Source of the DNA: an uncultured candidatus Porisulfidus sp.
Lineage (GTDB): Bacteria; Pseudomonadota; Gammaproteobacteria; Poriferisulfidales; Poriferisulfidaceae
Reading direction: 5' to 3'
DNA: 64,000 nucleotides
Assembly: GCA_958431155.1 (NCBI GenBank)
Contig: OY288106.1
Location: 567,937 to 631,936 of the forward strand
Shown: positions 1-64,000 of the stretch, piece after piece
Position numbering within the stretch: position 1 is the stretch's first letter
How the letters are laid out: each line of letters begins with the position of its first letter
Notes under the pieces: generated by a model
Told to the model about the DNA's origin: nothing
Seen by the model: the letters and a program-made list of their open reading frames with translations, nothing else
The model's database searches: none
Translations under genes and position numbers: made by a program

Positions 1-2
1 TT

Positions 3-476
3 CAGGCAGGAGATGCCGAACGGCAGGTGCCCGCGCGCGTGACCGCTCGATACGGCGATGACAACCACTCTTGGGAGGGTTACGTTGACCGGGCGGAAAC
101 CTCGCTCGACAAGCAGACGCGGACTATCGACGTGATCGTGCGCGTGCCAAATCCCTTTTCCCGAGATGTCTCGGCTGATGGAACTGGCGGCACCCCGCCG
201 CTTTTGATCGGCAAGTTCGTGGAGGTGGTAATCGAAGGTCTTGCGCCGGAGGCGTACTATCATGTCCCGCGCGCGGCACTGCAGCCAGGCAACGAAGTTT
301 GGGTGGTTCGCGGCAGCAACTCCGTGCACATTGTTCCGGTGCGCGTCCTGCAGCGCGCCCACGATAAAGTTTATGTCGTTGGGTCACTTGAAAACGGGCA
401 ACGGGTGGTTACGGGCGGCATCCAGTTTGCCACCGAAGACATGAGGGTTCAGACCGAGACTGACGCGGCGCAATAA
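3..476 (+). CDS. RND efflux periplasmic adaptor (HlyD/MFP family), C-terminal part
   Basis: The reading frame is open to the left edge, so the gene begins outside the window and only about 157 C-terminal residues are seen. The segment with AETSLDKQTRTIDVIVRVPNP is the typical beta-barrel stretch of membrane-fusion proteins that link an inner-membrane RND pump to an outer-membrane channel. It is followed by the membrane-proximal part (VPRAALQPGNEVWVV, then GLENGQRVVTGG-like residues). Adaptors of this kind normally lie directly upstream of their permease on the same strand. Here the only RND permease is about 1.4 kb away on the opposite strand, which suggests a rearrangement. The family is clear; the substrate is unknown. 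Confidence 0.8.
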   Translation, partial: QAGDAERQVPARVTARYGDDNHSWEGYVDRAETSLDKQTRTIDVIVRVPNPFSRDVSADGTGGTPPLLIGKFVEVVIEGLAPEAYYHVPRAALQPGNEVWVVRGSNSVHIVPVRVLQRAHDKVYVVGSLENGQRVVTGGIQFATEDMRVQTETDAAQ

Positions 477-515
477 GCCGCTGGCGCTCCGGTTCGGGGA
501 CGCTATCTTGCGTCC

Positions 516-634
516 ATCTTCATCCGAAAGACTTCCACACGAAGAGCAGGAGGCCGCACCTGCGTCGGCTACCGGCTGGTGCGCAATGAGCGCGTCGGCG
601 CCACACCGTACGCCAGCGCACCCTGCACCCAGCG
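516..634 (+). pseudogene. IS4/IS1634-type transposase N-terminal remnant, frameshifted
   Basis: Read from 516, the frame gives IFIRKTSTRRAGGRTCVGY followed by RLVRNERVG. A one-base shift then gives HTVRQRTLHP from 602. Together these resemble the first 35-40 residues of IS1634-like transposases (MFIRxxxxRxxGxTYxxYRLVExxRxGGKVRQRTLLNLG). There is no start codon, a frameshift, and no downstream transposase body. It is a relic inside the 477-816 gap, which otherwise shows nothing recognisable. The assignment is by pattern memory and not by a database search. Confidence 0.5.
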
Positions 635-816
635 GCAGAAATACGCCGGGAAATCCAGTCGTTTCGGGGCCGGTCTCGTGCTAAACTGTCATAATTGAAC
701 TCGGGAAATCCTGTCCCGTAGTTTTTATACGTTACGATTTAACAGAAGAAACTGGTTCCCGCCTCCTCCTTTGGGTGAGAAATCCGGGTTGATTAATTCT
801 TGCACAGAGAGTTTTC

Positions 817-1893
817 ATGGACATAGTAACAATATACGTTGTTGCCATCATTGTCACATTATCCCTCGGAGTAATAGTGCATGAATACGGACATTGCATT
901 GCCGCAAAGCTGTCCGACGTTCAGGTAGAGCATTACGATATAGGTGTTGGACCGACTATTTTGAAGCACACCGATAGCAAGGGCATGGTTTTCAATCTGA
1001 AGTTAATACCACTTGGCGGATTCACCCAACTACTTGACGGTCATGGCAGCAAGATAACTGAAGATAATAAGGAACGATCGTTTCAAGAAGCGAAGCCGGC
1101 CCGTAAGCTGTTTATCACACTAGCAGGCTCCGGGATGAATTTTCTGGTGGCGTTTGTCATTTTCTTAATCCTGCAATTGGGCAACGTCACGCAGAGTATC
1201 CCGGTTATTGACGTCATTGGTCAGGATACCGAGGCATACGCCGCTGGCCTACGTAGTGGTGATCAGATCGTCGGCATCGATGGAGTCGAAACAAACTCTT
1301 GGCAGGATATTGGTTTTGGTCTGCTTCGTAGAATCGGTGATACCGGGACCCTAGAATTGAATGTTATGCGAGACGATCAGCGCTACGATTACAGCATCCT
1401 GATCCAAGATTGGCAGTCAGATCAAGGGTCCATAAACGTCTTTGATGACCTTGGAATTGCCCATGCCGCATCCGCCGGAACATTCACCTCAACCAAATCC
1501 GTGTTCGGCCGAATGATAGACGCTGTTGTGGAGACATTCACCATGGGCCTTACCATGGCAATAGCCGGTTTTCAGATGATTTTCGGCGACATGCGTATTG
1601 TAAATTTTTTCGGTCCCCTTCAGTTATTACAGCTCGGCGAAGACGGCAACCAATTGGGAATTACCGAATATGCGAAGCTGTTTGCAGTGTTTTTCGTTGC
1701 CCTAGGCATCATCAATCTTTTACCTGGCCCCATTGTTGACGGCAATGGCGTGATACTTTCTCTCGGCGAACTAGTTACTGGTAGTCGACCAACTCCCCCC
1801 GTTCAACTGACTACTCTGATCGTAGGGTCGATCCTGGGCTGGGGGCCGCTTGTTCTCTGCATCACGTATGAAGTAATTCGCTTCTTCGGTTAA
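817..1893 (+). CDS. M50 family (site-2, RseP-like) membrane metalloprotease
   Basis: A 358-residue integral membrane protein. The zinc-binding HExxH motif is HEYGH at residues 22-26 inside the first membrane segment. A PDZ-like domain lies at about 125-200 (VIDVIGQDTEAYAAGLRSGD). The second metal-binding motif is LLPGPIVDGNG near residue 300, with the conserved Asp, in a C-terminal membrane segment. Site-2 proteases cut transmembrane anti-sigma factors or clear signal peptides. It has one PDZ where E. coli RseP has two, and it is not next to bamA or dxr, so it is probably a paralogue of the housekeeping rseP. The ATG is preceded by a GAGAG ribosome site. Lower GC than its neighbours and an adjacent IS relic hint at acquisition. 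Confidence 0.82.
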   Translation: MDIVTIYVVAIIVTLSLGVIVHEYGHCIAAKLSDVQVEHYDIGVGPTILKHTDSKGMVFNLKLIPLGGFTQLLDGHGSKITEDNKERSFQEAKPARKLFITLAGSGMNFLVAFVIFLILQLGNVTQSIPVIDVIGQDTEAYAAGLRSGDQIVGIDGVETNSWQDIGFGLLRRIGDTGTLELNVMRDDQRYDYSILIQDWQSDQGSINVFDDLGIAHAASAGTFTSTKSVFGRMIDAVVETFTMGLTMAIAGFQMIFGDMRIVNFFGPLQLLQLGEDGNQLGITEYAKLFAVFFVALGIINLLPGPIVDGNGVILSLGELVTGSRPTPPVQLTTLIVGSILGWGPLVLCITYEVIRFFG

Positions 1894-1919
1894 CTAACTC
1901 GACAACCCAGCGGATTGGA

Positions 1920-4900
1920 TTAGAGTAGCACCTGGCGCTCAGAGGTGTCTGGAGTCCCGTGAGGTATTTTTGCGTGGAGATGGATTGCTGTGACTGCAGG
2001 TACAAGCATCATCATTATGGCCGTGGTAAAAAGAATGCCGAAACCAAGCGATGCGGCAAACGGGACAAGAAACTTTGCGTGAATTGAGCGTTCAAGAATC
2101 AGGGGTGTAAAGCCGAGGAAAGTAGTCACTGAGGTCAGCAAAATCGGGCGAAAACGTCCCTTGGCGCCATCAATGATCGCGGTCCGCGCTGGAGCACCTT
2201 CCCTGAGTCGCTGGTTGATGAAGTCGATCATCACCAAGGAATCGTTTACCACGACCCCACTCAGGCCAACAAAGCCAAACGCGGATGTGCTACTGAAAGG
2301 GATATCCAGAATCAAGTGACCCAATATGGCTCCCACCAGCCCGAACGGGATGACAACCATGATAATAAACGGTTTGGTATAGGAGCGAAGGGGGATTGCC
2401 AACAGACCGTAAATTACAAGCAGCGCAAGAATCAAACTGCGATTCAATGCGTCAAATGACTCGTATTGTTGTTGCTGTTCGCCTCCTAATACATACGTCA
2501 GATTTGGGTTGGCGGCAATAAGTTCTGCCAGCATCGAATTTTCCAAGATAGCATTAGCTTCCCCACCTGAAATTATCGCTGGGGCAACGTCCGCTGTTAC
2601 CGTGACTACGCGATGTCCATCTTTGCGTCGAATGGCAGGCGGTGAAATGTCTTGGCTCAGTTCGGCGATTGCACGCAAGGGCACCTCGGCCCCCTCTGGT
2701 GTTTGAATCAAATAGTTTTCAATTTCGTTGATGGCGTCACGTTCGTCGGTAGGCAAACGTACATATACCCGAACCTCCTCACGACCGCGTTGCATCCGCA
2801 GGGCCTCCGCGCCAAAGAAGGCGGCACGTGTCTGCCGAGCCACCTCGTCAAGAGTAAGACCGAGAGTCCGTGCTTCTGGCCGCAGTTCAATCTGTATTTC
2901 CCTAACGCCGGGGGTATGATCAGAGCGTACATCGAAAACACCTGACAAGCTGCTCAGGCTGTTTGCCAAGGAACCTGCGATTTGGTTGAGGCGCTCTGGG
3001 TCTGGGTGCGATAGTGCGGCCTCGACAGGATTACCCAGCTCAATCAGCCTGCCGCTGAAGGTGAGGCCGCGCACATAGGGCAGGATACCCACTTCTTCTC
3101 GCCATGCCTCCACGATCTCTCCTGCCGTAATGCGACGCTGCTGCGCACTCAGCAGCTTGAACTGGATAGTAGCGATATTGGCTGGTGGATTGAGAGTAGG
3201 CTCTGGAACGAGCCCTCCGCCCTCGACTCGTGCACGCATGCCTACAGTCAAAGTCACCCCGGACAACAAAGGAGGCACATCCTTGGGCCGGTCGAGCGTG
3301 AGTCGTTCTATCGCTCGAAGTCCCGCTGCCTCCAGTTCCCTTGCCACCTCGTAGGTTCGCAACGCAGTGGTCCCTTCGGGCATCTCAAGATTGGCTGTTA
3401 CAAAGTCTCCTTCCACCGCTTCAGTGAAGCTGGTCTTAACGATTCCGGCCGGAAGCAGGGAGACACAAACGATAAATATGCCGATGGCTGCAGCAATCGT
3501 CACTATGGGCTGGCTCGTCGCGAACCGCAACATTCGATCCAATGGGCCTTCCAGAAATCCGTTCAGGCTGCGATTGAAATAGCTTTGGATGCTTGTGAAG
3601 AATCGATCTACAGGGTTTGTTGGCGCCCATTCTGGGCCGTGTAAGTGAGATAAGTGATTCGGCAGGATTAGCAACGATTCGATCAGGGAAATCATCAACA
3701 TGGCGATCAGCACTATGGATACAGGACGCATGATGTCGCCGATGCCTCCAGGAAGAAACAGCAAAGGAGTAAATGCCACCACTGATGTGAGCACAGCAAA
3801 GATCAACGGCGTCTTAATCCGTCTTGCGCCGCGCACTGCTGCGACAATACCCGGCGTACCCTTCTTGCGTTCGTAGTGGACGTGCTCGGCTACCACGATA
3901 GCGTCATCGACAACGATACCAATAGCAAGAACAAACGTGAACAGGGATACGGAACTGAGCGAAAGGTCGAATACATGCATTACGGCCACGGCACCAATAC
4001 CCGATAGGACAAGACCTACGGCGACCCACAAGGCGAGGCGAATCTCGAGAAACAGGGTCAAGGCGATCAAGACAAGCAACAGACCCAGAAAACCGTTTTT
4101 GAGGAGGAGACCGGCGCGTTCCGCATAGATCTGGGATTCGTCGTTCCAAATGGTGACATTTATGCCTCTCGGAAGAGATGGAGTCACCACGTGAGCGATG
4201 TGTTCTCGCACGGCTGTGGCGACATCCATCACCCTTTCGTCCTCCGACCGGTAGACCTCGACAAACGCGGCGGGCTGACCCTGATGCCGGACAATCAAGT
4301 CGGTGTCCCGAAACCCATCACGCACTGTGGCGATATCACGCAGGCGCACGATGGTGCCGTCACTACGGCTGAGTACGACAATCTCCTCAAAATCCTGTTG
4401 ATCGTAGCTCTGGCCGAGGATACGCACACGCACTTCGGATTCCCGGGTATTAATACTGCCAGCCGACAGATCAAGGGAACCGTGGCGAATCGCATCTGCA
4501 ACATCTTCCAGCGTGAGTCCTAGGGATCTAAGTCGCCGCAAAGGCACCTCAATGGAGATTTCATAGTGCCGCACACCACTGGTTTTCACATCAGACACAT
4601 CATCAAGAGTGGCCAATTGATCCTCGATCAAGTTCGCGGCTTCCTTGAGCGAGTGCTCGGAGACATTGCCATAGACAATTAGACGGATTACGCTTTGACG
4701 ATTGGTCATCTCCCTGATCCCGGGCCGCTCCGCGCCAGCCGGAAATGACTGAATCCGGTCAACGGCAGATCGGACATCATCCAGCGCTTGACTCATATCT
4801 GCCCCCGATTTCATTTGGATTCTTACGGAAGCCATTCCGGGAGCTGCTACTGATTTGACCGCTTTTACATCATTCAAGCCGCTGACCTGTTCTTCAACCT

Positions 4901-5129
4901 TGATAACGATAGCCTCTTCCACCTCCTGAGGGGTGGCACCTGGGTAGGCTATGGATACTTCAATATGGTTGAAGGGTATCGTGGGCCATGCTTCCTGTTC
5001 GAGACTGACCAGCGATAACAATCCGGCGGCGATGATGGCTAGCATGACTAGGTTGGCGGCAACGCCATTCCCTGCCATGTAGGCGATGGGCCCGGATTTT
5101 TCCCCCTGGAGAGTGTCGTTGGAACTCAT
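1920..5129 (-). CDS. RND family efflux permease (AcrB/HAE1-like)
   Basis: A 1069-residue proton-driven inner-membrane pump with the full twofold RND layout. It has an N-terminal membrane helix (ANLVMLAIIAAGLLSLVSLE), a porter domain, a block of helices from about residue 340, a second porter domain and a second helix block near the C-terminus. The proton-relay motif is present as VLAIGIVVDDAIVVAEH in TM4. The second half carries SGVVVNDSLVMIDF. It should work with a periplasmic adaptor and a TolC-like channel. The only adaptor in view, at the left edge, is on the opposite strand. Substrate unknown. Confidence 0.93.
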   Translation of the reverse strand: MSSNDTLQGEKSGPIAYMAGNGVAANLVMLAIIAAGLLSLVSLEQEAWPTIPFNHIEVSIAYPGATPQEVEEAIVIKVEEQVSGLNDVKAVKSVAAPGMASVRIQMKSGADMSQALDDVRSAVDRIQSFPAGAERPGIREMTNRQSVIRLIVYGNVSEHSLKEAANLIEDQLATLDDVSDVKTSGVRHYEISIEVPLRRLRSLGLTLEDVADAIRHGSLDLSAGSINTRESEVRVRILGQSYDQQDFEEIVVLSRSDGTIVRLRDIATVRDGFRDTDLIVRHQGQPAAFVEVYRSEDERVMDVATAVREHIAHVVTPSLPRGINVTIWNDESQIYAERAGLLLKNGFLGLLLVLIALTLFLEIRLALWVAVGLVLSGIGAVAVMHVFDLSLSSVSLFTFVLAIGIVVDDAIVVAEHVHYERKKGTPGIVAAVRGARRIKTPLIFAVLTSVVAFTPLLFLPGGIGDIMRPVSIVLIAMLMISLIESLLILPNHLSHLHGPEWAPTNPVDRFFTSIQSYFNRSLNGFLEGPLDRMLRFATSQPIVTIAAAIGIFIVCVSLLPAGIVKTSFTEAVEGDFVTANLEMPEGTTALRTYEVARELEAAGLRAIERLTLDRPKDVPPLLSGVTLTVGMRARVEGGGLVPEPTLNPPANIATIQFKLLSAQQRRITAGEIVEAWREEVGILPYVRGLTFSGRLIELGNPVEAALSHPDPERLNQIAGSLANSLSSLSGVFDVRSDHTPGVREIQIELRPEARTLGLTLDEVARQTRAAFFGAEALRMQRGREEVRVYVRLPTDERDAINEIENYLIQTPEGAEVPLRAIAELSQDISPPAIRRKDGHRVVTVTADVAPAIISGGEANAILENSMLAELIAANPNLTYVLGGEQQQQYESFDALNRSLILALLVIYGLLAIPLRSYTKPFIIMVVIPFGLVGAILGHLILDIPFSSTSAFGFVGLSGVVVNDSLVMIDFINQRLREGAPARTAIIDGAKGRFRPILLTSVTTFLGFTPLILERSIHAKFLVPFAASLGFGILFTTAIMMMLVPAVTAIHLHAKIPHGTPDTSERQVLL

Positions 5130-5162
5130 AATGCCGTGCAGTGCCGATGCGGAAGTGTCTCT

Positions 5163-5321
5163 ATTTTGGAGACCAAATTATTTCATGACCCCTTGAAGGA
5201 CATCAAGGGAACCACTGCAGAACGCTGGGTTGAAGCTGTCAATACTGATAATCGTCATAGGGAATGGTGTTATTGCATGGTCGGGAAGGCGGCTGAAATT
5301 AATGATGTGCCCGAAGCCCTG
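5163..5321 (+). pseudogene. Type III restriction enzyme Res subunit, C-terminal remnant
   Basis: The translation ILETKLFHDPLKDIKG followed by TTAERWVEAVNTDNRHREW and CYCMVGKAAEIND resembles the extreme C-terminus of type III restriction (Res) helicase-nucleases. In those proteins an ETKG nuclease motif precedes a WVxAVNxxGxxGxWxY block. No helicase portion lies upstream, because the RND permease abuts at 5129, and the frame runs only to 5357. I read it as the stump of a deleted restriction-modification gene. The rest of the gap up to 5555 shows nothing I can name. Based on motif memory; moderate to low confidence. Confidence 0.42.
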
Positions 5322-5555
5322 TCGCAGGCTGGCACATGCACCGAGGCATGGGAATAATTGCCAGGTGGCCGAAATAAATGGGAGGTTGAAAATTGAGGAT
5401 CAGAGAGACCAACGTGGAAAACTTGATCGATGGGAAGTCGTCCACAATCATTCCGAGAGCGACTTCAGAAATGCCGCTGCAAATTGCGGTGGGCTTTCTT
5501 CAATGCGTAGGACTCGTTGCAAGCGCCCATTTCCCTTGAGTGCCCAATTCGAGAA

Positions 5556-5756
5556 TCAGAGCGGCTTTCCCGTTCGGGTTGTGTGTGGCGGTGAACGGTA
5601 GCGGTGAATCAAGATGGTGATGCCGGGCTTTAGGGTAATTTCTCCATCGCGGTCGTCAGGCAGCATGACATCGTCGTTTTTGATTCCAAAGCGCTTACGA
5701 ATTGCAGCAGGCAGGGTAATCTGGCCCCTGTTCGAGACAACAAGCGCTTCCAACAT
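5556..5756 (-). CDS. AbrB/MazE/SpoVT-fold DNA-binding protein (antitoxin-like)
   Basis: A 66-residue protein starting MLEALVVSNRGQITLPAAIR, the swapped-hairpin AbrB/MazE fold that binds DNA as a dimer and often serves as an antitoxin or transition-state regulator. The ATG at 5756 is preferred over a TTG six codons upstream because family members begin at MLEA-like sequence. The C-terminus after LKPG diverges from relatives (RYRSPPHTTRTGKPL) and may have been rewritten by a frameshift. No toxin gene follows; the next DNA holds a restriction-gene relic. It may therefore be an orphan from a decayed toxin-antitoxin or defence locus. Confidence 0.65.
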   Translation of the reverse strand: MLEALVVSNRGQITLPAAIRKRFGIKNDDVMLPDDRDGEITLKPGITILIHRYRSPPHTTRTGKPL

Positions 5757-5914
5757 TTCCGCATCCAGCAGCAAGGGCGATTTGGACTAAAATTATGGCA
5801 TATTTTCAGAAAAGATGAAATTCAGTATTTCGGGATGGTCGAATCGAGTTTTCATTTCCATTTCAATTTGAAAAATAAAGGCTTTTGGCGCACAATAGCG
5901 CGCGAGGGCATGGC

Positions 5915-7672
5915 ATGCTCTCCGTGAGGCTTTTAAGCAATCGCATGGACAACCTGAAACAAAACCCGAATCCTGAGGCGCAGGAGTTGAACGGCGCGGA
6001 AATCTTCATCCGCTGCTTGGTCGAGGAAGGGGCCACCACCGTGTTTGGCTACCCTGGCGGCGCCGTGCTGCACATCTACGATGAACTGCACAAGCAGCAG
6101 GAAGTGAATCACATCCTGGTGCGCCACGAGCAGGGCGCGGCACATGCGGCCGAGGGCTATGCCAAATCGACCGGAAAAGTCGGGGTGGTTTTGGTGACTT
6201 CCGGCCCGGGCGCGACCAACGCCGTGACCGGCATTGCTGATGCCTACATGGACTCCGTGCCGCTGGTGGTGTTCACCGGGCAGGTGCGCACTGCGCTGAT
6301 CGGCAACGACGCTTTCCAGGAAGTCGACACGGTCGGCATCACGCGGCCCTGCGTGAAGCACAATATCCTGGTGAAGAAGGTGGAAGACCTACCGCTGGCG
6401 ATCAAGCGGGCGTTTCACATCGCGGGGACCGGGCGGCCGGGGCCGGTGGTGGTGGACATCCCGAAGGACGTGACGGAACAGTCCATGGTGTTTTCCTACC
6501 CGAAGGACCCGGGCATGCGTTCCTACCAGCCGACCCTAGAGGGGCATACGGGACAGATCAAGCGGGCGGCCAAGCTGATCGCGAAGGCCGAGCGTCCAAT
6601 CATCTACAGCGGCGGCGGGGTGATTTCCAGTGGCGCCCATGAGGAACTCATCGAATTCACGCGGCTGACCGGATTTCCCATCACCAACACGCTGATGGGC
6701 CTCGGCGCATTCCCCGGCACCGACCCGCAGTTCATCCAGATGCTCGGCATGCACGGATCCTATGAAGCAAACATGGCGATGCACCACAGCGACGTCCTGA
6801 TTGCCGTCGGGGCCCGCTTCGATGACCGGATCACGGGGCAATTGGACGGCTTCTGCCCTTACGCCAAGGTAATCCACGTGGATGTCGACCCGTCGTCCAT
6901 CTCGAAGAACTTCCGGGCGCATGTCCCGATCGTGGGCGACGCCGGCAAGGTGCTGTGCGCGCTGATTGAGGAGTTGCGCGACGGCAAGCATTCATTGCCC
7001 GACATCTCCCCGTGGTGGGACCAAATCCACGAATGGGCGAAGAAGGATTCCTTTGCGTACCAACAGGACATGGACGGAGAGATCAAGCCGCAGTATGTCC
7101 TGGATCATCTGTACCAGCAGACGGGCGGCGACGCGTTCGTGACGTCTGACGTGGGGCAACACCAGATGTGGGTGGCGCAGCTGTACAAATTCACTCAACC
7201 GCGACGCTGGATCAATTCCGGCGGGCTTGGCACGATGGGTTTCGGGCTGCCGGCAGCGATGGGCGTGCAACTGGCCCATCCGGATGAATTGGTGTGCTGC
7301 GTGACCGGCGAGGCGAGCATCCAGATGTGCATTCAGGAACTGTCGACTTGCCGGCAATATGGCTTGCCGATCAAGATTATCAACCTGAACAACCGGTATA
7401 TGGGGATGGTCCGCCAGTGGCAGGATTTCTTCTATGATTCCCGCTACGCCATGTCGTACATGGATGCGTTGCCGGACTTCGTAAAACTGGCGGAGAGCTA
7501 TGGGCATGTCGGCATGAAGATCGAGAAGCCGAAAGACGTGGAGCCGGCTCTGCGCGAGATCCTTAGCCTCAAGGACCGGCTGGTCTTTGCCGATTTCATA
7601 ACCGACCCGCGCGAGAACGTGTTCCCGATGATCGCCCCGGGCGCGGCGCATAACGAAATGATCCTGTCCTGA
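5915..7672 (+). CDS. ilvB: Acetolactate synthase large (catalytic) subunit
   Basis: Condenses two pyruvates, or pyruvate with 2-oxobutyrate, in the first common step of valine, leucine and isoleucine synthesis. It uses thiamine diphosphate, FAD and Mg. Visible parts are an N-terminal TPP/pyrimidine domain with VRHEQGAAHAAEGYAKSTGK (catalytic Glu), a central FAD-associated domain, and a C-terminal TPP motif GEASIQMCIQEL ending in LNNRYMGMVRQWQ. Three starts are in frame: TTG 5885, ATG 5915 and ATG 5945. ATG 5915 has a GAGGG ribosome site six bases upstream and is chosen; ATG 5945 would also give a full domain. ilvN follows after one base and then ilvC, so they form an operon. Confidence 0.95.
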   Translation: MLSVRLLSNRMDNLKQNPNPEAQELNGAEIFIRCLVEEGATTVFGYPGGAVLHIYDELHKQQEVNHILVRHEQGAAHAAEGYAKSTGKVGVVLVTSGPGATNAVTGIADAYMDSVPLVVFTGQVRTALIGNDAFQEVDTVGITRPCVKHNILVKKVEDLPLAIKRAFHIAGTGRPGPVVVDIPKDVTEQSMVFSYPKDPGMRSYQPTLEGHTGQIKRAAKLIAKAERPIIYSGGGVISSGAHEELIEFTRLTGFPITNTLMGLGAFPGTDPQFIQMLGMHGSYEANMAMHHSDVLIAVGARFDDRITGQLDGFCPYAKVIHVDVDPSSISKNFRAHVPIVGDAGKVLCALIEELRDGKHSLPDISPWWDQIHEWAKKDSFAYQQDMDGEIKPQYVLDHLYQQTGGDAFVTSDVGQHQMWVAQLYKFTQPRRWINSGGLGTMGFGLPAAMGVQLAHPDELVCCVTGEASIQMCIQELSTCRQYGLPIKIINLNNRYMGMVRQWQDFFYDSRYAMSYMDALPDFVKLAESYGHVGMKIEKPKDVEPALREILSLKDRLVFADFITDPRENVFPMIAPGAAHNEMILS

Positions 7673-7673
7673 A

Positions 7674-8180
7674 ATGCGGCGAATTCTGGCCGTCCTCCTG
7701 GAGAACGAATCGGGCTCGCTGTCGCGGGTCGCGAACCTGTTCTCTGCGCGCGGCATCAATATCGAGTCACTGACGGTGACGCCGACGCCGGACGAGACCC
7801 TGTCCCGCATGACACTGGTGACTTTCGGCGATGATCGGATACTGGAACAGATCACCAAGCAGTTGCACAAGCTGGTGGACGTGGTCACGGTGGTGGATCT
7901 GACCGGGCAGAATCACGTCGAGCGCGAGATGGCGCTGATCAAGCTGCGGCTGCGCGACGAAGGCAGCGTGGACGACCTGCAGCGCGTCAACAAGGTCTAC
8001 CGGGGACGCATTGCCGATGTCAGCGCTTTGTGTTACACCAGCGAGGTGGTTGGCACGAGCGAGGAAATCGATGCCTATATCGCGGCGATGGGAGAACACG
8101 AGGTAGTGGAGGTGGTTCGTTCCGGACCGCTGGGCATTGCACGGGGCGAGCAGGCACTCTCCATACGGCAGAATCAATGA
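7674..8180 (+). CDS. ilvN: Acetolactate synthase small (regulatory) subunit
   Basis: A 168-residue regulatory partner that activates the large subunit and confers valine feedback inhibition. An N-terminal ACT domain is visible ([20 protein letters not shown], then [14 protein letters not shown]). The C-terminal ACT-like ALS domain holds [13 protein letters not shown]. Length fits IlvH/IlvN of Proteobacteria. The ATG lies one base after the ilvB stop, so translational coupling is likely. ilvC follows after 37 bases. Confidence 0.95.
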
Positions 8181-8217
8181 CAACCGCCGGAACCTCACAC
8201 CGGCAAGGAAACTGACT

Positions 8218-9234
8218 ATGAAGGTTTTTTACGATCAGGATGCGGATCTGTCGATTGTGCAGGGATGCACGGTGGCGATCATCGGCTATGGCTCCCAGGG
8301 GCATGCCCATGCCAATAACCTGAAAGACTCCGGGGTTTCGGTCGTCGTCGGGTTGCGGGCAGGTTCCGCCTCCGAGGCCAAGGCGCGCGAGGCCGGACTC
8401 GCAGTCGCCGGAATCGAAGAGGCGACGGCGGCGGCCGACATCGTGATGGTGCTGGCACCGGACGAGCACCAGAGCGCGCTTTACGCAGATCAGATCGAGC
8501 CCAACCTCCGGGAAGGCGCCACGCTGGCGTTTGCGCACGGGTTCAACATTCATTTCGAGCAGATCCGCCCGCGCGAGGATCTGGACGTGATCATGATCGC
8601 CCCGAAAGGCCCCGGGCATCTGGTGCGTTCGACCTATACACAAGGAGGCGGAGTCCCGACCTTGATCGCGGTATTCCAGGATGCCAGTGGCAAAGCCCGG
8701 GACAAGGCCCTGTCCTACGCCAGCGCCAACGGTGGTGGCCGGGCCGGAATCATTGAGACCACATTCCGTGACGAGACCGAGACCGACTTGTTCGGCGAGC
8801 AGGCCGTGCTGTGCGGCGGCGTGACGGCCCTGATCGAGGCAGGATTCGAAACCCTGATCGAAGCGGGCTACGAACCGGAAATGGCGTATTTCGAATGCCT
8901 GCACGAACTCAAGCTGATCGTCGATCTGATCTACGAGGGCGGCATCTCCAACATGAACTATTCGGTCTCCAATACGGCCGAATACGGCGGCCTGACCCGC
9001 GGACCGAGAGTGGTCGGAGATCAGGCACGCGAAGCGATGAAGAAGATCCTGGCAGATGTCCAAAGCGGAGAATTCGCCCGGGAGTGGGTAAAGGAGAATG
9101 CCGCCGGGGCCGGGCACCTCAAGCAACTGCGTGATACCAGCCAAAACCAGCCGATAGAGGAAGTCGGGGCGCAATTGCGAGACATGATGCCTTGGATTCG
9201 CGAGCAGCGTCTGGTGGATCGGAGCCGTAACTAG
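8218..9234 (+). CDS. ilvC: Ketol-acid reductoisomerase, class I
   Basis: Isomerises and reduces acetolactate or acetohydroxybutyrate with NADPH, the second step of branched-chain amino-acid synthesis. The protein is 338 residues, the usual length of the short class I form. The Rossmann motif is [19 protein letters not shown] near residue 20, followed by the knotted C-terminal domain with Mg-binding acids ([12 protein letters not shown], then [19 protein letters not shown]). The frame is open further upstream, but ATG 8218 has an AAGGA ribosome site and matches the family start [11 protein letters not shown]. Confidence 0.97.
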
Positions 9235-9258
9235 GGGGCACTTGCTAGACTGGTGTCA

Positions 9259-9267
9259 TGTTAGAAT
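9259..9267 (+). promoter_or_regulatory. Possible extended -10 promoter element
   Basis: The sequence TGTTAGAAT fits an extended -10 (TGN followed by TAGAAT). It lies after the ilvC stop and about 60 bases upstream of the 26-residue ORF at 9326. The -35 spacing is poor (TTGCTA at 9242, 14 bases away), so it would depend on the extended -10. It could drive the small ORF and pssA independently of the ilv operon. Confidence 0.3.
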
Positions 9268-9325
9268 TGAAGAGCGCAGCAAATTTGCGCGACGACAATA
9301 CTCTGGCAACTCTGGAGGAACAAAG

Positions 9326-9406
9326 ATGATCGGCAACCTCGTATCGATGGTTGTGTTTTGGGCGATATACGCATTGCTCGCGTGGTGCATCGTCAACTTC
9401 GTCTAA
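9326..9406 (+). CDS. Small membrane peptide, 26 residues, unknown function
   Basis: ATG 9326 to TAA 9404-9406 encodes MIGNLVSMVVFWAIYALLAW then CIVNFV, essentially one hydrophobic transmembrane helix. It is preceded by a strong ribosome site (GGAGGAACAAAG before the ATG), which is the main reason to believe it is translated. It sits in the ilvC-pssA gap behind a possible extended -10 promoter. I do not recognise a family. Single-helix peptides of this size often attach to membrane enzymes or transporters; that is inference only. Too short for standard gene callers. Confidence 0.55.
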   Translation: MIGNLVSMVVFWAIYALLAWCIVNFV

Positions 9407-9473
9407 GCCAAAGCCAAACGCTTATGTCGCGGCGATTTCCCGCCGCGACGCCATCTCCTCAAACCCCCATCCC

Positions 9474-10238
9474 GTGAAGGGTCCCCGTCGCTATCGCCGC
9501 AGCATCTATTTGCTGCCGAGCCTGTTTACCACGGCGGCGATGTTCGCTGGTTTCTCCGCGGTGATCTTCGCCATCGAACAGCGTTTCGAGCCGGCCGCGT
9601 TGGCGATCTTCGTCGCCATGGTTCTTGATGCGCTGGATGGGCGGGTCGCCCGCCTTACCCACACTGCCAGCGAATTCGGCCTGCATTACGACAGCCTGAG
9701 CGACATGCTCGCGTTCGGGGTGGCGCCGGCACTGGTGATGTACGAGTGGTCCCTGCAGTTCATGCAACCGGTCGGCGGCGAATGGGCCAAGCTCGGCTGG
9801 CTGGGTGCATTTTTCTACATGGCGGCCGTCGGCCTGCGCCTGGCACGCTTCAACACGCATGCCCACTCTCAGGACCGGGCCTTTTTCCGAGGATTGCCGA
9901 GCCCGGCTGCGGCAGGGATCCTGATGGCGGGGATGTGGGTTGCCGACAGCTACGGTTATACCGGCGTTGAACTCAAGGAAGCGGCATTGGCGGCGACCCT
10001 GCTGATTGCCGTCTTGCTGGTTAGCCGGTTCAGCTACTACAGCTTCAAGGAAACCCAGCCTAAATTCCGCGTCGGCCTGGTCACTTGGCTGATTATTCTG
10101 GGGGGGCTGCTGCTGTTTTCGATCAATCCGCCTAACGTATTGCTTCTGCTGTTCGGTGGCTATGCGCTGTCAGGGCCAGTGCTGTATCTGATCCGGTTGA
10201 GGCGCCGGGGTGGGCGCCGGGGCGATATCGAATCCTGA
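9474..10238 (+). CDS. pssA: CDP-diacylglycerol--serine O-phosphatidyltransferase
   Basis: Makes phosphatidylserine, the precursor of phosphatidylethanolamine, at the inner membrane. The CDP-alcohol phosphatidyltransferase signature is complete: DALDGRVARLTHTASEFG followed by LHYDSLSD. About seven hydrophobic segments follow, starting with YLLPSLFTTAAMFAGFSAVI. The GTG at 9474 (KGPRRYRRSIYLLP) matches the family's usual N-terminus. A TTG at 9351 is also in frame but would overlap the 26-residue ORF and add unrelated sequence. ilvC-pssA-leuA proximity is common in proteobacteria, although here leuA is 18 kb away. Confidence 0.9.
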   Translation: MKGPRRYRRSIYLLPSLFTTAAMFAGFSAVIFAIEQRFEPAALAIFVAMVLDALDGRVARLTHTASEFGLHYDSLSDMLAFGVAPALVMYEWSLQFMQPVGGEWAKLGWLGAFFYMAAVGLRLARFNTHAHSQDRAFFRGLPSPAAAGILMAGMWVADSYGYTGVELKEAALAATLLIAVLLVSRFSYYSFKETQPKFRVGLVTWLIILGGLLLFSINPPNVLLLLFGGYALSGPVLYLIRLRRRGGRRGDIES

Positions 10239-10255
10239 CCGGAACGGACTTCCGG
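10239..10255. terminator. Hairpin between convergent pssA and rraA-like genes
   Basis: A perfect six-base stem CCGGAA/TTCCGG with a five-base loop begins immediately after the pssA stop and ends four bases before the rraA-like stop. There is no T-run on either strand, so it is at best a weak bidirectional terminator or an mRNA 3' stabiliser. Confidence 0.35.
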
Positions 10256-10259
10256 ACGA

Positions 10260-10739
10260 TCAGACAAGTGCCCGGGGCGCGACCAGGATGCCGTCCGGGT
10301 CGGCGCAGACCCAGTGGCCGGGCGTAAAGTCGATTCCGGCAAAGCGGACTGGAACATCACGGTCCCCGATTCCCCGCTTCACGCTTTTCAAGGGATTCGT
10401 ATCCAAGGCCTTGACGCCGATCTGAATGGTGGCGATGACTGCGGAGTCGCGGATGCAGCCGTTGACGATGACACCAGCCCAGTGGTGTTCGTGTCCCATG
10501 GCGGCGAGGATGTCGCCAAGCAACGCGCACTGCATGGAAGCGGATCCGTCCACAACCAGGACACGGCCATTTCCTTCCTCTTCCAGCGCTTCCCGGACCT
10601 TGGAGTTGTCATCCTGGCAACTCACCGTGGAAATCGGACCCGCGAATGCAGGGATTCCTCCGTAATCGCGAAACCCCGGTTCAGCAATCTGGACTTCGTC
10701 TGGGTGTTGGTCGGAAATGTCGGCAGTGGCGAGCGTCAT
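10260..10739 (-). CDS. RraA family protein (RNase E regulator / HMG aldolase fold)
   Basis: A 159-residue RraA-fold protein: MTLATADISDQHPDEV at the start, the central GDILAAMGHEHHWAGVIVNG block, then CIRDSAVI with the conserved Arg-Asp pair. RraA inhibits RNase E in E. coli. Close relatives are divalent-metal 4-hydroxy-4-methyl-2-oxoglutarate or oxaloacetate aldolases that use the G(x)20RD motif, which is visible here (GDILA...NGCIRD). Sequence alone does not separate the two roles. It is the last gene of the minus-strand run and converges on pssA. Confidence 0.85.
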   Translation of the reverse strand: MTLATADISDQHPDEVQIAEPGFRDYGGIPAFAGPISTVSCQDDNSKVREALEEEGNGRVLVVDGSASMQCALLGDILAAMGHEHHWAGVIVNGCIRDSAVIATIQIGVKALDTNPLKSVKRGIGDRDVPVRFAGIDFTPGHWVCADPDGILVAPRALV

Positions 10740-10786
10740 GAATTAATCCGGCAGATTTGAGACGGCGCCATTATAGGGGTGGCACG

Positions 10787-11290
10787 TCAGCTCAGTCCGA
10801 TCGCAGACAGTTCTTTCTGTAGCTCCGGCGGGTCCAGGGTTTCCAGCGGCAGAGCCAGCAGAGCCCGGACACGGGCCTCCAGATGGCCTCGGACCTCTCG
10901 AAAACAGGCAAGGGTTTCCTCTTCGTTTCCAGTGAAGGTGAAAGGATCCCGGGTCCCCCAATGCGCCCGGATGACGGAACCGGGAAACCAGGGGCAGGCT
11001 TCGCCTGCTGCGGAGTCGCAGAGGGTCAAGATCGTATTAAAAGGTTGGCCGGCGAACTCGTCCCAGGATTTGCTGTGGGCATCACTTGCATCAATGCCGA
11101 GTTCAGCCAGTACTTTCAGGGCTAGGGGATGGACGACTCCGGCGGGATGACTGCCGGCACTGCATGCGCGGACGCGATCGCGGCCATGGTGGGAGAGAAG
11201 GGCCTCCGCCATGATGCTGCGGCACATGTTTCCCGTACAAATGAACAGGACTGAAAAGGGGGCGGTTTCTGAAGGAGGGTTTTCAGACAT
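10787..11290 (-). CDS. ArsC-like low-molecular-weight tyrosine phosphatase family protein
   Basis: The N-terminal P-loop LFICTGNMCRSIMAEALL carries the CX5R active site of the low-molecular-weight phosphatase/thioredoxin-type arsenate reductase fold. HWGTRDPF near residue 110 provides the WGxxDP general-acid Asp. The middle stretch LTLCDSAAGEACPWFPG holds Cys residues like those of ArsC enzymes that relay a disulfide. The protein is 167 residues, slightly long because of a 10-residue N-terminal tail and an alpha-helical C-terminus. No arsB, arsR or acr3 is nearby, so an arsenate role is unproven and a protein phosphatase role is possible. Confidence 0.82.
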   Translation of the reverse strand: MSENPPSETAPFSVLFICTGNMCRSIMAEALLSHHGRDRVRACSAGSHPAGVVHPLALKVLAELGIDASDAHSKSWDEFAGQPFNTILTLCDSAAGEACPWFPGSVIRAHWGTRDPFTFTGNEEETLACFREVRGHLEARVRALLALPLETLDPPELQKELSAIGLS

Positions 11291-11299
11291 ACCGGAAGG

Positions 11300-12673
11300 T
11301 TAAAATGGAAGTTCTAGCCCAGGGTCCACGGCGAGCATTTGCCTGCGGAACTCGGCCTGGATTCGTTCGATGACATCCCAGGTCGTTCCTTCAAATCGGG
11401 TCACCACGTACGGAGTGGTATTGGATGCTCGTGCCAGCCCGAAACCGTCTTCGAAGTCGGCGCGGACGCCGTCGATCTTGGTCAGGCGTGCTCCGGGGAA
11501 TTCGGCGCAGGCCGAGAATTTCTCGATGAACCGGTGCTGATCCCCGTCGACTTCGAACGGGATGTTGATTTCCGGCGTCACACAGGCCTGCGGCAGGGCG
11601 GCAAAAACCGCACTGGCCGGCTCTTCCTTCTCGGCCAGGATCTGCAGGAGCCGTGCGCCAGCGTAGATTCCGTCGTCGAATCCGTACCAGCGTTCCTGGA
11701 AGAACAGGTGTCCGCTCATCTCGCCCGCCAGGGCGGCCTGGGTCTCCTTCATCTTCGCTTTGATGAACGAGTGCCCGGTCCGCGCCATTACCGGTGCGCC
11801 ACCTGATTCCTCAATGACGCGAGGCAGCAGGCTGGAGCACTTGACGTCGAACACCACGGTGGCGCCCGGTTCGCGATCGAGCACGTCGACGGCGTGGACC
11901 ATCAGCTGGCGATCCGCCCACAGAATCTCTCCTTGGTCATCGACCACGCCGCACCGGTCGCCGTCGCCATCCAGCGCCAGTCCTAAATCCAGCTTGTCTT
12001 CCAGCACTCGGGTCCTCAGGTCTTGCAGATTCTTCGCATCGCTGGGGTTTGGATGGTGGTTCGGGAAATCGCCGTCCACGTCGCAGTACAGCTCCGTCAC
12101 TTCCGCGCCGCAGGCGCGCAGCACTTCGGCGGCGATGGGACCGGCGACGCCGTTGCCGGCATCCAGCGCGATGCGCATGGGGCGGGCCACCTGGATATCG
12201 CTGGCAATCCGCTCGACATAGGCCCTCGACACGTTTTTCTCAAGCCGCTGGCCTCCGCCGGGGCAGGGCAGATCCTGCAACATGCGGGCGCACAGGGCTT
12301 GGATGTCGTCCCCCGCCAGGGTGTGGTCTTGGAAGACCATCTTGAATCCGTTGTATTCGGGAGGGTTGTGGCTCCCGGTCACCATGATGCCGGAACCATG
12401 GCCGAGTTCGTGGGTCGCGAAATACAGGACCGGAGTCGGGACCAGTCCGACGTCATGTGCAGTCACGCCGGCATCAGCAAGCCCCTCGATCAGGGCGGCG
12501 GCCAGGGCATCGCTCGAATGTCGCCCGTCACGCCCGACGGCGACTTCTTGGGCGCCAGGGTATTCGGCGACTACGGTCTGGCCGAGTCTCCGGGCGAACG
12601 CCTCATCCAGTTCACTGCCGGCAATGCCTCGGATGTCGTAGGCTCGAAAAATGTGTTCCGGAATGGCGTTCAT
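11300..12673 (-). CDS. algC: Phosphomannomutase/phosphoglucomutase
   Basis: Interconverts 6- and 1-phosphates of mannose and glucose for exopolysaccharide, LPS and trehalose precursors. The 457-residue protein begins [16 protein letters not shown], as AlgC does. The catalytic phosphoserine loop is [14 protein letters not shown] (about residue 100). The Mg-binding loop [16 protein letters not shown] (about 235), the sugar-binding [13 protein letters not shown] (about 318) and the C-terminal phosphate-binding [15 protein letters not shown] are all present. Its ATG overlaps the dut stop by four bases (ATGA). Downstream of coaBC-dut is the classical gammaproteobacterial position. Confidence 0.95.
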
Positions 12674-13125
12674 TGTTTCCCGCTATGTCCAAATCCGCCC
12701 GCACCGCGTGCGCTTTGCGGGAATTCATCGACAATTTTAAAGTCGACTTGTTGCACCGGCACGACAATCAGTTGCGCGATGCGTTCGCCGACCTCGACCG
12801 TGAAAACCTCGTGGCCGCGGTTCCAGCATGAAATCATGATCCCGCCCTGGTAGTCGGAATCGATCAGCCCGACCAGGTTGCCGAGCACGATGCCGTGCTT
12901 GTGGCCAAGCCCGGAACGCGGCAGGATCAGCGCGGCATACCCGGGGTCTTCGATGTGGATGGCGAATCCGGCTGGGATCAGTTCGGACTGACCGGGTTCG
13001 AGCGCCAGAGGTTCTTTGAGGCATGCACGAAGGTCCAGCCCGGCCGAGCCTTCGGTCGCACGGGTCGGAAGCTCGATGGAATCACCGAGCCGTTTATCCA
13101 GAATGCGTAGTTCGACGGGCAGCAT
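12670..13125 (-). CDS. dut: dUTP diphosphatase
   Basis: Trimeric dUTPase that removes dUTP and supplies dUMP for thymidylate synthesis. The five motifs are present over 151 residues: AGLDLRA (1), [10 protein letters not shown] (2), [11 protein letters not shown] with the catalytic Asp (3), [11 protein letters not shown] (4) and GAGGFGHSG (5). The frame is open upstream, but ATG 13125 gives the family start [14 protein letters not shown]. It overlaps the end of coaBC by 32 bases and the start of algC by four, so the genes are translationally coupled. Confidence 0.96.
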
Positions 13126-14338
13126 GGAGGAAGTCGACCACCGAAGAGGCGGGGGACAGCCGGGCCGTGATGTGATCGACCAGCTGTCGCGCCAGGGTGT
13201 TCTTGGAGTCGGGACCAAGCCGCGTGACGGAATCGGCGTCCACCACCTCAAGCGTGGTTTCCGCATCTCCAAACCCGTGATTCGGGCCGATTCGGTTGGC
13301 GACCATGAGATCCACATTCTTGGCACGCAGTTTGGCGCGCGCATTCTCTTCCAAATCTTCGGTCTCCGCCGCAAACCCTACAAGATACGGCCGCGATGCC
13401 TGCTGCCCGAGAGTGGCCAGGATGTCGGGAGTGGGCTCCAGTTCCAGGGTCCGCACCTCCTGGGCCTTCTTGGTCTTGCGGTCGGTGGGCGCACAGGGGC
13501 GCCAGTCTGCCACGGCCGCGTTCGCGACCAGCAACTGGCAGTCTTCCGAGCGCTTCAAGGTTTCTTCGAGCATTTCGGCAGCGGTCGTGACGGCCACGCA
13601 GTCGGCGTCCGAGGACGGCGGGATGTCGATCGGTCCGTGGATCAGGGTGACGCGGGCGCCACGCTCCAGTAGTGCGTCGGCGAGCGCGCAGCCCATCCGG
13701 CCGGTGCTGAAATTGCTGATGAAGCGAGCCGGGTCAATGGGCTCCCGGGTCGGTCCTGCAGTGACGATGGCATGGATGCCCTGCAGGGCGCGGTCCGTGC
13801 CGAGATCCTCGATGACTGCACGCAGATATTCCGGGTCGGGCAGGCGGCCCGGGCCGGTTTCTCCGCATGCCTGCTCGCCAACAGCCGGGCTGACCACCTG
13901 AACGCCACGCTCAACCAGGGCATGGACATGCGCCTGGGTCGCAGGGTTCTCCCACATCGCCGTGTTCATGGCCGGGGCAATTACGACCGGAGCGCGCGTA
14001 GCCAGGCACAGGGTCGTAAGCAGATCATCGGCCAGGCCCATTGCAAGCCGGGCCAGACAGTTGGCGGAGGCTGGCGCAATGACCACGGCATCCGCCCATC
14101 GGGCCAGTTCTATGTGGCTCATCGCCATTTCCACCTCGCGGTCGAACAAGGCCGTGCGCACGGGCTTGCGGCTCAATGCCTCGAACGTCATGGCGCCGAC
14201 GAATTGTTCCGCGGCTGGGCTCATCACGACCTGCACCTCGGCTCCGTCCTGAACCAGCAGGCGCACCAGTTCGCAAGCCTTGTAGGCGGCGATGCTGCCG
14301 GTGACGCCGAGCAGGATTTTTCTGTATCTTAGGGTCAT
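13094..14338 (-). CDS. coaBC: Phosphopantothenoylcysteine decarboxylase / phosphopantothenate--cysteine ligase
   Basis: Bifunctional coenzyme A synthesis enzyme of 414 residues. The N-terminal flavoprotein decarboxylase (CoaC) shows [18 protein letters not shown], the substrate-binding [14 protein letters not shown] (PXMNXXMW) and the catalytic-loop G(x)CGETGPGRL. The C-terminal CTP-dependent ligase (CoaB) has [18 protein letters not shown], then FSTGRMG. It overlaps bioF upstream by four bases and dut downstream. Confidence 0.96.
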
Positions 14339-15468
14339 TGCGCCAGTTTAACAGAGGGGCAGGCGGCCAGCGCCCCGCAGAAACGTTCGATTTGCCCGCG
14401 CGTGTGACGCGCTGACAGGGTGATGCGTAACCGGGACGTGTCTTCGGGGACGGTGGGAGGGCGGATGGCGCTCACGGCGAAACCCTGCTCCGACAGGGAC
14501 CGGCTTGCTGCGAGCGCGGATTCGGGATCGCCCAGAATCAAGGGTTGGATGGCCGTGCGCGAAGGCTGCAGCGGCAGTCCTTGCTGATCCGCGCATTGGC
14601 GGAAATAATCGATGTTGTCGCGCAAGCGTGCCTGGTGTTCCGGCTCATCGATCAGCAGTTGCAGGGCCCGGTCGGCGGCAGCCGCAAGCGGCGGGGCCAG
14701 CGCGGTGCTGTAGCCGTAACTGCGGGCGTATTGCAGAAGATGTTCGATCAGGTCGGCAGGTCCGGCGGCGAATCCGCCTTGGGCGCCAAGCGCCTTGCCC
14801 AGAGTTCCCACCAGCAGTGGTACGTCCGCCTGCAAAAGCCCGGCTTCCTCAAGCAGGCCGCCGCCCTGGTTTCCGAGGACCCCGATGCCGTGGGCGTCGT
14901 CGCACATCAATAGGGCATCGCGCGTATGGGCGGCCGCCGCCAGTTCGGCGATTGGCGCAGTGTCTCCATCCATGCTGAAGACGCCATCGGTGAGAACCAG
15001 CCGGGCGTGGTGTTCCTGCAACAGCCTGGCCGCATCGGCCGCGTCGGCATGGCGGTAGCGTAGGCATTTGGCGCGAGACAGGCGAGCGGCATCGAGCAGC
15101 GAGGCGTGGTTCAGACGATCCTCGATCAGGGTGTCGCCGCGCTCGGCCAGTGCCTGCACGGTCCCGAGATTGGTGAGGTAGCCGGCACTGAAAACCAATG
15201 CACGGTCGCGCCCGGTGAAGGTGGCCAGGCGTTCCTCCAGGTGCCGATGGGCTTCGGTGTAGCCGGTGATCAGCGGTGAGGCGCCCGCGCCGGTACCGTA
15301 GAGACTGGCCGCGACAGTCAGCGCTTCACGAACCCGGGGCTCGTGGCTCAGGCCCAGATAGTCGTTGTCGCACCAGATCGACTGCGGGCGGCCATCCAGG
15401 GAACCTTCTCCGCGTAGGATCCGTTGCCGCCGAAGAGTCGCCGGGCGCGGGCGGCGCCAATCCTTCAT
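14335..15468 (-). CDS. bioF: 8-amino-7-oxononanoate synthase
   Basis: PLP enzyme that joins pimeloyl-ACP or pimeloyl-CoA and alanine in biotin synthesis. The 377-residue protein has the alpha-oxoamine synthase features CDNDYLGLS near residue 35, GTGAGASPLITGYTEAHRHLE, the cofactor-contacting CDDAHGIGVLG and the Schiff-base lysine in LVGTLGKALGAQGGF. ATG 15468 is chosen because upstream codons, although open, code for sequence unlike the family and run into bioB. It lies eight bases after the bioB stop. bioA, bioD, bioC and bioH are not in the window. Confidence 0.93.
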   Translation of the reverse strand: MKDWRRPRPATLRRQRILRGEGSLDGRPQSIWCDNDYLGLSHEPRVREALTVAASLYGTGAGASPLITGYTEAHRHLEERLATFTGRDRALVFSAGYLTNLGTVQALAERGDTLIEDRLNHASLLDAARLSRAKCLRYRHADAADAARLLQEHHARLVLTDGVFSMDGDTAPIAELAAAAHTRDALLMCDDAHGIGVLGNQGGGLLEEAGLLQADVPLLVGTLGKALGAQGGFAAGPADLIEHLLQYARSYGYSTALAPPLAAAADRALQLLIDEPEHQARLRDNIDYFRQCADQQGLPLQPSRTAIQPLILGDPESALAASRSLSEQGFAVSAIRPPTVPEDTSRLRITLSARHTRGQIERFCGALAACPSVKLAQ

Positions 15469-15476
15469 GGGAGGGC

Positions 15477-16445
15477 TCAGGAAGCCGGGGAGGAGTTGGG
15501 TTGTGCGGTCAGGCCCAGGCGGGAAAACAGCGCCTGATCGCGGGCGGTGTCGGGGTTGGGCGTGGTCAGCAGGGTTTCGCCGTAGAAGATGGAGTTGGCG
15601 CCAGCCACGAAGCACAGTGCCTGCAGCTCATCGGTCATGTCTTCGCGGCCTGCGGAGAGGCGGACCATGGAATAGGGCATGGTGATTCGTGCCGCCGCGA
15701 TGGTGCGTACGAACTCGAGCGGGTCCAGCGCCTCTGTCTCGCCCAGCGGGGTGCCGGGAACCCGGATCAGGAGGTTGATCGGAACCGATTCCGGATGCGG
15801 GTCCTGGGTCGCGAGCTGAACCAGCAGGCCAGCGCGGTCCTGCCGCGATTCGCCCATCCCGAGGATGCCGCCACAGCACACCCGGATGCCGGCGTCTCGG
15901 ACATGCTGCAAGGTTTCCAGTCGATCCCGGTAGGTCCGGGTGGTGATGATCTCGCCGTAGAACTCCGGCGACGTGTCCAGGTTGTGGTTGTAGTAGTCCA
16001 GGCCGCAGTCTGCGAGTCGTTCTGCCTGTTCGGAACTCAGCATTCCCAACGTCACGCAGGTCTCGAGTCCCTGTTCGCGAACCACCTCGATCATCTGCAC
16101 CACGCCGTCCAGGTCGCGGTCGGTCGGTGCGCGCCAGGCCGCCCCCATGCAGAACCGAGTCGCGCCGCTTTCTACTGCGTGGCGGGCGGCTTCCCGAACC
16201 GCATCCAGGTCCAGCAGCTTCTCGCGGTCCAATCCGGTCTGGTAATGCGCGCTCTGCGGGCAATAGGCGCAGTCTTCCGGGCACCCCCCGGTCTTGATCG
16301 ACAGCAGGGTGCTGACCTGCACCTGATTGGGGTCGTGGCAGGCGCGATGGATGGTTTGCGCCTGATGGATCAGATCGCTGAACGGGCGGTTCAGAAGATC
16401 ATGGACTTCGGCGAGAGTCCAGTCGTGGCGGGCGGTGTGGGACAT
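15477..16445 (-). CDS. bioB: Biotin synthase (radical SAM)
   Basis: Inserts sulfur into dethiobiotin. The radical-SAM cysteines are in [16 protein letters not shown] (Cys55, 59 and 62), which bind the 4Fe-4S cluster. Further marks are [16 protein letters not shown], a Cys pair in [13 protein letters not shown], and the [19 protein letters not shown] block, whose RLSAGR Arg contacts the 2Fe-2S cluster. The 322-residue length is typical. The start at 16445 gives [19 protein letters not shown], as in relatives; the frame is open upstream into ubiA in another phase, which is not coding. Confidence 0.96.
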
Positions 16446-16513
16446 GCGGTCGATTGGTGCCTGCGGTTCACCATTATAAGAGGCGGTATTCGGGCGACTG
16501 CTCCACCGGAATT

Positions 16514-17401
16514 TCAGAGGTCGGTCGTGGCCAGGACGATGCCTGCCCAGACCGCTGCCCCGACCCAGACATTGTTGTTGAAGGCCCAGAAACAGGCTTC
16601 CGGGTTCCGGCCGCGAATCCGCCACATCTGGTTCGCGATCAGCGCGAGGGCTGCCGCCAGTCCTCCGTAGTAGACGAAGGGCAGGGAGAGCCGAATTCCG
16701 ACCAGCAGCAGCGCCAGCAGGGACAGCCCCTGCAGCAGCCCCACCATGAAGATGTCGGCGGAGCCGAACAGGATGGCGGTGGATCGATTGCCGGCCGCTA
16801 GGTCTTCCTCCCGGTCCGCCATCGCGTACAGCGTGTCGTAGGCGACGACCCACAGCACGGTGGCGATAAACGCGAGCCAGCCCCAAGCCTCGGGCCAGCC
16901 TCCGGTGTACGCGCTGATGGCCATCGGCACGGCCCAGGCGAAGCTCAGGCCGAGATGCAGCTGCGGCAGGTGATGCCAGCGCTTGGCGAACGGGTAGGTG
17001 GCGGCCAGCAGCGCGGCCGGCACGGCCAGCGCCAGGGTCAGCGGGGGCAGCATCAGGGCCAGCCCCAGCGCGCCGACGAGCAGGGCGGCGGTGACCCACA
17101 GCGCCTCGCGCGGTGGAATCTCCCTTTGCGCCAGTGGGCGGTTGCGGGTCCGATCGACCTGCCGGTCCAGATCCCGGTCCGCATAGTCGTTAATGGCGCA
17201 CCCGGCCGAACGCATCAGGATCACCCCCGCAATGAAGATCAGCAGCAGGCGGGTCGCGGGGAGGCCGCCGGAGACCAGCCACAGGCTCCACAAGGTCGGC
17301 CACAGCAGCAGCCAGATGCCGACCGGGCGGTCCAGGCGGACCAGCCGGGCGTAGATTTCGAGCCGGGTTTGGAGAGCGGAAAAGGACCGGGGAGGAGACA
17401 T
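16514..17401 (-). CDS. ubiA: 4-hydroxybenzoate polyprenyltransferase
   Basis: Integral membrane prenyltransferase that attaches the polyprenyl tail to 4-hydroxybenzoate in ubiquinone synthesis. The first Asp-rich motif is [20 protein letters not shown] (about residues 70-89) and the second is [14 protein letters not shown] (about 190). About eight hydrophobic segments are seen in 295 residues. No ubiC is adjacent. It is divergent from guaB and is the first gene of the minus-strand run; bioB follows after a 68-base gap. Confidence 0.94.
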
Positions 17402-17406
17402 TAATT

Positions 17407-17435
17407 TTGAATTTTTAAGGTCGATAGATTATGAT
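17407..17435 (+). promoter_or_regulatory. guaB promoter (sigma70-like)
   Basis: TTGAAT (17407-17412), a 17-base spacer and TATGAT (17430-17435) match a sigma70 promoter. An ATG at 17431 that extends the guaB frame lies inside this -10 box, so it cannot be the used start if this promoter is active. That favours the guaB start at 17470. Confidence 0.6.
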
Positions 17436-17469
17436 AGTGTATGGACATTTCAGATATCTCCGAAGCCTG

Positions 17470-18936
17470 ATGGCCGCCTCGATCGAAGAAGCGCTGACAT
17501 TTGATGATGTGCTTCTGGTGCCCGGCCACTCAGAAGTTTTGCCGCGGGACGTCGAGCTGACGGCGCGGCTGACCCCGAACATCGAACTCCGTATTCCTTT
17601 CATTTCGGCCGCCATGGACACGGTGACCGAGGCGGACCTCGCCATCGCGATGGCCCAGGAAGGCGGGTTGGGCGTGGTGCACAAGAATCAGGGCTTGACC
17701 GAGCAGGCCGAACAGGTGCGGCGAGTCAAGAAATTCGAAAGTGGCGTGATTCGCGAGCCGTTGACGATTCACTCGGGTGCCAGCGTAGGCGAGGTGATGG
17801 AGTTGACCCGCGCACACAACATCTCCGGCGTGCCGGTAGTGGACGGCGAGGACTTGGTCGGAATCGTCACGCATCGCGACCTGCGTTTCGAGACGCACCT
17901 CGATGAACCGGTGAGCACCATCATGACGCCGAAGGAACGGCTGGTCACGGCACCGGAGGGGACCAGCCTCGAGGTCGTCCAGGAGCTGTTGCGCGAGAAC
18001 CGCATTGAAAAGCTCCTGATCGTTGACCCGGACTTCCACCTGCGCGGGATGGTGACCGTCAAGGACATTCAGAAGTCGACCGACTATCCAAATTCCTGCA
18101 AGGACGAGCACGGCCGGCTGCGGGTCGGCGGTGCGGTGGGCGCGGAGACGGGAGGCATGCAACGCGTGGAGGCGCTGGTCGAGGCCGGTGCGGACGTGGT
18201 GACGCTGGACAGCGCGCACGGACACGCGGAAGGGGTGCTGCAGCGGGTGCGGGAGATCCGTGGCGTCCACCCGAACCTGGAACTGATCGCGGGCAACGTC
18301 GCGACCAAGGAGGGCGCTTTGGCGCTGGCGGATGCCGGAGCGAGCGCAGTCAAAGTCGGGGTGGGACCCGGCTCGATCTGCACCACGCGGGTGGTGGCCG
18401 GGGTCGGGGTGCCCCAGATCACCGCCATCGGCGAGGCCTGTGCGGTTCTGCGGGACCGTGGGATTCCCGTGATCGCGGACGGCGGCATCCGCTATTCGGG
18501 CGATGCGGTCAAGGCGCTGGCGGCCGGAGCCTCGACCGTGATGGTCGGCAGCCTGCTCGCCGGCACGAGCGAGGCGCCCGGCGAGGTAGAGCTCTATCAG
18601 GGCCGGTCGTACAAGCTCTACCGCGGCATGGGTTCGCTCGGCGCCATGCAGCACGGTTCCCGGGAGCGATACTTCCAGGGCGAGGAGCGGGAAGCCTCGA
18701 AACTGGTGCCGGAAGGAATCGAGGGACGGGTTCCCTACAAGGGGCCGCTGTCCGGCGTGCTCCACCAACTGATTGGCGGCGTGCGCTCCGGAATGGGCTA
18801 CGTGGGCGCCCGCACCCTGGACGAATTGCACAGTCGCGCCCGGCTGATCCGGGTGACTCTCGCGGGCCTGCGGGAAAGCCACGCGCACGACGTGCTGATC
18901 ACCAAAGAGGCACCCAACTATCGGACCGAGATCTAA
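17470..18936 (+). CDS. guaB: Inosine-5'-monophosphate dehydrogenase
   Basis: NAD-dependent oxidation of IMP to XMP, the first committed step to GMP. The 488-residue length equals the usual bacterial enzyme. Domains: N-terminal barrel part [14 protein letters not shown], two CBS domains at about 90-200 ([20 protein letters not shown]), then the barrel with the active-site loop [16 protein letters not shown] (catalytic Cys) and the flap [16 protein letters not shown]. Start 17470 is preferred over ATG 17431 for the promoter reason given separately. guaA follows after three bases. Confidence 0.96.
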
Positions 18937-18939
18937 TCG

Positions 18940-20499
18940 GTGACCGCGGACATCCATTCCGAGCGAATCCTGGTACTGGACTTCGGCTCGCAATATGCTC
19001 AGTTGATCGCGCGCCGGGTGCGCGAGGCGGGTTGCTACTGCGAGATCTATGCCTGCGACGCGCCCGGAGGACAGATCCTGGACTTCGAGCCTCGCGGCGT
19101 GATCCTGTCGGGCGGGCCTGAGACCACCACCGACGATGCCCATCCACCCGTGCCGGACGCGGTGCTCGACCTAGGCGTCCCGGTGCTCGGGATCTGCTAC
19201 GGCATGCAGGCACTGGCCCGTCGGCATGGCGCCGAGGTGCATGCCGGGCGGCGGAGGGAGTTCGGCCTGGCGACCCTGCACCCCGACGGGGCACACCCCT
19301 TAATAGAGGCACTGGGCGAGGGCCCGGAAACCGAGGTGTGGATGTCGCATGGTGATCATGTGGACACGGTGCCGGAAGGGTTCCGGGTCGTGGCCTCCAC
19401 CGAGAGTGTACCGATTGCGGCACTCGCGCACGAGTCACGCCCCTGGTTCGGCCTGCAGTTTCATCCGGAAGTCACGCATACCCCGGGCGGGCAGCGGCTG
19501 ATCGAACACTTCGTGCGGCAGTATTGCGACTGCCACGGCCTGTGGGAGCCCGGTGCGATCATCGAGGACTGCATTGAGGCGGTGCGTGCGCAGGTGGGGA
19601 AGGACGGCGTGGTGCTGGCGCTGTCCGGCGGCGTCGACTCGTCGGTGGTGGCGGCCTTGCTGGCGCGGGCCATCGGGGAACAGCTAACCTGCGTTTTCGT
19701 GGACAACGGCCTGCTTCGGGCGGGTGAGGCGGAGCAGGTGCGTGAGACCTTCGCCGAGCACCTGGGTGTGCGGATGATCCAGGTGGACGCCCGGGAGCGG
19801 TTTCTGTCCGCCTTGGCCGGGGTGACGGATCCGGAGGACAAGCGGAAGATCATCGGGCGCGAATTCATCCATGTATTCCAGGAGCAGGCCGAGCAGTTGC
19901 CGAACGTGCGTTGGCTGGCCCAGGGCACCATCTATCCGGACGTCATCGAGTCCGCAGCCGCTGCGACCGGCAAGGCGCACCTGATCAAGTCGCACCACAA
20001 CGTGGGTGGCCTGCCGGAAACGCTGCACCTGCAACTGGTCGAGCCGCTGCGCGAACTGTTCAAGGACGAGGTGCGCCGGATCGGGCAGGCGCTGGGCCTG
20101 CCGCAGGAGTTGATCGGCCGCCATCCGTTCCCAGGGCCGGGCCTGGGTGTCCGTGTCCTGGGCGAGGTGCGTGGCGAATACGTGGAGTTGGCTCGCGCGG
20201 CGGATCGGATCTTCATCGAGGAGCTGCGCACCTGGGATCTGTACGACAAGGTGGCGCAGGCGTTCGTGGTGTTTCTGCCGGTGCGGGCGGTCGGCGTGAT
20301 GGGCGATGGTCGGCGCTACGACTATGTGGTGACCCTGCGCGCGGTGGAGACACAGGATTTCATGACCGCCCGATGGGCGCGCCTGCCGGATGAGTTCCTG
20401 GATCGGTGCGCACGGCGCATCATCAACGAGATCGACGGCATCGCCCGGGTATGCTACGACATTTCCGGCAAGCCGCCTGCGACCGTGGAGTGGGAGTGA
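18940..20499 (+). CDS. guaA: GMP synthase (glutamine-hydrolysing)
   Basis: Aminates XMP to GMP. The N-terminal class I amidotransferase ([17 protein letters not shown]; nucleophile in GICYGMQAL; His-Glu in FHPEVTHT) is followed by the ATP pyrophosphatase P-loop [16 protein letters not shown] (about residue 225). The C-terminal dimerisation domain has [13 protein letters not shown]. The 519-residue length is usual. A GTG start three bases after guaB implies coupling; the stop overlaps the tadA start. Confidence 0.96.
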
Positions 20500-20957
20500 C
20501 GCAAGCGGGCACGTTCGACGAAGAGATGATGGGCCGGGCCCTGGAGTTGGCGGGGCAGGCAGCTGATGCCGGAGAAGTGCCGGTCGGTGCAGTGGTGGTG
20601 CTGGAAGGCTCCGTGATTGGTGTTGGACACAACCGCAGCATCGGGCAGAACGACCCCAGCGCGCATGCCGAGATCGTCGCATTGCGGGAGGCCGGGCTGA
20701 AGCTCGGCAACTATCGTCTGCCGGGCGCCATCCTTTACGTGACGCTCGAGCCTTGCCTGATGTGCGTCGGCGCGGCGATCGCGGCACGCATGGAACGCCT
20801 GGTCTTCGGTGCCGCAGACCCCAAGGCGGGTTGCCTCGGGGGGGCATATGATGCCGGTGGTCTGGATTTCCTAAATCATCATTTCGCGGTCACCTCGGGC
20901 GTACGCGCGGCGCAGTGCGGTGAATTGCTTCGAGAATTCTTCCGGGAGCGCCGGTGA
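20496..20957 (+). CDS. tadA: tRNA-specific adenosine deaminase
   Basis: Deaminates A34 of tRNA-Arg(ACG) to inosine. The zinc-binding motifs are [11 protein letters not shown] (His and catalytic Glu) and EPCLMCVGA (PCxxC). The GTG at 20496 overlaps the guaA stop (GTGA) and gives 153 residues. An in-frame ATG at 20526 would remove 10 residues and remains possible. The guaA-tadA order is common in Gammaproteobacteria. Confidence 0.93.
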
Positions 20958-21007
20958 CACGGGTGGTTTGCCTGAATCTCCCTAGGCGGGCCATACTCAA
21001 CTTTAGG

Positions 21008-21013
21008 TATAAT
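21008..21013 (+). promoter_or_regulatory. Consensus -10 box upstream of the ABC transporter operon
   Basis: A perfect TATAAT lies 80 bases upstream of the ligase start in the tadA-ligase gap. The hexamer 17 bases upstream is not a good -35, so an activator may be needed. Confidence 0.4.
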
Positions 21014-21093
21014 GCGCATCCACATCTTGCGGAAATTCGCGGGAAGCAGATGAGCACAATACCTGTCTCTAACTTTCTACATGGCTGGAGTTG

Positions 21094-22950
21094 ATGGATA
21101 CATTCCTCGCACTGCTGCTGGAGCAAGCAAGAAAGAATTCAGACCTTCCGGCCCTGCGCACAAAGCGCATGGGCATCTGGGACACCCTTACTTGGGCACA
21201 GACCCGCGATAAGGTTTCCGTTCTGGCTCAGTTACTCAGCCAGCAGGGCGTCGGGGTGGGGACCTCGTTCGGGGTCTTCGGCCCCAACCACACCGACATG
21301 TATCTGGCCTACCTCGCGGTGCACAGCCTTGGGGGAGTCGTGATTCCTATCGACTCGAATACGTTCGGCGAGGAGCTCCGGCGGCAAGTCCAAAGCACCG
21401 ATGTCGAGCACATTCTCGCGTTCGAACAGCAGCATGTGGATGCCTTGCTGGAATGCGAGCAAACCTGCGTGAAGAGAATTTTCTACATCAATCGGCGGGG
21501 CATGGAGAACTACGCCCAGCCGGAACTGATGTCGCTGCCAGAGAATTTGGAAGGGATCGAAGCATCGACCGCATTCTTGGAGCAGATGGATGGGCAGCGG
21601 GACTCGGGAGAGATTGCGACCATCCTGCTCACATCTGGCACTGGCCGATCGGAGCGTCCGGTCGAATTGTCGCACGGCGCCCTGATAGCTACGGCCCGAA
21701 GCATCGCGCAACGTGAGACCATCACCAAGAAGGACGGCCTGCTGGCGTACCTGCCGCTGTCGGCCTCCAGCGATTTCCTGTTTTCCTATTCGCTGACCAT
21801 GGTCACCGGATGCGCCATGAACTGCCCGGAGAGTGACGACACGGTACTGGAGAACATGCAGGAAATTGGCCCGACCATCCTGTTTGGGCCGCCCTACGTC
21901 TACAAGTATATCTACACTCACGCCTCCAACCGGATCGAAAGCGCCAGGACGCTGGACACCAAGATCTACAAAGCGGCCCTGCGCGCCGTGATGACGGTCG
22001 CTTCGCACCGGGCTGAAGGCAGGAGAGGCTCTTTCGTCGACTGGTTGCTATTCATGTTCGCTCGCATCACCACATTCAGCCCGTTCTGCAATATCTACGG
22101 CCTGAGCCGCCTGCGCTTGGCGCTGACCGGCGGCGACGCGATCGCGCCGGACGTGTTCAACTTCTTCCGGGCGATTGGCATTGACTTGCGCGAGACGTAC
22201 GGACAGGTCGAAGGCTGCGCTTGCGTGACCATGCAGTCGTCCGAAGACTGGAATTCAGATTCGGTTGGCGTGCCGCTCGATGGCACGGAGGTGCGTATCG
22301 AGAATGGCGAAATCTGGTTCCGCGGGCCGGGGCAGATGAAAGGGATACACAAGAATCTGGAGGCGACGGCCGAGAGCACCAAGGATGGCTGGGTGCGGAC
22401 CCATGACGCGGGCCATCTGGACGATCAAGGACGACTTCATGTGCACGGGCAAATCTCCCGTATGGGCAAGCTGAATGGTGGCGGTGCGTTTGCGCCGGAC
22501 ATGCTGGAAACCCACCTGCGCTCTTCCGAATACATCAAGCAGGCGATTGTCATCGGAGCCGGCCGGGAATATCCGGTCGCCATCGTGACGGTCGATGGTA
22601 CGATCACCCGCACCTGGGCGGATCGGCGCAGCTTGCGCTACACGGGTTATGCTGACTTGTCGGCCCACGCCTCGGTGCAGGAAATGGTGCGCGAATATCT
22701 CCAGAAAATTAATGAGTTCCTTGCGGAAAACCCGGAAACCGCCAGCATGCAATTGCGGCGCTTTGCCATCCTGAATCGTGAATTCATGGCCTCGGCCGGA
22801 GAGGTGACGCCGACCCGGAAATTGCGTTGCCATGAAGTGGCGGAGAAGCACCGGGGGTTGATCGACGCACTTTACAGCGACGCGTTGGAGTACACTTATA
22901 CGGACCCGGTGGACGAGGAGTCCTACACCTTGCCTTTGGGGAACGTTTGA
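21094..22950 (+). CDS. AMP-forming acyl/aryl-CoA ligase-like protein (ANL superfamily), divergent P-loop
   Basis: A 618-residue protein of the long-chain acyl-CoA synthetase type. Family landmarks are visible: an N-terminal WAQTRDKVSVLAQLL block, a P-loop-like segment LTSGTGRSERPVELSHGA (about residue 180), ETYGQVEGCACV for the YGxTE motif, GWVRTHDAGHLDDQGRL for the hinge region, and PTRKLRCHEV with a C-terminal Lys. The ATP loop departs from the canonical TSGTTGxPKG (no TTG, no PKG), and the GRxKD motif reads GQISRM. Activity may be altered. It heads a five-gene ABC transporter operon, and the next gene starts one base after its stop codon, so it may activate the imported carboxylate. An alternative TTG start is three bases upstream. 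Confidence 0.78.
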   Translation: MDTFLALLLEQARKNSDLPALRTKRMGIWDTLTWAQTRDKVSVLAQLLSQQGVGVGTSFGVFGPNHTDMYLAYLAVHSLGGVVIPIDSNTFGEELRRQVQSTDVEHILAFEQQHVDALLECEQTCVKRIFYINRRGMENYAQPELMSLPENLEGIEASTAFLEQMDGQRDSGEIATILLTSGTGRSERPVELSHGALIATARSIAQRETITKKDGLLAYLPLSASSDFLFSYSLTMVTGCAMNCPESDDTVLENMQEIGPTILFGPPYVYKYIYTHASNRIESARTLDTKIYKAALRAVMTVASHRAEGRRGSFVDWLLFMFARITTFSPFCNIYGLSRLRLALTGGDAIAPDVFNFFRAIGIDLRETYGQVEGCACVTMQSSEDWNSDSVGVPLDGTEVRIENGEIWFRGPGQMKGIHKNLEATAESTKDGWVRTHDAGHLDDQGRLHVHGQISRMGKLNGGGAFAPDMLETHLRSSEYIKQAIVIGAGREYPVAIVTVDGTITRTWADRRSLRYTGYADLSAHASVQEMVREYLQKINEFLAENPETASMQLRRFAILNREFMASAGEVTPTRKLRCHEVAEKHRGLIDALYSDALEYTYTDPVDEESYTLPLGNV

Positions 22951-22951
22951 A

Positions 22952-23728
22952 ATGGCCGCTGGAAACCCGATTCTGCAAATTGACAACATCACCCTGGCGT
23001 TCGGTGGCGTGACCGCGCTGAACGGCATCAGTTTCGATGTGGCGGAAGGCGAGATCTGTGCAGTCATCGGACCCAACGGCGCGGGCAAGAGTTCCATGCT
23101 GAACGTCATCAGCGGGGTCTATGTCCCGCAGACAGGTCGGGTCGTCTTCAGAGAACAGGACTGTACCCGGAAACGCCCGCGGCAGATCGCCCAGTTGGGC
23201 ATGGCCCGAACCTTCCAGAACATCGCGCTGTTCCAGGGCATGACCGTGCTGGAGAACATCTTGACCGGGCGTTGCATGAAGATTCGTTCCACCTGGATCG
23301 AGCAAGGGCTGAACATCGGCCGTGCCCGGCGCGAAGAGGTGGAAAACCGTAGGGCGGTCGAGGAAGTCATCGAATTCCTGCACCTGCAGGGCATCCGGAA
23401 GACACCGGTCGGCAAGCTGCCGTACGGCCTGCAAAAACGTGTCGAGTTGGCTCGGGCACTGGTGGCCGAACCGATCATGCTGTTGCAGGACGAACCGATG
23501 ACCGGCATGAATCTGGAAGAGAAGAAGGACATGTCCTGTTTCGCGCTTGAGATCAATCGCGAGTTCGGGACCACGATCGTGCTGATCGAGCACGACATGA
23601 GCGTAGTGATGGACATTTCCGATCACGTGGTGGTGCTGGACTACGGCGCGAAAATCGGGGATGGTACTCCAGACGAAATTAAGAACAACCGGGATGTGAT
23701 CGATGCCTATCTGGGCGTGACGCACTGA
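22952..23728 (+). CDS. livG: Branched-chain amino-acid-type ABC transporter ATPase (LivG family)
   Basis: A 258-residue cytoplasmic ATPase. Walker A is IGPNGAGKSS (about residue 45). The signature region has the LivG variant LPYGLQKRVELARALVAEP instead of LSGGQ. Walker B is IMLLQDEPMTGMN, and the switch His is in IVLIEHDM. The LivG family has the extra C-terminal segment (GTPDEIKNNRDVIDAYLG). It pairs with the LivF-type ATPase at 27449. Start ATG 22952 lies one base after the ligase stop. The real substrate cannot be told from sequence. Confidence 0.93.
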   Translation: MAAGNPILQIDNITLAFGGVTALNGISFDVAEGEICAVIGPNGAGKSSMLNVISGVYVPQTGRVVFREQDCTRKRPRQIAQLGMARTFQNIALFQGMTVLENILTGRCMKIRSTWIEQGLNIGRARREEVENRRAVEEVIEFLHLQGIRKTPVGKLPYGLQKRVELARALVAEPIMLLQDEPMTGMNLEEKKDMSCFALEINREFGTTIVLIEHDMSVVMDISDHVVVLDYGAKIGDGTPDEIKNNRDVIDAYLGVTH

Positions 23729-23739
23729 AGGAGACGAGT

Positions 23740-24681
23740 ATGGATTTCGACTGGGTCTTTTTTATTGAGATTTTCGTCGGCGGGCTGATGTCCGGCATCA
23801 TGTATTCGCTGGTCGCAATCGGCTTCGTCCTGATCTATAAATCCTCGGGGATCTTCAATTTCGCGCAGGGCACCATGTTGCTGTTCGCGGCGTTGACTTT
23901 CGTCAAACTGACTGAGGGCGGCGTGAGTTTCTGGGTGGCGCTGCCCGTCTCGATGGGCACCATGGTGGTGTTCGGGATTCTCGTGGAGCGGTTCATGATG
24001 CGCCCGCTGGCCAACCAGTCGTTGTTGTCGCTGTTCATGGCAACGGTCGGTCTGGCGATCTTGATCGAAGGCTTTTCCCAATACATGTGGGACTCTGCAA
24101 TCCACGGTCTGCAGCTGGCGAACTTCTTGGATCTGGCGCTGCTGGATCCGGTCAACATGACAATTTTCGTTGTCGATTACGTTGAATGGCTGGACATTCT
24201 GATATCCAAATTCGACATCTTCGCCACGATCGTGGCTGGCACCATGATTTTGATATTGGCTGTCTTCTTCCAGAAGACCCGGACCGGAATGTCGCTGCGC
24301 GCTGTCTCCGACGACCACCTGGCCGCCATGGCGGTGGGTATACCATTGTCCCGGGTGTGGGCGCTGGTGTGGGCTGTAACCGGCATCATCGCGCTGATCG
24401 CGGGCCTGTTGTGGGCCGAGCGGGTCAGCGTATCGTTCACGCTGGTGGAGGCCGTGCTCAAGGCGCTTCCGGTGATTCTGATCGGCGGCCTGACCTCGAT
24501 TCCCGGTGCCATCGTGGGCGGCCTGATCATTGGGGTCGGTGAAAAAATGGGCGAGATCTATCTGGGCGATTTGATCGGCGTGCAAGGTATTGAAACCTGG
24601 TTCTCCTATTTCATCGCTTTGGTCTTCTTGCTGTTTAGACCATCTGGGCTGTTTGGGCTGAAAATCATCGAAAGAGTCTAG
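23740..24681 (+). CDS. livH: Branched-chain amino-acid-type ABC transporter permease (LivH family)
   Basis: A 313-residue inner-membrane permease with about eight hydrophobic helices. The LivH signature region is near the N-terminus (GLMSGIMYSLVAIGFVLIYK, then SSGIFNFAQG). The ATPase-contacting loop AVSDDHLAAMAVGIPLSR is a standard EAA-type loop. A GGAG ribosome site precedes the ATG. It lies 11 bases after the livG-type gene and two bases before the livM-type gene. Confidence 0.93.
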   Translation: MDFDWVFFIEIFVGGLMSGIMYSLVAIGFVLIYKSSGIFNFAQGTMLLFAALTFVKLTEGGVSFWVALPVSMGTMVVFGILVERFMMRPLANQSLLSLFMATVGLAILIEGFSQYMWDSAIHGLQLANFLDLALLDPVNMTIFVVDYVEWLDILISKFDIFATIVAGTMILILAVFFQKTRTGMSLRAVSDDHLAAMAVGIPLSRVWALVWAVTGIIALIAGLLWAERVSVSFTLVEAVLKALPVILIGGLTSIPGAIVGGLIIGVGEKMGEIYLGDLIGVQGIETWFSYFIALVFLLFRPSGLFGLKIIERV

Positions 24682-24683
24682 CC

Positions 24684-25775
24684 ATGATTTATCGCGAAAC
24701 CGGCACGTTCATCACCAGCTATATTGAGGATCGGAAACTCTTTCCGATTCCTTTCGACAAATGGGCGATGGCCTTGTTCATGCTGTTCATGGTCTTTGTC
24801 ATACCCTTTATCGCCAGCGACTATTGGTTGGCAGCCCACTTGATTCCAATCCTGGCTTACGGCACTGCTGCACTCGGCCTGAACCTTCTCACTGGTATGA
24901 CGGGGCAGTTGTCGCTCGGCACGGCTGGCTTCATGTGCTTTGGCGCATTCTTTACATTCAACATAATGCTGCGCAGCCCGGAATGGATGAATCTGCCGCT
25001 GGCGCTGATGTTAGCGGGCACGGTAACCGGCGTGATCGGCATCATCTTCGGCCTGCCCAGCATCCGAATCAAAGGCTTCTACCTGCTGGTATCGACATTG
25101 GCGGCGCAGTATTTCGCGCTGTGGTTCTTCCGCTCCTATCCGTACTTCCTGAACTATGCGACTGCCACTGTCACCTTGCCGGATCATCACTTCGACTTGT
25201 TCGGGATCGGGGAGACCTTCGACGTGGACATGGCCAGCTTCGAGGCCAAGTACCTGCTGTCGCTTGGCATTGTCACTGCGCTCGCGCTATTTGCCAAGAA
25301 CCTGATGCGAAGTGCGACCGGGCGGAACTTCATGGCGGTCCGCGACATGGACATCGCGGCCAGCGTGATCGGCATCCCGGTGATACGTACCAAGATGCTG
25401 GCGTTCTTCGTCAGTTGTTTCTACTGCGGTGTGGGCGGGGCACTATTCTGCTACGCCTATCTGCAGGTGCTGGGGATCCGCACTTTCGAGATGAACCGCT
25501 CGTTCGAGATCCTGTTCATGGTGATTATTGGCGGGCTCGGTTCGATCGCCGGGTCGTTCTACGGCACCATCTTGGTGTACGAGTTTCCGATCCTCTTTTC
25601 CTGGGCGGGCGACTACATATTCAAAGGGGCCTTCGACACCGCCGTGGTGGACAACGTCGCCAAGATCATGTATGGCATCCTGATCATCGCGTTGCTGATT
25701 CGCGAACCGGGCGGATTGGCCGCACTGTGGGCGACGGCGAAGCAGAAATTGCGAACTTGGCCATTTCCGCATTGA
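24684..25775 (+). CDS. livM: Branched-chain amino-acid-type ABC transporter permease (LivM family)
   Basis: A 363-residue second permease. It has the LivM-type core LIPILAYGTAALGLNLLTGM, then TGQLSLGTAGFMCFGAF, and the coupling loop AVRDMDIAASVIGIPVIRTK. About ten hydrophobic segments. It forms the heterodimeric channel with the preceding permease. A 173-base gap follows before the binding-protein gene. Confidence 0.93.
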   Translation: MIYRETGTFITSYIEDRKLFPIPFDKWAMALFMLFMVFVIPFIASDYWLAAHLIPILAYGTAALGLNLLTGMTGQLSLGTAGFMCFGAFFTFNIMLRSPEWMNLPLALMLAGTVTGVIGIIFGLPSIRIKGFYLLVSTLAAQYFALWFFRSYPYFLNYATATVTLPDHHFDLFGIGETFDVDMASFEAKYLLSLGIVTALALFAKNLMRSATGRNFMAVRDMDIAASVIGIPVIRTKMLAFFVSCFYCGVGGALFCYAYLQVLGIRTFEMNRSFEILFMVIIGGLGSIAGSFYGTILVYEFPILFSWAGDYIFKGAFDTAVVDNVAKIMYGILIIALLIREPGGLAALWATAKQKLRTWPFPH

Positions 25776-25948
25776 CGTGTGCCGTGGCCGTTTAGAGGAA
25801 ATCTAACTATCTGATTTTTCGGGATTACCTGCAAATCTCCCCAAGGGCATTTGCTAAAAGGGGCATTTGGGTGTAAAAAAGGCTTGCTGAAAAGCAGTTA
25901 ACTGCAAACCATAACTAAAAAAGCCTCTTATAGGAGGGCAAAGAAATT

Positions 25949-27298
25949 ATGAAAACCAAAATTTGGATAACGGGTATTGCCATGGCTACCGCCATGGCCG
26001 TGACCGCTCCTCCAGTGATGGCCGAAGGGGAAGTCTACATCCCCATGCCGGTCTATCGAGTGGGGCCGTACGCAACGGGTGGCACTGGCTACTTCGGTGG
26101 GATCATCGATTACTACACATTGATGAACATGACCGAAGGCGGTGTCGGCGGCATGAAAATCATCTGGAACGAGTGTGAGACCAACTACAATGACCAAAAG
26201 GGTGTGGAGTGCTATCATCGACAGAAAGAATTCCAGGGCAAACCTGCCCTGTTTTTCGACCCTCTGTCTGTGGGTATTTCCACTTCTCTAGTGGCGCAGG
26301 GCCGTAAGGACAAGATTGCTATCATCGCAGTCAACCACGGCCGTACCGAAGGTCAGCGTGGTGACGTCTTCCCGTACTACTTCATGCCAGGTATCAACAC
26401 CTATGACGAGCATTCCATCATCACGGCCTACATCGGCCAGTTGGAAGGCGGCATGGAGAATCTGGCGGGCAAGAAGATCACCCTACTGTTCCACGGTTCC
26501 ACCTATGGCCGTGAGGCTGTCGAATTCACGCACATGCTGTGTGAGAAGCATAATTGTTCATCTGAAGCGATCGAAGTTCCCCATCCAGGCAACGAGCAGA
26601 CTTCCCAGTGGCTGAAAATCCGCCGCTCGAAGCCTGACTACGTGGTGCTGCGCGGCTGGGGTGTGATGAATCCGGTTGCCATGCAGACTGGTGTCCGCAT
26701 GGGCTTCCCGATTTCCAACCTGATCGGCAACATTTGGAGCAACGACGATGGTGACGTGAAGCCGGCTGGCTCTTCCGCCAACGGCTACCAGGCCATCACC
26801 ACGCACCCGACGGGCCGCGTGGCTTCGGTGATCGATGAGATCGTTGAAAAGTTGTACGACCAAGGCATGGGTGACCTGGAAGACAAATCCCGCATTGGTT
26901 CCAACTACTGGAACCTCGGCGTGATGGCTGGTGTCATCCACCTGGAAGCGGTTCGCGTCGCACAGGCTCGTTTCGGGCCCGACGTCAATTCCGCTCAGGT
27001 ACGCTGGGGCTTTGAGAACCTGAACCTGGATACCGCACGCCTGACCGAGTTGGGTGCTAACGGTCTGGTTCCGGAGATCAAGACCAACTGCATGGACCAT
27101 GTAGGCGGCCACCAGGCCAAGTTCATGCGGTGGGTATATGCCGAGACGAAGTGGGAGGTCGCAAGTGACTGGATTGATGGTGATGTCGAACTTTCGCAAG
27201 CCATCATCGATGCAAAGGCAGAGAACGCAGTCGCAAACGAGGGGATTACCCCGCGTGATTGCAACGATCCTGCCCAGCGCGACGACTTCGAAGTCTAA
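25949..27298 (+). CDS. Periplasmic substrate-binding protein of the ABC transporter (LivK/type I fold)
   Basis: A 449-residue secreted protein. A clear signal peptide MKTKIWITGIAMATAMAVTA ends at APPVMA-EG. The mature part fits the type I periplasmic binding fold, with the VYRVGPYATGGTGYFGGIID opening and domain 2 containing GKKITLLFHGSTYGREAVE. The very strong ribosome site AGGAGG and a dedicated 173-base upstream gap suggest high expression, as usual for binding proteins. The gap contains two GGGCATTTG direct repeats (about 25845 and 25862) that might be a regulator site. The ligand is unknown and may be an amide, aromatic or short carboxylate. Confidence 0.9.
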   Translation: MKTKIWITGIAMATAMAVTAPPVMAEGEVYIPMPVYRVGPYATGGTGYFGGIIDYYTLMNMTEGGVGGMKIIWNECETNYNDQKGVECYHRQKEFQGKPALFFDPLSVGISTSLVAQGRKDKIAIIAVNHGRTEGQRGDVFPYYFMPGINTYDEHSIITAYIGQLEGGMENLAGKKITLLFHGSTYGREAVEFTHMLCEKHNCSSEAIEVPHPGNEQTSQWLKIRRSKPDYVVLRGWGVMNPVAMQTGVRMGFPISNLIGNIWSNDDGDVKPAGSSANGYQAITTHPTGRVASVIDEIVEKLYDQGMGDLEDKSRIGSNYWNLGVMAGVIHLEAVRVAQARFGPDVNSAQVRWGFENLNLDTARLTELGANGLVPEIKTNCMDHVGGHQAKFMRWVYAETKWEVASDWIDGDVELSQAIIDAKAENAVANEGITPRDCNDPAQRDDFEV

Positions 27299-27316
27299 TC
27301 GAAGCGGTATACATTC

Positions 27317-27352
27317 AGAGGAACGGCGGGGGGCAACCCCCGCCCGACCTCT
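27317..27352 (+). terminator. Long GNRA-capped hairpin after the binding-protein gene
   Basis: An outer stem AGAGG/CCTCT surrounds a small internal loop and a perfect eight-base stem GGCGGGGG/CCCCCGCC closed by a GCAA tetraloop. It lies 19 bases after the binding-protein stop and is not followed by a T-run, so transcription may continue into the livF-type gene. Such hairpins protect upstream mRNA and give binding protein in excess over ATPase. A 12-base palindrome CCCTCTAGAGGG follows at 27354-27365. Confidence 0.55.
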
Positions 27353-27448
27353 TCCCTCTAGAGGGACGACTTGTAGAAAAGGTTGCCTCTGACGCCAAGC
27401 GTGCTCCGCTTCGCCTCAGACGCGGCCCACACAACTGGAGCTAGAATC

Positions 27449-28255
27449 ATGACCGATGTCTTGCTTTCCATCAACAATATCGAAGTTACTTATGCCCGTG
27501 TGATCCTAGCTTTGCGCGGCATCAGCCTGCAGGTACAGAAGGGTGCCATCGTTTCGTTGCTGGGTGGCAACGGGGCAGGCAAGACGACGACCCTCAAGGC
27601 ATGCTCCAACCTGTTGCCGGCTGAACGTGGCCAGATCAGCAAGGGTTCGATCGAGCTTCTCGGTGAAGACATCGCGGGGATGAGCGCGTATGACCTGGTT
27701 AAGAGTGGCGTGGCACAGGTATTGGAAGGGCGGCACTGCTTCGCGCATCTGACGGTGGAAGAGAACCTGATGACCGGCGCATTCATTCACGAAGACCGTG
27801 CACAGGCGAAAAAGGATCTGGAATTGGTTTACGAATATTTTCCGCGCATCAAGATACGCAGGAAAAGCGAGGCTGGCTTCACCTCTGGTGGCGAGCAGCA
27901 GATGGTCGCCATCGGTCGGGCTTTGATGTCGCGCCCGAAACTCATTTTGCTTGACGAACCGTCTATGGGCATTGCCCCGCAGTTGGTCGAAGAGGTGTTC
28001 GAAATCGTGCAGAGCCTCAACAAGACCGAAGGAGTGAGTTTCCTGGTCGCCGAACAGAATGCCAGGATTGCGCTCAACTACGCGACCGAAGCCTACGTGG
28101 TTGAAAACGGACGGGTCATGCTGCACGGTCCTTCCGAAGAACTGATGGGACGGTCGGATGTGCAGGAACTGTATTTGGGAGCTGGAACCGACGAGGAGGG
28201 CGAAAGCTTCCGCGACGTCAAGCACTATCACCGGCGGCGACCCTCGTTCGCCTGA
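27449..28255 (+). CDS. livF: Branched-chain amino-acid-type ABC transporter ATPase (LivF family)
   Basis: A 268-residue ATPase with Walker A LGGNGAGKTT, signature TSGGEQQMVAIGRAL (in the LSGGQ position), Walker B LILLDEPSMGIAP and a switch segment FLVAEQN where LivF proteins carry Gln instead of His. ATG 27449 has GGAG eight bases upstream; the frame is open 22 codons further, but without family resemblance. The C-terminal 25 residues (DEEGESFRDVKHYHRRRPSFA) extend beyond the usual end. It completes the transporter. Confidence 0.93.
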   Translation: MTDVLLSINNIEVTYARVILALRGISLQVQKGAIVSLLGGNGAGKTTTLKACSNLLPAERGQISKGSIELLGEDIAGMSAYDLVKSGVAQVLEGRHCFAHLTVEENLMTGAFIHEDRAQAKKDLELVYEYFPRIKIRRKSEAGFTSGGEQQMVAIGRALMSRPKLILLDEPSMGIAPQLVEEVFEIVQSLNKTEGVSFLVAEQNARIALNYATEAYVVENGRVMLHGPSEELMGRSDVQELYLGAGTDEEGESFRDVKHYHRRRPSFA

Positions 28256-28549
28256 CACAGGTTTTTGTGCCGCGAGCGGGTTTTTGCCTTGGCGCCATTA
28301 GCGGAAAAGTCGAAATTCGGTTATTCTAAGGACCGTGCCGTTTGCGCATCATGATGAAGGTTTCGTACGATTCTCTCCCTCTCGACACGGCAGTGCGCCG
28401 TGTCGCCCTGCTTTGGACTGATTTCCTCCTGCCGCAGTAGCGGCATGATTTATTACTTTGACAATCGATTTGGCGCATTAAACGCCTGACACCAACAGTT
28501 GACCCCATGTCCCTGTAACGAGGGATCAAAGCCAAGGGAAAATCCAGAA
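28256..28549. other. Gap between the ABC operon and leuA: hairpin and possible leader ORF
   Basis: A perfect nine-base stem CGACACGGC/GCCGTGTCG with a five-base loop lies at 28383-28405; no T-run follows. It falls inside a 29-codon frame starting ATG 28351 and ending 28440 (MMKVSYDSLPLDTAVRRVAL, then LWTDFLLPQ). That frame is moderately leucine-rich but lacks a clear ribosome site, so a leuA leader peptide is only a weak idea. Nothing else is recognised. Confidence 0.35.
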
Positions 28550-30088
28550 ATGGACAAGTTGATCATTTTCGACACCACGCTTCGGGATGGCGAGCAGAGT
28601 CCCGGGGCTTCCATGACGCGAGACGAAAAACTGAATATCGCTCGTGCCTTGGAAGGAATGCGTGTCGATGTTATTGAAGCCGGGTTTCCGATTGCAAGTC
28701 CGGACGAGTTCGAATCCGTGCGGCAGATCGGCCAGAAGGTGACCGACAGTGCGGTTTGCGGATTGGCGCGCGCCTTGGGCAAGGACATCGATCGGGCAGC
28801 CGAGGCACTCAGAACGGCTGCGCGCCCGCGCATCCATACATTCATCGCAACCTCCCCGATTCATATGGAGCAAAAGCTTCGCATGCAACCGGAGCAGGTG
28901 GTGGAACATGCCGTGGCCGCGGTAAAGCGAGCCCGGCAATATACTGACGATGTGGAATTTTCTCCCGAGGATGCCGGACGTTCGGACCTGGATTTTCTGT
29001 GTCGGGTCATCGAAGCGGTGATCGCGGCCGGGGCACGAACCATCAACATTCCGGATACGGTGGGGTACAGCCTTCCGTTCCAGTTCGGCGAGTTGGTCGG
29101 AGAATTGATCGAACGGATCCCAAATTCGGATCAAGCTGTGTTTTCGGTGCATTGTCATAACGACTTGGGCTTAGCTGTCGCTAATTCCCTGTCCGCAGTA
29201 CGCCATGGAGCCCGCCAGGTCGAATGCACCATCAATGGCCTGGGAGAACGGGCCGGAAATGCCTCGCTTGAGGAAATCGTTATGGCCGTTCGCACGCGGC
29301 AGGATGTATTCGAGTGCGATAGCGAAGTCGACACGACCCGGATCGTTCCAACGTCGCGCCTGGTTTCCAGCGTGACCGGATTCCCAGTGCAACCGAACAA
29401 GGCGATCGTAGGGGCTAATGCATTTGCGCACGAATCCGGCATTCATCAGGACGGGGTGCTCAAATATCGGGAAACGTACGAGATTATGCGGGCTCAGGAT
29501 GTGGGTTGGTCCGACAACCGAATTGTCTTAGGCAAGCATTCCGGGCGACGCGCCATCATGGATCGCATCCAGAAACTCGGGATCATGATCGGGGACGACG
29601 AGATGGATGCCTTTTTTGCCCATTTCAAGGAACTGGCAGACCGAAAACATGAAATTTATGATGACGATCTGAGGAGGCTGGCGCTGGTGGATACGGAGGC
29701 GTCAGACGGGGAGGTCTACCAGCTGGTTGACCTTGAAGTGACCTCGAAAGTGGGTACAACGCCCGTGGCACGGGTGATCTTGGCGCGAGGGAGTGAACAG
29801 TATGACGGAGAAGCCTCCGGGGGAGGGCCGGTGGATGCCTCTTTCCGGGCTATCGAAAGCATTGTCAATTCGGAGGCAGAGTTGCAACTGTATTCAGTCA
29901 ACAATATTACGACTGGCACGGATGCTCAAGGGGAAGTCACGGTTCGCTTGCGCAGGAACGGCATGGTGGTCAACGGGCAAGGCGCACATACGGATATCGT
30001 CATTGCTTCCGCGCATGCTTACCTGAATGCGCTCGACAAACTGATTCGGGAACCGGGGCGAATGCATCCACAGCTGGATCACATATAA
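28550..30088 (+). CDS. leuA: 2-isopropylmalate synthase
   Basis: Condenses 2-oxoisovalerate and acetyl-CoA, the first leucine-specific step. The 512-residue protein has the catalytic TIM barrel starting [18 protein letters not shown] (metal-binding Asp), the [14 protein letters not shown] metal-ligand motif and the [12 protein letters not shown] substrate motif. The C-terminal regulatory domain after about 390 ([13 protein letters not shown], then [16 protein letters not shown]) confers leucine inhibition. ATG 28550 gives the standard start [14 protein letters not shown]; 17 upstream codons are open but unlike the family. Confidence 0.96.
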
Positions 30089-30099
30089 CGTGGGATCTG

Positions 30100-30906
30100 A
30101 TGTCCGGCAGCAAAACTAGGCCCAGCGACGCACATCTGAAGGAGTTGGGCTTAGGCCGATGGCGTCATCGGGATTCGAACGGGACGGACGGAGCGGGGAA
30201 CGAAGCAGAGGAAATGAATGATCCGACGGCTGAGGTCGCGGGAAACGTGGAAGAGGAGAAATCCAAAACCACGACACTGACGCTGGATGCCGAGGGGCGG
30301 CATCTGCGCCAGTGGCGGATAGTACGTAAGGAAGTTTCGGAATGTGTGCTGTGTGATTTGCATCGGACCCGAAAGAACACAGTGTTTGGTGTGGGAGCCG
30401 AAAATGCAGACTTGATGTTGATCGGTGAGGCGCCAGGGGCGGATGAAGATGCTCAAGGAGAACCGTTCGTCGGCCGCGCCGGGAAGTTGCTGGACAGCAT
30501 GCTGGCGGCGATTGGGCTAAGCCGGGAGCAGGTTTTCATTGCGAATATCTTGAAGTGCCGGCCGCCTAATAATGAAAACCCTACACTGGAGCAGGCGGAG
30601 AAATGTCGGCCGTACCTAGATCGCCAGATTGATCTGATCCGGCCTCGAGCCATCTTGGCACTGGGTGCCGTGGCAGCCCACAACCTCTTGGATGTTGAGA
30701 CACCGATCGGACGGTTACGCGGTACCGTGCACGAGATGTCAGGATCGGGGATTCCCGTGATTCCAACCTATCATCCAGCCTACCTGCTGCGCCGTCCTCA
30801 AGGCAAGGCCCAAGCATTTGAAGATCTTTTATTGCTATGCGATGTGTTGCAAGACTTGGGGAGCCAGCCAGTTGCGCCCACTGAAAAATCGGAGTCTTCA
30901 GCATAG
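30100..30906 (+). CDS. Type 4 uracil-DNA glycosylase (4Fe-4S)
   Basis: Removes uracil from DNA. The conserved domain begins near residue 80: the ECVLC Cys pair, then the active-site motif GEAPGADEDAQGEPFVGRAG, a second Cys region (KCRPPNNENPT, EKCRPYL) completing the four cluster ligands, and the DNA-intercalating HPAYLLR motif near residue 225. The first 75 residues are an acidic, low-complexity extension seen in many proteobacterial homologues and may be partly untranslated if a later start is used. It lies 11 bases after leuA. Confidence 0.9.
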   Translation: MSGSKTRPSDAHLKELGLGRWRHRDSNGTDGAGNEAEEMNDPTAEVAGNVEEEKSKTTTLTLDAEGRHLRQWRIVRKEVSECVLCDLHRTRKNTVFGVGAENADLMLIGEAPGADEDAQGEPFVGRAGKLLDSMLAAIGLSREQVFIANILKCRPPNNENPTLEQAEKCRPYLDRQIDLIRPRAILALGAVAAHNLLDVETPIGRLRGTVHEMSGSGIPVIPTYHPAYLLRRPQGKAQAFEDLLLLCDVLQDLGSQPVAPTEKSESSA

Positions 30907-31012
30907 CCTGAATCTCGAGTACCGGTTCTGATGGCCACCCAAATATTTATTGTCAGGGTCAATCAGCGTGTCATCGGAATCTATGCTAGGTATTCGAAGT
31001 ATTTATTTGATA

Positions 31013-31032
31013 TATAATATAATTATATTATA
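31013..31032. repeat. 20-base A/T-only perfect palindrome between convergent genes
   Basis: TATAATATAATTATATTATA is a perfect inverted repeat made only of A and T. It sits three bases before the stop of the AddB-like gene and about 100 bases after the glycosylase stop. Its position between convergent genes suggests a termination or structural role, but no GC stem is present. Confidence 0.6.
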
Positions 31033-31034
31033 AG

Positions 31035-33842
31035 CTAGATCCTTTCCTTGCCCGATAAGTCCTTGCGACACACCCCCTGTGCGTAGCAAAGGGCGCAGGT
31101 CGCTTCGTTTCCGTTGGCCTGCATTTCGTTCCGCGCGCGCAGGCTCCGGAACACGTCACGTAACCGACTGTGCGCCTTCTGGCTGAGGTTTGCCAAGTCT
31201 TCGCCCTCTAGGAATGTCAGTGGGATCTCTTCCCGAAAATCTTGGCTTAGCCACCAATACTCCGCCCGTTCGATGGATCCCGCCATCAATGCGTAGCTAG
31301 GCAACTGAACCTGTTCGCCACTCCGTATCTCATTTCGGGAGATCCTTTGGGAACCGGTCTTGTAGTCAATGACGATCCGGTTGCCGCTTTCGTCTTGATC
31401 GACCCGGTCAATGCGTCCGTCGAGAGTCAGGCCCTTGTCAATCTCGCGTTCCATCTGTTGCTCACTTCCTAATACAGTCTGTTGGCTTTCTTTTGCTTTC
31501 TGAAATTGTACATAGCGCCGAGCGATTGCCTTCCACCGTTCCGCGAACATGATATTCGAAGGGCTTGGAGTGAGTTGCTCGATAAAATGCTCGCCGATTT
31601 CCTGCAACAGCTTAAATGTGGAGGCCTCGTGCCCGACAATTAGGCCACGCCAAGGTCCCGGGGCTCCGGGAATACTGGTGTGAAAGGCTTCCAAGCACCG
31701 ATGGACGTAACTGCCGAACTCCAGACCATCCATTTCCTCATGGATAATTTCGGCCTCTCGGATATGGAGCATATAACGAACATAGAAGCGATATGGGCAG
31801 TCGATCAATGCCTGGTGCCCACTGGCTGAGATGTGGCTCGGCAGCAATTCCGGGTGGGCAGGAGGCCTTGGCATGAGATCGAAAGGGGGTTCGCGAACTT
31901 GAAAGTCGGTAGGCCGAACCCAGGCACCCGGATGTAGACTGAGTATGGGTAGGGATGGCTCCTTCAGGGAAGTCTTGTATACCAAACGGTGGAATACCTC
32001 GATTTGGGTCCACCAGATGCTTGGCAAAAGCGGCTCGTCCTGGTCAGCCTTCTGGTAAGTCAGGAGAACCTGCCCGGAGGACAGGATCAGGGACAGGAAT
32101 TGCTGCAGGCTTAGCTTCCGCAACTCGATGCGCGTGGGCAATCCCAAGTCGCTGCGGACCGAATCATTGAATACGAGAGAAGAGGAATCCGTGCCTGGAT
32201 AGTGCCGGGAATCCATTCCAGCTACGATCAAGCGGTCGAAGTGGGCAAGGTGGGCTTGGTCGAGGTTGATCAAGGAGACCGCACTCTGGGATGATTTCTG
32301 CCGGTAGTTCTGCTGTTCCAGCGTCCGGCGCAGCAGGGCATGCCACTGGGACCTCGGAAACCGAGTTTCACTCTGTGTCAGTTGGAAGCGCATCCGGTCC
32401 AGTTCCGACAGAATCTTTTCCCCAACTTCATCGTCGGCCAGACACGGCCGGCAGCCTAAAAGATCCAGGCTTTCCAGCAAGGCCCCCAGATACTCCTCTC
32501 CGGTGGGCCGATCCCGGAGTGCCTGCAAGGGATGCGCAGCCTTTTCAATATAATCAAGCACGCCCATCCATTCGGGTTCTTCGTCTGCGATCTCTCGGTA
32601 GTTGTCTATGCCGCCGTGGATATTGTGGAGATGCAGCCACTGCTCAAAATCCCTTACTTGATCCAGATGGTTGGGAGATTCGACCAAGCGCACGAATGGC
32701 GATTTGAGAACGTCCAGAAATGCCAAATAGTGGAAATCCTGATCCAAGCACTCAAGCCATCGCTCGATGGTGCTGGCAGCGCTGGTGGTGGATAGGGCCC
32801 AGCCGGCATAGTCTTGGACCTGGATGCCAGCCCGCTCCAGCAAAGCGCGAACCCGGCGCGCCAGCTTGCGGTCCTCCGTGACCAACCCGATGTTTCGATG
32901 CCCCTCCTTCAGCCAGCGCCGGACTTGGATGTCGATTCCTCGGGCATGAGGCTCCGCCTGCTCGGCGATGAAAGTGGAAAGTCGGCCTTCCAGCGGATCT
33001 TCGGGGTGATTCGTCCGGCAGGCCTGCACGCGTTCCATGAAGGTCGACTTTTCACGTGCGAAAGTTTCCTGCAGAATGATAGTGTAGGAAGAGGACGGGG
33101 CGCTTGCGGCAGGAGGGTCGGCATCCAGAGGAATGAGAACCCGTGGCCGGGTGAGAATGGAGACCGGAATTTTTACATCCAGCCGCCTGAGCGCTTCGAT
33201 TTCAGCGACCGTAAGTCGGTCATGTCCGCAGACGTAGATGGCTTTCGTCTTCGGGGGAGCGACCAGATGCCGTAAGGACTCGCGATAGAATTTTCCGGAA
33301 CTGAGCAAGTCTCCTGAACTCTTACCCCAAGCGGTCCAAAGCAAGTGGATAATACGCGCTTCGTCTCCCAGTTGGTCGGGCGACTTGCCCGCGATGCGAT
33401 AGGCTTCGCGAAGCCGTGACGTTAATTCTTCTTGGTCTGATGGCAATGAAGCCTCATTTAGCCAGAGTTGATCGAACAGGTCCATCATTTCGCGGGCTAC
33501 GGACCAGGAGTCCGTTTGGCTCAGGGTTTGGAGGACTTTATTCTGATGAAGGGTGCTCACCAAATCCAACAGTTCGGACAGATGGTTCTCCGTGCCGCTG
33601 AATTGACTATTTTGCCGGGCCCACAGCGGAAAGGTAAGGATGGGAGACAGCAACAGCCCCCGGCATTCTCGCCGCCCGGCGCGATGCAGCAGTTCCGAAC
33701 GCAAGGCCCGGCTCGATGTAGCATTCGGCGTCAGAATGACGAGGTTGGTCAGATCCGGCAAGTTTTCCGCATGGCGCTCCAAGATGACTTCGGCGCAATG
33801 ACCACCCAGCGGCATATGCAGGGGGCAAGCAACCCGTCTCAT
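31035..33842 (-). CDS. AddB/RexB-like PD-(D/E)XK nuclease family DNA repair protein
   Basis: A 935-residue protein matching the proteobacterial probable DNA repair protein family (inactivated helicase plus nuclease). The N-terminal half is helicase-like without a Walker A motif. The C-terminal nuclease shows GRIDRVDQDESGNRIVIDYKTGS, in which Asp and the YKTG Lys are PD-(D/E)XK active-site residues. Four Cys positions likely bind an iron-sulfur cluster: one in ALIDCPYRFYVRYM (about 690) and three in CALCYAQGVC near the end. No AddA/RecB-type partner helicase is next to it in this window. It is separated from fdxA by only one base of overlap-free spacing, and the two are co-directional. Confidence 0.83.
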   Translation of the reverse strand: MRRVACPLHMPLGGHCAEVILERHAENLPDLTNLVILTPNATSSRALRSELLHRAGRRECRGLLLSPILTFPLWARQNSQFSGTENHLSELLDLVSTLHQNKVLQTLSQTDSWSVAREMMDLFDQLWLNEASLPSDQEELTSRLREAYRIAGKSPDQLGDEARIIHLLWTAWGKSSGDLLSSGKFYRESLRHLVAPPKTKAIYVCGHDRLTVAEIEALRRLDVKIPVSILTRPRVLIPLDADPPAASAPSSSYTIILQETFAREKSTFMERVQACRTNHPEDPLEGRLSTFIAEQAEPHARGIDIQVRRWLKEGHRNIGLVTEDRKLARRVRALLERAGIQVQDYAGWALSTTSAASTIERWLECLDQDFHYLAFLDVLKSPFVRLVESPNHLDQVRDFEQWLHLHNIHGGIDNYREIADEEPEWMGVLDYIEKAAHPLQALRDRPTGEEYLGALLESLDLLGCRPCLADDEVGEKILSELDRMRFQLTQSETRFPRSQWHALLRRTLEQQNYRQKSSQSAVSLINLDQAHLAHFDRLIVAGMDSRHYPGTDSSSLVFNDSVRSDLGLPTRIELRKLSLQQFLSLILSSGQVLLTYQKADQDEPLLPSIWWTQIEVFHRLVYKTSLKEPSLPILSLHPGAWVRPTDFQVREPPFDLMPRPPAHPELLPSHISASGHQALIDCPYRFYVRYMLHIREAEIIHEEMDGLEFGSYVHRCLEAFHTSIPGAPGPWRGLIVGHEASTFKLLQEIGEHFIEQLTPSPSNIMFAERWKAIARRYVQFQKAKESQQTVLGSEQQMEREIDKGLTLDGRIDRVDQDESGNRIVIDYKTGSQRISRNEIRSGEQVQLPSYALMAGSIERAEYWWLSQDFREEIPLTFLEGEDLANLSQKAHSRLRDVFRSLRARNEMQANGNEATCALCYAQGVCRKDLSGKERI

Positions 33843-34166
33843 TCAGAGCTCAAGCAACGCTTTTTTTCCGGGTTTTCCGCACCATTCGTCCGCGCCAGGC
33901 GGAGGAGGTTTCCGGCGGCTGATTTCCGGCCATTCGGTAGCTAGATCGGCATTAATCTGAAGGAATTCTCGCTGATCCTCGGGGATATCTTTTTCCGGCA
34001 CGATAGCGTTGATTGGGCACTCCGGCACGCACAGGGCGCAGTCAATGCATTCCTCGGGATCAATCACCAGAAAGTTCGGGCCCTCGTGGAAGCATTCGAC
34101 CGGGCAGACTTCCACGCAGTCGGTGTACTTGCATTTGATGCAGTCTTCAAGGACGACAAAAGTCAT
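33843..34166 (-). CDS. fdxA: 7Fe ferredoxin (FdxA/Azotobacter ferredoxin I type)
   Basis: A 107-residue ferredoxin, the same length as Azotobacter FdI. Cluster ligands: [18 protein letters not shown] near the N-terminus and [13 protein letters not shown] at about 40-51. The first CxxCxxxxxxC set plus a downstream CP binds a 3Fe-4S cluster and the second set a 4Fe-4S. The ATG at 34166 gives the family start [20 protein letters not shown]; the open frame above it is unrelated. It acts as a low-potential electron carrier. Confidence 0.94.
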
Positions 34167-34487
34167 GTGACAAGTGGGTTTATGCGCAAAATTAGGATTG
34201 ACACACAGTATATCGAATTGACAAAATGCGCCTTTGCTGGGGATACAAAATGTATGGAGGGCTTGCGACTTTCTCGTAATTATCGATTTTGGTAATCCAC
34301 TCCGATTTCCGTCTCCGGTCAAAAGATCTCCAGTTCCAGTCTGGGGAGCCGAATGCCGGATCGTCTTTCCAGATGCTGTTCACCCTGGTGCTAGCGGCAC
34401 GCCATGCGTAAGGGCCGCGATAGAGTTCGTGCGCCGTGTCGACGGGTCGGAGGGGCGCCGCTGGCGAGATGCCCGTCGGCAGTGGCG

Positions 34488-34598
34488 CAATGGGAGGCTG
34501 TCTACAACCGGATCCGGCCCCATGTAAGCCTCGATTTGATGACCCCGTCAGAATACGTCAGGGAACATTTGCCAAGCGATGTCTGTTCCGAAAAGTAG
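34488..34598 (+). pseudogene. Integrase-core (DDE) transposase, C-terminal remnant
   Basis: The frame reads QWEAVYNRIRPHVSLDLMTP then SEYVREHLPSD. The YNxxRPHxSLxxxTPxEY pattern is the C-terminal end of rve-type transposases (IS3/IS481 and relatives). No upstream catalytic domain is found, and the preceding 80 bases are not transposase-like in this frame. It marks the left boundary of the surface-protein island. The stretch 34167-34487 otherwise holds nothing I recognise. Confidence 0.7.
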
Positions 34599-34615
34599 TA
34601 GACCTGTGCACGAGG

Positions 34616-34645
34616 TTGTCAAAGCACACTTAAGCGAGTTATACT
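34616..34645 (+). promoter_or_regulatory. Autotransporter promoter (sigma70-like)
   Basis: TTGTCA (34616-34621), an 18-base spacer and TATACT (34640-34645) fit a good sigma70 promoter. Transcription would begin near 34652 and give a leader of about 100 bases that contains the 12-G tract. Confidence 0.6.
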
Positions 34646-34694
34646 CAAAGGGCAACACCCAAACGGCAACCCGACGCCCTGTGTGTGGAATCTC

Positions 34695-34706
34695 GGGGGG
34701 GGGGGG
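34695..34706 (+). repeat. 12-G homopolymer in the autotransporter leader
   Basis: Twelve consecutive G residues lie 45-56 bases upstream of the autotransporter ATG, downstream of the predicted promoter. Tracts of this length are prone to slipped-strand mispairing and are a hallmark of phase-variable surface genes. See findings for the reading-frame analysis. Confidence 0.9.
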
Positions 34707-34750
34707 TCGTTTAGGGCAAGGATGTTGAACGCTAGACATGGAGTGTCGTT

Positions 34751-37700
34751 ATGCGAAAGACGAGATGTGCGAGAAGCGCTGAATGCTCTCGCGGAGACGG
34801 TAGCGCACATGGCGCTTCAAAAACGATCTTACGCCGCCACGCATGGTGCGGCGCGGGCATACTGTTCTTCAGCGCCGGATTCACCGCGCAGGCGCAGGAC
34901 TTCATACCGACGCCCCAGTGCACCACAAGCGGCCAGACGGTCACCTGCGAAGGCGACTTGTCGTATTTGGAGTTGTCAGAAAACAATTACACCACGCTCA
35001 GGGTGGAAAATCTAACCCAGGATCTTGCTCCTCCCGCTGGGACAGGGGGAATCACGTTTCATTCCAGTAATGATGACATCAATCTCGACATCAATACTGG
35101 CGAGAATAGCATCCGCACCTCGGGTTCGGCAAGCGAAGGGATCGACGCCAGTTCCGGCGGCAATGTTACGGTCGACGTAACGGGCCACATCACGACTACG
35201 GGCAACGACAGCCAAGGGATCGAGGCATATACCGATGGAGCCGGCGAGGTGATGGTCACTGTGACGGGCGATATCACCACCGAAGGTAATGAAAGCGGAG
35301 GGATTGACGCAAGGTCCGAGGATGAGAACGATCCCAGCGGTGGCGGCGCGGTGACGGTTACCGTGGTAGGGGATATCACCACCAAGGGTCTCGAAGACAG
35401 CGAAGGGATCTATGCACGATCCGCAGGCGACGCCAAGGTGACGGTGAACGTGACGGGCGACATCACCACCGAGGGTGGGTGCAACGACATGGGCGGGTGC
35501 AGCGAAGGAATCCTTGCCGAGTCCGACGGCGCGGTTGAGGTAACCGTGGCGGGTCATATCAAGACCACGGGCGAAAATAGCCAAGGGATCGAGGTGGATT
35601 CCAATGGAGTTGGCGATGTCACAGTTGACGTGACAGGCGATGTCGCGACCGAAGGCGAGGACAGCGAAGGGATCTTTGCACAGTCCGAGAACGGCGCGCT
35701 GAAGGTGACGGTGAAGAGCGCCGACATCACCAACGGTGCTATCACCACTGAAGGCGAGAGCAGCGAAGGGATCTTTGCACAGTCCGAGGGCAACGCTCCC
35801 GTGACGATTGACGTGACGGGGAACATCAGGACCAAGGGCACAGACAGTGAAGGGATCGATGTGGAGAGCCGTGGCACCGGTGTGGTTGGGGTGACCGTGA
35901 CGGGCGATGTCACCACTGCGGGCGAGGACAGCAAAGGGGTTGATGCCCAGTCCAGGGGTGGCGCGGTGACGGTGACCGTGACGGGCGATATCACCACCGA
36001 GGGCATCGAAGACAGCGAAGGGATCTATGCACGGTCCAGGGATGATGCTGCGGTGACGATTGACGTGACGGGGAACATCAGGACCAAGGGCACAGACAGT
36101 GAAGGAATCGATGTGGAGAGTAGCAATACCGGCCCGGTAACGGTGACCATGACGGGCGATATCATCACCGAAAGCGACGAGACCGACAACACCAGAAACC
36201 ACGGGATCCATGCCCTGTCCCGTGGCGGTGCTGTGGTGGTGGCGGTGAGGGGAAATATCTGGAATAAGGGCACAAACAGCACAGGGATCGATGTGGAGGG
36301 TAGGGATGCCGGCGCGGTGACGGTGACCATGACGGGCGATATCACCACCGAGGGCGAGTCGAACGAAGGGATAGCTGCCCGGTCCGACGACGGTCCCGTG
36401 ACGGTGACCGTGGCGGGCAACATCAACGCTAAAGGTCCCGGCAGCGACGGGATCGATGTCCGGTCCGATGGCGACATCGACATCACGCTGAAGGGAGGGA
36501 CCGAGGGCAGCACCATCGCCAGCACCGAGGCCCGTGGTGTCGAATTTCGTGGGGGCGCGACCAACACGTTGACGATCCACGATGCGGTGACGATCTCCGG
36601 CGCATCATTTGATGTGCGAGGGAGTGGCGGCAACGAGACGATCAACAACTACGGCACGCTGACGGCCCTCGGCAATATTGATCTGGGCGACGGAGTGAAT
36701 GCCTTCAACAACCGGGAAGGCGCGACATTCCATTCCGGCAGCCTGGTAGATCTCGGTGCCGGCAATACCTTCACCAACTGGGGCAAGTTGTCGCCGGGCG
36801 GTGCGCACGCGGTACAGCACACCACCCTCATCGGCAATTTCGTGAACCAGCCAGAGGGCATACTGATCGTCACCATCGACCCGGAGACGGAGAGTAGTGA
36901 CAAGCTGAGCGTGGCTGGCACGGCTACTCTTCAGGGCAGCATGTTGAGAGTCACAGGCATCACTTATGCCGATGACCGTACCTACACGATTCTGGAAGCT
37001 ACTGACGGGGTTGCTGACAGATTCGCCGATGTAATCGACACGCTATTCATCGACAATAGGCTGAGCTATGATGCCGACTCTGTGATGCTGTCTCCCATCA
37101 GCAAGGGCGACAAGTTCGACGACTTTGCCGAAACAGCCAACCAGCGGGCGGCGGCCCGTAGTCTCGACCACCTGTCGATCACCGATGATCTGCCACAGGC
37201 CGTACTAGCGCTGACTACGAAGCAGGACGCACAGGCAGCCTATGAGGCGCTGGCGGGAGAGGTGCATGCCTCCCTCAATGGGGCACTGTTGGACACGGGT
37301 CAACGGCCGGTCGCGGCCATCACCCGGCATCTGACCGCAGGCGCCGGGTGGTGGATGACTGGCTACGGCACTTGGGGCGACACCGATGCCACGAGCAACA
37401 CGGCGCAGATGGACACGGAATTAGGAGGGGTCCTGCTCGGCTTCGACCATAGTCTGGACGAACACTGGCGGCTGGGCATACTCGGCGGCTACAGCCATAC
37501 GAGGGTGACCCAGCGGGCCCGGGCATCTGCCGGCTCGGCCGATACCTGGTTGGTCGGTCTGTATGGTGGGGCCGAGACCAGAGCATTGAACCTCCGCTTC
37601 GGCACGATCTACAACGGGCATTACTCCCTGGAGGCCAACCGTGCGGTCCGCTTCACCGGCTTCTCCGAGCGGCTTTCGGCGAGTTATAGTGCTTGGAGCT

Positions 37701-38155
37701 GGCAGGTGTTTGCCGAAGCCGGCCACCCGATGCAGGTCCGCAACTTGAGGTTGGAGCCGTTTACCAGCGTGTCCTCGATCCATCTCAAGACAGAGGGTTT
37801 CAACGAAACTGGCGGCACCGCAGCGCTGACGGCATCCTCGAAGACCCATCGCCGCACGTTCACCACGTTGGGCGTGCGCGGCGCACTGGAGCTGACAGAC
37901 AGGCTGCAGGCCCGCGGTCTGGTGGGCTGGCGACATGCCTTTGACGACATCGACCCATCATCCACCTCCAGGCTGGCGGGCGGGCCCGCTTTCACGATTG
38001 AGGGCGCGCCAACGGCACGCGATGCTGCAGTCGCCGAGTTCGGCTTTGAGGATCGCCTTTCGGATCAGGCCGTGCTGAACCTGGCTTACCACGGCCGGTA
38101 CGGCGATGGCGTCGACGACTATGGCGTCAATGCCGGACTGACGGTGACGTTCTAG
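34751..38155 (+). CDS. Autotransporter (type V secretion) with repeat-rich passenger
   Basis: A 1134-residue surface protein. A long signal peptide has a basic extended N-region of about 30 residues, then AWCGAGILFFSAGFTAQAQ-D. The passenger has about 16 imperfect repeats of 26-35 residues (residues about 128-587) with consensus SEGIxAxSxGxxVTVxVTGDITTEG, predicted to form a right-handed beta-solenoid. A linker (about 590-860) holds FHSGSLVDLGAGNTF and similar pertactin-like turns. The C-terminal 275 residues form the beta-barrel, from WWMTGYGTWGDTDAT to a terminal Phe (VNAGLTVTF). GGAG lies seven bases before the ATG. Probable adhesin or biofilm factor; specific ligand unknown. Confidence 0.9.
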   Translation: MRKTRCARSAECSRGDGSAHGASKTILRRHAWCGAGILFFSAGFTAQAQDFIPTPQCTTSGQTVTCEGDLSYLELSENNYTTLRVENLTQDLAPPAGTGGITFHSSNDDINLDINTGENSIRTSGSASEGIDASSGGNVTVDVTGHITTTGNDSQGIEAYTDGAGEVMVTVTGDITTEGNESGGIDARSEDENDPSGGGAVTVTVVGDITTKGLEDSEGIYARSAGDAKVTVNVTGDITTEGGCNDMGGCSEGILAESDGAVEVTVAGHIKTTGENSQGIEVDSNGVGDVTVDVTGDVATEGEDSEGIFAQSENGALKVTVKSADITNGAITTEGESSEGIFAQSEGNAPVTIDVTGNIRTKGTDSEGIDVESRGTGVVGVTVTGDVTTAGEDSKGVDAQSRGGAVTVTVTGDITTEGIEDSEGIYARSRDDAAVTIDVTGNIRTKGTDSEGIDVESSNTGPVTVTMTGDIITESDETDNTRNHGIHALSRGGAVVVAVRGNIWNKGTNSTGIDVEGRDAGAVTVTMTGDITTEGESNEGIAARSDDGPVTVTVAGNINAKGPGSDGIDVRSDGDIDITLKGGTEGSTIASTEARGVEFRGGATNTLTIHDAVTISGASFDVRGSGGNETINNYGTLTALGNIDLGDGVNAFNNREGATFHSGSLVDLGAGNTFTNWGKLSPGGAHAVQHTTLIGNFVNQPEGILIVTIDPETESSDKLSVAGTATLQGSMLRVTGITYADDRTYTILEATDGVADRFADVIDTLFIDNRLSYDADSVMLSPISKGDKFDDFAETANQRAAARSLDHLSITDDLPQAVLALTTKQDAQAAYEALAGEVHASLNGALLDTGQRPVAAITRHLTAGAGWWMTGYGTWGDTDATSNTAQMDTELGGVLLGFDHSLDEHWRLGILGGYSHTRVTQRARASAGSADTWLVGLYGGAETRALNLRFGTIYNGHYSLEANRAVRFTGFSERLSASYSAWSWQVFAEAGHPMQVRNLRLEPFTSVSSIHLKTEGFNETGGTAALTASSKTHRRTFTTLGVRGALELTDRLQARGLVGWRHAFDDIDPSSTSRLAGGPAFTIEGAPTARDAAVAEFGFEDRLSDQAVLNLAYHGRYGDGVDDYGVNAGLTVTF
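35132..36510 (+). repeat. Imperfect tandem repeats encoding the passenger solenoid
   Basis: About 16 units of 78-105 bases. Each encodes S(E/Q)GI(D/E/Y/F)(A/V)xS, a short variable turn, and a VTVxVTG(D/N/H)I(T/R)T(E/K)G strand-turn block. Several units are nearly identical at DNA level (for example the paired blocks beginning about 35762 and 36012), so unit number could change by recombination. Confidence 0.8.
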
Positions 38156-38625
38156 CGAGCCGACCGGCGGAGGGTGACGGCGTGCTCTCAAGGTCGATTC
38201 GGCTCACCGCGAGCAAGAGGATCTTTCAAACCATTTGAAAAGAAGGGGTTTTGGACGCATGTCGCTCCGGGTAACTACCCCGGAGAGACGCGTTGTGTTT
38301 GGAAGAATGGTGGCGAGGCGGAACACAGATTCAGCTTCCTAAATTCCAATCTATTCTGTTCATCAAAAGCTGGGACATGTTCATGCGAGTTTATCCGTAC
38401 GCAGGCCCTTAGGTATCATGTTGTATGGAAATTAGCACAATCTGATTCTTGGTCGAACCGATCCGGCCAAGGTCGTAGCAGAACGTGTGGTGTCGAGTAT
38501 TGCGTCGACCCTCAACGGTGTTCCGGCACATGAGCCGGACCTTGGCATTGTATTGGCGTAACGATGAATAGATCAACGCTGAGGACCAGCGGAGCAACCC
38601 GTCAAGGGCCGGCATACGACAGTCG
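38156..38625. other. Gap between convergent surface-protein genes
   Basis: No gene is recognised. Two small hairpins are visible: TTTCAAA-CCA-TTTGAAA at 38224-38240, and a seven-base stem CTCCGGG/CCCGGAG at 38265-38285. Neither has a T-run. The second is a candidate 3' end for the autotransporter transcript. Confidence 0.4.
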
Positions 38626-41600
38626 TCAGAACCGGAGCTGACCCCGTAGCATGACGCCGTGCTCGGCCGAGCCATTGGCCGCCTCGTGGCGCTCGCCTTC
38701 AAGGCTGAGCTGGAGCGTCGACCCGATTTCGAAGCGGGTTCCGATCCGGTAGAGTTGCGACCCTTCACCCGCCAGCGAGAATACGCCGTAGGGCGTCAGC
38801 AGTCCTTTTCCGCCGAGCACGCCTAAGCCATAGCCGAGCTCACCGTCCAGCCGCATTTGCGGGATGTCGTCGTTGGCCGCCCGGTCGATCATGCCGTCAT
38901 TCCACAACTGCTGGACACCGCTTTGCGTCTCGCCCCAGGTCGGAGCCAGACTCACGGATAGGCCGCGGCTCTCGGTGCCGGGATCGAGGCGAACCAGTCC
39001 ACCGATACCCCATTCTTCGTAGTCGTCCCGGTGAGCCACCAGAAGTCGCCCGCGGCCCTCTACCGTCAGACCCAAAGCTGGGTCCACATAGCGAAGACTG
39101 CCACCGACCTCGACGCCAACGCCGGTCACCGCGTCACCATTGTCGTGTCGAAGTCCGAGTTGCGCCGATGGGATCAGGCGCCCACCCGAGCCAAGCTCGT
39201 GCTCGTGGCTGCCCTCAAAGGACAAACGAAGACGGCGGACGTCCGAGATGAGCGGATTGATCCGGCCGTTCCCCTCGACCTTGACCCGCGCCAGCGAACC
39301 CTCGCCCTTGAGTCTGAGGGTCGTCGTGCCCCCGACGATCAGGTCGTCGTTCGAAAGCAGTTTGAAGCTTGCTCCCGCCGCTACCGTCCTCATTTCGGTG
39401 TCGCTCGACTGTGTCTCCACGCCATCTTCGTCGATCTCGATATCGCCTTCCCCGTAGCCCACCGTCGCCCACAGACTCAGTCCTTCGGGTCGAGACCAGC
39501 TCACGTAAGGATACACGCTGGCCATGCGACTCTCATAGCGGCCATCCACGACCAAGAGGTCAGTCCTGTCCGTAAAATTGAACGAACCCCGGGACCGGGA
39601 CACCGACAGTCCGGCGAGAAGATCGGGCCGTATCCACATATCCGCACCCAGATGAAAATTGAGCAGGTCGCCATCCCAGTCCACCGCGCTGTCCTCGCCA
39701 CCCGACAGCTCGCGGTAGTCGCCGCTGCCCCACACCACAAGACCGCCCATACCGCCTACTCCGCCATCCTCGGCTGCATTGAGCGGCAGTACAAACGATG
39801 AACTGCCCAGCAATTCAGCAAAATCCAGCGTGCCGTCCTCCAGTGCTTGCCCACTGGACTGCAAAACGTGAAAAAGCTGTGAGTCGCCCGCTAAGTTGAA
39901 TGCTCCCGCCGGGATCCCCGAGACCGCTGCATCCATACGACCCGTGATCGCAGACAGCGTGCTCGCCGCTATCGCCTGGGCCACGTGTGGCAATATCTCC
40001 TCGTTGACCCGGTTTATCCGCGCAAGGGCAGCCGTCACCCTGATACTTACATCGTCCGGCATAGACGTGTGTACCCCGTCGCTCACCGTCAATCTGAACG
40101 TCAGCGTCGTGTTCACTGGCAGCTGCGGCGCCACGAACGTCGGTCGAGACGGCGTGCTGGTGTCCAGCACTACTCCGGACCCCGGCTGTCCTGCAACTGG
40201 TGCCGTCTGAACCCAGGTATACTCCAGTTCGACGCCCTCAGGATCGCTGCTGCCGGTACCGTCCAGCATCACCGTATCCCCCTCGCTCACCAGCGCGTCG
40301 GCCGTAAACCCCTGGTCTGGACCCGCATCGGCCGTCGGAGCGTCGTCGTCCGCCGTCACCCTGATACTCACATCGTCCGGTATAGACGTGTTCACCCCGT
40401 CGCTCGCCGTCAACCTGAACGCCAGCGTTGTGTTCGCCGGCAGCTGCGGCGCCACGAACGTCGGTCGAGACGGCGTGCTGGTGTCTAGCACTACTCCGGA
40501 CCCCGGCTGCCCTGCAACCGGTGCCGTCTGAACCCAGGTATACTCCAGTTCGACGCCCTCAGGATCGCTGCTGCCGGTACCGTCCAGCATCACCGTATCC
40601 CCCTCGCTCACCAGCGCGTCGGCCGTAAACCCCTGGTCTGGACCCGCATCAGCCGTCGGAGCGTCGCCGGCCGCCGTCACCCTGATGCTCACAGTGTCTG
40701 TATCGTCCGCCGTCAAGCTGTCCGCGTCACTCACCGTCAAACTGAACGTCAGCGTCGTGTTCGCCGGCAGCTGCGGCACCACGAACGTCGGTTGAGACGG
40801 CGTGCTGGTGTCCAGCACCACCCCGGACCCCGGTTGCCCTGCAACCGGTGCCGTCTGAACCCAGAGATAGGTCAGCATGTCGTTATCCGCATCGCTGCTG
40901 CCGGTACCGTCCAGCATCACCGTGTCCCCACTGCTCACCAGCGTGTCGGCCGAAAACCCCTGGTCCGGACCCGCATTGGCTATCGGAGCGTCGCTCACTG
41001 CCGTCACGTCAAAAGTGAAGGAGTACGTCGAGTCGCTGTAGTCCCAGCCATCATAGACCCTGAAGTTGAACGTCGTGAAGTCGTCGCCACTATCGTTGTC
41101 CGGGGGGGCGTACTTTAGATTGCCATTGGTAAGCTCGGTCGCCTCCACCACTTGGGGAGCACTGCTGATGGCCGCTCCGTCGAGCAACAGCACCCCCTCG
41201 TTGCCCCCAGGCAGCGAGGTGATTTCCACGCGAGCCAACGGGTCGCCGTCGCCGTCGTTGAAGCCGAAGCTCGACACCGTAAAGGTGTGCTCCGTGTCCT
41301 CGTCAATGGACACCTCCTGGGGCGAAGCCGTGGGAGGAGTGTTTGCCGCCCCCACCCTGATTTTAATCGCTCTGCTAACAGAGGTCTCTCGCCAAGAGGT
41401 GTTGCCGGTTTTACTGCGAAAGTAGTATTTTTCGTTGATGATCCACCCTGGAGCCGCGCCGATATCTTGATTGTTGGAAGACGTATATCCCACTCTATAT
41501 GCATTGTTGCTGCGGGTATAGGCCATGTACACGAAATAGTAAGTGTTTGCAGCCAGCTCGGGGCAGGAAGAATCGGCTCCGAATCTCCGGAGTCCGATCT

Positions 41601-41994
41601 CCAAGTCTTCTGGGTTACTCAAGGTGCATAGCTCAGTGCCTGGCTCGCCCGTTAGGCTCTCTATCGAATACAATCCTACCCTCACTCCACCGCCGCTGTC
41701 CGGCTCTCCGGTTAGGTAAAGTTGGATACTTCCCAGTGTGTAGCCTGGGTCCCCTGTATTCCCGCCCGTCATAAACCCTTGAGCAAGGTCGGTCAGATTC
41801 AGTGAGAGGTCACTATCGTCGGCTTGATTAATGTTGCTCACGAGCTCGGCCTCGTCCGCTTGCACCGGCGCCGTGAAAACGAGGAGCAATGCGGCGGCGA
41901 GAAATGTGCCTGTTCGAACTAGTTGGGGAGGGGGGGATGAGAGAGGTGCGTTGAAATTTCCGGTGTTGTTGATCTTGGGCTGTGCATCCTTCAC
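38626..41994 (-). CDS. Outer-membrane beta-barrel protein with PKD/cadherin-like repeats
   Basis: A 1122-residue secreted protein. GTG start 41994 has AGAGG upstream; the signal peptide is TGTFLAAALLLVFTAPVQA-DE. An N-terminal domain of about 190 residues is followed by a cadherin-like unit (EVSIDEDTEHTFTV). Three PKD/REJ-like repeats of about 107 residues follow (DAGPDQGFTADALVSEGDTV, MLDGTGSSD, TFVAPQLPANTTL). The C-terminal half is rich in alternating hydrophobic strands, with WGSGDYRELSGG and a terminal Phe (GVMLRGQLRF), typical of autotransporter-like barrels. Probably a surface adhesin. It converges with the other autotransporter. Confidence 0.82.
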   Translation of the reverse strand: MKDAQPKINNTGNFNAPLSSPPPQLVRTGTFLAAALLLVFTAPVQADEAELVSNINQADDSDLSLNLTDLAQGFMTGGNTGDPGYTLGSIQLYLTGEPDSGGGVRVGLYSIESLTGEPGTELCTLSNPEDLEIGLRRFGADSSCPELAANTYYFVYMAYTRSNNAYRVGYTSSNNQDIGAAPGWIINEKYYFRSKTGNTSWRETSVSRAIKIRVGAANTPPTASPQEVSIDEDTEHTFTVSSFGFNDGDGDPLARVEITSLPGGNEGVLLLDGAAISSAPQVVEATELTNGNLKYAPPDNDSGDDFTTFNFRVYDGWDYSDSTYSFTFDVTAVSDAPIANAGPDQGFSADTLVSSGDTVMLDGTGSSDADNDMLTYLWVQTAPVAGQPGSGVVLDTSTPSQPTFVVPQLPANTTLTFSLTVSDADSLTADDTDTVSIRVTAAGDAPTADAGPDQGFTADALVSEGDTVMLDGTGSSDPEGVELEYTWVQTAPVAGQPGSGVVLDTSTPSRPTFVAPQLPANTTLAFRLTASDGVNTSIPDDVSIRVTADDDAPTADAGPDQGFTADALVSEGDTVMLDGTGSSDPEGVELEYTWVQTAPVAGQPGSGVVLDTSTPSRPTFVAPQLPVNTTLTFRLTVSDGVHTSMPDDVSIRVTAALARINRVNEEILPHVAQAIAASTLSAITGRMDAAVSGIPAGAFNLAGDSQLFHVLQSSGQALEDGTLDFAELLGSSSFVLPLNAAEDGGVGGMGGLVVWGSGDYRELSGGEDSAVDWDGDLLNFHLGADMWIRPDLLAGLSVSRSRGSFNFTDRTDLLVVDGRYESRMASVYPYVSWSRPEGLSLWATVGYGEGDIEIDEDGVETQSSDTEMRTVAAGASFKLLSNDDLIVGGTTTLRLKGEGSLARVKVEGNGRINPLISDVRRLRLSFEGSHEHELGSGGRLIPSAQLGLRHDNGDAVTGVGVEVGGSLRYVDPALGLTVEGRGRLLVAHRDDYEEWGIGGLVRLDPGTESRGLSVSLAPTWGETQSGVQQLWNDGMIDRAANDDIPQMRLDGELGYGLGVLGGKGLLTPYGVFSLAGEGSQLYRIGTRFEIGSTLQLSLEGERHEAANGSAEHGVMLRGQLRF
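40031..40672 (-). repeat. Two near-identical 321-base tandem repeats inside the PKD region
   Basis: The block starting GCCGTCACCCTGATACT at 40031 recurs at 40352, exactly 321 bases (107 codons) later, with only about 15 differences by eye; the halves nearest 40351 and 40672 are almost identical. A third, more diverged copy starts at 40673. The high identity points to recent duplication or gene conversion and allows in-frame expansion or loss of whole repeats. Confidence 0.85.
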
Positions 41995-42043
41995 GCCCGT
42001 TTACCTCTGGCAGTTGAACTGCCCTGCTATCGTTGTTTTTTGT

Positions 42044-42052
42044 AGTATACCA
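42044..42052 (-). promoter_or_regulatory. Extended -10 promoter of the PKD-repeat outer-membrane protein
   Basis: On the minus strand TGGTATACT forms an extended -10 (TGN-TATACT) about 50 bases upstream of the GTG start. No good -35 is present at the right distance. Confidence 0.45.
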
Positions 42053-42300
42053 TATGGATTTCTGGCAAAAATACAGCCCCACATTTGCCTGCATCTCCGC
42101 AATAGAATCGCCAAGGAAATGCCTTTTTAATTTATTCAAAGTGCCTGTTTGCGGCCAAAAACAGTTATTCATTTACACATTAAATGGCCCGTTATAAAAC
42201 GGGGTTATTTAATTTAGTCAGGACCCAAATAATTACTCAGCTGCTTTACTCAGGCTTAATACCAAAATGTAGGGAGGCCTAACATTTTATTTCAGTGGCA

Positions 42301-42483
42301 TTAATGTTGATGCTCAATACGATCCTCGTAGTAATTTTCTCCCTGTGAGAATTGAATAAACTCACATGGCTCGCTTCCGACCGTCCAGGCATCATGCCCT
42401 GATGGCAACATCATAATATCTCTTTTGCTAAAGGTTTCTTCGGAACCATCGTCCATGACAATAGAACTAATGCAAGTTATGGC
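42301..42483 (-). pseudogene. Cupin-domain protein remnant
   Basis: The minus-strand frame ends at 42301 and reads MDDGSEETFSKRDIMMLPSG, then HDAWTVGSEPCEFIQFSQGE. This closely follows the second half of small single-cupin proteins (MDDGxExxxGPGDVxxxPPGHDAWVVGDEPCVxIxF). The frame is closed by TGA at 42484-42486 just where the N-terminal half (PHTxYVxSGRM) should be, and that half is not recovered intact in any frame. It is therefore a degraded gene. Its presence shows the 1-kb region up to ssrA is decaying DNA. Confidence 0.65.
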
Positions 42484-42968
42484 TCACGCCGGTGGACATG
42501 ATGCCCTAAACAAGTTTGAAAAGAATGACCTTGCAACATGACGCAGAGACATGGCGGTGCTTTCGGGTGTACATATTCTGGATTGTCCATCTCCGGGCTC
42601 TTTTAGTATTGATCAGACATGATTCTGATATGCTCAATAACAGTCTCTAAACTCGGAGTGTCATTGATGAGTTCTGGAGATATCATATGCAAAAGATCAA
42701 ATACTTAACACCTAATGCAATCTATGGCAGCGGAGTGAAGTGACTCTAGACGGAAGGTATAGGGCCGATTTATATGAAACTAGTCGGGCAAGTCAGGTGT
42801 CGGCGCGAAGATGTGTTGGAATACGAGGCCAGTTGCTTGAGAAAGAGTATTTTTGAGGAGATAAGTATCCTCAGAAATCAGCATTTACCCTCATGCCTTG
42901 AAAGTAAAGTCGTAGGTCAATAAAAAACCTTAATGGCTGGTGAGGGCTCGTTAGGGCTATTTACAATA
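42484..42968. other. Decayed, AT-richer DNA between the cupin remnant and ssrA
   Basis: No convincing gene. A 49-codon plus-strand frame (42774-42923, MKLVGQVRCRREDVLEYEAS...) has no good ribosome site and no recognised family. A T6 run on the minus strand at 42924-42929 follows a weak stem (CCT...AGG) and may be the ssrA terminator. No second copy of the ssrA 3' end was found here. Confidence 0.4.
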
Positions 42969-43326
42969 TGGTGGAGGTGGCGGGAATCGAACCCGCGTCC
43001 GGCAATTCCTCCTCTTCGGCCCTACATGCTTAGCACCGTCTTTTGTCTTATGGTCAACACCCGACGGACAAGGCCCGATGACCACCAGCCTGCATGTTTA
43101 ATTTAACCTTTCAGCTCCAGACAGACCGAACGGCGATCTTGTGTAGTCGACATCCATATCGGGGTCCACAAGCATCTCCCGAAAGGATGACTAGCCGAGA
43201 TTAGGCGGCTAGTGCGTAGTTGTCGTCGTTGGCAACTATTTTTTGTGCAACCCTTTTTTACGAGGTCGTTGCCGCCTCGGCATGCGCCTTGGATTCAGTA
43301 ACCGCCGTCGAAACCAGGTCACCCCC
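42969..43326 (-). ncRNA. ssrA: tmRNA
   Basis: Rescues stalled ribosomes. The 3' end is a tRNA-like acceptor and T-arm (minus strand GGTTCGATTCCCGCC then ACCTCCACCA, with encoded CCA at 42969-42971). The tag reading frame at 43201-43233 encodes ANDDNYALAA followed by TAA, a classical proteobacterial tag. The 5' end begins GGGGGTGACCTGGTTTCGAC at 43326, matching the tRNA-like 5' half. It is one-piece and not permuted. About 358 bases. Confidence 0.97.
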
Positions 43327-43341
43327 AAGTCATCTTCGGCC

Positions 43342-43347
43342 ATTATA
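43342..43347 (-). promoter_or_regulatory. ssrA -10 box
   Basis: A perfect TATAAT on the minus strand lies 15 bases upstream of the mature 5' end, so the primary transcript would carry a short leader removed by RNase P. The -35 is poor. The divergent purL start is 64 bases away. Confidence 0.6.
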
Positions 43348-43410
43348 CGGGATAATAAGGGGCGGAGTTGATCTGCCTCAGTACGAACCGATCCGCCGAC
43401 CATCGCATTC

Positions 43411-46400
43411 ATGCCCGTTCGCTCCTATCCCGGCGGCCAAGCGCTGACCGATTACTCTCGCCACCGGCTCAATGCCCGACTGCGGACGAACGGCGATGGA
43501 CAGGTTGCCAGCGCACGCTTCCTGCATTTTGCTGACTGCGAGCGCGCCCTGGAGTCAGCGGAAGAGAAAACCCTTGTAGAACTGCTGGATTATGCGCCTG
43601 TCGCGAGTGAACTGGACTCCGACCTGTCCATACTCGTCGTTCCACGACTCGGCACCATCTCTCCGTGGTCCAGCAAGGCGACCGAAATTATCCGGAATTG
43701 CGGACTGACTGCCGTTTTGCGAGTGGAGCGGGGGATTGAATACCGTCTGCAGGGAGTGGATCATGCCTCTCCGCAGCAAGTTGCCTTGCTGCACGACCGG
43801 ATGACCGAGTCCATCCTGACTCATCCGGAGCAGTGCGACGAAATTCTTGCACACCTGGAACCGACTCCACTTGAGTGGATTTCTTTGGGTTCCGAGCCAG
43901 CACAAGCATTGCGCATAGCCAATCAGACGTACGGCCTGGCGCTCTCCGAAGCGGACATCGAATATCTGATCCGGGCCTATGGCCGGCTCGGGAGGAATCC
44001 AACGGATGCCGAGTTGATGATGTTCGCCCAAGTGAACTCAGAACACTGCCGACACAAGATTTTCAACGCACGTTGGATGATTGACGGAAAATCAATGCAA
44101 CACAGCCTGTTCGAAATGATCCAGCACACACATGCGGTTTCTCCCGACGGAACCTTGTCCGCCTACCGCGACAATGCTGCGGTACTCGATGCAGGTCGCG
44201 GTGGACGACTGGCCGTGGACCCAAAGACCTGCTCGTGGAACGCCGTGGACGATGACTACGGGATCGTCATCAAGGTGGAAACCCACAATCATCCGACCGG
44301 TATTTCGCCGTTTCCAGGGGCTGCGACTGGTAGTGGCGGAGAAATCCGCGATGAGACCGCCTGCGGCCGTGGAGGGCGTCCAAAAGCAGGTCTGTGCGGG
44401 TTCACCGTATCGAATCTCAACTTAGACACATGGCCACGCCCCTGGGAAGATTCCTCCCGAGAGCCTCCACCTCGCATGGCGAGCCCACTGGACATCATGA
44501 TCGAGGGTCCGATTGGAGCGGCTTCCTTCAACAACGAATTTGGGCGCCCATGCCTCACAGGTTATTTCCGTACCCTGGAGAACGAGGTGCTTACGCCTGC
44601 GGGACGCAAGACTTTCGGCTACCACAAGCCGATCATGATCGCGGGAGGTGTCGGCAGCATCCGCGTCGACCATGTACAGAAACAGCCGATTCCCGAAGGG
44701 GCTCTGATTGTGGTCCTAGGTGGACCAGCCATGTTGATCGGCTTGGGTGGCGGAGCCGCATCGTCACAGCATACGGGGGCTGGTGACGAAGGGCTGGACT
44801 ACGCTTCGGTACAACGTAGCAATCCCGAAATGCAGCGCCGCGCGCAGGAGGTCATCGAACAATGTACGGCGCGAGGGACGGATAATCTGATCCTGTCTGT
44901 GCACGATGTGGGCGCCGGAGGGCTCTCCAATGCCATTCCGGAACTAATCGACGGGGAACCGGGCGGAGCCGAACTGAATCTGCGGGAGATCCCTTGTGCC
45001 GACAGCAGAATGTCCCCGCGGGAAATCTGGTGCAACGAATCTCAGGAGCGTTACGTGCTGGCGATCCGGGAAGAGACGCTTGAGGATTTTGCCAAGATGT
45101 GCCGAAGGGAGCGGTGTCCGTTCGCGGTGATCGGGAAAGCGGCGGCAGATGGACAACTGCATCTGGTCGATCCACGCTTTGGTGAAGCGGTCGCAGACGT
45201 GCCCTTAGCGTTCCTGTTCGGGGAGTCCTCCAGGATGAACATGGCCGTCCCCTCGGTGAACTGGCCAGACGTGCCGCTTGATTTACGGGACATCGACCTC
45301 TCAGAAGCGGTGCAACGGGTGTTGACGTTGCCCTGTGTGGGCTCAAAGTTATTTCTGATCACCATCGGGGACCGCTCGGTAGGCGGGCTCACGGCTCGGG
45401 ACCAGATGGTAGGACCGTGGCAAGTCCCGGTTGCGGATGCAGCGGTGACCGCTTGCGATTTCGAAGGAGTGGGAGGCGAAGCCATGACGATGGGGGAGCG
45501 ACCCGCCCTGGCCATCCATCGACCGGCTGCCTCCGCGCGCATGGCGGTAGCGGAGGCCCTCACCAATCTAGCCAGCGTGAGGGTGCGCGACCGCACTCGA
45601 ATTCGCCTGTCCGCCAACTGGATGGCCGCAGGTTCCGAAGCGGAATCCTTGTACGGGTTGTACGAGGCAGTCGAGGCGATTAGCATGGAATTGTGCCCGC
45701 AACTCGGCATTGCAATTCCCGTGGGCAAGGACTCGCTGTCCATGCAGGCGACTTGGGAAGACCAGCAGGTAACCTCGCCAGTATCGCTGATCGTTTCGGC
45801 ATTTGCACCGGTCGAAGATGTGAGACGCCATGCCACGCCTCAGCTGCGGGACGATCCCGATTCATGCCTGTTGTTGGTGAGTCTTAATTCAAATCGGCGT
45901 TTGGGCGGATCAGCACTGGCACAGGCTTACAGGCAAACAGGATCAGACACTCCGGACGTGGATGATCCTTCTCATCTAGCAGCCTTTTTCGACCAGATTC
46001 AGGAATTATTGGATGAAGACGCGGTTCTGGCCTATCACGATCGTTCCGACGGAGGATTGTTAGCCTGCCTCTGCGAATGTGCCTTTGCCGGGCATGTAGG
46101 CCTGAACATTGATCTTCCGATTGCGACAAACGACCTATTGAGCTACCTGTTCAACGAGGAGGTCGGAGCAATGCTGCAGGTTCGAAGCAAGCAGGCGGAG
46201 GAGATCGCGGACCGATTCAGGACGGCCGGTCTGATCTGCGAATCGATCGGCACTCTGATCCCTGATCCCGTGCTCCGACTTTGCTGCAGGGGAGAGGAGA
46301 AAGACGTATGGCCGCTGCCTGGGTTGCAGCAATTGTGGAGCCGCACCAGCTACGAGATCGCTCGGCGCCGGGATCACGAGGAATGCGCCCGCAGCGAATA

Positions 46401-47268
46401 CAAAAGCGGGGAACAATGGGGCGTCCCACCGCTTTTCACGGAATTGTCCTATGAAATCAGGAAGAATCCAGCGGCACCCTACATCCATACGGGTGCAGCG
46501 CCGACCGTCGCGATCTTGAGAGAACAGGGTGTCAATGGGCAGGTCGAGATGGCGGCCGCGTTCTCTCGGGCCGGCTTCGTCTGCAAGGATTTGCATATGA
46601 ATGATCTCCAGCGCGACCCACGCCTTCTGGATGACGTCTCGGGCCTGGCTGCCTGTGGTGGGTTTTCATACGGCGATGTCCTCGGAGCCGGAGGAGGATG
46701 GGCAAAAAATATCCTTTATAATAAAGAGTTACGAGAGATATTCAAAAACTTCTTCGAGAGGCCAGAAGTTTTTGCACTAGGCGTCTGCAACGGCTGCCAA
46801 TTACTGTCCCAGATGAAGGAACTGATTCCCGGCACGTCGCACTGGCCGCGTTTCGTATCGAATCTCAGTGAGCAATTCGAGGCCAGACTGTGCGAGGTCG
46901 AGATTCTCGAATCACCTTCTATCCTACTCCGGGACATGGCCAGTAGCCGCCTTCCGATCGTGGTTGCACACGGGGAAGGCCGTATCGACCCGCAATGCGA
47001 CGTGGCGGCCCTCGAAGAGTTCGTTTGCCTGCGCTATATCAATGCGGATGGGGCTGTCGCCGAGGATTACCCCGCCAATCCGAACGGTTCGGCGGGAGGA
47101 ATAACGGCGCTGACCAACACGGACGGGCGTTTTACCATCATGATGCCGCATCCAGAGAGAGTGTTTCGTACCCTGCAGCACTCTTGGCATCCGCCGGAAT
47201 GGGGAGAGGACGCCCCGTGGCTGCGCCTTTTCCAGAATGCGCGGGCTTGGGTCGGCGAAACAGGCTGA
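43411..47268 (+). CDS. purL: Phosphoribosylformylglycinamidine synthase (single-chain PurL)
   Basis: Converts FGAR to FGAM in purine synthesis. The 1285-residue single-chain form is typical of Gammaproteobacteria. The N-terminal PurS-like part is followed by two FGAM synthase repeats (AQVNSEHCRHKIFNARW with the catalytic His; HNHPTGISPFPGAATGSGGE; the second GDRSVGGLTARDQMVGPWQV). The C-terminal glutamine amidotransferase has nucleophile Cys in ALGVCNGCQLLSQ and His/Glu in MMPHPERVFR. A short linker separates it from the RFAP synthase gene 42 bases downstream. Confidence 0.96.
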   Translation: MPVRSYPGGQALTDYSRHRLNARLRTNGDGQVASARFLHFADCERALESAEEKTLVELLDYAPVASELDSDLSILVVPRLGTISPWSSKATEIIRNCGLTAVLRVERGIEYRLQGVDHASPQQVALLHDRMTESILTHPEQCDEILAHLEPTPLEWISLGSEPAQALRIANQTYGLALSEADIEYLIRAYGRLGRNPTDAELMMFAQVNSEHCRHKIFNARWMIDGKSMQHSLFEMIQHTHAVSPDGTLSAYRDNAAVLDAGRGGRLAVDPKTCSWNAVDDDYGIVIKVETHNHPTGISPFPGAATGSGGEIRDETACGRGGRPKAGLCGFTVSNLNLDTWPRPWEDSSREPPPRMASPLDIMIEGPIGAASFNNEFGRPCLTGYFRTLENEVLTPAGRKTFGYHKPIMIAGGVGSIRVDHVQKQPIPEGALIVVLGGPAMLIGLGGGAASSQHTGAGDEGLDYASVQRSNPEMQRRAQEVIEQCTARGTDNLILSVHDVGAGGLSNAIPELIDGEPGGAELNLREIPCADSRMSPREIWCNESQERYVLAIREETLEDFAKMCRRERCPFAVIGKAAADGQLHLVDPRFGEAVADVPLAFLFGESSRMNMAVPSVNWPDVPLDLRDIDLSEAVQRVLTLPCVGSKLFLITIGDRSVGGLTARDQMVGPWQVPVADAAVTACDFEGVGGEAMTMGERPALAIHRPAASARMAVAEALTNLASVRVRDRTRIRLSANWMAAGSEAESLYGLYEAVEAISMELCPQLGIAIPVGKDSLSMQATWEDQQVTSPVSLIVSAFAPVEDVRRHATPQLRDDPDSCLLLVSLNSNRRLGGSALAQAYRQTGSDTPDVDDPSHLAAFFDQIQELLDEDAVLAYHDRSDGGLLACLCECAFAGHVGLNIDLPIATNDLLSYLFNEEVGAMLQVRSKQAEEIADRFRTAGLICESIGTLIPDPVLRLCCRGEEKDVWPLPGLQQLWSRTSYEIARRRDHEECARSEYKSGEQWGVPPLFTELSYEIRKNPAAPYIHTGAAPTVAILREQGVNGQVEMAAAFSRAGFVCKDLHMNDLQRDPRLLDDVSGLAACGGFSYGDVLGAGGGWAKNILYNKELREIFKNFFERPEVFALGVCNGCQLLSQMKELIPGTSHWPRFVSNLSEQFEARLCEVEILESPSILLRDMASSRLPIVVAHGEGRIDPQCDVAALEEFVCLRYINADGAVAEDYPANPNGSAGGITALTNTDGRFTIMMPHPERVFRTLQHSWHPPEWGEDAPWLRLFQNARAWVGETG

Positions 47269-47310
47269 TTTCCTGTATACTTTTTCGCTCGACCATTCCC
47301 AAGCTGTCAG

Positions 47311-48315
47311 GTGGATCAAATCATCCAAGTCGAGGCGCCAGCGCGTCTGCATCTCGGTTTTCTGGATCTCCAAGGAGACCTGGGGCGACGTTTCGGTGGA
47401 ATCGGGGTCAGTCTGAAAGAAATCCAGACTCGTGTGGAATGCACCTGCAGTACGGAATTCTCCGCCAAGGGACCTGATTCAGAGCGCGCGCTCAAATACG
47501 CCCGACGCCTGCTGAGCATGATGGGGCGTCAGGATGCGGTCAGCATCAAGATTCACCAGGCAATTCCGCAACATGCGGGGCTAGGGTCCGGCACGCAGAT
47601 GGCCTTGGCCGTCGGCACCGCCGTCAATCGCCTGTTCAAATTAGGCCTGACCTCCTACGAAATCGCCGAGAAGCTTGCCCGAGGCGGACGTTCTGGGATC
47701 GGCATTGGCTCGTTCGAGCAGGGTGGCTTCCTGGTCGATGGCGGGAGAGGGGACGGCGACCAGCTCCCCCCGATTGTTGCACGGCATCCTTTCCCCGAAC
47801 ATTGGCGGATCGTGCTGTTGATGGAGCGAAGCGACAGGGAAGGGCTCTCAGGTGAGGCCGAGCGCCAGGCTTTTGGCACCCTTCCCGAATTTCCTGCCTC
47901 GGACGCAGCGCATTTATGCCGTCTGACCCTCATGCGCATTTTGCCATCGTTGCTTGAATCGGACTTGTCGGGATTTGCTCAGGGGATCGGCGAGTTGCAG
48001 GACAAGATCGGAGATTATTTTGCTCCTGCCCAAGGTGGGCGGTTTTCACACCTGAACATCATGCACCTCCTGAAACAAGCGAAACAACTTGGTTTTCAAG
48101 GGGTCGGGCAAAGTTCTTGGGGACCGACCGGATTCATCTTGACCGACAGCGAAACTCAGGCTCATGCACTGGTCCGGAAGCTTCAGCCTGTCGATGCAGG
48201 ATTGGAACTCCGGATCGTTGGCGGCTCCAACCGCGGCCACCGGCTGACCGTCGTGGCAGGAATGGAGGAAACGGAATCCCGGCATGAGGAACTAAGATCT
48301 CGGACAAGAACCTGA
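47311..48315 (+). CDS. Beta-ribofuranosylaminobenzene 5'-phosphate synthase
   Basis: First committed enzyme of methanopterin synthesis; it joins 4-hydroxy- or 4-aminobenzoate to PRPP with loss of CO2 and PPi. The 334-residue protein is of the GHMP-kinase fold: PARLHLGFLDLQGDLGRRFG at the start, then the glycine-rich motif IPQHAGLGSGTQMALAVGTA (about residue 90) and GRSGIGIGSFEQGGFLVDGG, a signature of this family. The GTG start at 47311 lies in the purL gap. It opens the H4MPT cluster and corresponds to the gene called orf4 in methylotroph C1 islands. mtdB follows after 13 bases. Confidence 0.9.
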   Translation: MDQIIQVEAPARLHLGFLDLQGDLGRRFGGIGVSLKEIQTRVECTCSTEFSAKGPDSERALKYARRLLSMMGRQDAVSIKIHQAIPQHAGLGSGTQMALAVGTAVNRLFKLGLTSYEIAEKLARGGRSGIGIGSFEQGGFLVDGGRGDGDQLPPIVARHPFPEHWRIVLLMERSDREGLSGEAERQAFGTLPEFPASDAAHLCRLTLMRILPSLLESDLSGFAQGIGELQDKIGDYFAPAQGGRFSHLNIMHLLKQAKQLGFQGVGQSSWGPTGFILTDSETQAHALVRKLQPVDAGLELRIVGGSNRGHRLTVVAGMEETESRHEELRSRTRT

Positions 48316-48328
48316 TAAAGGAAATTTT

Positions 48329-49228
48329 ATGGAGAAAAAATACCTTCTGCATATGCTGACTTCGGCGAAGAACCTGAGTCCGTTTGATGCCAACATGGCC
48401 TACGATGCAGGCTGGGATGCCTGCATTCCCTACATTCAGGTGGAAACCGACGAAGTCAAGGGTCTGGTGGAAGACGCGATCTTCTCGCGGGGGCCGAGCG
48501 GCGTCAAACGCACCGGCCTGTTCATCGGCGGGCGCGACATGCACCAGGCCATGGAGATCTTGGAAGTCTGCCAGCAATCCATGGTCCCCCCGTTCGTGGT
48601 CTCGGCGTTTGCCGATCCCAGCGGGGCATTCACGACGGCGGCGGCCATGGTTGCTAAAGTCGAGAAAGCATTGCGCAATGTACATGGGGCGGAACTTTCG
48701 GGACAGCGTATTCTGGCGCTCGGCGGGACCGGCCCGGTCGGTTCGGCGGCAGCGGTGATTGCCGCGAATGCGGGGGCCCACGTCACTATCTTGGGGCGCC
48801 AGAAAGAGAAAAGCGATCGTGCGGCTGAATTGTGCAACCAGAAATACGGTGCAGATCCGGTCGTTGACGGAGAAGCCAATGACCAACTCGACCAATTGCT
48901 GGGCGATACCGATGTCGTATTCGCTTCGGCAGCTGCCGGAATTCAACTGGTGTCAAAGGAACAAATGTCCAATGCCCCGAGACTGAAAGTGGCAGCGGAT
49001 GTCAATGCGGTCCCACCTTCCGGCATTCACGGTCTGGGGGTAATGGACGACACCAGCCCAATCGAAGATTCCCAGAGCGGGGCTGTAGGCATTGGGGCGC
49101 TTGCCATCGGAAACGTGAAATATCAGACCCAGCATCGGTTGCTTCAGCAGATGCGGGAGACGGAAGAGCCGATCTATTTCCATTTCGAGCACGCCTTTGA
49201 AGTGGCGCGTCAGTGTGCCGCGGAGTAG
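48329..49228 (+). CDS. mtdB: NAD(P)-dependent methylene-tetrahydromethanopterin dehydrogenase
   Basis: Oxidises methylene-H4MPT to methenyl-H4MPT in the cytoplasm, the second step of H4MPT-linked formaldehyde oxidation. The 299-residue protein begins MEKKYLLHMLTSAKNLSPFD, as MtdB does. The nucleotide-binding loop is ALGGTGPVGSAAAVIAANAG near residue 130. The closing segment GVMDDTSPIEDSQSGAVGIG matches the family. AAAGGA precedes the ATG. The next gene starts before its stop, so translation is coupled. Confidence 0.95.
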   Translation: MEKKYLLHMLTSAKNLSPFDANMAYDAGWDACIPYIQVETDEVKGLVEDAIFSRGPSGVKRTGLFIGGRDMHQAMEILEVCQQSMVPPFVVSAFADPSGAFTTAAAMVAKVEKALRNVHGAELSGQRILALGGTGPVGSAAAVIAANAGAHVTILGRQKEKSDRAAELCNQKYGADPVVDGEANDQLDQLLGDTDVVFASAAAGIQLVSKEQMSNAPRLKVAADVNAVPPSGIHGLGVMDDTSPIEDSQSGAVGIGALAIGNVKYQTQHRLLQQMRETEEPIYFHFEHAFEVARQCAAE

Positions 49229-50384
49229 CAGGAAACTGTTCTTGCTGTCCGCTTCGGCGCGGGCACACGCACAAGCGGCCATGCATTATCAGCGCCCGGT
49301 TGTGGCGATCGATGGGTTTCTCGATGCAGATCTGAATGCCGACGAGATTGCTCGAGCCACTCTGGAAGACGGCCAATTCTCTCTGGAAGTACTGGAAGTT
49401 GTCTCCAAGAGAAGCTGCTCAGGCGATCTGTTGGCTTACGGCTCCGGATTCGAAGCCCATCCGGAACTGCTGGAGCGGTTGCAAGCCTCTGTGCGGGTTC
49501 TGGGCAACACTCCCGATATCGTTCGCCTGTGTGCCGACCCTGCACAATTGTCGGACCGTCTTGCGAAGCTCGGGGTAGCGGGTCCAGAAACCCGAAGCCA
49601 GCAACCGGACCGCCTGGAAGGCTGGCTTGCCAAGAAAAAAGGCCGTTCGGGAGGATGTCATGTGCATCCGGCCTCGCGAGCGCCAAACCGCCCGGATTCC
49701 TACTGCTGGCAACGTCAATGTGCCGGTAAACCGCATTCCGCGCTGTTCCTGGCAGGAGGAAGGGAAGTTCAGGTCGTCGGTATCAGCGAATTATTGCCTT
49801 CCGGAAGGGCAGATACGCCCTATGCCTGGAGTGGCGCAATCGGCCCGATCGAGGTTTTGCCTAAGGTTTTCGAGCAAGTACAATGGGCGGCACAAATCCT
49901 GGCGTGCGATCTTGATCTTCTCGGCCTCTGCGGTATTGATTTCATAGTTGATTCCAAGACAGAAGTGCAATTTGTGGACCTTAATCCGAGATTGGTGGCC
50001 ACCTGCGAGCTTTATGCAGATTGTTTTGTCTCCGATTACATGAGCGCGCATATTGAAACCTGCCTCACCGGAAACCCGGACGGACACTTGGCTCCTGCCT
50101 CAGGGCGAGGAGAAAGCGTTCGAGGAATGCAGGTCGTCTATGCTCCATACCCGATTGCTGGTACGGAAAACCGGGAGTGGCCGGCCGGAACTGCCGATCT
50201 GCCAGAGGCCAAAGCCAGTATTGAGACCGGACAGCCCTTGTGTACCGTGCAGGGCCATTACCGCGACGCGGGCGAAGCCCATGCCGGCCTGCAGGATCTT
50301 AACCATCAAATCCTGACGCTCCTCAAACCTGATTCCCTCCACCCGATTCCCTCTGGATGCCTCGCTCATGAAGTTGCCCATTAG
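49215..50384 (+). CDS. ATP-grasp protein of the H4MPT gene island (orf5 type)
   Basis: About 390 residues. The N-terminal Rossmann-like part is RKLFLLSASARAHAQAAMHY then QRPVVAIDGFLDADLN. The C-terminal ATP-grasp core holds LLGLCGIDFIVD and VQFVDLNPRLVATCELY (metal-binding Asn-Pro-Arg). Genes of this type occur next to mch/mtdB in methylotrophs (orf5 of Methylobacterium islands). Its reaction is unproven. An amino-acid ligase step in methylofuran or H4MPT assembly, like archaeal tyramine-glutamate ligase, is a reasonable inference. GTG 49215 is chosen; TTG 49197 is also in frame. It overlaps mtdB by 14 bases and mch by 17. Confidence 0.82.
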   Translation: MPRSSRKLFLLSASARAHAQAAMHYQRPVVAIDGFLDADLNADEIARATLEDGQFSLEVLEVVSKRSCSGDLLAYGSGFEAHPELLERLQASVRVLGNTPDIVRLCADPAQLSDRLAKLGVAGPETRSQQPDRLEGWLAKKKGRSGGCHVHPASRAPNRPDSYCWQRQCAGKPHSALFLAGGREVQVVGISELLPSGRADTPYAWSGAIGPIEVLPKVFEQVQWAAQILACDLDLLGLCGIDFIVDSKTEVQFVDLNPRLVATCELYADCFVSDYMSAHIETCLTGNPDGHLAPASGRGESVRGMQVVYAPYPIAGTENREWPAGTADLPEAKASIETGQPLCTVQGHYRDAGEAHAGLQDLNHQILTLLKPDSLHPIPSGCLAHEVAH

Positions 50385-51330
50385 TCTCAACCGCCAGGTT
50401 GAGCCCCTGGTTCGCTCCCTGTCCGAGCAGGCATGGAGCCTGCGTATCGTGGAATCTCCTACGGAAGAAGGGGTCTGGGTGGTGGACGCCGGCATCAATG
50501 CGATCGGCGGCATTGAAGCAGGGCGCCAGATTGCGGAAATCTGCATGGGCGGGATGGGGCAGGCCACACTGACCTATGGCGGATCGGCAGACTGGCCGCT
50601 CACCATACACGTCCACACCCAGCATCCGGTCCTGGCCTGTCTGGCGAGCCAATATGCGGGGTGGTCTCTAAGCGACAAGGAAAGCGGGTTCTATGCGCTG
50701 GGCTCCGGACCGGCCCGGAGCATGGCACAAAAAGAAGATCTGTTTGAGAAGATCGGCTACAAGGATTCGTATATCTACACGGCCTTAGTGATGGAAGTCG
50801 ACAAAGTGCCGCCACGTTCAGTGAGGGAGAAAATCTGCCGGGATTGTGGAGTCGAGCCATACAACCTGACCTTGATCCTGACCCCGACCACAAGTCTTGC
50901 CGGAACGGTACAGGTGGTCGGCCGGGTTCTGGAGGTCGGGCTGCACAAGGCACATGAGTTGGGTTTCGACCTGAACTGCGTGGTGGACGGCATTGGCAGT
51001 GCGCCGATTCCACCGCTTGATAATTCGGACATGGTGCGGATGATGGGTCGTACCAACGATGCCATCCTGTTCGGCGGACAGATCAAACTGTTCGTCCAGT
51101 CCAGCGACGAGGAGGCGGAAAGGCTCGCCACGGAATTACCCAGCAGCACATCCCGCGATTACGGCAAACCGTTTGCTGAAATTTTCAAGGAGCACGACTA
51201 CGACTTCTTCCAGATCGATCCGATGCTGTTCAGCCCGGCCCGGGTTTTGGTCAACAATATCCGGACGGGCCGCTCCTTTTCTGCCGGCGCCATCGATCTC
51301 GAATTGCTAGAGCAGTCATTCAAGGAATGA
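50368..51330 (+). CDS. mch: Methenyltetrahydromethanopterin cyclohydrolase
   Basis: Hydrolyses methenyl-H4MPT to formyl-H4MPT, the third step of the pathway. The 320-residue protein shows the family landmarks VWVVDAGINAIGGIEAGRQI, ICMGGMGQATL, GFYALGSGPARSM and the FGLTKE-region equivalent SYIYTALVMEVDKVP. Length equals known bacterial Mch. The start overlaps the ATP-grasp gene upstream, and the stop overlaps the next ATG (ATGA). Confidence 0.96.
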   Translation: MKLPISLNRQVEPLVRSLSEQAWSLRIVESPTEEGVWVVDAGINAIGGIEAGRQIAEICMGGMGQATLTYGGSADWPLTIHVHTQHPVLACLASQYAGWSLSDKESGFYALGSGPARSMAQKEDLFEKIGYKDSYIYTALVMEVDKVPPRSVREKICRDCGVEPYNLTLILTPTTSLAGTVQVVGRVLEVGLHKAHELGFDLNCVVDGIGSAPIPPLDNSDMVRMMGRTNDAILFGGQIKLFVQSSDEEAERLATELPSSTSRDYGKPFAEIFKEHDYDFFQIDPMLFSPARVLVNNIRTGRSFSAGAIDLELLEQSFKE

Positions 51331-52238
51331 TCGCGCGCGGGCGTTACGCCATCGTGACCGATCAGCCGGGCTGGCACGGTCATCAGTTGCGCCAGGCTTT
51401 GGAGGCCAAGGGATCGGAGAGCGACTTCGTGCGTTTGCAGGAATGTCGCCTGGAAGTGCAAAACGGCACTCCGGAAATCGGCATCCCCGGTTTCGAAGAC
51501 GGACTGCCATCGGGAGTGTTTATCCGAGAAGTGCCGGGGGGGAGCCTCGAAGAGGTCATCTTCTATCTGGATATCCTTCACGCCTTGGAAGCTTCGGGCG
51601 TCAAGGTCTATAACGATGCCGGCGCGATTGAACGCAGCGTCGACAAAGTCCGCGCCAGCTTTCTGTTTGCGCTCCACGGTGTTCCGACACCTCGGACTTT
51701 CGCAGTGCGGGATGTCGGGCAGATGCGCGCGTTTTTGCGCAACTGGTTCGAAACGCACCGCCACGCCGTGGCGAAGCCCATTTTCGGCTCTCAAGGCAAA
51801 GGTCTGAAACTCTTGTCGCGGGACGACCCCCATCCCGATTACGATCTGTCCCGTGGGGTCTACTACCTGCAGGAATATATCGAGCCGGTCGCGTCCCGCA
51901 GCTGCGACTGGCGGGTGCTGGTCATCGGCGACCAGGCAGTGGCAGCCATGCGAAGGGAAGGCGAGGGTTGGATCAGCAACATTGCCAATGGCGGCCAGGG
52001 CCACCCGGCATCGCTGGAGCCGGAGTTGGCTCAGTTGGCAGAGCGTGCAGTGACTGCGGTCGAGATGCCGTACGCCGGAGTGGATCTGATGCGCGATCGG
52101 AAAGGGGCCGCTTGGGTAACCGAAGTCAACAGCATTCCGGCGTGGCGAGGGTTGCAGGAGGTACACTCGGAGAATATCGCGGATCTCCTGATCGAGGGAT
52201 TTCTGAACCACTGCCACGGAGGAGCTTCGCCTGCTTAA
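51327..52238 (+). CDS. RimK-like ATP-grasp ligase of the H4MPT island (orf7 type)
   Basis: A 303-residue ATP-grasp protein in the RimK/MptN family. The ATP-binding strand is AVAKPIFGSQGKGLKLLSRD (about 150-169), YYLQEYIEP supplies adenine contacts, DWRVLVIGDQAVAAMRRE is the RimK signature, and WVTEVNSIPAWRGLQ holds the metal-binding Glu and Asn. RimK relatives add glutamate to cofactors (MptN and CofF in archaea). A role in glutamylating methanopterin or methylofuran is likely but unproven. Four-base overlap with mch. Confidence 0.85.
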   Translation: MIARGRYAIVTDQPGWHGHQLRQALEAKGSESDFVRLQECRLEVQNGTPEIGIPGFEDGLPSGVFIREVPGGSLEEVIFYLDILHALEASGVKVYNDAGAIERSVDKVRASFLFALHGVPTPRTFAVRDVGQMRAFLRNWFETHRHAVAKPIFGSQGKGLKLLSRDDPHPDYDLSRGVYYLQEYIEPVASRSCDWRVLVIGDQAVAAMRREGEGWISNIANGGQGHPASLEPELAQLAERAVTAVEMPYAGVDLMRDRKGAAWVTEVNSIPAWRGLQEVHSENIADLLIEGFLNHCHGGASPA

Positions 52239-52250
52239 GCGGAGATCTCG

Positions 52251-53186
52251 ATGGCCAAGTACTTGCGTGCCTACTACGATCCACCTTGGCGCTTTGCCGC
52301 ACGACAATTTCTTTATGCCTGCTTGCTGGACCTGCAGGCCTTGAAGCCCGGCAATGTCGGGCTGCATGGGGAAGGGCACGGGAAAACCACCCAGGACTTC
52401 CGGCGAAGTGCCCAAGCGGCGGCCGAGCTCATCACCCGCCCGGATTGGAGTTTGGGCCGTCGGGTACGCGAAGCGGCTCGGGCAAGTTGGGGCGTAGCGG
52501 GCTGTAATACCAATATCGGCGTCCTTCTCTTGACCTCCCCACTTGTTTCCGCCTATTACCGGGAGAACCCTCCGGTTCTGAATCAGCGGGTGGAAGAGGT
52601 CCTGGCCGAAACTACGATCGACGACGCGCGGGACGTATACCGGGCCATCCGGTTGATGCAACCGGCTGGGCTGGGGCAAGCGCCACAGGCCGATGTCCGC
52701 GATCGTCCGGACATTACGCTGCGCGAGGCGATGACCTTGGCTGCTGAGCGGGACCGGATTGCAGCAGAGTATCGGGACGGGTTTCCGATCACCTTCACTG
52801 AAGCCCGGCCACAATGGGAAGCACTGTGCCTGCGCTGGGGTGATGAGCGGTGGGCGATGGTCGGAGTTTTCCTGACTCTTCTTGGTCGTTATCCGGATTC
52901 TCACATCGCCCGCGTGCACGGCGAAGAGGTGGCAAGGTCAGTTAGTGGTAAGATTAAAAAGTTAGCCGATGAATTCTGTGGGGCTGAGTCCCCGGAAAAT
53001 TTTCGGCCCAGGCTCCTGGAACTGGACGCTTCTTGGAAAAGCTCCAGTCTCAGCCCGGGAACCACGGCGGATCTGGCCCTAGCGGGGGTTCTCGCCGCGC
53101 GGCTCGACGGGTGGAGCGACGACAGGGGCAGGATGTTCTTGTCACAGGGAGATGATTCCCGGAACCCATCGGGTGCGTCTGCGTGA
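52251..53186 (+). CDS. CitG/MdcB-like (triphosphoribosyl-dephospho-CoA synthase family) protein (orf17 type)
   Basis: A 311-residue protein with the CitG-fold pattern LDLQALKPGNVGLHGEGHGK, then AGCNTNIGVLLLTSPL. In true CitG these positions read KPGLVDxxxxGAHxD and TxGVNTHKGxIF. CitG makes the prosthetic-group precursor of citrate lyase, but no citrate or malonate lyase is present. The same branch recurs in methylotroph H4MPT islands (orf17) between mch-orf7 and fae. The true reaction is unknown; it may transfer a phosphoribosyl-type group during cofactor synthesis. The gene starts 12 bases after the ATP-grasp stop. Confidence 0.8.
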   Translation: MAKYLRAYYDPPWRFAARQFLYACLLDLQALKPGNVGLHGEGHGKTTQDFRRSAQAAAELITRPDWSLGRRVREAARASWGVAGCNTNIGVLLLTSPLVSAYYRENPPVLNQRVEEVLAETTIDDARDVYRAIRLMQPAGLGQAPQADVRDRPDITLREAMTLAAERDRIAAEYRDGFPITFTEARPQWEALCLRWGDERWAMVGVFLTLLGRYPDSHIARVHGEEVARSVSGKIKKLADEFCGAESPENFRPRLLELDASWKSSSLSPGTTADLALAGVLAARLDGWSDDRGRMFLSQGDDSRNPSGASA

Positions 53187-53199
53187 TTTGACGGATCCG

Positions 53200-53213
53200 T
53201 TGTTTGCAAACAA
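53200..53213 (+). promoter_or_regulatory. 14-base palindrome upstream of fae
   Basis: TTGTTTGCAAACAA is a perfect inverted repeat 27-40 bases upstream of the fae ATG in the short gap after the CitG-like gene. It could be an operator for independent fae control. A poor -35-like TTGACG is at 53188-53193. Function inferred from position only. Confidence 0.4.
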
Positions 53214-53239
53214 AAAACATAAACTGGAGTAAATCAACA

Positions 53240-53764
53240 ATGGCAATCGATAAAGTTCTCGTTGGAGAGGCTTTGGTCAATGACAATGACCCTTCTGGGA
53301 CAATGGCTGAAATCGCTCACATCGATCTTCTCATTGGCCCGCGCGGCTCTGCCGTGGAAACGGCTTTCTGTAACGGTCTGGTCAACAACAAGGACGGGTT
53401 CACGACACTGCTCGCTGTAGTGGCGCCGAACCTGCCGTGTAAGCCGGACACCATGATGTACAACAAGGTCACGATCAAGGGCGCAAAACAAGCCGTCCAG
53501 ATGTTCGGACCCGCCCAGAAGGCTGTCGCCATGGCTGTTGCGGATTCAGTTGAGGCTGGGGTCATCCCGAAGGAAGAAAGCGGCAACCTGTACGTTTGTG
53601 TTGGCGTGTTCATCCATTGGGAGGCTGACAGTGATGCAGCGATCTATGAAAACAATTACAAGGCAACCAAGGAGGCGATCGCCAACGCCGTGAGCGGAGT
53701 TCCCACCGTGGACGACATGCTTTCCCAAAAGGACAGCACCGACCATCCGTTCCAGGGCTTCTAA
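53240..53764 (+). CDS. fae: Formaldehyde-activating enzyme
   Basis: Condenses formaldehyde with H4MPT to methylene-H4MPT and is usually among the most abundant proteins of a methylotroph. The 174-residue protein contains [20 protein letters not shown], then [20 protein letters not shown] and [21 protein letters not shown]. His27 aligns with the catalytic His of Fae. Relative to Methylobacterium Fae there is a short insertion before that His. ATG 53240 with GGAG ten bases upstream is chosen; an in-frame TTG at 53204 lies in the palindrome. It ends the cluster. Confidence 0.97.
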
Positions 53765-53784
53765 CCAGGCATCGTCCCCGAGAA

Positions 53785-53812
53785 AGCGCCGCACTTGTGC
53801 GGCGCTTTTTTT
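53785..53812 (+). terminator. Intrinsic terminator of the H4MPT cluster
   Basis: A nine-base GC-rich stem AGCGCCGCA/TGCGGCGCT with loop CTTG is followed directly by seven T residues, 20 bases after the fae stop. A textbook rho-independent terminator that separates fae from moaE. Confidence 0.93.
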
Positions 53813-53880
53813 GCGCGCAGTAAAATGCCGTATCCGGGAGCCGTTGGGAGATCTTCGATCTCAAACCCTGGGAGCAAACC

Positions 53881-54321
53881 ATGGATGCGCGCATAATCAC
53901 AGAGCCTCTCGATCCCTGGAGAGAGATCCAAGAGTTTTTGTCGGCCCATGAGAAATTGCGCGGGCAGTGTGGGGCGATGGTCGTGTTCGTCGGCACCATG
54001 CGGGCACAGAACGAAGGAGAGGCCGTGCGGTCCATGCGGCTTGAACACTACCCGGAAATGACCCAAGCCCATTTGGAGAAGATTGCGCGTCAGGCGCAAG
54101 ATCAATTCGGTCTCTCGGCCGTTCTTCTGCGCCATCGCGTCGGGGAAATCCTGCCGGGCGAGGAAATCGTCTTGGTCGCAGTCTGGGCGGAGCATCGGAA
54201 GGCTGCATATGAGGGCAACCGATTCCTCATGGAAGACCTGAAATCTACCGCGCCTTTCTGGAAGGAGGAAACTCTCGCGGGAGGAGAGCGGCGATGGGTG
54301 GAGGAGAATACCCCGGGTTGA
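53881..54321 (+). CDS. moaE: Molybdopterin synthase catalytic subunit
   Basis: Transfers sulfur to precursor Z with MoaD to form molybdopterin. The 146-residue protein shows GAMVVFVGTMRAQNEGEAVR, LEHYPEM, RHRVGEILPGEEIVLVAVWAEHRKAAYEGNRFLMEDLKSTAPFWKEE (read in pieces: HRVGEI, HRKAAYEG, LKSTAPFWKEE), with the conserved active-site Lys residues in the last block. GGGAG precedes the ATG. No moaD is adjacent. It converges on moeA with an eight-base gap. Confidence 0.93.
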   Translation: MDARIITEPLDPWREIQEFLSAHEKLRGQCGAMVVFVGTMRAQNEGEAVRSMRLEHYPEMTQAHLEKIARQAQDQFGLSAVLLRHRVGEILPGEEIVLVAVWAEHRKAAYEGNRFLMEDLKSTAPFWKEETLAGGERRWVEENTPG

Positions 54322-54329
54322 GGCAATGC

Positions 54330-55592
54330 TTAGGTGATTCCGCTGAACGGAATCACTTCGACCGTTTCTCCCTCCTGAACATTGGCCCGCTCCATCGGTA
54401 GCACGATGAAGCAGTTTGCCTGGCTCATCGATGTCAGGATTCCGGATCCCTGTGCGCCGGTACAGGCGACCGTATGACTTCCGTCCTGTGCCCGGCGAAG
54501 AGTTCCTCGCTGGTACTCCACCCGACCCTGCCGCTTGCGCAGCGGCGAGGTGACCGGGACCTGAAGAGCCAGTGGTGGTTGCTCAGCCATGCCGGCCATG
54601 CGTAGCAGGGCCGGTCGTACGAACTGGTAGAACGTGACCATGACCGAGACCGGATTGCCTGGCAGACCGAAAAACTTCGCAGGCCCGATCTGACCGAAGG
54701 CCAGCGGGCGTCCGGGCTTGATCGCCACTTTCCAGAAATTCACATCGCCCAACTCGCCTAGGACGTCTTTCACGTAATCGGCCTCGCCGACTGAAACTCC
54801 ACCGGACGTAATTACCATATCCGCCTGTTCGGAAGCTGCACGAAACGCCTCTACAACGGCGGCACGGTCATCGCGGACCACACCCAGATCCAGGGCGTCG
54901 ACATGAAGGCGTCGGAGCATGGCGGACAGAGTGTAGCGGTTACTGTTGTAAATGTGGCCATCCTGAAGAGGCTCGCCCACTTCCTGCAATTCATCGCCGG
55001 TGGAGAAAAAAGCTACCCGGACACGTCGCAGGACAGAGACCTCGGCGATGCCGACCGAAGCGAGCAAGCCCAGGTCTGCGGACCCGATCAGGCGGCCGGG
55101 TTCCAGGATGACATTTCCTGCAGCGATGTCTTCGCCTGCCGCCCGGACGTTTTGCCCGGGCTTCTCGCCGGCCGGGATTTCGATTTCCGTGTCGCCGAAT
55201 ACGCGAACTCTCTCCTGGATCACGACGGTGTCCGAGGAATCCGGCATGACGCCTCCCGTCATGATGCGAACGCATTCTCCGGCTCCTACCGATCCGTCAT
55301 AGGGATGACCGGCGAATGACGATCCAATGAGAGTGAAAGTCTCGGGAGAGTCAGAAGGCAAGTCCTGGCCACGTACGGCATAACCGTCCATCGCCGAGTT
55401 CGTGTGCCCGGGCACGTCGATCTCCGAGTGCATCTCGACGGCCAGAACGCGGTCCAGCGCCTCCATGGTCGAAACTGTTTCCGTTTCAAGCACGGGGCAA
55501 ATGGTGGACTGAATGTGTTCAGCAGCCTGATCCGGAGTGATCGACTCCGGATCAAAGTCATCCATGCAGCTGAAGGAAGGCGCTGAACTCAT
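54330..55592 (-). CDS. moeA: Molybdopterin molybdenumtransferase
   Basis: Inserts molybdate into adenylylated molybdopterin. The 420-residue protein has the MoeA order: VPGHTNSAMDGYAVRGQDLP (domain I), AGECVRIMTGGVMPDSSDTV, IGSADLGLLASVGIAEVSV, the MogA-like domain with FFSTGDELQEVGEPL then ITSGGVSVGEADYVKDVL, and PGRPLAFGQ followed by GLPGNPVSVMV. It starts inside the Smr-gene stop (four-base overlap). With moaE it supplies Mo cofactor, consistent with a Mo or W formate dehydrogenase elsewhere in a methylotroph. Confidence 0.95.
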   Translation of the reverse strand: MSSAPSFSCMDDFDPESITPDQAAEHIQSTICPVLETETVSTMEALDRVLAVEMHSEIDVPGHTNSAMDGYAVRGQDLPSDSPETFTLIGSSFAGHPYDGSVGAGECVRIMTGGVMPDSSDTVVIQERVRVFGDTEIEIPAGEKPGQNVRAAGEDIAAGNVILEPGRLIGSADLGLLASVGIAEVSVLRRVRVAFFSTGDELQEVGEPLQDGHIYNSNRYTLSAMLRRLHVDALDLGVVRDDRAAVVEAFRAASEQADMVITSGGVSVGEADYVKDVLGELGDVNFWKVAIKPGRPLAFGQIGPAKFFGLPGNPVSVMVTFYQFVRPALLRMAGMAEQPPLALQVPVTSPLRKRQGRVEYQRGTLRRAQDGSHTVACTGAQGSGILTSMSQANCFIVLPMERANVQEGETVEVIPFSGIT

Positions 55593-56203
55593 CTGCGTGG
55601 TCGTCTCAGCAGGATGTTGACCGCGCCGGTATTGCCGGGAACGCTGTGAAAGCCGAGGACTTCCGGGTGTTCGCGCAGTACGGCATCGACCAGTCCCTTA
55701 AGCCGCGAGCCACGGCTCTCGGAGTGATGACCCTTGCCGTGAATCAGGCACAAGGAACGACGGTTCACCTGTTGCGCGTGAGCAATGGCTGCAGCGATGG
55801 TGTCGCAGGCTTCCTGCGCATCCTGCCCATGCAGGTCGATTTCTTCGGGAGAGGGGGACAGCCGCCCTCGGCGCAGGTTTTGGTAGTCCTTGTCCAGCAC
55901 CCCTGGACGCCGCCAATTCAGGATCTCCCGGCCGTCCATGGGGCGTGCGTTTGGCACCCCGAGCGTTCGAGTGGGCACGGTTCTATGCGGCGGGGAGGGG
56001 CGCGATGCGGGCGTGAAAGGCGCACGGTCGGACCGGGAGCCGCGACCAAGCGGCGCGACTCCCGTCATGGCCTGCTCAAGCGCTTCCAAATCCTCGTCGC
56101 GGGCTTTGTCCATGATGGCGGATAAAGGGGGTTCATTCGCATCCAAGTATACCGAAGCAATTTTTTGAGGGTTATCCCATATCGCTGATAATGGCAATGC
56201 CAT
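55589..56203 (-). CDS. Smr-domain DNA/RNA endonuclease-like protein (SmrA/YdaL type)
   Basis: About 204 residues. The C-terminal Smr domain shows the EIDLHGQDAQEACDTIAAAI and LIHGKGHHS motifs (LDLHG and HGKG of the family), then RLKGLVDAVLREHPEVLGFH. The basic middle linker and short N-terminal segment match SmrA proteins of Gammaproteobacteria. The start is uncertain: ATG 56203 is preferred; 56233 extends the frame into the surE leader. Smr domains nick branched DNA or cut RNA; the role here is untested. Confidence 0.82.
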   Translation of the reverse strand: MALPLSAIWDNPQKIASVYLDANEPPLSAIMDKARDEDLEALEQAMTGVAPLGRGSRSDRAPFTPASRPSPPHRTVPTRTLGVPNARPMDGREILNWRRPGVLDKDYQNLRRGRLSPSPEEIDLHGQDAQEACDTIAAAIAHAQQVNRRSLCLIHGKGHHSESRGSRLKGLVDAVLREHPEVLGFHSVPGNTGAVNILLRRPRR

Positions 56204-56259
56204 AGGTTTAAAATAAATACGCCGGGCTAGCATTGACTGCCCTGCAATCGCGCACCATC

Positions 56260-57015
56260 ATGCACCTACTGTTAAGCAACGATGACGGCTACCGGGCCCC
56301 CGGTCTCGAATGCCTGGCTCGGCATCTAAGTGAGTTGGCCGAACTAACCGTGATCGCTCCCTCTCGCGACCGCAGCGGCGCGAGCAATTCTCTGACGCTG
56401 GATCAGGACCTTCATGTACACACGGCTCCGAATGGGTTCCACTATGTGGAGGAGGGCACGCCGACCGATTGTGTACATCTTGGTATCACCGGGCTGATGG
56501 AGCCAGAACCGGACATGGTGGTGTCCGGTATCAACAATGGGGCCAACCTGGGCGATGACGTACTCTATTCCGGCACGGTCGCGGCGGCCATGGAAGGGCG
56601 GACACTGGGGTTGCCCGCGATTGCGGTGTCCATAACATCGCGTACCCCACAGCATTATGAGACTGCCGCCCTCATCACCTGCTCCCTGATTCGCCGCTTG
56701 TCGGAACAGGCGCTCCCGCCCGAAATCATTATCAACGTCAATGTCCCGGATCTTCCGCTTGAAGACTTACGCGGCCTGTGCATGACGCGCCTCGGCCATC
56801 GACATCGTGCGGAACCTGCGATTCGACAAGAGGACGTTAATGGCCGTTCCGTCTGGCGTGTCGGCCCACCGGGGCCGGACAAGGATGGCGGCGAGGGCAC
56901 GGATTTCCATGCAGTACGGGAAGGCTTTGTTTCTGTCACTCCGATGCAAGTGGATTTGACTCGGCATCACGATTTCAGCACCCTGTCGGAATGGCTGCAG
57001 AAAATTTCTCTATGA
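56260..57015 (+). CDS. surE: 5'/3'-nucleotidase SurE
   Basis: A nucleoside monophosphatase and exopolyphosphatase. The 251-residue protein begins MHLLLSNDDGYRAPGLECLA with the metal-binding Asp-Asp pair. Other motifs are APSRDRSGASNSLTL, GTPTDCVHLGI and VVSGINNGANLGDDVLYSGTV (Asn ligand). ATG 56260 gives the exact family start; nine upstream in-frame codons are not conserved. The stop overlaps the pcm start (ATGA). Confidence 0.95.
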   Translation: MHLLLSNDDGYRAPGLECLARHLSELAELTVIAPSRDRSGASNSLTLDQDLHVHTAPNGFHYVEEGTPTDCVHLGITGLMEPEPDMVVSGINNGANLGDDVLYSGTVAAAMEGRTLGLPAIAVSITSRTPQHYETAALITCSLIRRLSEQALPPEIIINVNVPDLPLEDLRGLCMTRLGHRHRAEPAIRQEDVNGRSVWRVGPPGPDKDGGEGTDFHAVREGFVSVTPMQVDLTRHHDFSTLSEWLQKISL

Positions 57016-57677
57016 CTCCAACCCAAAACGGAGGCGCCGGCATGACTGCTGCGCGGCACCAGGAAAGTCTGGTCGAGCGACTGCGCGAGAAGGGAATTGA
57101 AAGCGAAACCGTGCTGCAGGCCATACTGGAGACTCCGCGGCACCGTTTCGTCAGCGATGCGGTCGCACGTCACGCTTACCGCGATGATGCTTTGCCCATC
57201 GGCTATAACCAGACCATTTCCCAGCCTTATGTCGTGGCCTTCATGACGCAAGCCTTGCTCAAACCGGAGCCTCCTCGGAATGTGCTTGAAATCGGTACTG
57301 GCTCTGGCTACCAGTCCGCGGTTCTGGCGAAACTCGTGAGAAGGGTCTACAGCATCGAACGCATTCCACAGTTGCACCGACAATCGACTCAACGGTTGCG
57401 CGAACTTGGCGTCCGCAATGTGTCGACCCGTTTGGGGGACGGAAGTCAGGGTTGGCCTGAATGCGCGCCGTATGAAGCGATCATGCTCACTGCGGCCAGC
57501 CCGACCCCGCCCGATGCGCTTTTGGAGCAATTGGTCGAAGGAGGGAGGTTGCTGCTTCCAGAAGGTTCTCCGCATGAGACCCAAACGCTGGTGCGCTACG
57601 TCCGGACCCCGAAAGGCATCACACGGGAGACGCTCCTGGACGTGCTGTTTGTGCCGCTGGTGTCCCGGACAAGCTGA
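57012..57677 (+). CDS. pcm: Protein-L-isoaspartate O-methyltransferase
   Basis: Repairs isoaspartyl damage with S-adenosylmethionine. The 221-residue protein shows PRHRFVSDAVARHAYRDDAL, LPIGYNQTISQPYVVAFMTQ, the SAM-binding NVLEIGTGSGYQSAVLAKLV, VYSIERIPQL and ARRVSTRLGDGS-like VSTRLGDGSQGWPE. ATG 57012 overlaps the surE stop by four bases and is preferred; ATG 56991 and 57042 are also in frame. Part of surE-pcm-yqaA-nlpD. Confidence 0.94.
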   Translation: MTPTQNGGAGMTAARHQESLVERLREKGIESETVLQAILETPRHRFVSDAVARHAYRDDALPIGYNQTISQPYVVAFMTQALLKPEPPRNVLEIGTGSGYQSAVLAKLVRRVYSIERIPQLHRQSTQRLRELGVRNVSTRLGDGSQGWPECAPYEAIMLTAASPTPPDALLEQLVEGGRLLLPEGSPHETQTLVRYVRTPKGITRETLLDVLFVPLVSRTS

Positions 57678-57680
57678 ATC

Positions 57681-58256
57681 ATGCGCCTATTTGCCCCACT
57701 GTACGATCAGACCCTGCGCTGGGCCCAGCACCCCCGCGCACCTTGGGCCCTGAGCACACTGAGTTTCATCGAGTCCGTCATATTCCCCATCCCGACGGAC
57801 GTCATGCTGGCGCCCATGGTACTGGCGCAACCACCGAAATGGCTGCATTACGCGACCCTTGCGACTGTCTTTTCGGTACTGGGGGGCGTCTTCGGCTACC
57901 TGCTTGGAGCCTGGGCATTCGATTGGGCCTCACCCTGGCTTACGACCGGCAATGGGGCGCAGGCCTTTGCCGAGGCGCAGCGGCTATTCCAGGAGTGGGG
58001 AGTCTGGTTTGTTTTCATGGCGGCTTTTACGCCTATTCCATACAAGGTGTTCACGATCAGCGCCGGTTTCATGGCACTTGCACTTGTGCCTTTCATCCTC
58101 GCTTCGGCAGCAGGGCGGGCAGCGCGGTTCTTCCTCGTTGCCGGCCTTGTGCGCTGGCTAGGTGCCCGGTACGAGCCGCTACTGCGTCGGCACATAGAAT
58201 TCGCCGGTTGGGCGGCGGTTGTCATTCTGGTTTTGATTTTCGTGATCCGCGAATGA
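57681..58256 (+). CDS. YqaA/DedA-like (SNARE-associated) membrane protein
   Basis: A 191-residue inner-membrane protein with four to five hydrophobic helices. The YqaA-type pattern is visible: FIESVIFPIPTDVMLAPMVL, FSVLGGVFGYLLGAWAFDW and FMAAFTPIPYKVFTISAGFM (the FTPIPxK motif of DedA-like proteins). Its position between pcm and nlpD is the usual one. DedA relatives take part in lipid-carrier flipping and proton-motive-force homeostasis; the exact role is unknown. Three bases after pcm, and the stop overlaps nlpD (ATGA). Confidence 0.86.
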   Translation: MRLFAPLYDQTLRWAQHPRAPWALSTLSFIESVIFPIPTDVMLAPMVLAQPPKWLHYATLATVFSVLGGVFGYLLGAWAFDWASPWLTTGNGAQAFAEAQRLFQEWGVWFVFMAAFTPIPYKVFTISAGFMALALVPFILASAAGRAARFFLVAGLVRWLGARYEPLLRRHIEFAGWAAVVILVLIFVIRE

Positions 58257-59035
58257 CTATGAGAAAAGGCATCTGGCACGCCTTCGTTCTTACAGTGTTC
58301 TGTACAGGAACGGTCTCCTGCTCATTTCTTCCGGACATACTAGTCAAACCCTTCGAGTCGTCGCCTACGACTCAGAAGAGACAGGCGACCCAGAAAAAGC
58401 AAGCAAAATCCTGTTATCCGGTCAGAGACAGGGACATCGTCTATGTCGTGCGCAAAGGCGATACGCTGGGCGAAATCGCAGAATGCTTCAAAACGCGCTG
58501 GTACTACATCTCCAGCCGAAACAAACTCAAGAATCCGAATGTAATAAGGCCCGGGCAGAAACTCATCATCCCGGCGCGGTCAACCAAGGCCGCAACCGGG
58601 ACCAGCAGCGGCAAGGCTAAGAAAAAAGGCGCTTCCAAGCTGGTGCGTCCACCGACCCGCGCGAAAAGCGGCATTGCCTGGATCTGGCCAGCCGAGGGCA
58701 AGGTCATCCGAAAATTCTCTCCCAAGGGCTCCGGGAAGCAGGGAATTTCAATCGCCGGAAAGATGGGCCAAAAAATCAAGACTGCGGCTTCGGGCAAGGT
58801 GGTCTACAGCGGGGAGGGCTTGGTCGGCTACGGGAGGCTGATCATCGTGCAGCACCAGAAGGACTTCCTGACGGCCTACGCGCACAATGACCGACTGTTG
58901 GTCAAAGAAGGGCAGTCGGTCAAGAAGGGACAGATCATTGCCCACATGGGAAAGACAGCAGCGAAGTCGCCGCGACTTCACTTCGAGATGCGCTACAAGG
59001 GCAAGCCGGTCAACCCGTTGAAATACCTGCCTTAA
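58253..59035 (+). CDS. nlpD: NlpD-like LysM/M23 lipoprotein, probable amidase activator
   Basis: A 260-residue envelope protein. A lipoprotein signal ends at GTVSC (Cys23). A LysM domain spans about residues 63-105 (VYVVRKGDTLGEIAECFKTR, NPNVIRPGQKLIIP), then a basic Lys-rich linker and a C-terminal M23 domain (GISIAGKMGQKIKTAASGKV, AYAHNDRLLVKEGQSV, LHFEMRYKGKPVNPLKYLP). The zinc ligands of active M23 enzymes (HxxxD) are replaced by GISI, as in E. coli NlpD, so it should activate an AmiC-type amidase and not cut peptidoglycan itself. No rpoS follows, unlike in enteric bacteria. Confidence 0.9.
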   Translation: MTMRKGIWHAFVLTVFCTGTVSCSFLPDILVKPFESSPTTQKRQATQKKQAKSCYPVRDRDIVYVVRKGDTLGEIAECFKTRWYYISSRNKLKNPNVIRPGQKLIIPARSTKAATGTSSGKAKKKGASKLVRPPTRAKSGIAWIWPAEGKVIRKFSPKGSGKQGISIAGKMGQKIKTAASGKVVYSGEGLVGYGRLIIVQHQKDFLTAYAHNDRLLVKEGQSVKKGQIIAHMGKTAAKSPRLHFEMRYKGKPVNPLKYLP

Positions 59036-59406
59036 ACCGGCAGAATCAGGCAGGCCGCGATATCCCGCCCGTCCTGGGCCAGCAAATTGTAGGTCCGACA
59101 GGCTGCTGTTGTGGTCATGGCTTCCAGGCCGATCTCTTGACTCAACAGTGCTCCGTATACCTCCGGATCTGGCAACCGAAGGTCTGCACCCGTGCCGAGG
59201 ACCACTAATTCCGGCTTGTGTTCAAGCACCGTCGAGAAGTGTTCTGGCTTCAGCAGTTCGTCGACGGCGACCGGCCACGGCCGCACCGGTTGTCCGGGCA
59301 GCAGAATGAAACTTTCGGACAGATTTTGACCGTTGACGCGAATCCCTTCCGCGCCACATGAGTGAATGACGAATTCCGCCGTTGCGTGATCTTCGGCAAA
59401 CTGCAT
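59032..59406 (-). CDS. Mth938-like / DUF498 domain protein
   Basis: A 124-residue single-domain protein of the Mth938/Xcc1710/NDUFAF3 family. Diagnostic parts are IRVNGQNLSESFILLPGQPV, then ELVVLGTGADLRLPDPEVYG and GLEAMTTTAACRTYNLLAQD, the TxxAcRTYNxL motif. The mitochondrial relative helps assemble respiratory complex I; the bacterial function is unknown. It overlaps the end of nlpD by four bases (convergent) and is divergent from alaC. Confidence 0.88.
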   Translation of the reverse strand: MQFAEDHATAEFVIHSCGAEGIRVNGQNLSESFILLPGQPVRPWPVAVDELLKPEHFSTVLEHKPELVVLGTGADLRLPDPEVYGALLSQEIGLEAMTTTAACRTYNLLAQDGRDIAACLILPV

Positions 59407-59489
59407 CGGGATTGACTATAATGGAACAAGTGCAGGGCTTTAGCCGTTGCATGCAATTATAGAAAAACCGGACCGGCGGCCGCTTTCCC

Positions 59490-60668
59490 GTGACTGAAGA
59501 GTTTCAGCGCGTCTCGCGCCTTCCCCCGTATGTATTCAGCATCGTCAGCGACCTGAGGTCCAAGGCGCGCCGAAAGGGCGAAGACATCATCGACTTCGGC
59601 ATGGGCAATCCCGACCAGCCCACGCCACGGCATATCGTGGACAAGCTCTGCGAGACCGTCGCCCGCGGCGACACGCATCGTTACTCCACCTCGCGCGGCA
59701 TTCCGCGTCTGCGCCAGGCTGTAGCCAGCTGGTACCGCCGAAAGTTCGACGTCGAACTCGACTCGGAAACGGAAGCCATCGTGACGATTGGCTCGAAAGA
59801 AGGCCTGGCACACCTGGCCTTGGCCGTCCTGTCCCCAGGAGACATGGTGGTCGTGCCGAATCCAGCCTATCCGATCCACCCGTACAGTTGCGTGATTGCG
59901 GGTGCCGAACTCAACTACGTCCCCATGGACGACGAGGAAGAATTCCTGAATTCCCTGCAGCAGACCATAGAAAACTGCTGGCCGCGGCCGAAAATGTTGT
60001 TGCTGAATTTCCCCTGTAACCCGACCGGGCACTGCGTGGGACTGGACTTCTACGCCAAGGTGGTCGAAATCGCGCAAGAGTACAAATTGTGGGTGGTTCA
60101 AGATATTGCCTATGCCGAGTTGGCTTTCGACGGTTATACGGTGCCATCCATTCTGCAGGTGAAAGGAGCCAAGGATGTGGCCGTGGAGTTTTATACTTTG
60201 TCGAAGTCCTACAACATGCCAGGATGGAGAGTCGGCTTCATGTGCGGGAATTCACGCTTGGTCAGCGCGCTTTCACGGATCAAGTCCTATGTGGATTACG
60301 GTCTGTTCACTCCTATTCAGGTAGCGGCCATCGCTGCTCTGGAGGGCCCGCAGGATTGTGTCCGCGAAATCTGCCAGATGTATCAAGAGCGCCGGAACGT
60401 GCTGTGCGATGGCCTCAATTCGGTAGGATGGACGGTGGAGAAGCCGTCTGCCACCATGTTCGTCTGGGCGCCGCTCCCGGAGGCCTACGCAGACCTGGGT
60501 TCGCTTGAATTTAGCAAGCTACTCCTGAAACGGGCCAAGGTGGCGGTATCCCCAGGGGTCGGGTTCGGGCAGAATGGCAACGGGCATGTGCGCTTCAGCC
60601 TCATTGAAAATACGCAAAGGACCCGCCAAGCATTGCGCAACATCAAATCCATGATGAGGGACGCCTGA
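59490..60668 (+). CDS. alaC: PLP-dependent aminotransferase (AlaC-like)
   Basis: A 392-residue class I aminotransferase. It opens with RVSRLPPYVFSIVSDLRSKA and has DFGMGNPDQPTP, the N-D-Y positions NFPCNPTGHC and DIAYAELAFDG, and the PLP lysine in YTLSKSYNMPGWRVGF. The family makes alanine from pyruvate and glutamate. GTG 59490 is the only reasonable start. The one-base overlap with hom and the alaC-hom-thrC order suggest an aspartate-family amino-acid operon. Confidence 0.9.
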   Translation: MTEEFQRVSRLPPYVFSIVSDLRSKARRKGEDIIDFGMGNPDQPTPRHIVDKLCETVARGDTHRYSTSRGIPRLRQAVASWYRRKFDVELDSETEAIVTIGSKEGLAHLALAVLSPGDMVVVPNPAYPIHPYSCVIAGAELNYVPMDDEEEFLNSLQQTIENCWPRPKMLLLNFPCNPTGHCVGLDFYAKVVEIAQEYKLWVVQDIAYAELAFDGYTVPSILQVKGAKDVAVEFYTLSKSYNMPGWRVGFMCGNSRLVSALSRIKSYVDYGLFTPIQVAAIAALEGPQDCVREICQMYQERRNVLCDGLNSVGWTVEKPSATMFVWAPLPEAYADLGSLEFSKLLLKRAKVAVSPGVGFGQNGNGHVRFSLIENTQRTRQALRNIKSMMRDA

Positions 60669-61990
60669 TGAGCGGAAATGAGATGCGAGTAGGGTTGCTG
60701 GGACTCGGCTGCGTGGGTTGCGGCGTCATCCGGGCGCTGTCGCGCAATCAGGAGGAGATCGAGCGGCGGGCCGGACGGCGTCTCAGCATCGTGGCGGCCT
60801 GCGCCAGGGACCTGAGCAAGAAACGGGACTGCGATCTCGAAGAGATTCAGCTAATGCAGGATCCCCAGCAGGTGGTGGATCACCCGGAGGTGGATGTGGT
60901 GATTGAGCTGATGGGCGGCATCGACCCCGCCCGGGAGCTGATCCTCCGCGCGATCGACCAGGGCAAACCGGTCATTACTGCGAACAAGCATCTGATCGCC
61001 CTGCATGGAAGCGAGGTGTTCGCGCATGCGGAGCAAAAAGGTGTCAACGTCGCCTTCGAAGCGGCCGTGGCAGGCAGCATCCCGATCATCAAGAACATCC
61101 GGGAGAGCCTGAGCGGAAACCGGATCGAATGGATCGCCGGCATCATCAACGGCACGGGCAACTACATCCTGACCGCGATGGAGGGCGAGGGACGCCCGTT
61201 TGCGGAAATGCTTGCTGAGGCACAGCGACTCGGCTACGCGGAAGCGGACCCAACATTCGACATTGACGGGACGGACGCCGCGCACAAGTTGACGATCCTG
61301 GCTTCCATCGCCTTTGGCATTCCCCTGTCCTATGACCGGGTGCATGTCGAGGGAATTTCGGACATCACATCGGAAAATATCGCGGATGCCCGCTCATTGG
61401 GATATCGAATCAAACACTTGGGCATCGCCAAGCGAACGGAAGGGGGAATCGAGTTGCGGGTTCATCCCACTTTGATTCCAGATTCACGATTGGTGGCTAA
61501 TGTCGCCGGCGTTATGAATGCGGTGGTGGTAATGTCTGACGCGGCAGGCGCGCACCTGTATTACGGCGCGGGCGCGGGCGGCGATCCGACGGCCTCGGCA
61601 GTCATCGCGGACCTGGTGGACGTAGTGCGCACGCTGACCACCGATGCGGAGAACCGGGTGCCCCATCTGGCCTACCAGCCCCACGCATTGAGCGACATTC
61701 CTCTCCTGCCGATCGGGCAGGTGACGACGGCCTGCTACCTGAGACTGCAGGCGATAGACCGCCCCGGTGTGCTGGCCGCGGTTACCGATATCCTGGGCAA
61801 CCTGGGAATCAGCATCGAGGCGATCCAGCAGCGCGAACCGGAAATTGCAGACGTGGACGGTAGCGTCCCCGTGATTTTATTGACTCACGAGGTCCCGGAA
61901 GACCGCATGAACCAAGCCCTCTCATGCATTGAAGCTCTGGAGGATATCGTCGCGCCGGTTCAGAGGATCCGGATCGAACCAATGAAGTGA
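60668..61990 (+). CDS. hom: Homoserine dehydrogenase
   Basis: Reduces aspartate semialdehyde to homoserine for threonine and methionine. The 440-residue protein has the nucleotide-binding GLLGLGCVGCGVIRAL, VIELMGGIDPARELI, TANKHLIA (catalytic Lys), AAVAGSIPIIKNIRESLSGN, GIINGTGNYILTAM and the DxxGxDAAHKL catalytic region (DIDGTDAAHKLTILASIAFG). A C-terminal ACT domain from about residue 355 (YLRLQAIDRPGVLAAVTDIL) gives threonine feedback control. Aspartokinase is not fused. Confidence 0.96.
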   Translation: MSGNEMRVGLLGLGCVGCGVIRALSRNQEEIERRAGRRLSIVAACARDLSKKRDCDLEEIQLMQDPQQVVDHPEVDVVIELMGGIDPARELILRAIDQGKPVITANKHLIALHGSEVFAHAEQKGVNVAFEAAVAGSIPIIKNIRESLSGNRIEWIAGIINGTGNYILTAMEGEGRPFAEMLAEAQRLGYAEADPTFDIDGTDAAHKLTILASIAFGIPLSYDRVHVEGISDITSENIADARSLGYRIKHLGIAKRTEGGIELRVHPTLIPDSRLVANVAGVMNAVVVMSDAAGAHLYYGAGAGGDPTASAVIADLVDVVRTLTTDAENRVPHLAYQPHALSDIPLLPIGQVTTACYLRLQAIDRPGVLAAVTDILGNLGISIEAIQQREPEIADVDGSVPVILLTHEVPEDRMNQALSCIEALEDIVAPVQRIRIEPMK

Positions 61991-62011
61991 GGGGATGAGG
62001 GTCAATGGAAT

Positions 62012-63142
62012 ATGGAGACGCAACGCTACACCGGGTTGATTGATCGCTATCGGGACTTCCTGCCGATTGCCCCGGATACGCCTGCGGTCACTTTGTGCGA
62101 AGGCGATACCCCGCTCATCGAACTGAAGCAACTTCCCTGCGAGTGGGGGACAGACTGCCGAGTGCTGGCCAAATTCGAGGGACTCAATCCGACTGGTTCG
62201 TTCAAAGACCGGGGAATGACGGTAGCGGTGACCCGGGCTTCGGAGGAGGGCAGCCGGGCCATCATCTGCGCCTCCACCGGCAACACCTCGGCCTCTGCCG
62301 CAGCCTATGCGACCCGGGCCGGAATGGAATGCTTCGTGCTGATCCCGGAAGGGAACGTGGCACTCGGGAAACTTGCCCAGGCGATCATGCACGGCGCCAC
62401 CATCCTGCAGATCAAAGGAAACTTCGATGACGGTATGCGCCTGGTTCGGGAGGTCGGGGAGGAGATGCCGGTGGCCATCGTCAACTCCATCAATCCCTAC
62501 CGTCTGCAAGGCCAGAAAACAATTGCCTACGAGACCGTCGGAACACTGGGGGATGCCCCGGACTATCATTGCCTCCCGGTCGGGAATGCCGGCAACATCA
62601 GTGCGCATTGGATCGGATACAGCGAACTGGCCGGCCTCGGGTCCGCTGTGACGGAGGCCTGCGAATCTTCTCTGGGTTCAGGCGCCATCGCCGTGCCGAA
62701 GCAAGTCGACAAGCGTCCGGCCATGGTGGGGTACCAAGCATCGGGCAGTGCCCCGTTCCTGCGAGGCAAATGGGTGGAGAAGCCGGAGACCCGGGCGACA
62801 GCCATCCGCATTGGTCATCCGCAAAGCTGGGATTACGCGTGGGCGGTGCACCGTGAGTCGGGCGGTTGGTTCGACGAATGCACTGATGAGGAAATTCTGG
62901 ACATGCAACGGCAACTGGCCAGCCGGGAAGGGATTTTCTGCGAGCCGGCCTCGGCGGTGTCGGTGGCAGGCGCCATGCGCGACATCCGCTCGGGCAAAAT
63001 CGAGAACGGTTGCGTCGTGGTCTGCACCTTGACGGGACACGGGCTGAAAGACCCGAGCGTGGTCGAGGATGTGAAACTGGAGAGTATCGAGCCCACCCTG
63101 GCAAACATCAGGGATGTGATTGGAAACAAGCTGGGCGTCTGA
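62012..63142 (+). CDS. thrC: Threonine synthase
   Basis: Converts O-phosphohomoserine to threonine with PLP. The 376-residue fold type II enzyme has LCEGDTPLIELKQLP, the PLP lysine in GLNPTGSFKDRGMTVAVT, the cofactor-binding STGNTSASAAAYATRAG and PVGNAGNISAHWIGYSE. It is the shorter class lacking the plant-type SAM-regulated N-terminal extension. It lies 21 bases after hom. Confidence 0.95.
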   Translation: METQRYTGLIDRYRDFLPIAPDTPAVTLCEGDTPLIELKQLPCEWGTDCRVLAKFEGLNPTGSFKDRGMTVAVTRASEEGSRAIICASTGNTSASAAAYATRAGMECFVLIPEGNVALGKLAQAIMHGATILQIKGNFDDGMRLVREVGEEMPVAIVNSINPYRLQGQKTIAYETVGTLGDAPDYHCLPVGNAGNISAHWIGYSELAGLGSAVTEACESSLGSGAIAVPKQVDKRPAMVGYQASGSAPFLRGKWVEKPETRATAIRIGHPQSWDYAWAVHRESGGWFDECTDEEILDMQRQLASREGIFCEPASAVSVAGAMRDIRSGKIENGCVVVCTLTGHGLKDPSVVEDVKLESIEPTLANIRDVIGNKLGV

Positions 63143-63162
63143 GCGGGGGCGCTGTTCCCCGC
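63143..63162. terminator. Hairpin between convergent thrC and the DUF1295 gene
   Basis: A six-base stem GCGGGG/CCCCGC with an eight-base loop lies right after the thrC stop and 20 bases before the end of the opposing gene. There is no T-run; possible weak bidirectional terminator. Confidence 0.35.
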
Positions 63163-63181
63163 ATCACCGGGTCGGGCAGGT

Positions 63182-64000
63182 TCAGGTATCGAGTTTGATG
63201 CAACCCAGCCGGGTGAAGGGAATCAGGCGGGGCGTCGTCGCCTGGTAGTCAGTGTACGAAGGATAGCGCGACAGGGATATCGATTCGGTCATCCTTGACG
63301 ACCCCAAGAATATGCCGGTCAGCACGATGAACCCAAAAGTGCTCCAGTTCAAAATTTCACCGGTCGCGGCGATGGCGAACAGGTAGAACACCCACCACAT
63401 GCCAAGCTCACAGAAGAAATTCGGATGCCGGGAGAACTGAAACAATCCCGTGGTGATGAACGGGGCATCGATCGGGAGGCCTTGAGCCTGGCGCGCCTTC
63501 TTCTCCTGCTGGAAACGCCACATCTGCTGATCCGCAACCGCTTCTCCGATCCAGAACATGGCGAACAAGGCCGCGGCCAGTGCATCCAGCCAGTTCAGCG
63601 GGGATTCTAGAGCGGTCCAGGCGTGGTGTATGGGCGAAGTGAACAACCAGATGATGAATAGCTGTCCCGGCGCAACGAAGGAAAAGTTTAAAACCTGGAA
63701 CTTGACGGGTCCCATCTTCTCGCGCAAATGCACCCACCGATAATCTTCGCCACCGGGTTGATAGCCTCCTTTTCTTGCGTAGTTGAATGTCAGGCGGACC
63801 GCCCAGAGGCAGATCAGGAGCGTCATTAGATTCAGACGGGGTGATTCGAAGCCGGCGCTCGAAGCGACCTGCAGGCAGAAAACGGCCGGGGCGACCGACC
63901 AGACCCGATCCACCCACGAATACTCGCGCGTGATGACCGACAACAGCCAGCATGTGATCGCCAGGACTATGGCGAGGTCGAGAGCGGCGCCATACGGCAT
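63182..64000 (-). CDS. DUF1295 / steroid 5-alpha-reductase-like membrane protein
   Basis: A 272-residue polytopic membrane protein that opens at the right edge of the window (ATG 64000), so a longer N-terminus outside the window cannot be excluded. The DUF1295 pattern is visible: SWVDRVWSVAPAVFCLQVA, then LNLMTLLICLWAVRLTFNYARKGGY (as RLTFNYARKGGYQPG) and the C-terminal TTGLFQFSRHPNFFCELGMW with the conserved RHPN of isoprenylcysteine-methyltransferase/5-alpha-reductase folds. Substrate unknown. Confidence 0.85.
   Translation of the reverse strand: MPYGAALDLAIVLAITCWLLSVITREYSWVDRVWSVAPAVFCLQVASSAGFESPRLNLMTLLICLWAVRLTFNYARKGGYQPGGEDYRWVHLREKMGPVKFQVLNFSFVAPGQLFIIWLFTSPIHHAWTALESPLNWLDALAAALFAMFWIGEAVADQQMWRFQQEKKARQAQGLPIDAPFITTGLFQFSRHPNFFCELGMWWVFYLFAIAATGEILNWSTFGFIVLTGIFLGSSRMTESISLSRYPSYTDYQATTPRLIPFTRLGCIKLDT

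Follow-up and report, generated by a model that had tools for sequence, protein, structure and literature searches.

The autotransporter gene at 34751 of the window (the whole 64-kb stretch of DNA that was analysed) is preceded by an uninterrupted run of 12 G, which is located between its promoter and its start codon. This raises the question of whether the tract is a slippage switch and, if it is, how it could control a gene from outside the coding frame.

Poly-G tract and autotransporter gene

When sequence, ORF and PF03797 match were checked, the G12 tract, the promoter, the GGAG and the ATG of the autotransporter gene were all found where the sequence-only reading had placed them (Table 1). 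The promoter is the sole sigma-70-type match in 34300-34900, a region in which 0.2 matches were expected from shuffles. If transcription starts about seven bases past the -10 box, the mRNA 5' end would be near 34652 and the transcript would begin with CAACACCCAAACGG. The predicted order is transcript start, G tract and ATG, and the G12 tract is placed as in uspA1, that is, as a poly-G 5' of an autotransporter ORF and outside the coding frame.

The PF03797 beta-domain is complete and C-terminal (residues 867-1113 of 1134 aa), and the hydrophobic signal region ends at AQA-Q, as judged by eye in the ORF. With its predicted signal peptide, repeat passenger and C-terminal PF03797 beta-barrel, the deduced protein is a classical (type Va) autotransporter. 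A second autotransporter (1122 aa, with PKD and cadherin-like repeats) is encoded tail to tail with this gene at 38626-41994 of the minus strand, and the 250 bases 5' of its listed start contained no long run of G or C.

The G12 tract is the only run of at least 8 G in the window. Nine runs of at least 9 G were found in the whole host genome, a closed single contig of 1,593,361 bp, and the three longest (13, 12 and 11 G) all occupy the same site of related leaders, described below as cassette leaders; outside these leaders no run reaches G11. A simple Markov model, derived from a 160-kb sample enriched for G runs, gave an expectation of ~0.6 runs of at least G12 per genome, and the real runs of 5-7 G were about two-fold rarer than this model predicts (tract counts were taken from pattern searches). 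The cassette tracts exceed the genome background, as those of contingency loci do, and G12 before the PF03797 gene is a pure tract of more than ~7 nt beside a surface-protein gene, the usual mark of such a locus.

Table 1 Features of the window and its leader, cassette copies in the host genome and poly-G loci of same-genus genomes
Feature	Location	Strand	Basis or remarks
Transposase/integrase C-terminus fragment	34479..34598	+	PF13683 rve_3, E 1.4e-4, below curated cut-off; adjoins promoter upstream
Shared cassette (promoter, leader and first ~36 codons, ~245 bp)	34607..34856	+	blastn; homology of window copy ends at these borders
Sigma-70-type promoter TTGTCA-N18-TATACT	34616..34645	+	TTGTCA 34616-34621, spacer 18, TATACT 34640-34645
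Predicted 5'-terminal leader hairpin	34653..34731	+	RNA folding per copy and consensus fold
Uninterrupted G12 tract	34695-34706	+	Flanked by C and T
Main-frame TAG	34712..34714	+	Directly 3' of tract; kept in 4/4 copies (GTTTAGGG)
Shine-Dalgarno GGAG	34740..34743	+	7 nt 5' of ATG 34751; kept in 4/4 copies
Autotransporter gene, 1134 aa	34751..38155	+	ORF; PF03797, E 2e-56
Cassette copy of window	~602.6 kb		Tract G12; gene 1134 aa
Cassette copy	~471.1 kb		Tract G13; gene 4400 aa
Cassette copy	~1311.7 kb		Tract G11; gene 1188 aa
Cassette copy	~1318.9 kb		Interrupted tract GAGGGGGAGGGG; gene 2361 aa
D12 methyltransferase, poly-G at FGGGG motif	L073:4318-5196 (G004), L043:~2900-3731 (G001), L037:~2900-3732 (G002)
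Two N6_N4_Mtase and one N6_Mtase methyltransferases, 5'-end G11	L044:1373-3049, L049:1431-3017 (G001), L076:5082-7424 (G001)
Related autotransporter, 930 aa	L038:336-3128 (G002)		In-frame C15 between likely start and signal peptide

A four-copy cassette in the host genome

When the leader was compared with the host genome using blastn, three further copies were observed, with identities to the window copy of 90 % (at ~471.0 kb), 85 % (at ~1318.8 kb) and 81 % (at ~1311.6 kb). An intact autotransporter-type ORF follows the cassette in all four cases and each of the four proteins has a PF03797 match. The copy with G13 stands before a 4400-aa repeat-rich autotransporter ORF (L057:4141-17343), which is found in a genome of 1.59 Mb. 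Promoter, predicted hairpin, tract position, ribosome-binding site and signal-peptide start are common to the four loci, and the tract length differs (12, 13, 11 and interrupted); these lengths were compared only between paralogues of one assembly, and assembled homopolymers may be off by one. The promoter parts GGTTG and TTATACT are identical in the four leaders. Over the first 35 codons, which the copies have in common, purifying selection was detected in the main frame and in neither of the other two frames.

At the DNA level the window gene matches its three paralogues over the cassette only, and its passenger and beta-domain are not shared. Thus, at this locus a compact 5' cassette has been combined with another passenger and another beta-domain. 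The three other paralogues are also alike in long DNA stretches beyond the cassette. Upstream of the promoter there is a transposase fragment in the window copy and the 5' region of an IS30-like transposase in two other copies, and the third has the same upstream non-coding stretch. These upstream sequences suggest that recombination may have occurred at insertion sequences.

A 22-mer of the leader was absent from IMG/VR and from 84,980 species genomes, a set from which the window's own or very near genomes were possibly excluded. The leader was not found in the same-genus or same-order genomes searched. Searches with an alignment of the signal peptide and with a covariance model gave matches in the host genome only, apart from one match in genome G002 that was disregarded (E=0.8).

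Reading frames around the tract

The sequence-only reading had held that the tract cannot bring an upstream start into the main frame, and this applies to all four copies. In addition to the TAG at 34733, the main frame contains the TAG at 34712, and GTTTAG 3' of the tract stops this frame in every copy, which prevents any upstream start from being joined to the protein. Frameshift-type phase variation of the autotransporter was therefore rejected: no reading frame joins the tract to the protein in any of the four copies, and the switch cannot be a frameshift of the gene.

The same reading had proposed that the tract tunes translation through a short upstream frame, which starts at GTG 34683, crosses the tract and would interfere with the main start, or allow re-initiation there, in a length-dependent manner. 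The frame does overlap the main start and reach 35015 at 12 G. However, the stops for other lengths had been miscalculated: recomputation gave 34714 instead of 34735 at 13 G and 34728 instead of 34782 at 11 G. No Shine-Dalgarno sequence precedes any GTG, across the four copies the frame that starts at the homologous conserved GTG has its end at -39, -25, +106 and -25, counted from the main start, and the non-main frames lack purifying selection. It is for these reasons that we consider an upstream-ORF mechanism very unlikely. A hidden promoter had also been suggested. Promoter-spacing switches are known for other bacterial genes, and here the tract would have to lie between the -35 and -10 boxes of a second promoter; but no hexamer pair was detected across it in 34300-34900, and the sequence that follows it (CGTTTAGGG) is conserved as a hairpin arm instead. 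This is the least probable of the explanations considered.

Predicted structure of the leader

Action through leader structure, the remaining proposal of the sequence-only reading, is the one that gained support. In the predicted fold, CAACACCCAAACG (34653-34665) is opposed to CGTTTAGGG...TGTTG (34708-34728); the 5' block CAACACCCAAACGG pairs with CGUUUAGGG and UGUUG 3' of the tract, and the inner C runs pair with the G tract, which sits within the 3' side of the hairpin. Invariant columns make up 28 of 29 in the hairpin arms and 36 of 53 in the leader outside them (Fisher p=0.002, for a structure chosen after seeing the data). No compensatory changes were found in the hairpin across the four copies and its stability is at most modestly above that of shuffles (z -1.8 to 0); thus, the hairpin is plausible but not proven. 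An Rfam scan of the leader region gave no family match.

The ribosome-binding site lies 3' of the hairpin. Its predicted accessibility in the window leader was 0.64-0.71 over 6-16 G, except for 0.42 at 8 G; in the 471-kb copy it did not change, and in the 1312-kb copy it ranged over 0.41-0.58. Occlusion of the ribosome-binding site by tract length was rejected, because the predicted accessibility is nearly flat over G9-G16. The near-invariant arms and the location of the tract inside the predicted hairpin favour tuning of the transcript level or of the leader RNA, as described for Moraxella uspA1 or Helicobacter tlpB.

Poly-G tracts in same-genus genomes

The host genome is most likely from a genus whose members are sulfur-oxidising symbionts associated with sponges. 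Among the genomes compared, G002 corresponds to 'Candidatus Porisulfidus sp. TsSOB', a sulfur oxidiser from a sponge metagenome, and G004 to Gammaproteobacteria bacterium APA_bin_21. Tracts of at least G10 were observed in all five same-genus genomes. A D12 DNA adenine methyltransferase is intact with G13 in G004 and frame-broken at G15 in G001 and at G16 in G002, where there is also a deletion beside the tract; it is a candidate phasevarion of the genus. Three further methyltransferases carry G11 at the 5' end of the gene (Table 1). The related autotransporter of G002, with its in-frame C15, is a candidate for a frameshift-type switch.

Other tracts were recorded in these genomes. At L061:4940-5010 of G003, a short ORF (MFSYTLKQWW) is followed by G12 and then by an out-of-frame signal-peptide-like stretch (LTFALLAALVTLPMPAMA), and the locus looks like a switched-off secreted protein. 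Intergenic tracts of 12-15 G were observed at L050:2038, L052:5002, L038:2998 and L072:4853. Their flanks are partly similar, with AAATCAGYTAGA before and ATGCCGCGGCAAAAACGGC after the tract in two of them, and these tracts are perhaps a repeat family of the genus. Runs of at least 50 G at the ends of draft contigs (G003:C20, G003:C29 and G001:C25; L062, L065 and L075) are probably assembly or sequencing artefacts.

Possible roles of the tract

Passive expansion has to be weighed against any switch. According to this explanation the leader hairpin is functional and the G run is a neutral homopolymer that travelled with the cassette when this was duplicated or copied by gene conversion. All copies derive from one ancestral cassette, so the three long tracts are not independent observations. 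Furthermore, one tract is interrupted though its gene is intact, and long G runs occur elsewhere in the same-genus genomes, some without an obvious role and some at contig ends. On the other hand, nothing else in the host genome attains the length of the cassette tracts, a pure tract was kept in three of the four copies at 10-19 % divergence, and the comparable tracts of the genus break methyltransferase frames, as contingency loci would. We regard passive expansion as rather unlikely.

Two mechanisms at the RNA level were also considered. In a RepG-like control, the G tract of the leader would be bound by a small RNA that acts in trans through a C-rich loop, and the degree of repression or activation would depend on tract length. 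The anatomy is the same as that of the Helicobacter pylori tlpB leader, and the several leaders that share the target would form a small regulon; however, no candidate small RNA was identified, the Rfam scan was empty and the leader's own C runs partly occupy the tract in the predicted fold. Such a control is improbable in our view. The other mechanism, which we rate slightly lower still, is an RNA G-quadruplex switch, in which at least 11 G would fold as a two-layer quadruplex that replaces the hairpin and changes transcript decay or initiation. When quadruplexes were allowed in ViennaRNA, exactly 11 G was the point at which the three pure-tract leaders exchanged the hairpin for a quadruplex; the interrupted copy retained its hairpin, and the natural tracts have 11, 12 and 13 G. 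Nevertheless, simple arithmetic is enough to give a threshold of 11; RNA quadruplexes with only two layers also tend to be weak, and their energies come from a crude model.

A probable contingency element in a reusable cassette

Slippage-driven phase variation is the best reading of the tract, as the genome has no longer G runs than the three pure tracts and poly-G splits methyltransferase genes in the genus. The idea of a slippage switch in the 5' leader of the autotransporter gene is strengthened as a candidate by the G11, G13 and interrupted paralogues and by the in-gene poly-G of the same genus, and its upstream-ORF mechanism is what has to be given up. Our conclusion, held with moderate confidence, is that the tract serves as a contingency (phase-variation) element within a reusable 5' cassette and would tune the autotransporter mRNA. 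G residues would be gained or lost by slipped-strand mispairing at replication, and the tract length would then alter the amount of autotransporter mRNA made or kept; an effect on mRNA is proposed in view of the position of the tract, which is transcribed as part of the leader and falls within the 3' strand of the predicted 5'-terminal hairpin. The outcome would be a graded rheostat, set separately at each of the three pure-tract loci. The interrupted copy GAGGGGGAGGGG should slip far less and be nearly fixed, and its gene would be expected to hardly vary. Against the contingency reading, length differences between paralogues at 10-19 % divergence do not prove fast switching, a single assembly was available, and the hairpin is modestly stable and free of compensatory changes. 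A mutator explanation was rejected; MutS and MutL are both encoded in the host genome and no mutator background is therefore seen.

A more specific proposal is that the transferable promoter-hairpin-poly-G-signal-peptide cassette is a plug-in RNA rheostat. Recombination would copy the cassette before unrelated surface-protein genes, and the tract length would decide whether the mRNA 5' end folds as a protective hairpin or takes up a quadruplex or open form. We consider this unlikely. If it is true, each giant autotransporter of the sponge symbiont would be set independently and the interrupted copy would be nearly locked.

Comparison with known systems

The closest placement is that of uspA1 of Moraxella catarrhalis, in which a G(n) tract upstream of the ORF sets the mRNA level, low at G8-10 and high at G11-12 (PMC7302503). 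Both tracts (~8-13 G in uspA1) lie 5' of a surface autotransporter ORF and outside its coding frame. UspA1, however, belongs to the trimeric autotransporters and has a leader of its own, whereas the leader, predicted hairpin and signal cassette of the window are common to four large beta-domain autotransporters of a probable sponge symbiont, one of them with an interrupted tract. In the tlpB-hp0102 system of H. pylori, a leader repeat of 6-16 G is read by the small RNA RepG, with repression at 7-12 G and activation at 14 G or more (PMC8295292). The G repeat is likewise within the mRNA leader, and graded control is likewise what we propose; but the targets here would be autotransporters, and the tract is embedded in a predicted 5'-end hairpin.

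Repeat-tract switching is also a feature of phase-variable DNA methyltransferases, of which modM of M. catarrhalis is one, and poly-G is present in methyltransferase genes of the genus studied here. Tracts of this kind shift the reading frame within the gene itself, which the window tract cannot do. Stabilising 5' stem-loops of the ompA type are hairpins at the very 5' end of outer-membrane-protein mRNA. The predicted leader hairpin resembles them in position and in the kind of mRNA that carries it, and differs in that its stem holds a slippery G run.

The best-documented cases of repeat-tract phase variation come from host-adapted pathogens, including human pathogens, and no paper describing it in sponge symbionts was recognised among the titles listed by a literature search. 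What is new here is a putative poly-G switch that serves as a reusable cassette before several giant surface proteins of a probable animal symbiont, and that probably varies the amount of protein per cell. The four leaders (11, 12, 13 and interrupted) are a ready-made natural test series. Taken with the methyltransferase tracts of the genus, the shared poly-G leader points to surface diversification in a long-term symbiont by the same means as in pathogens.
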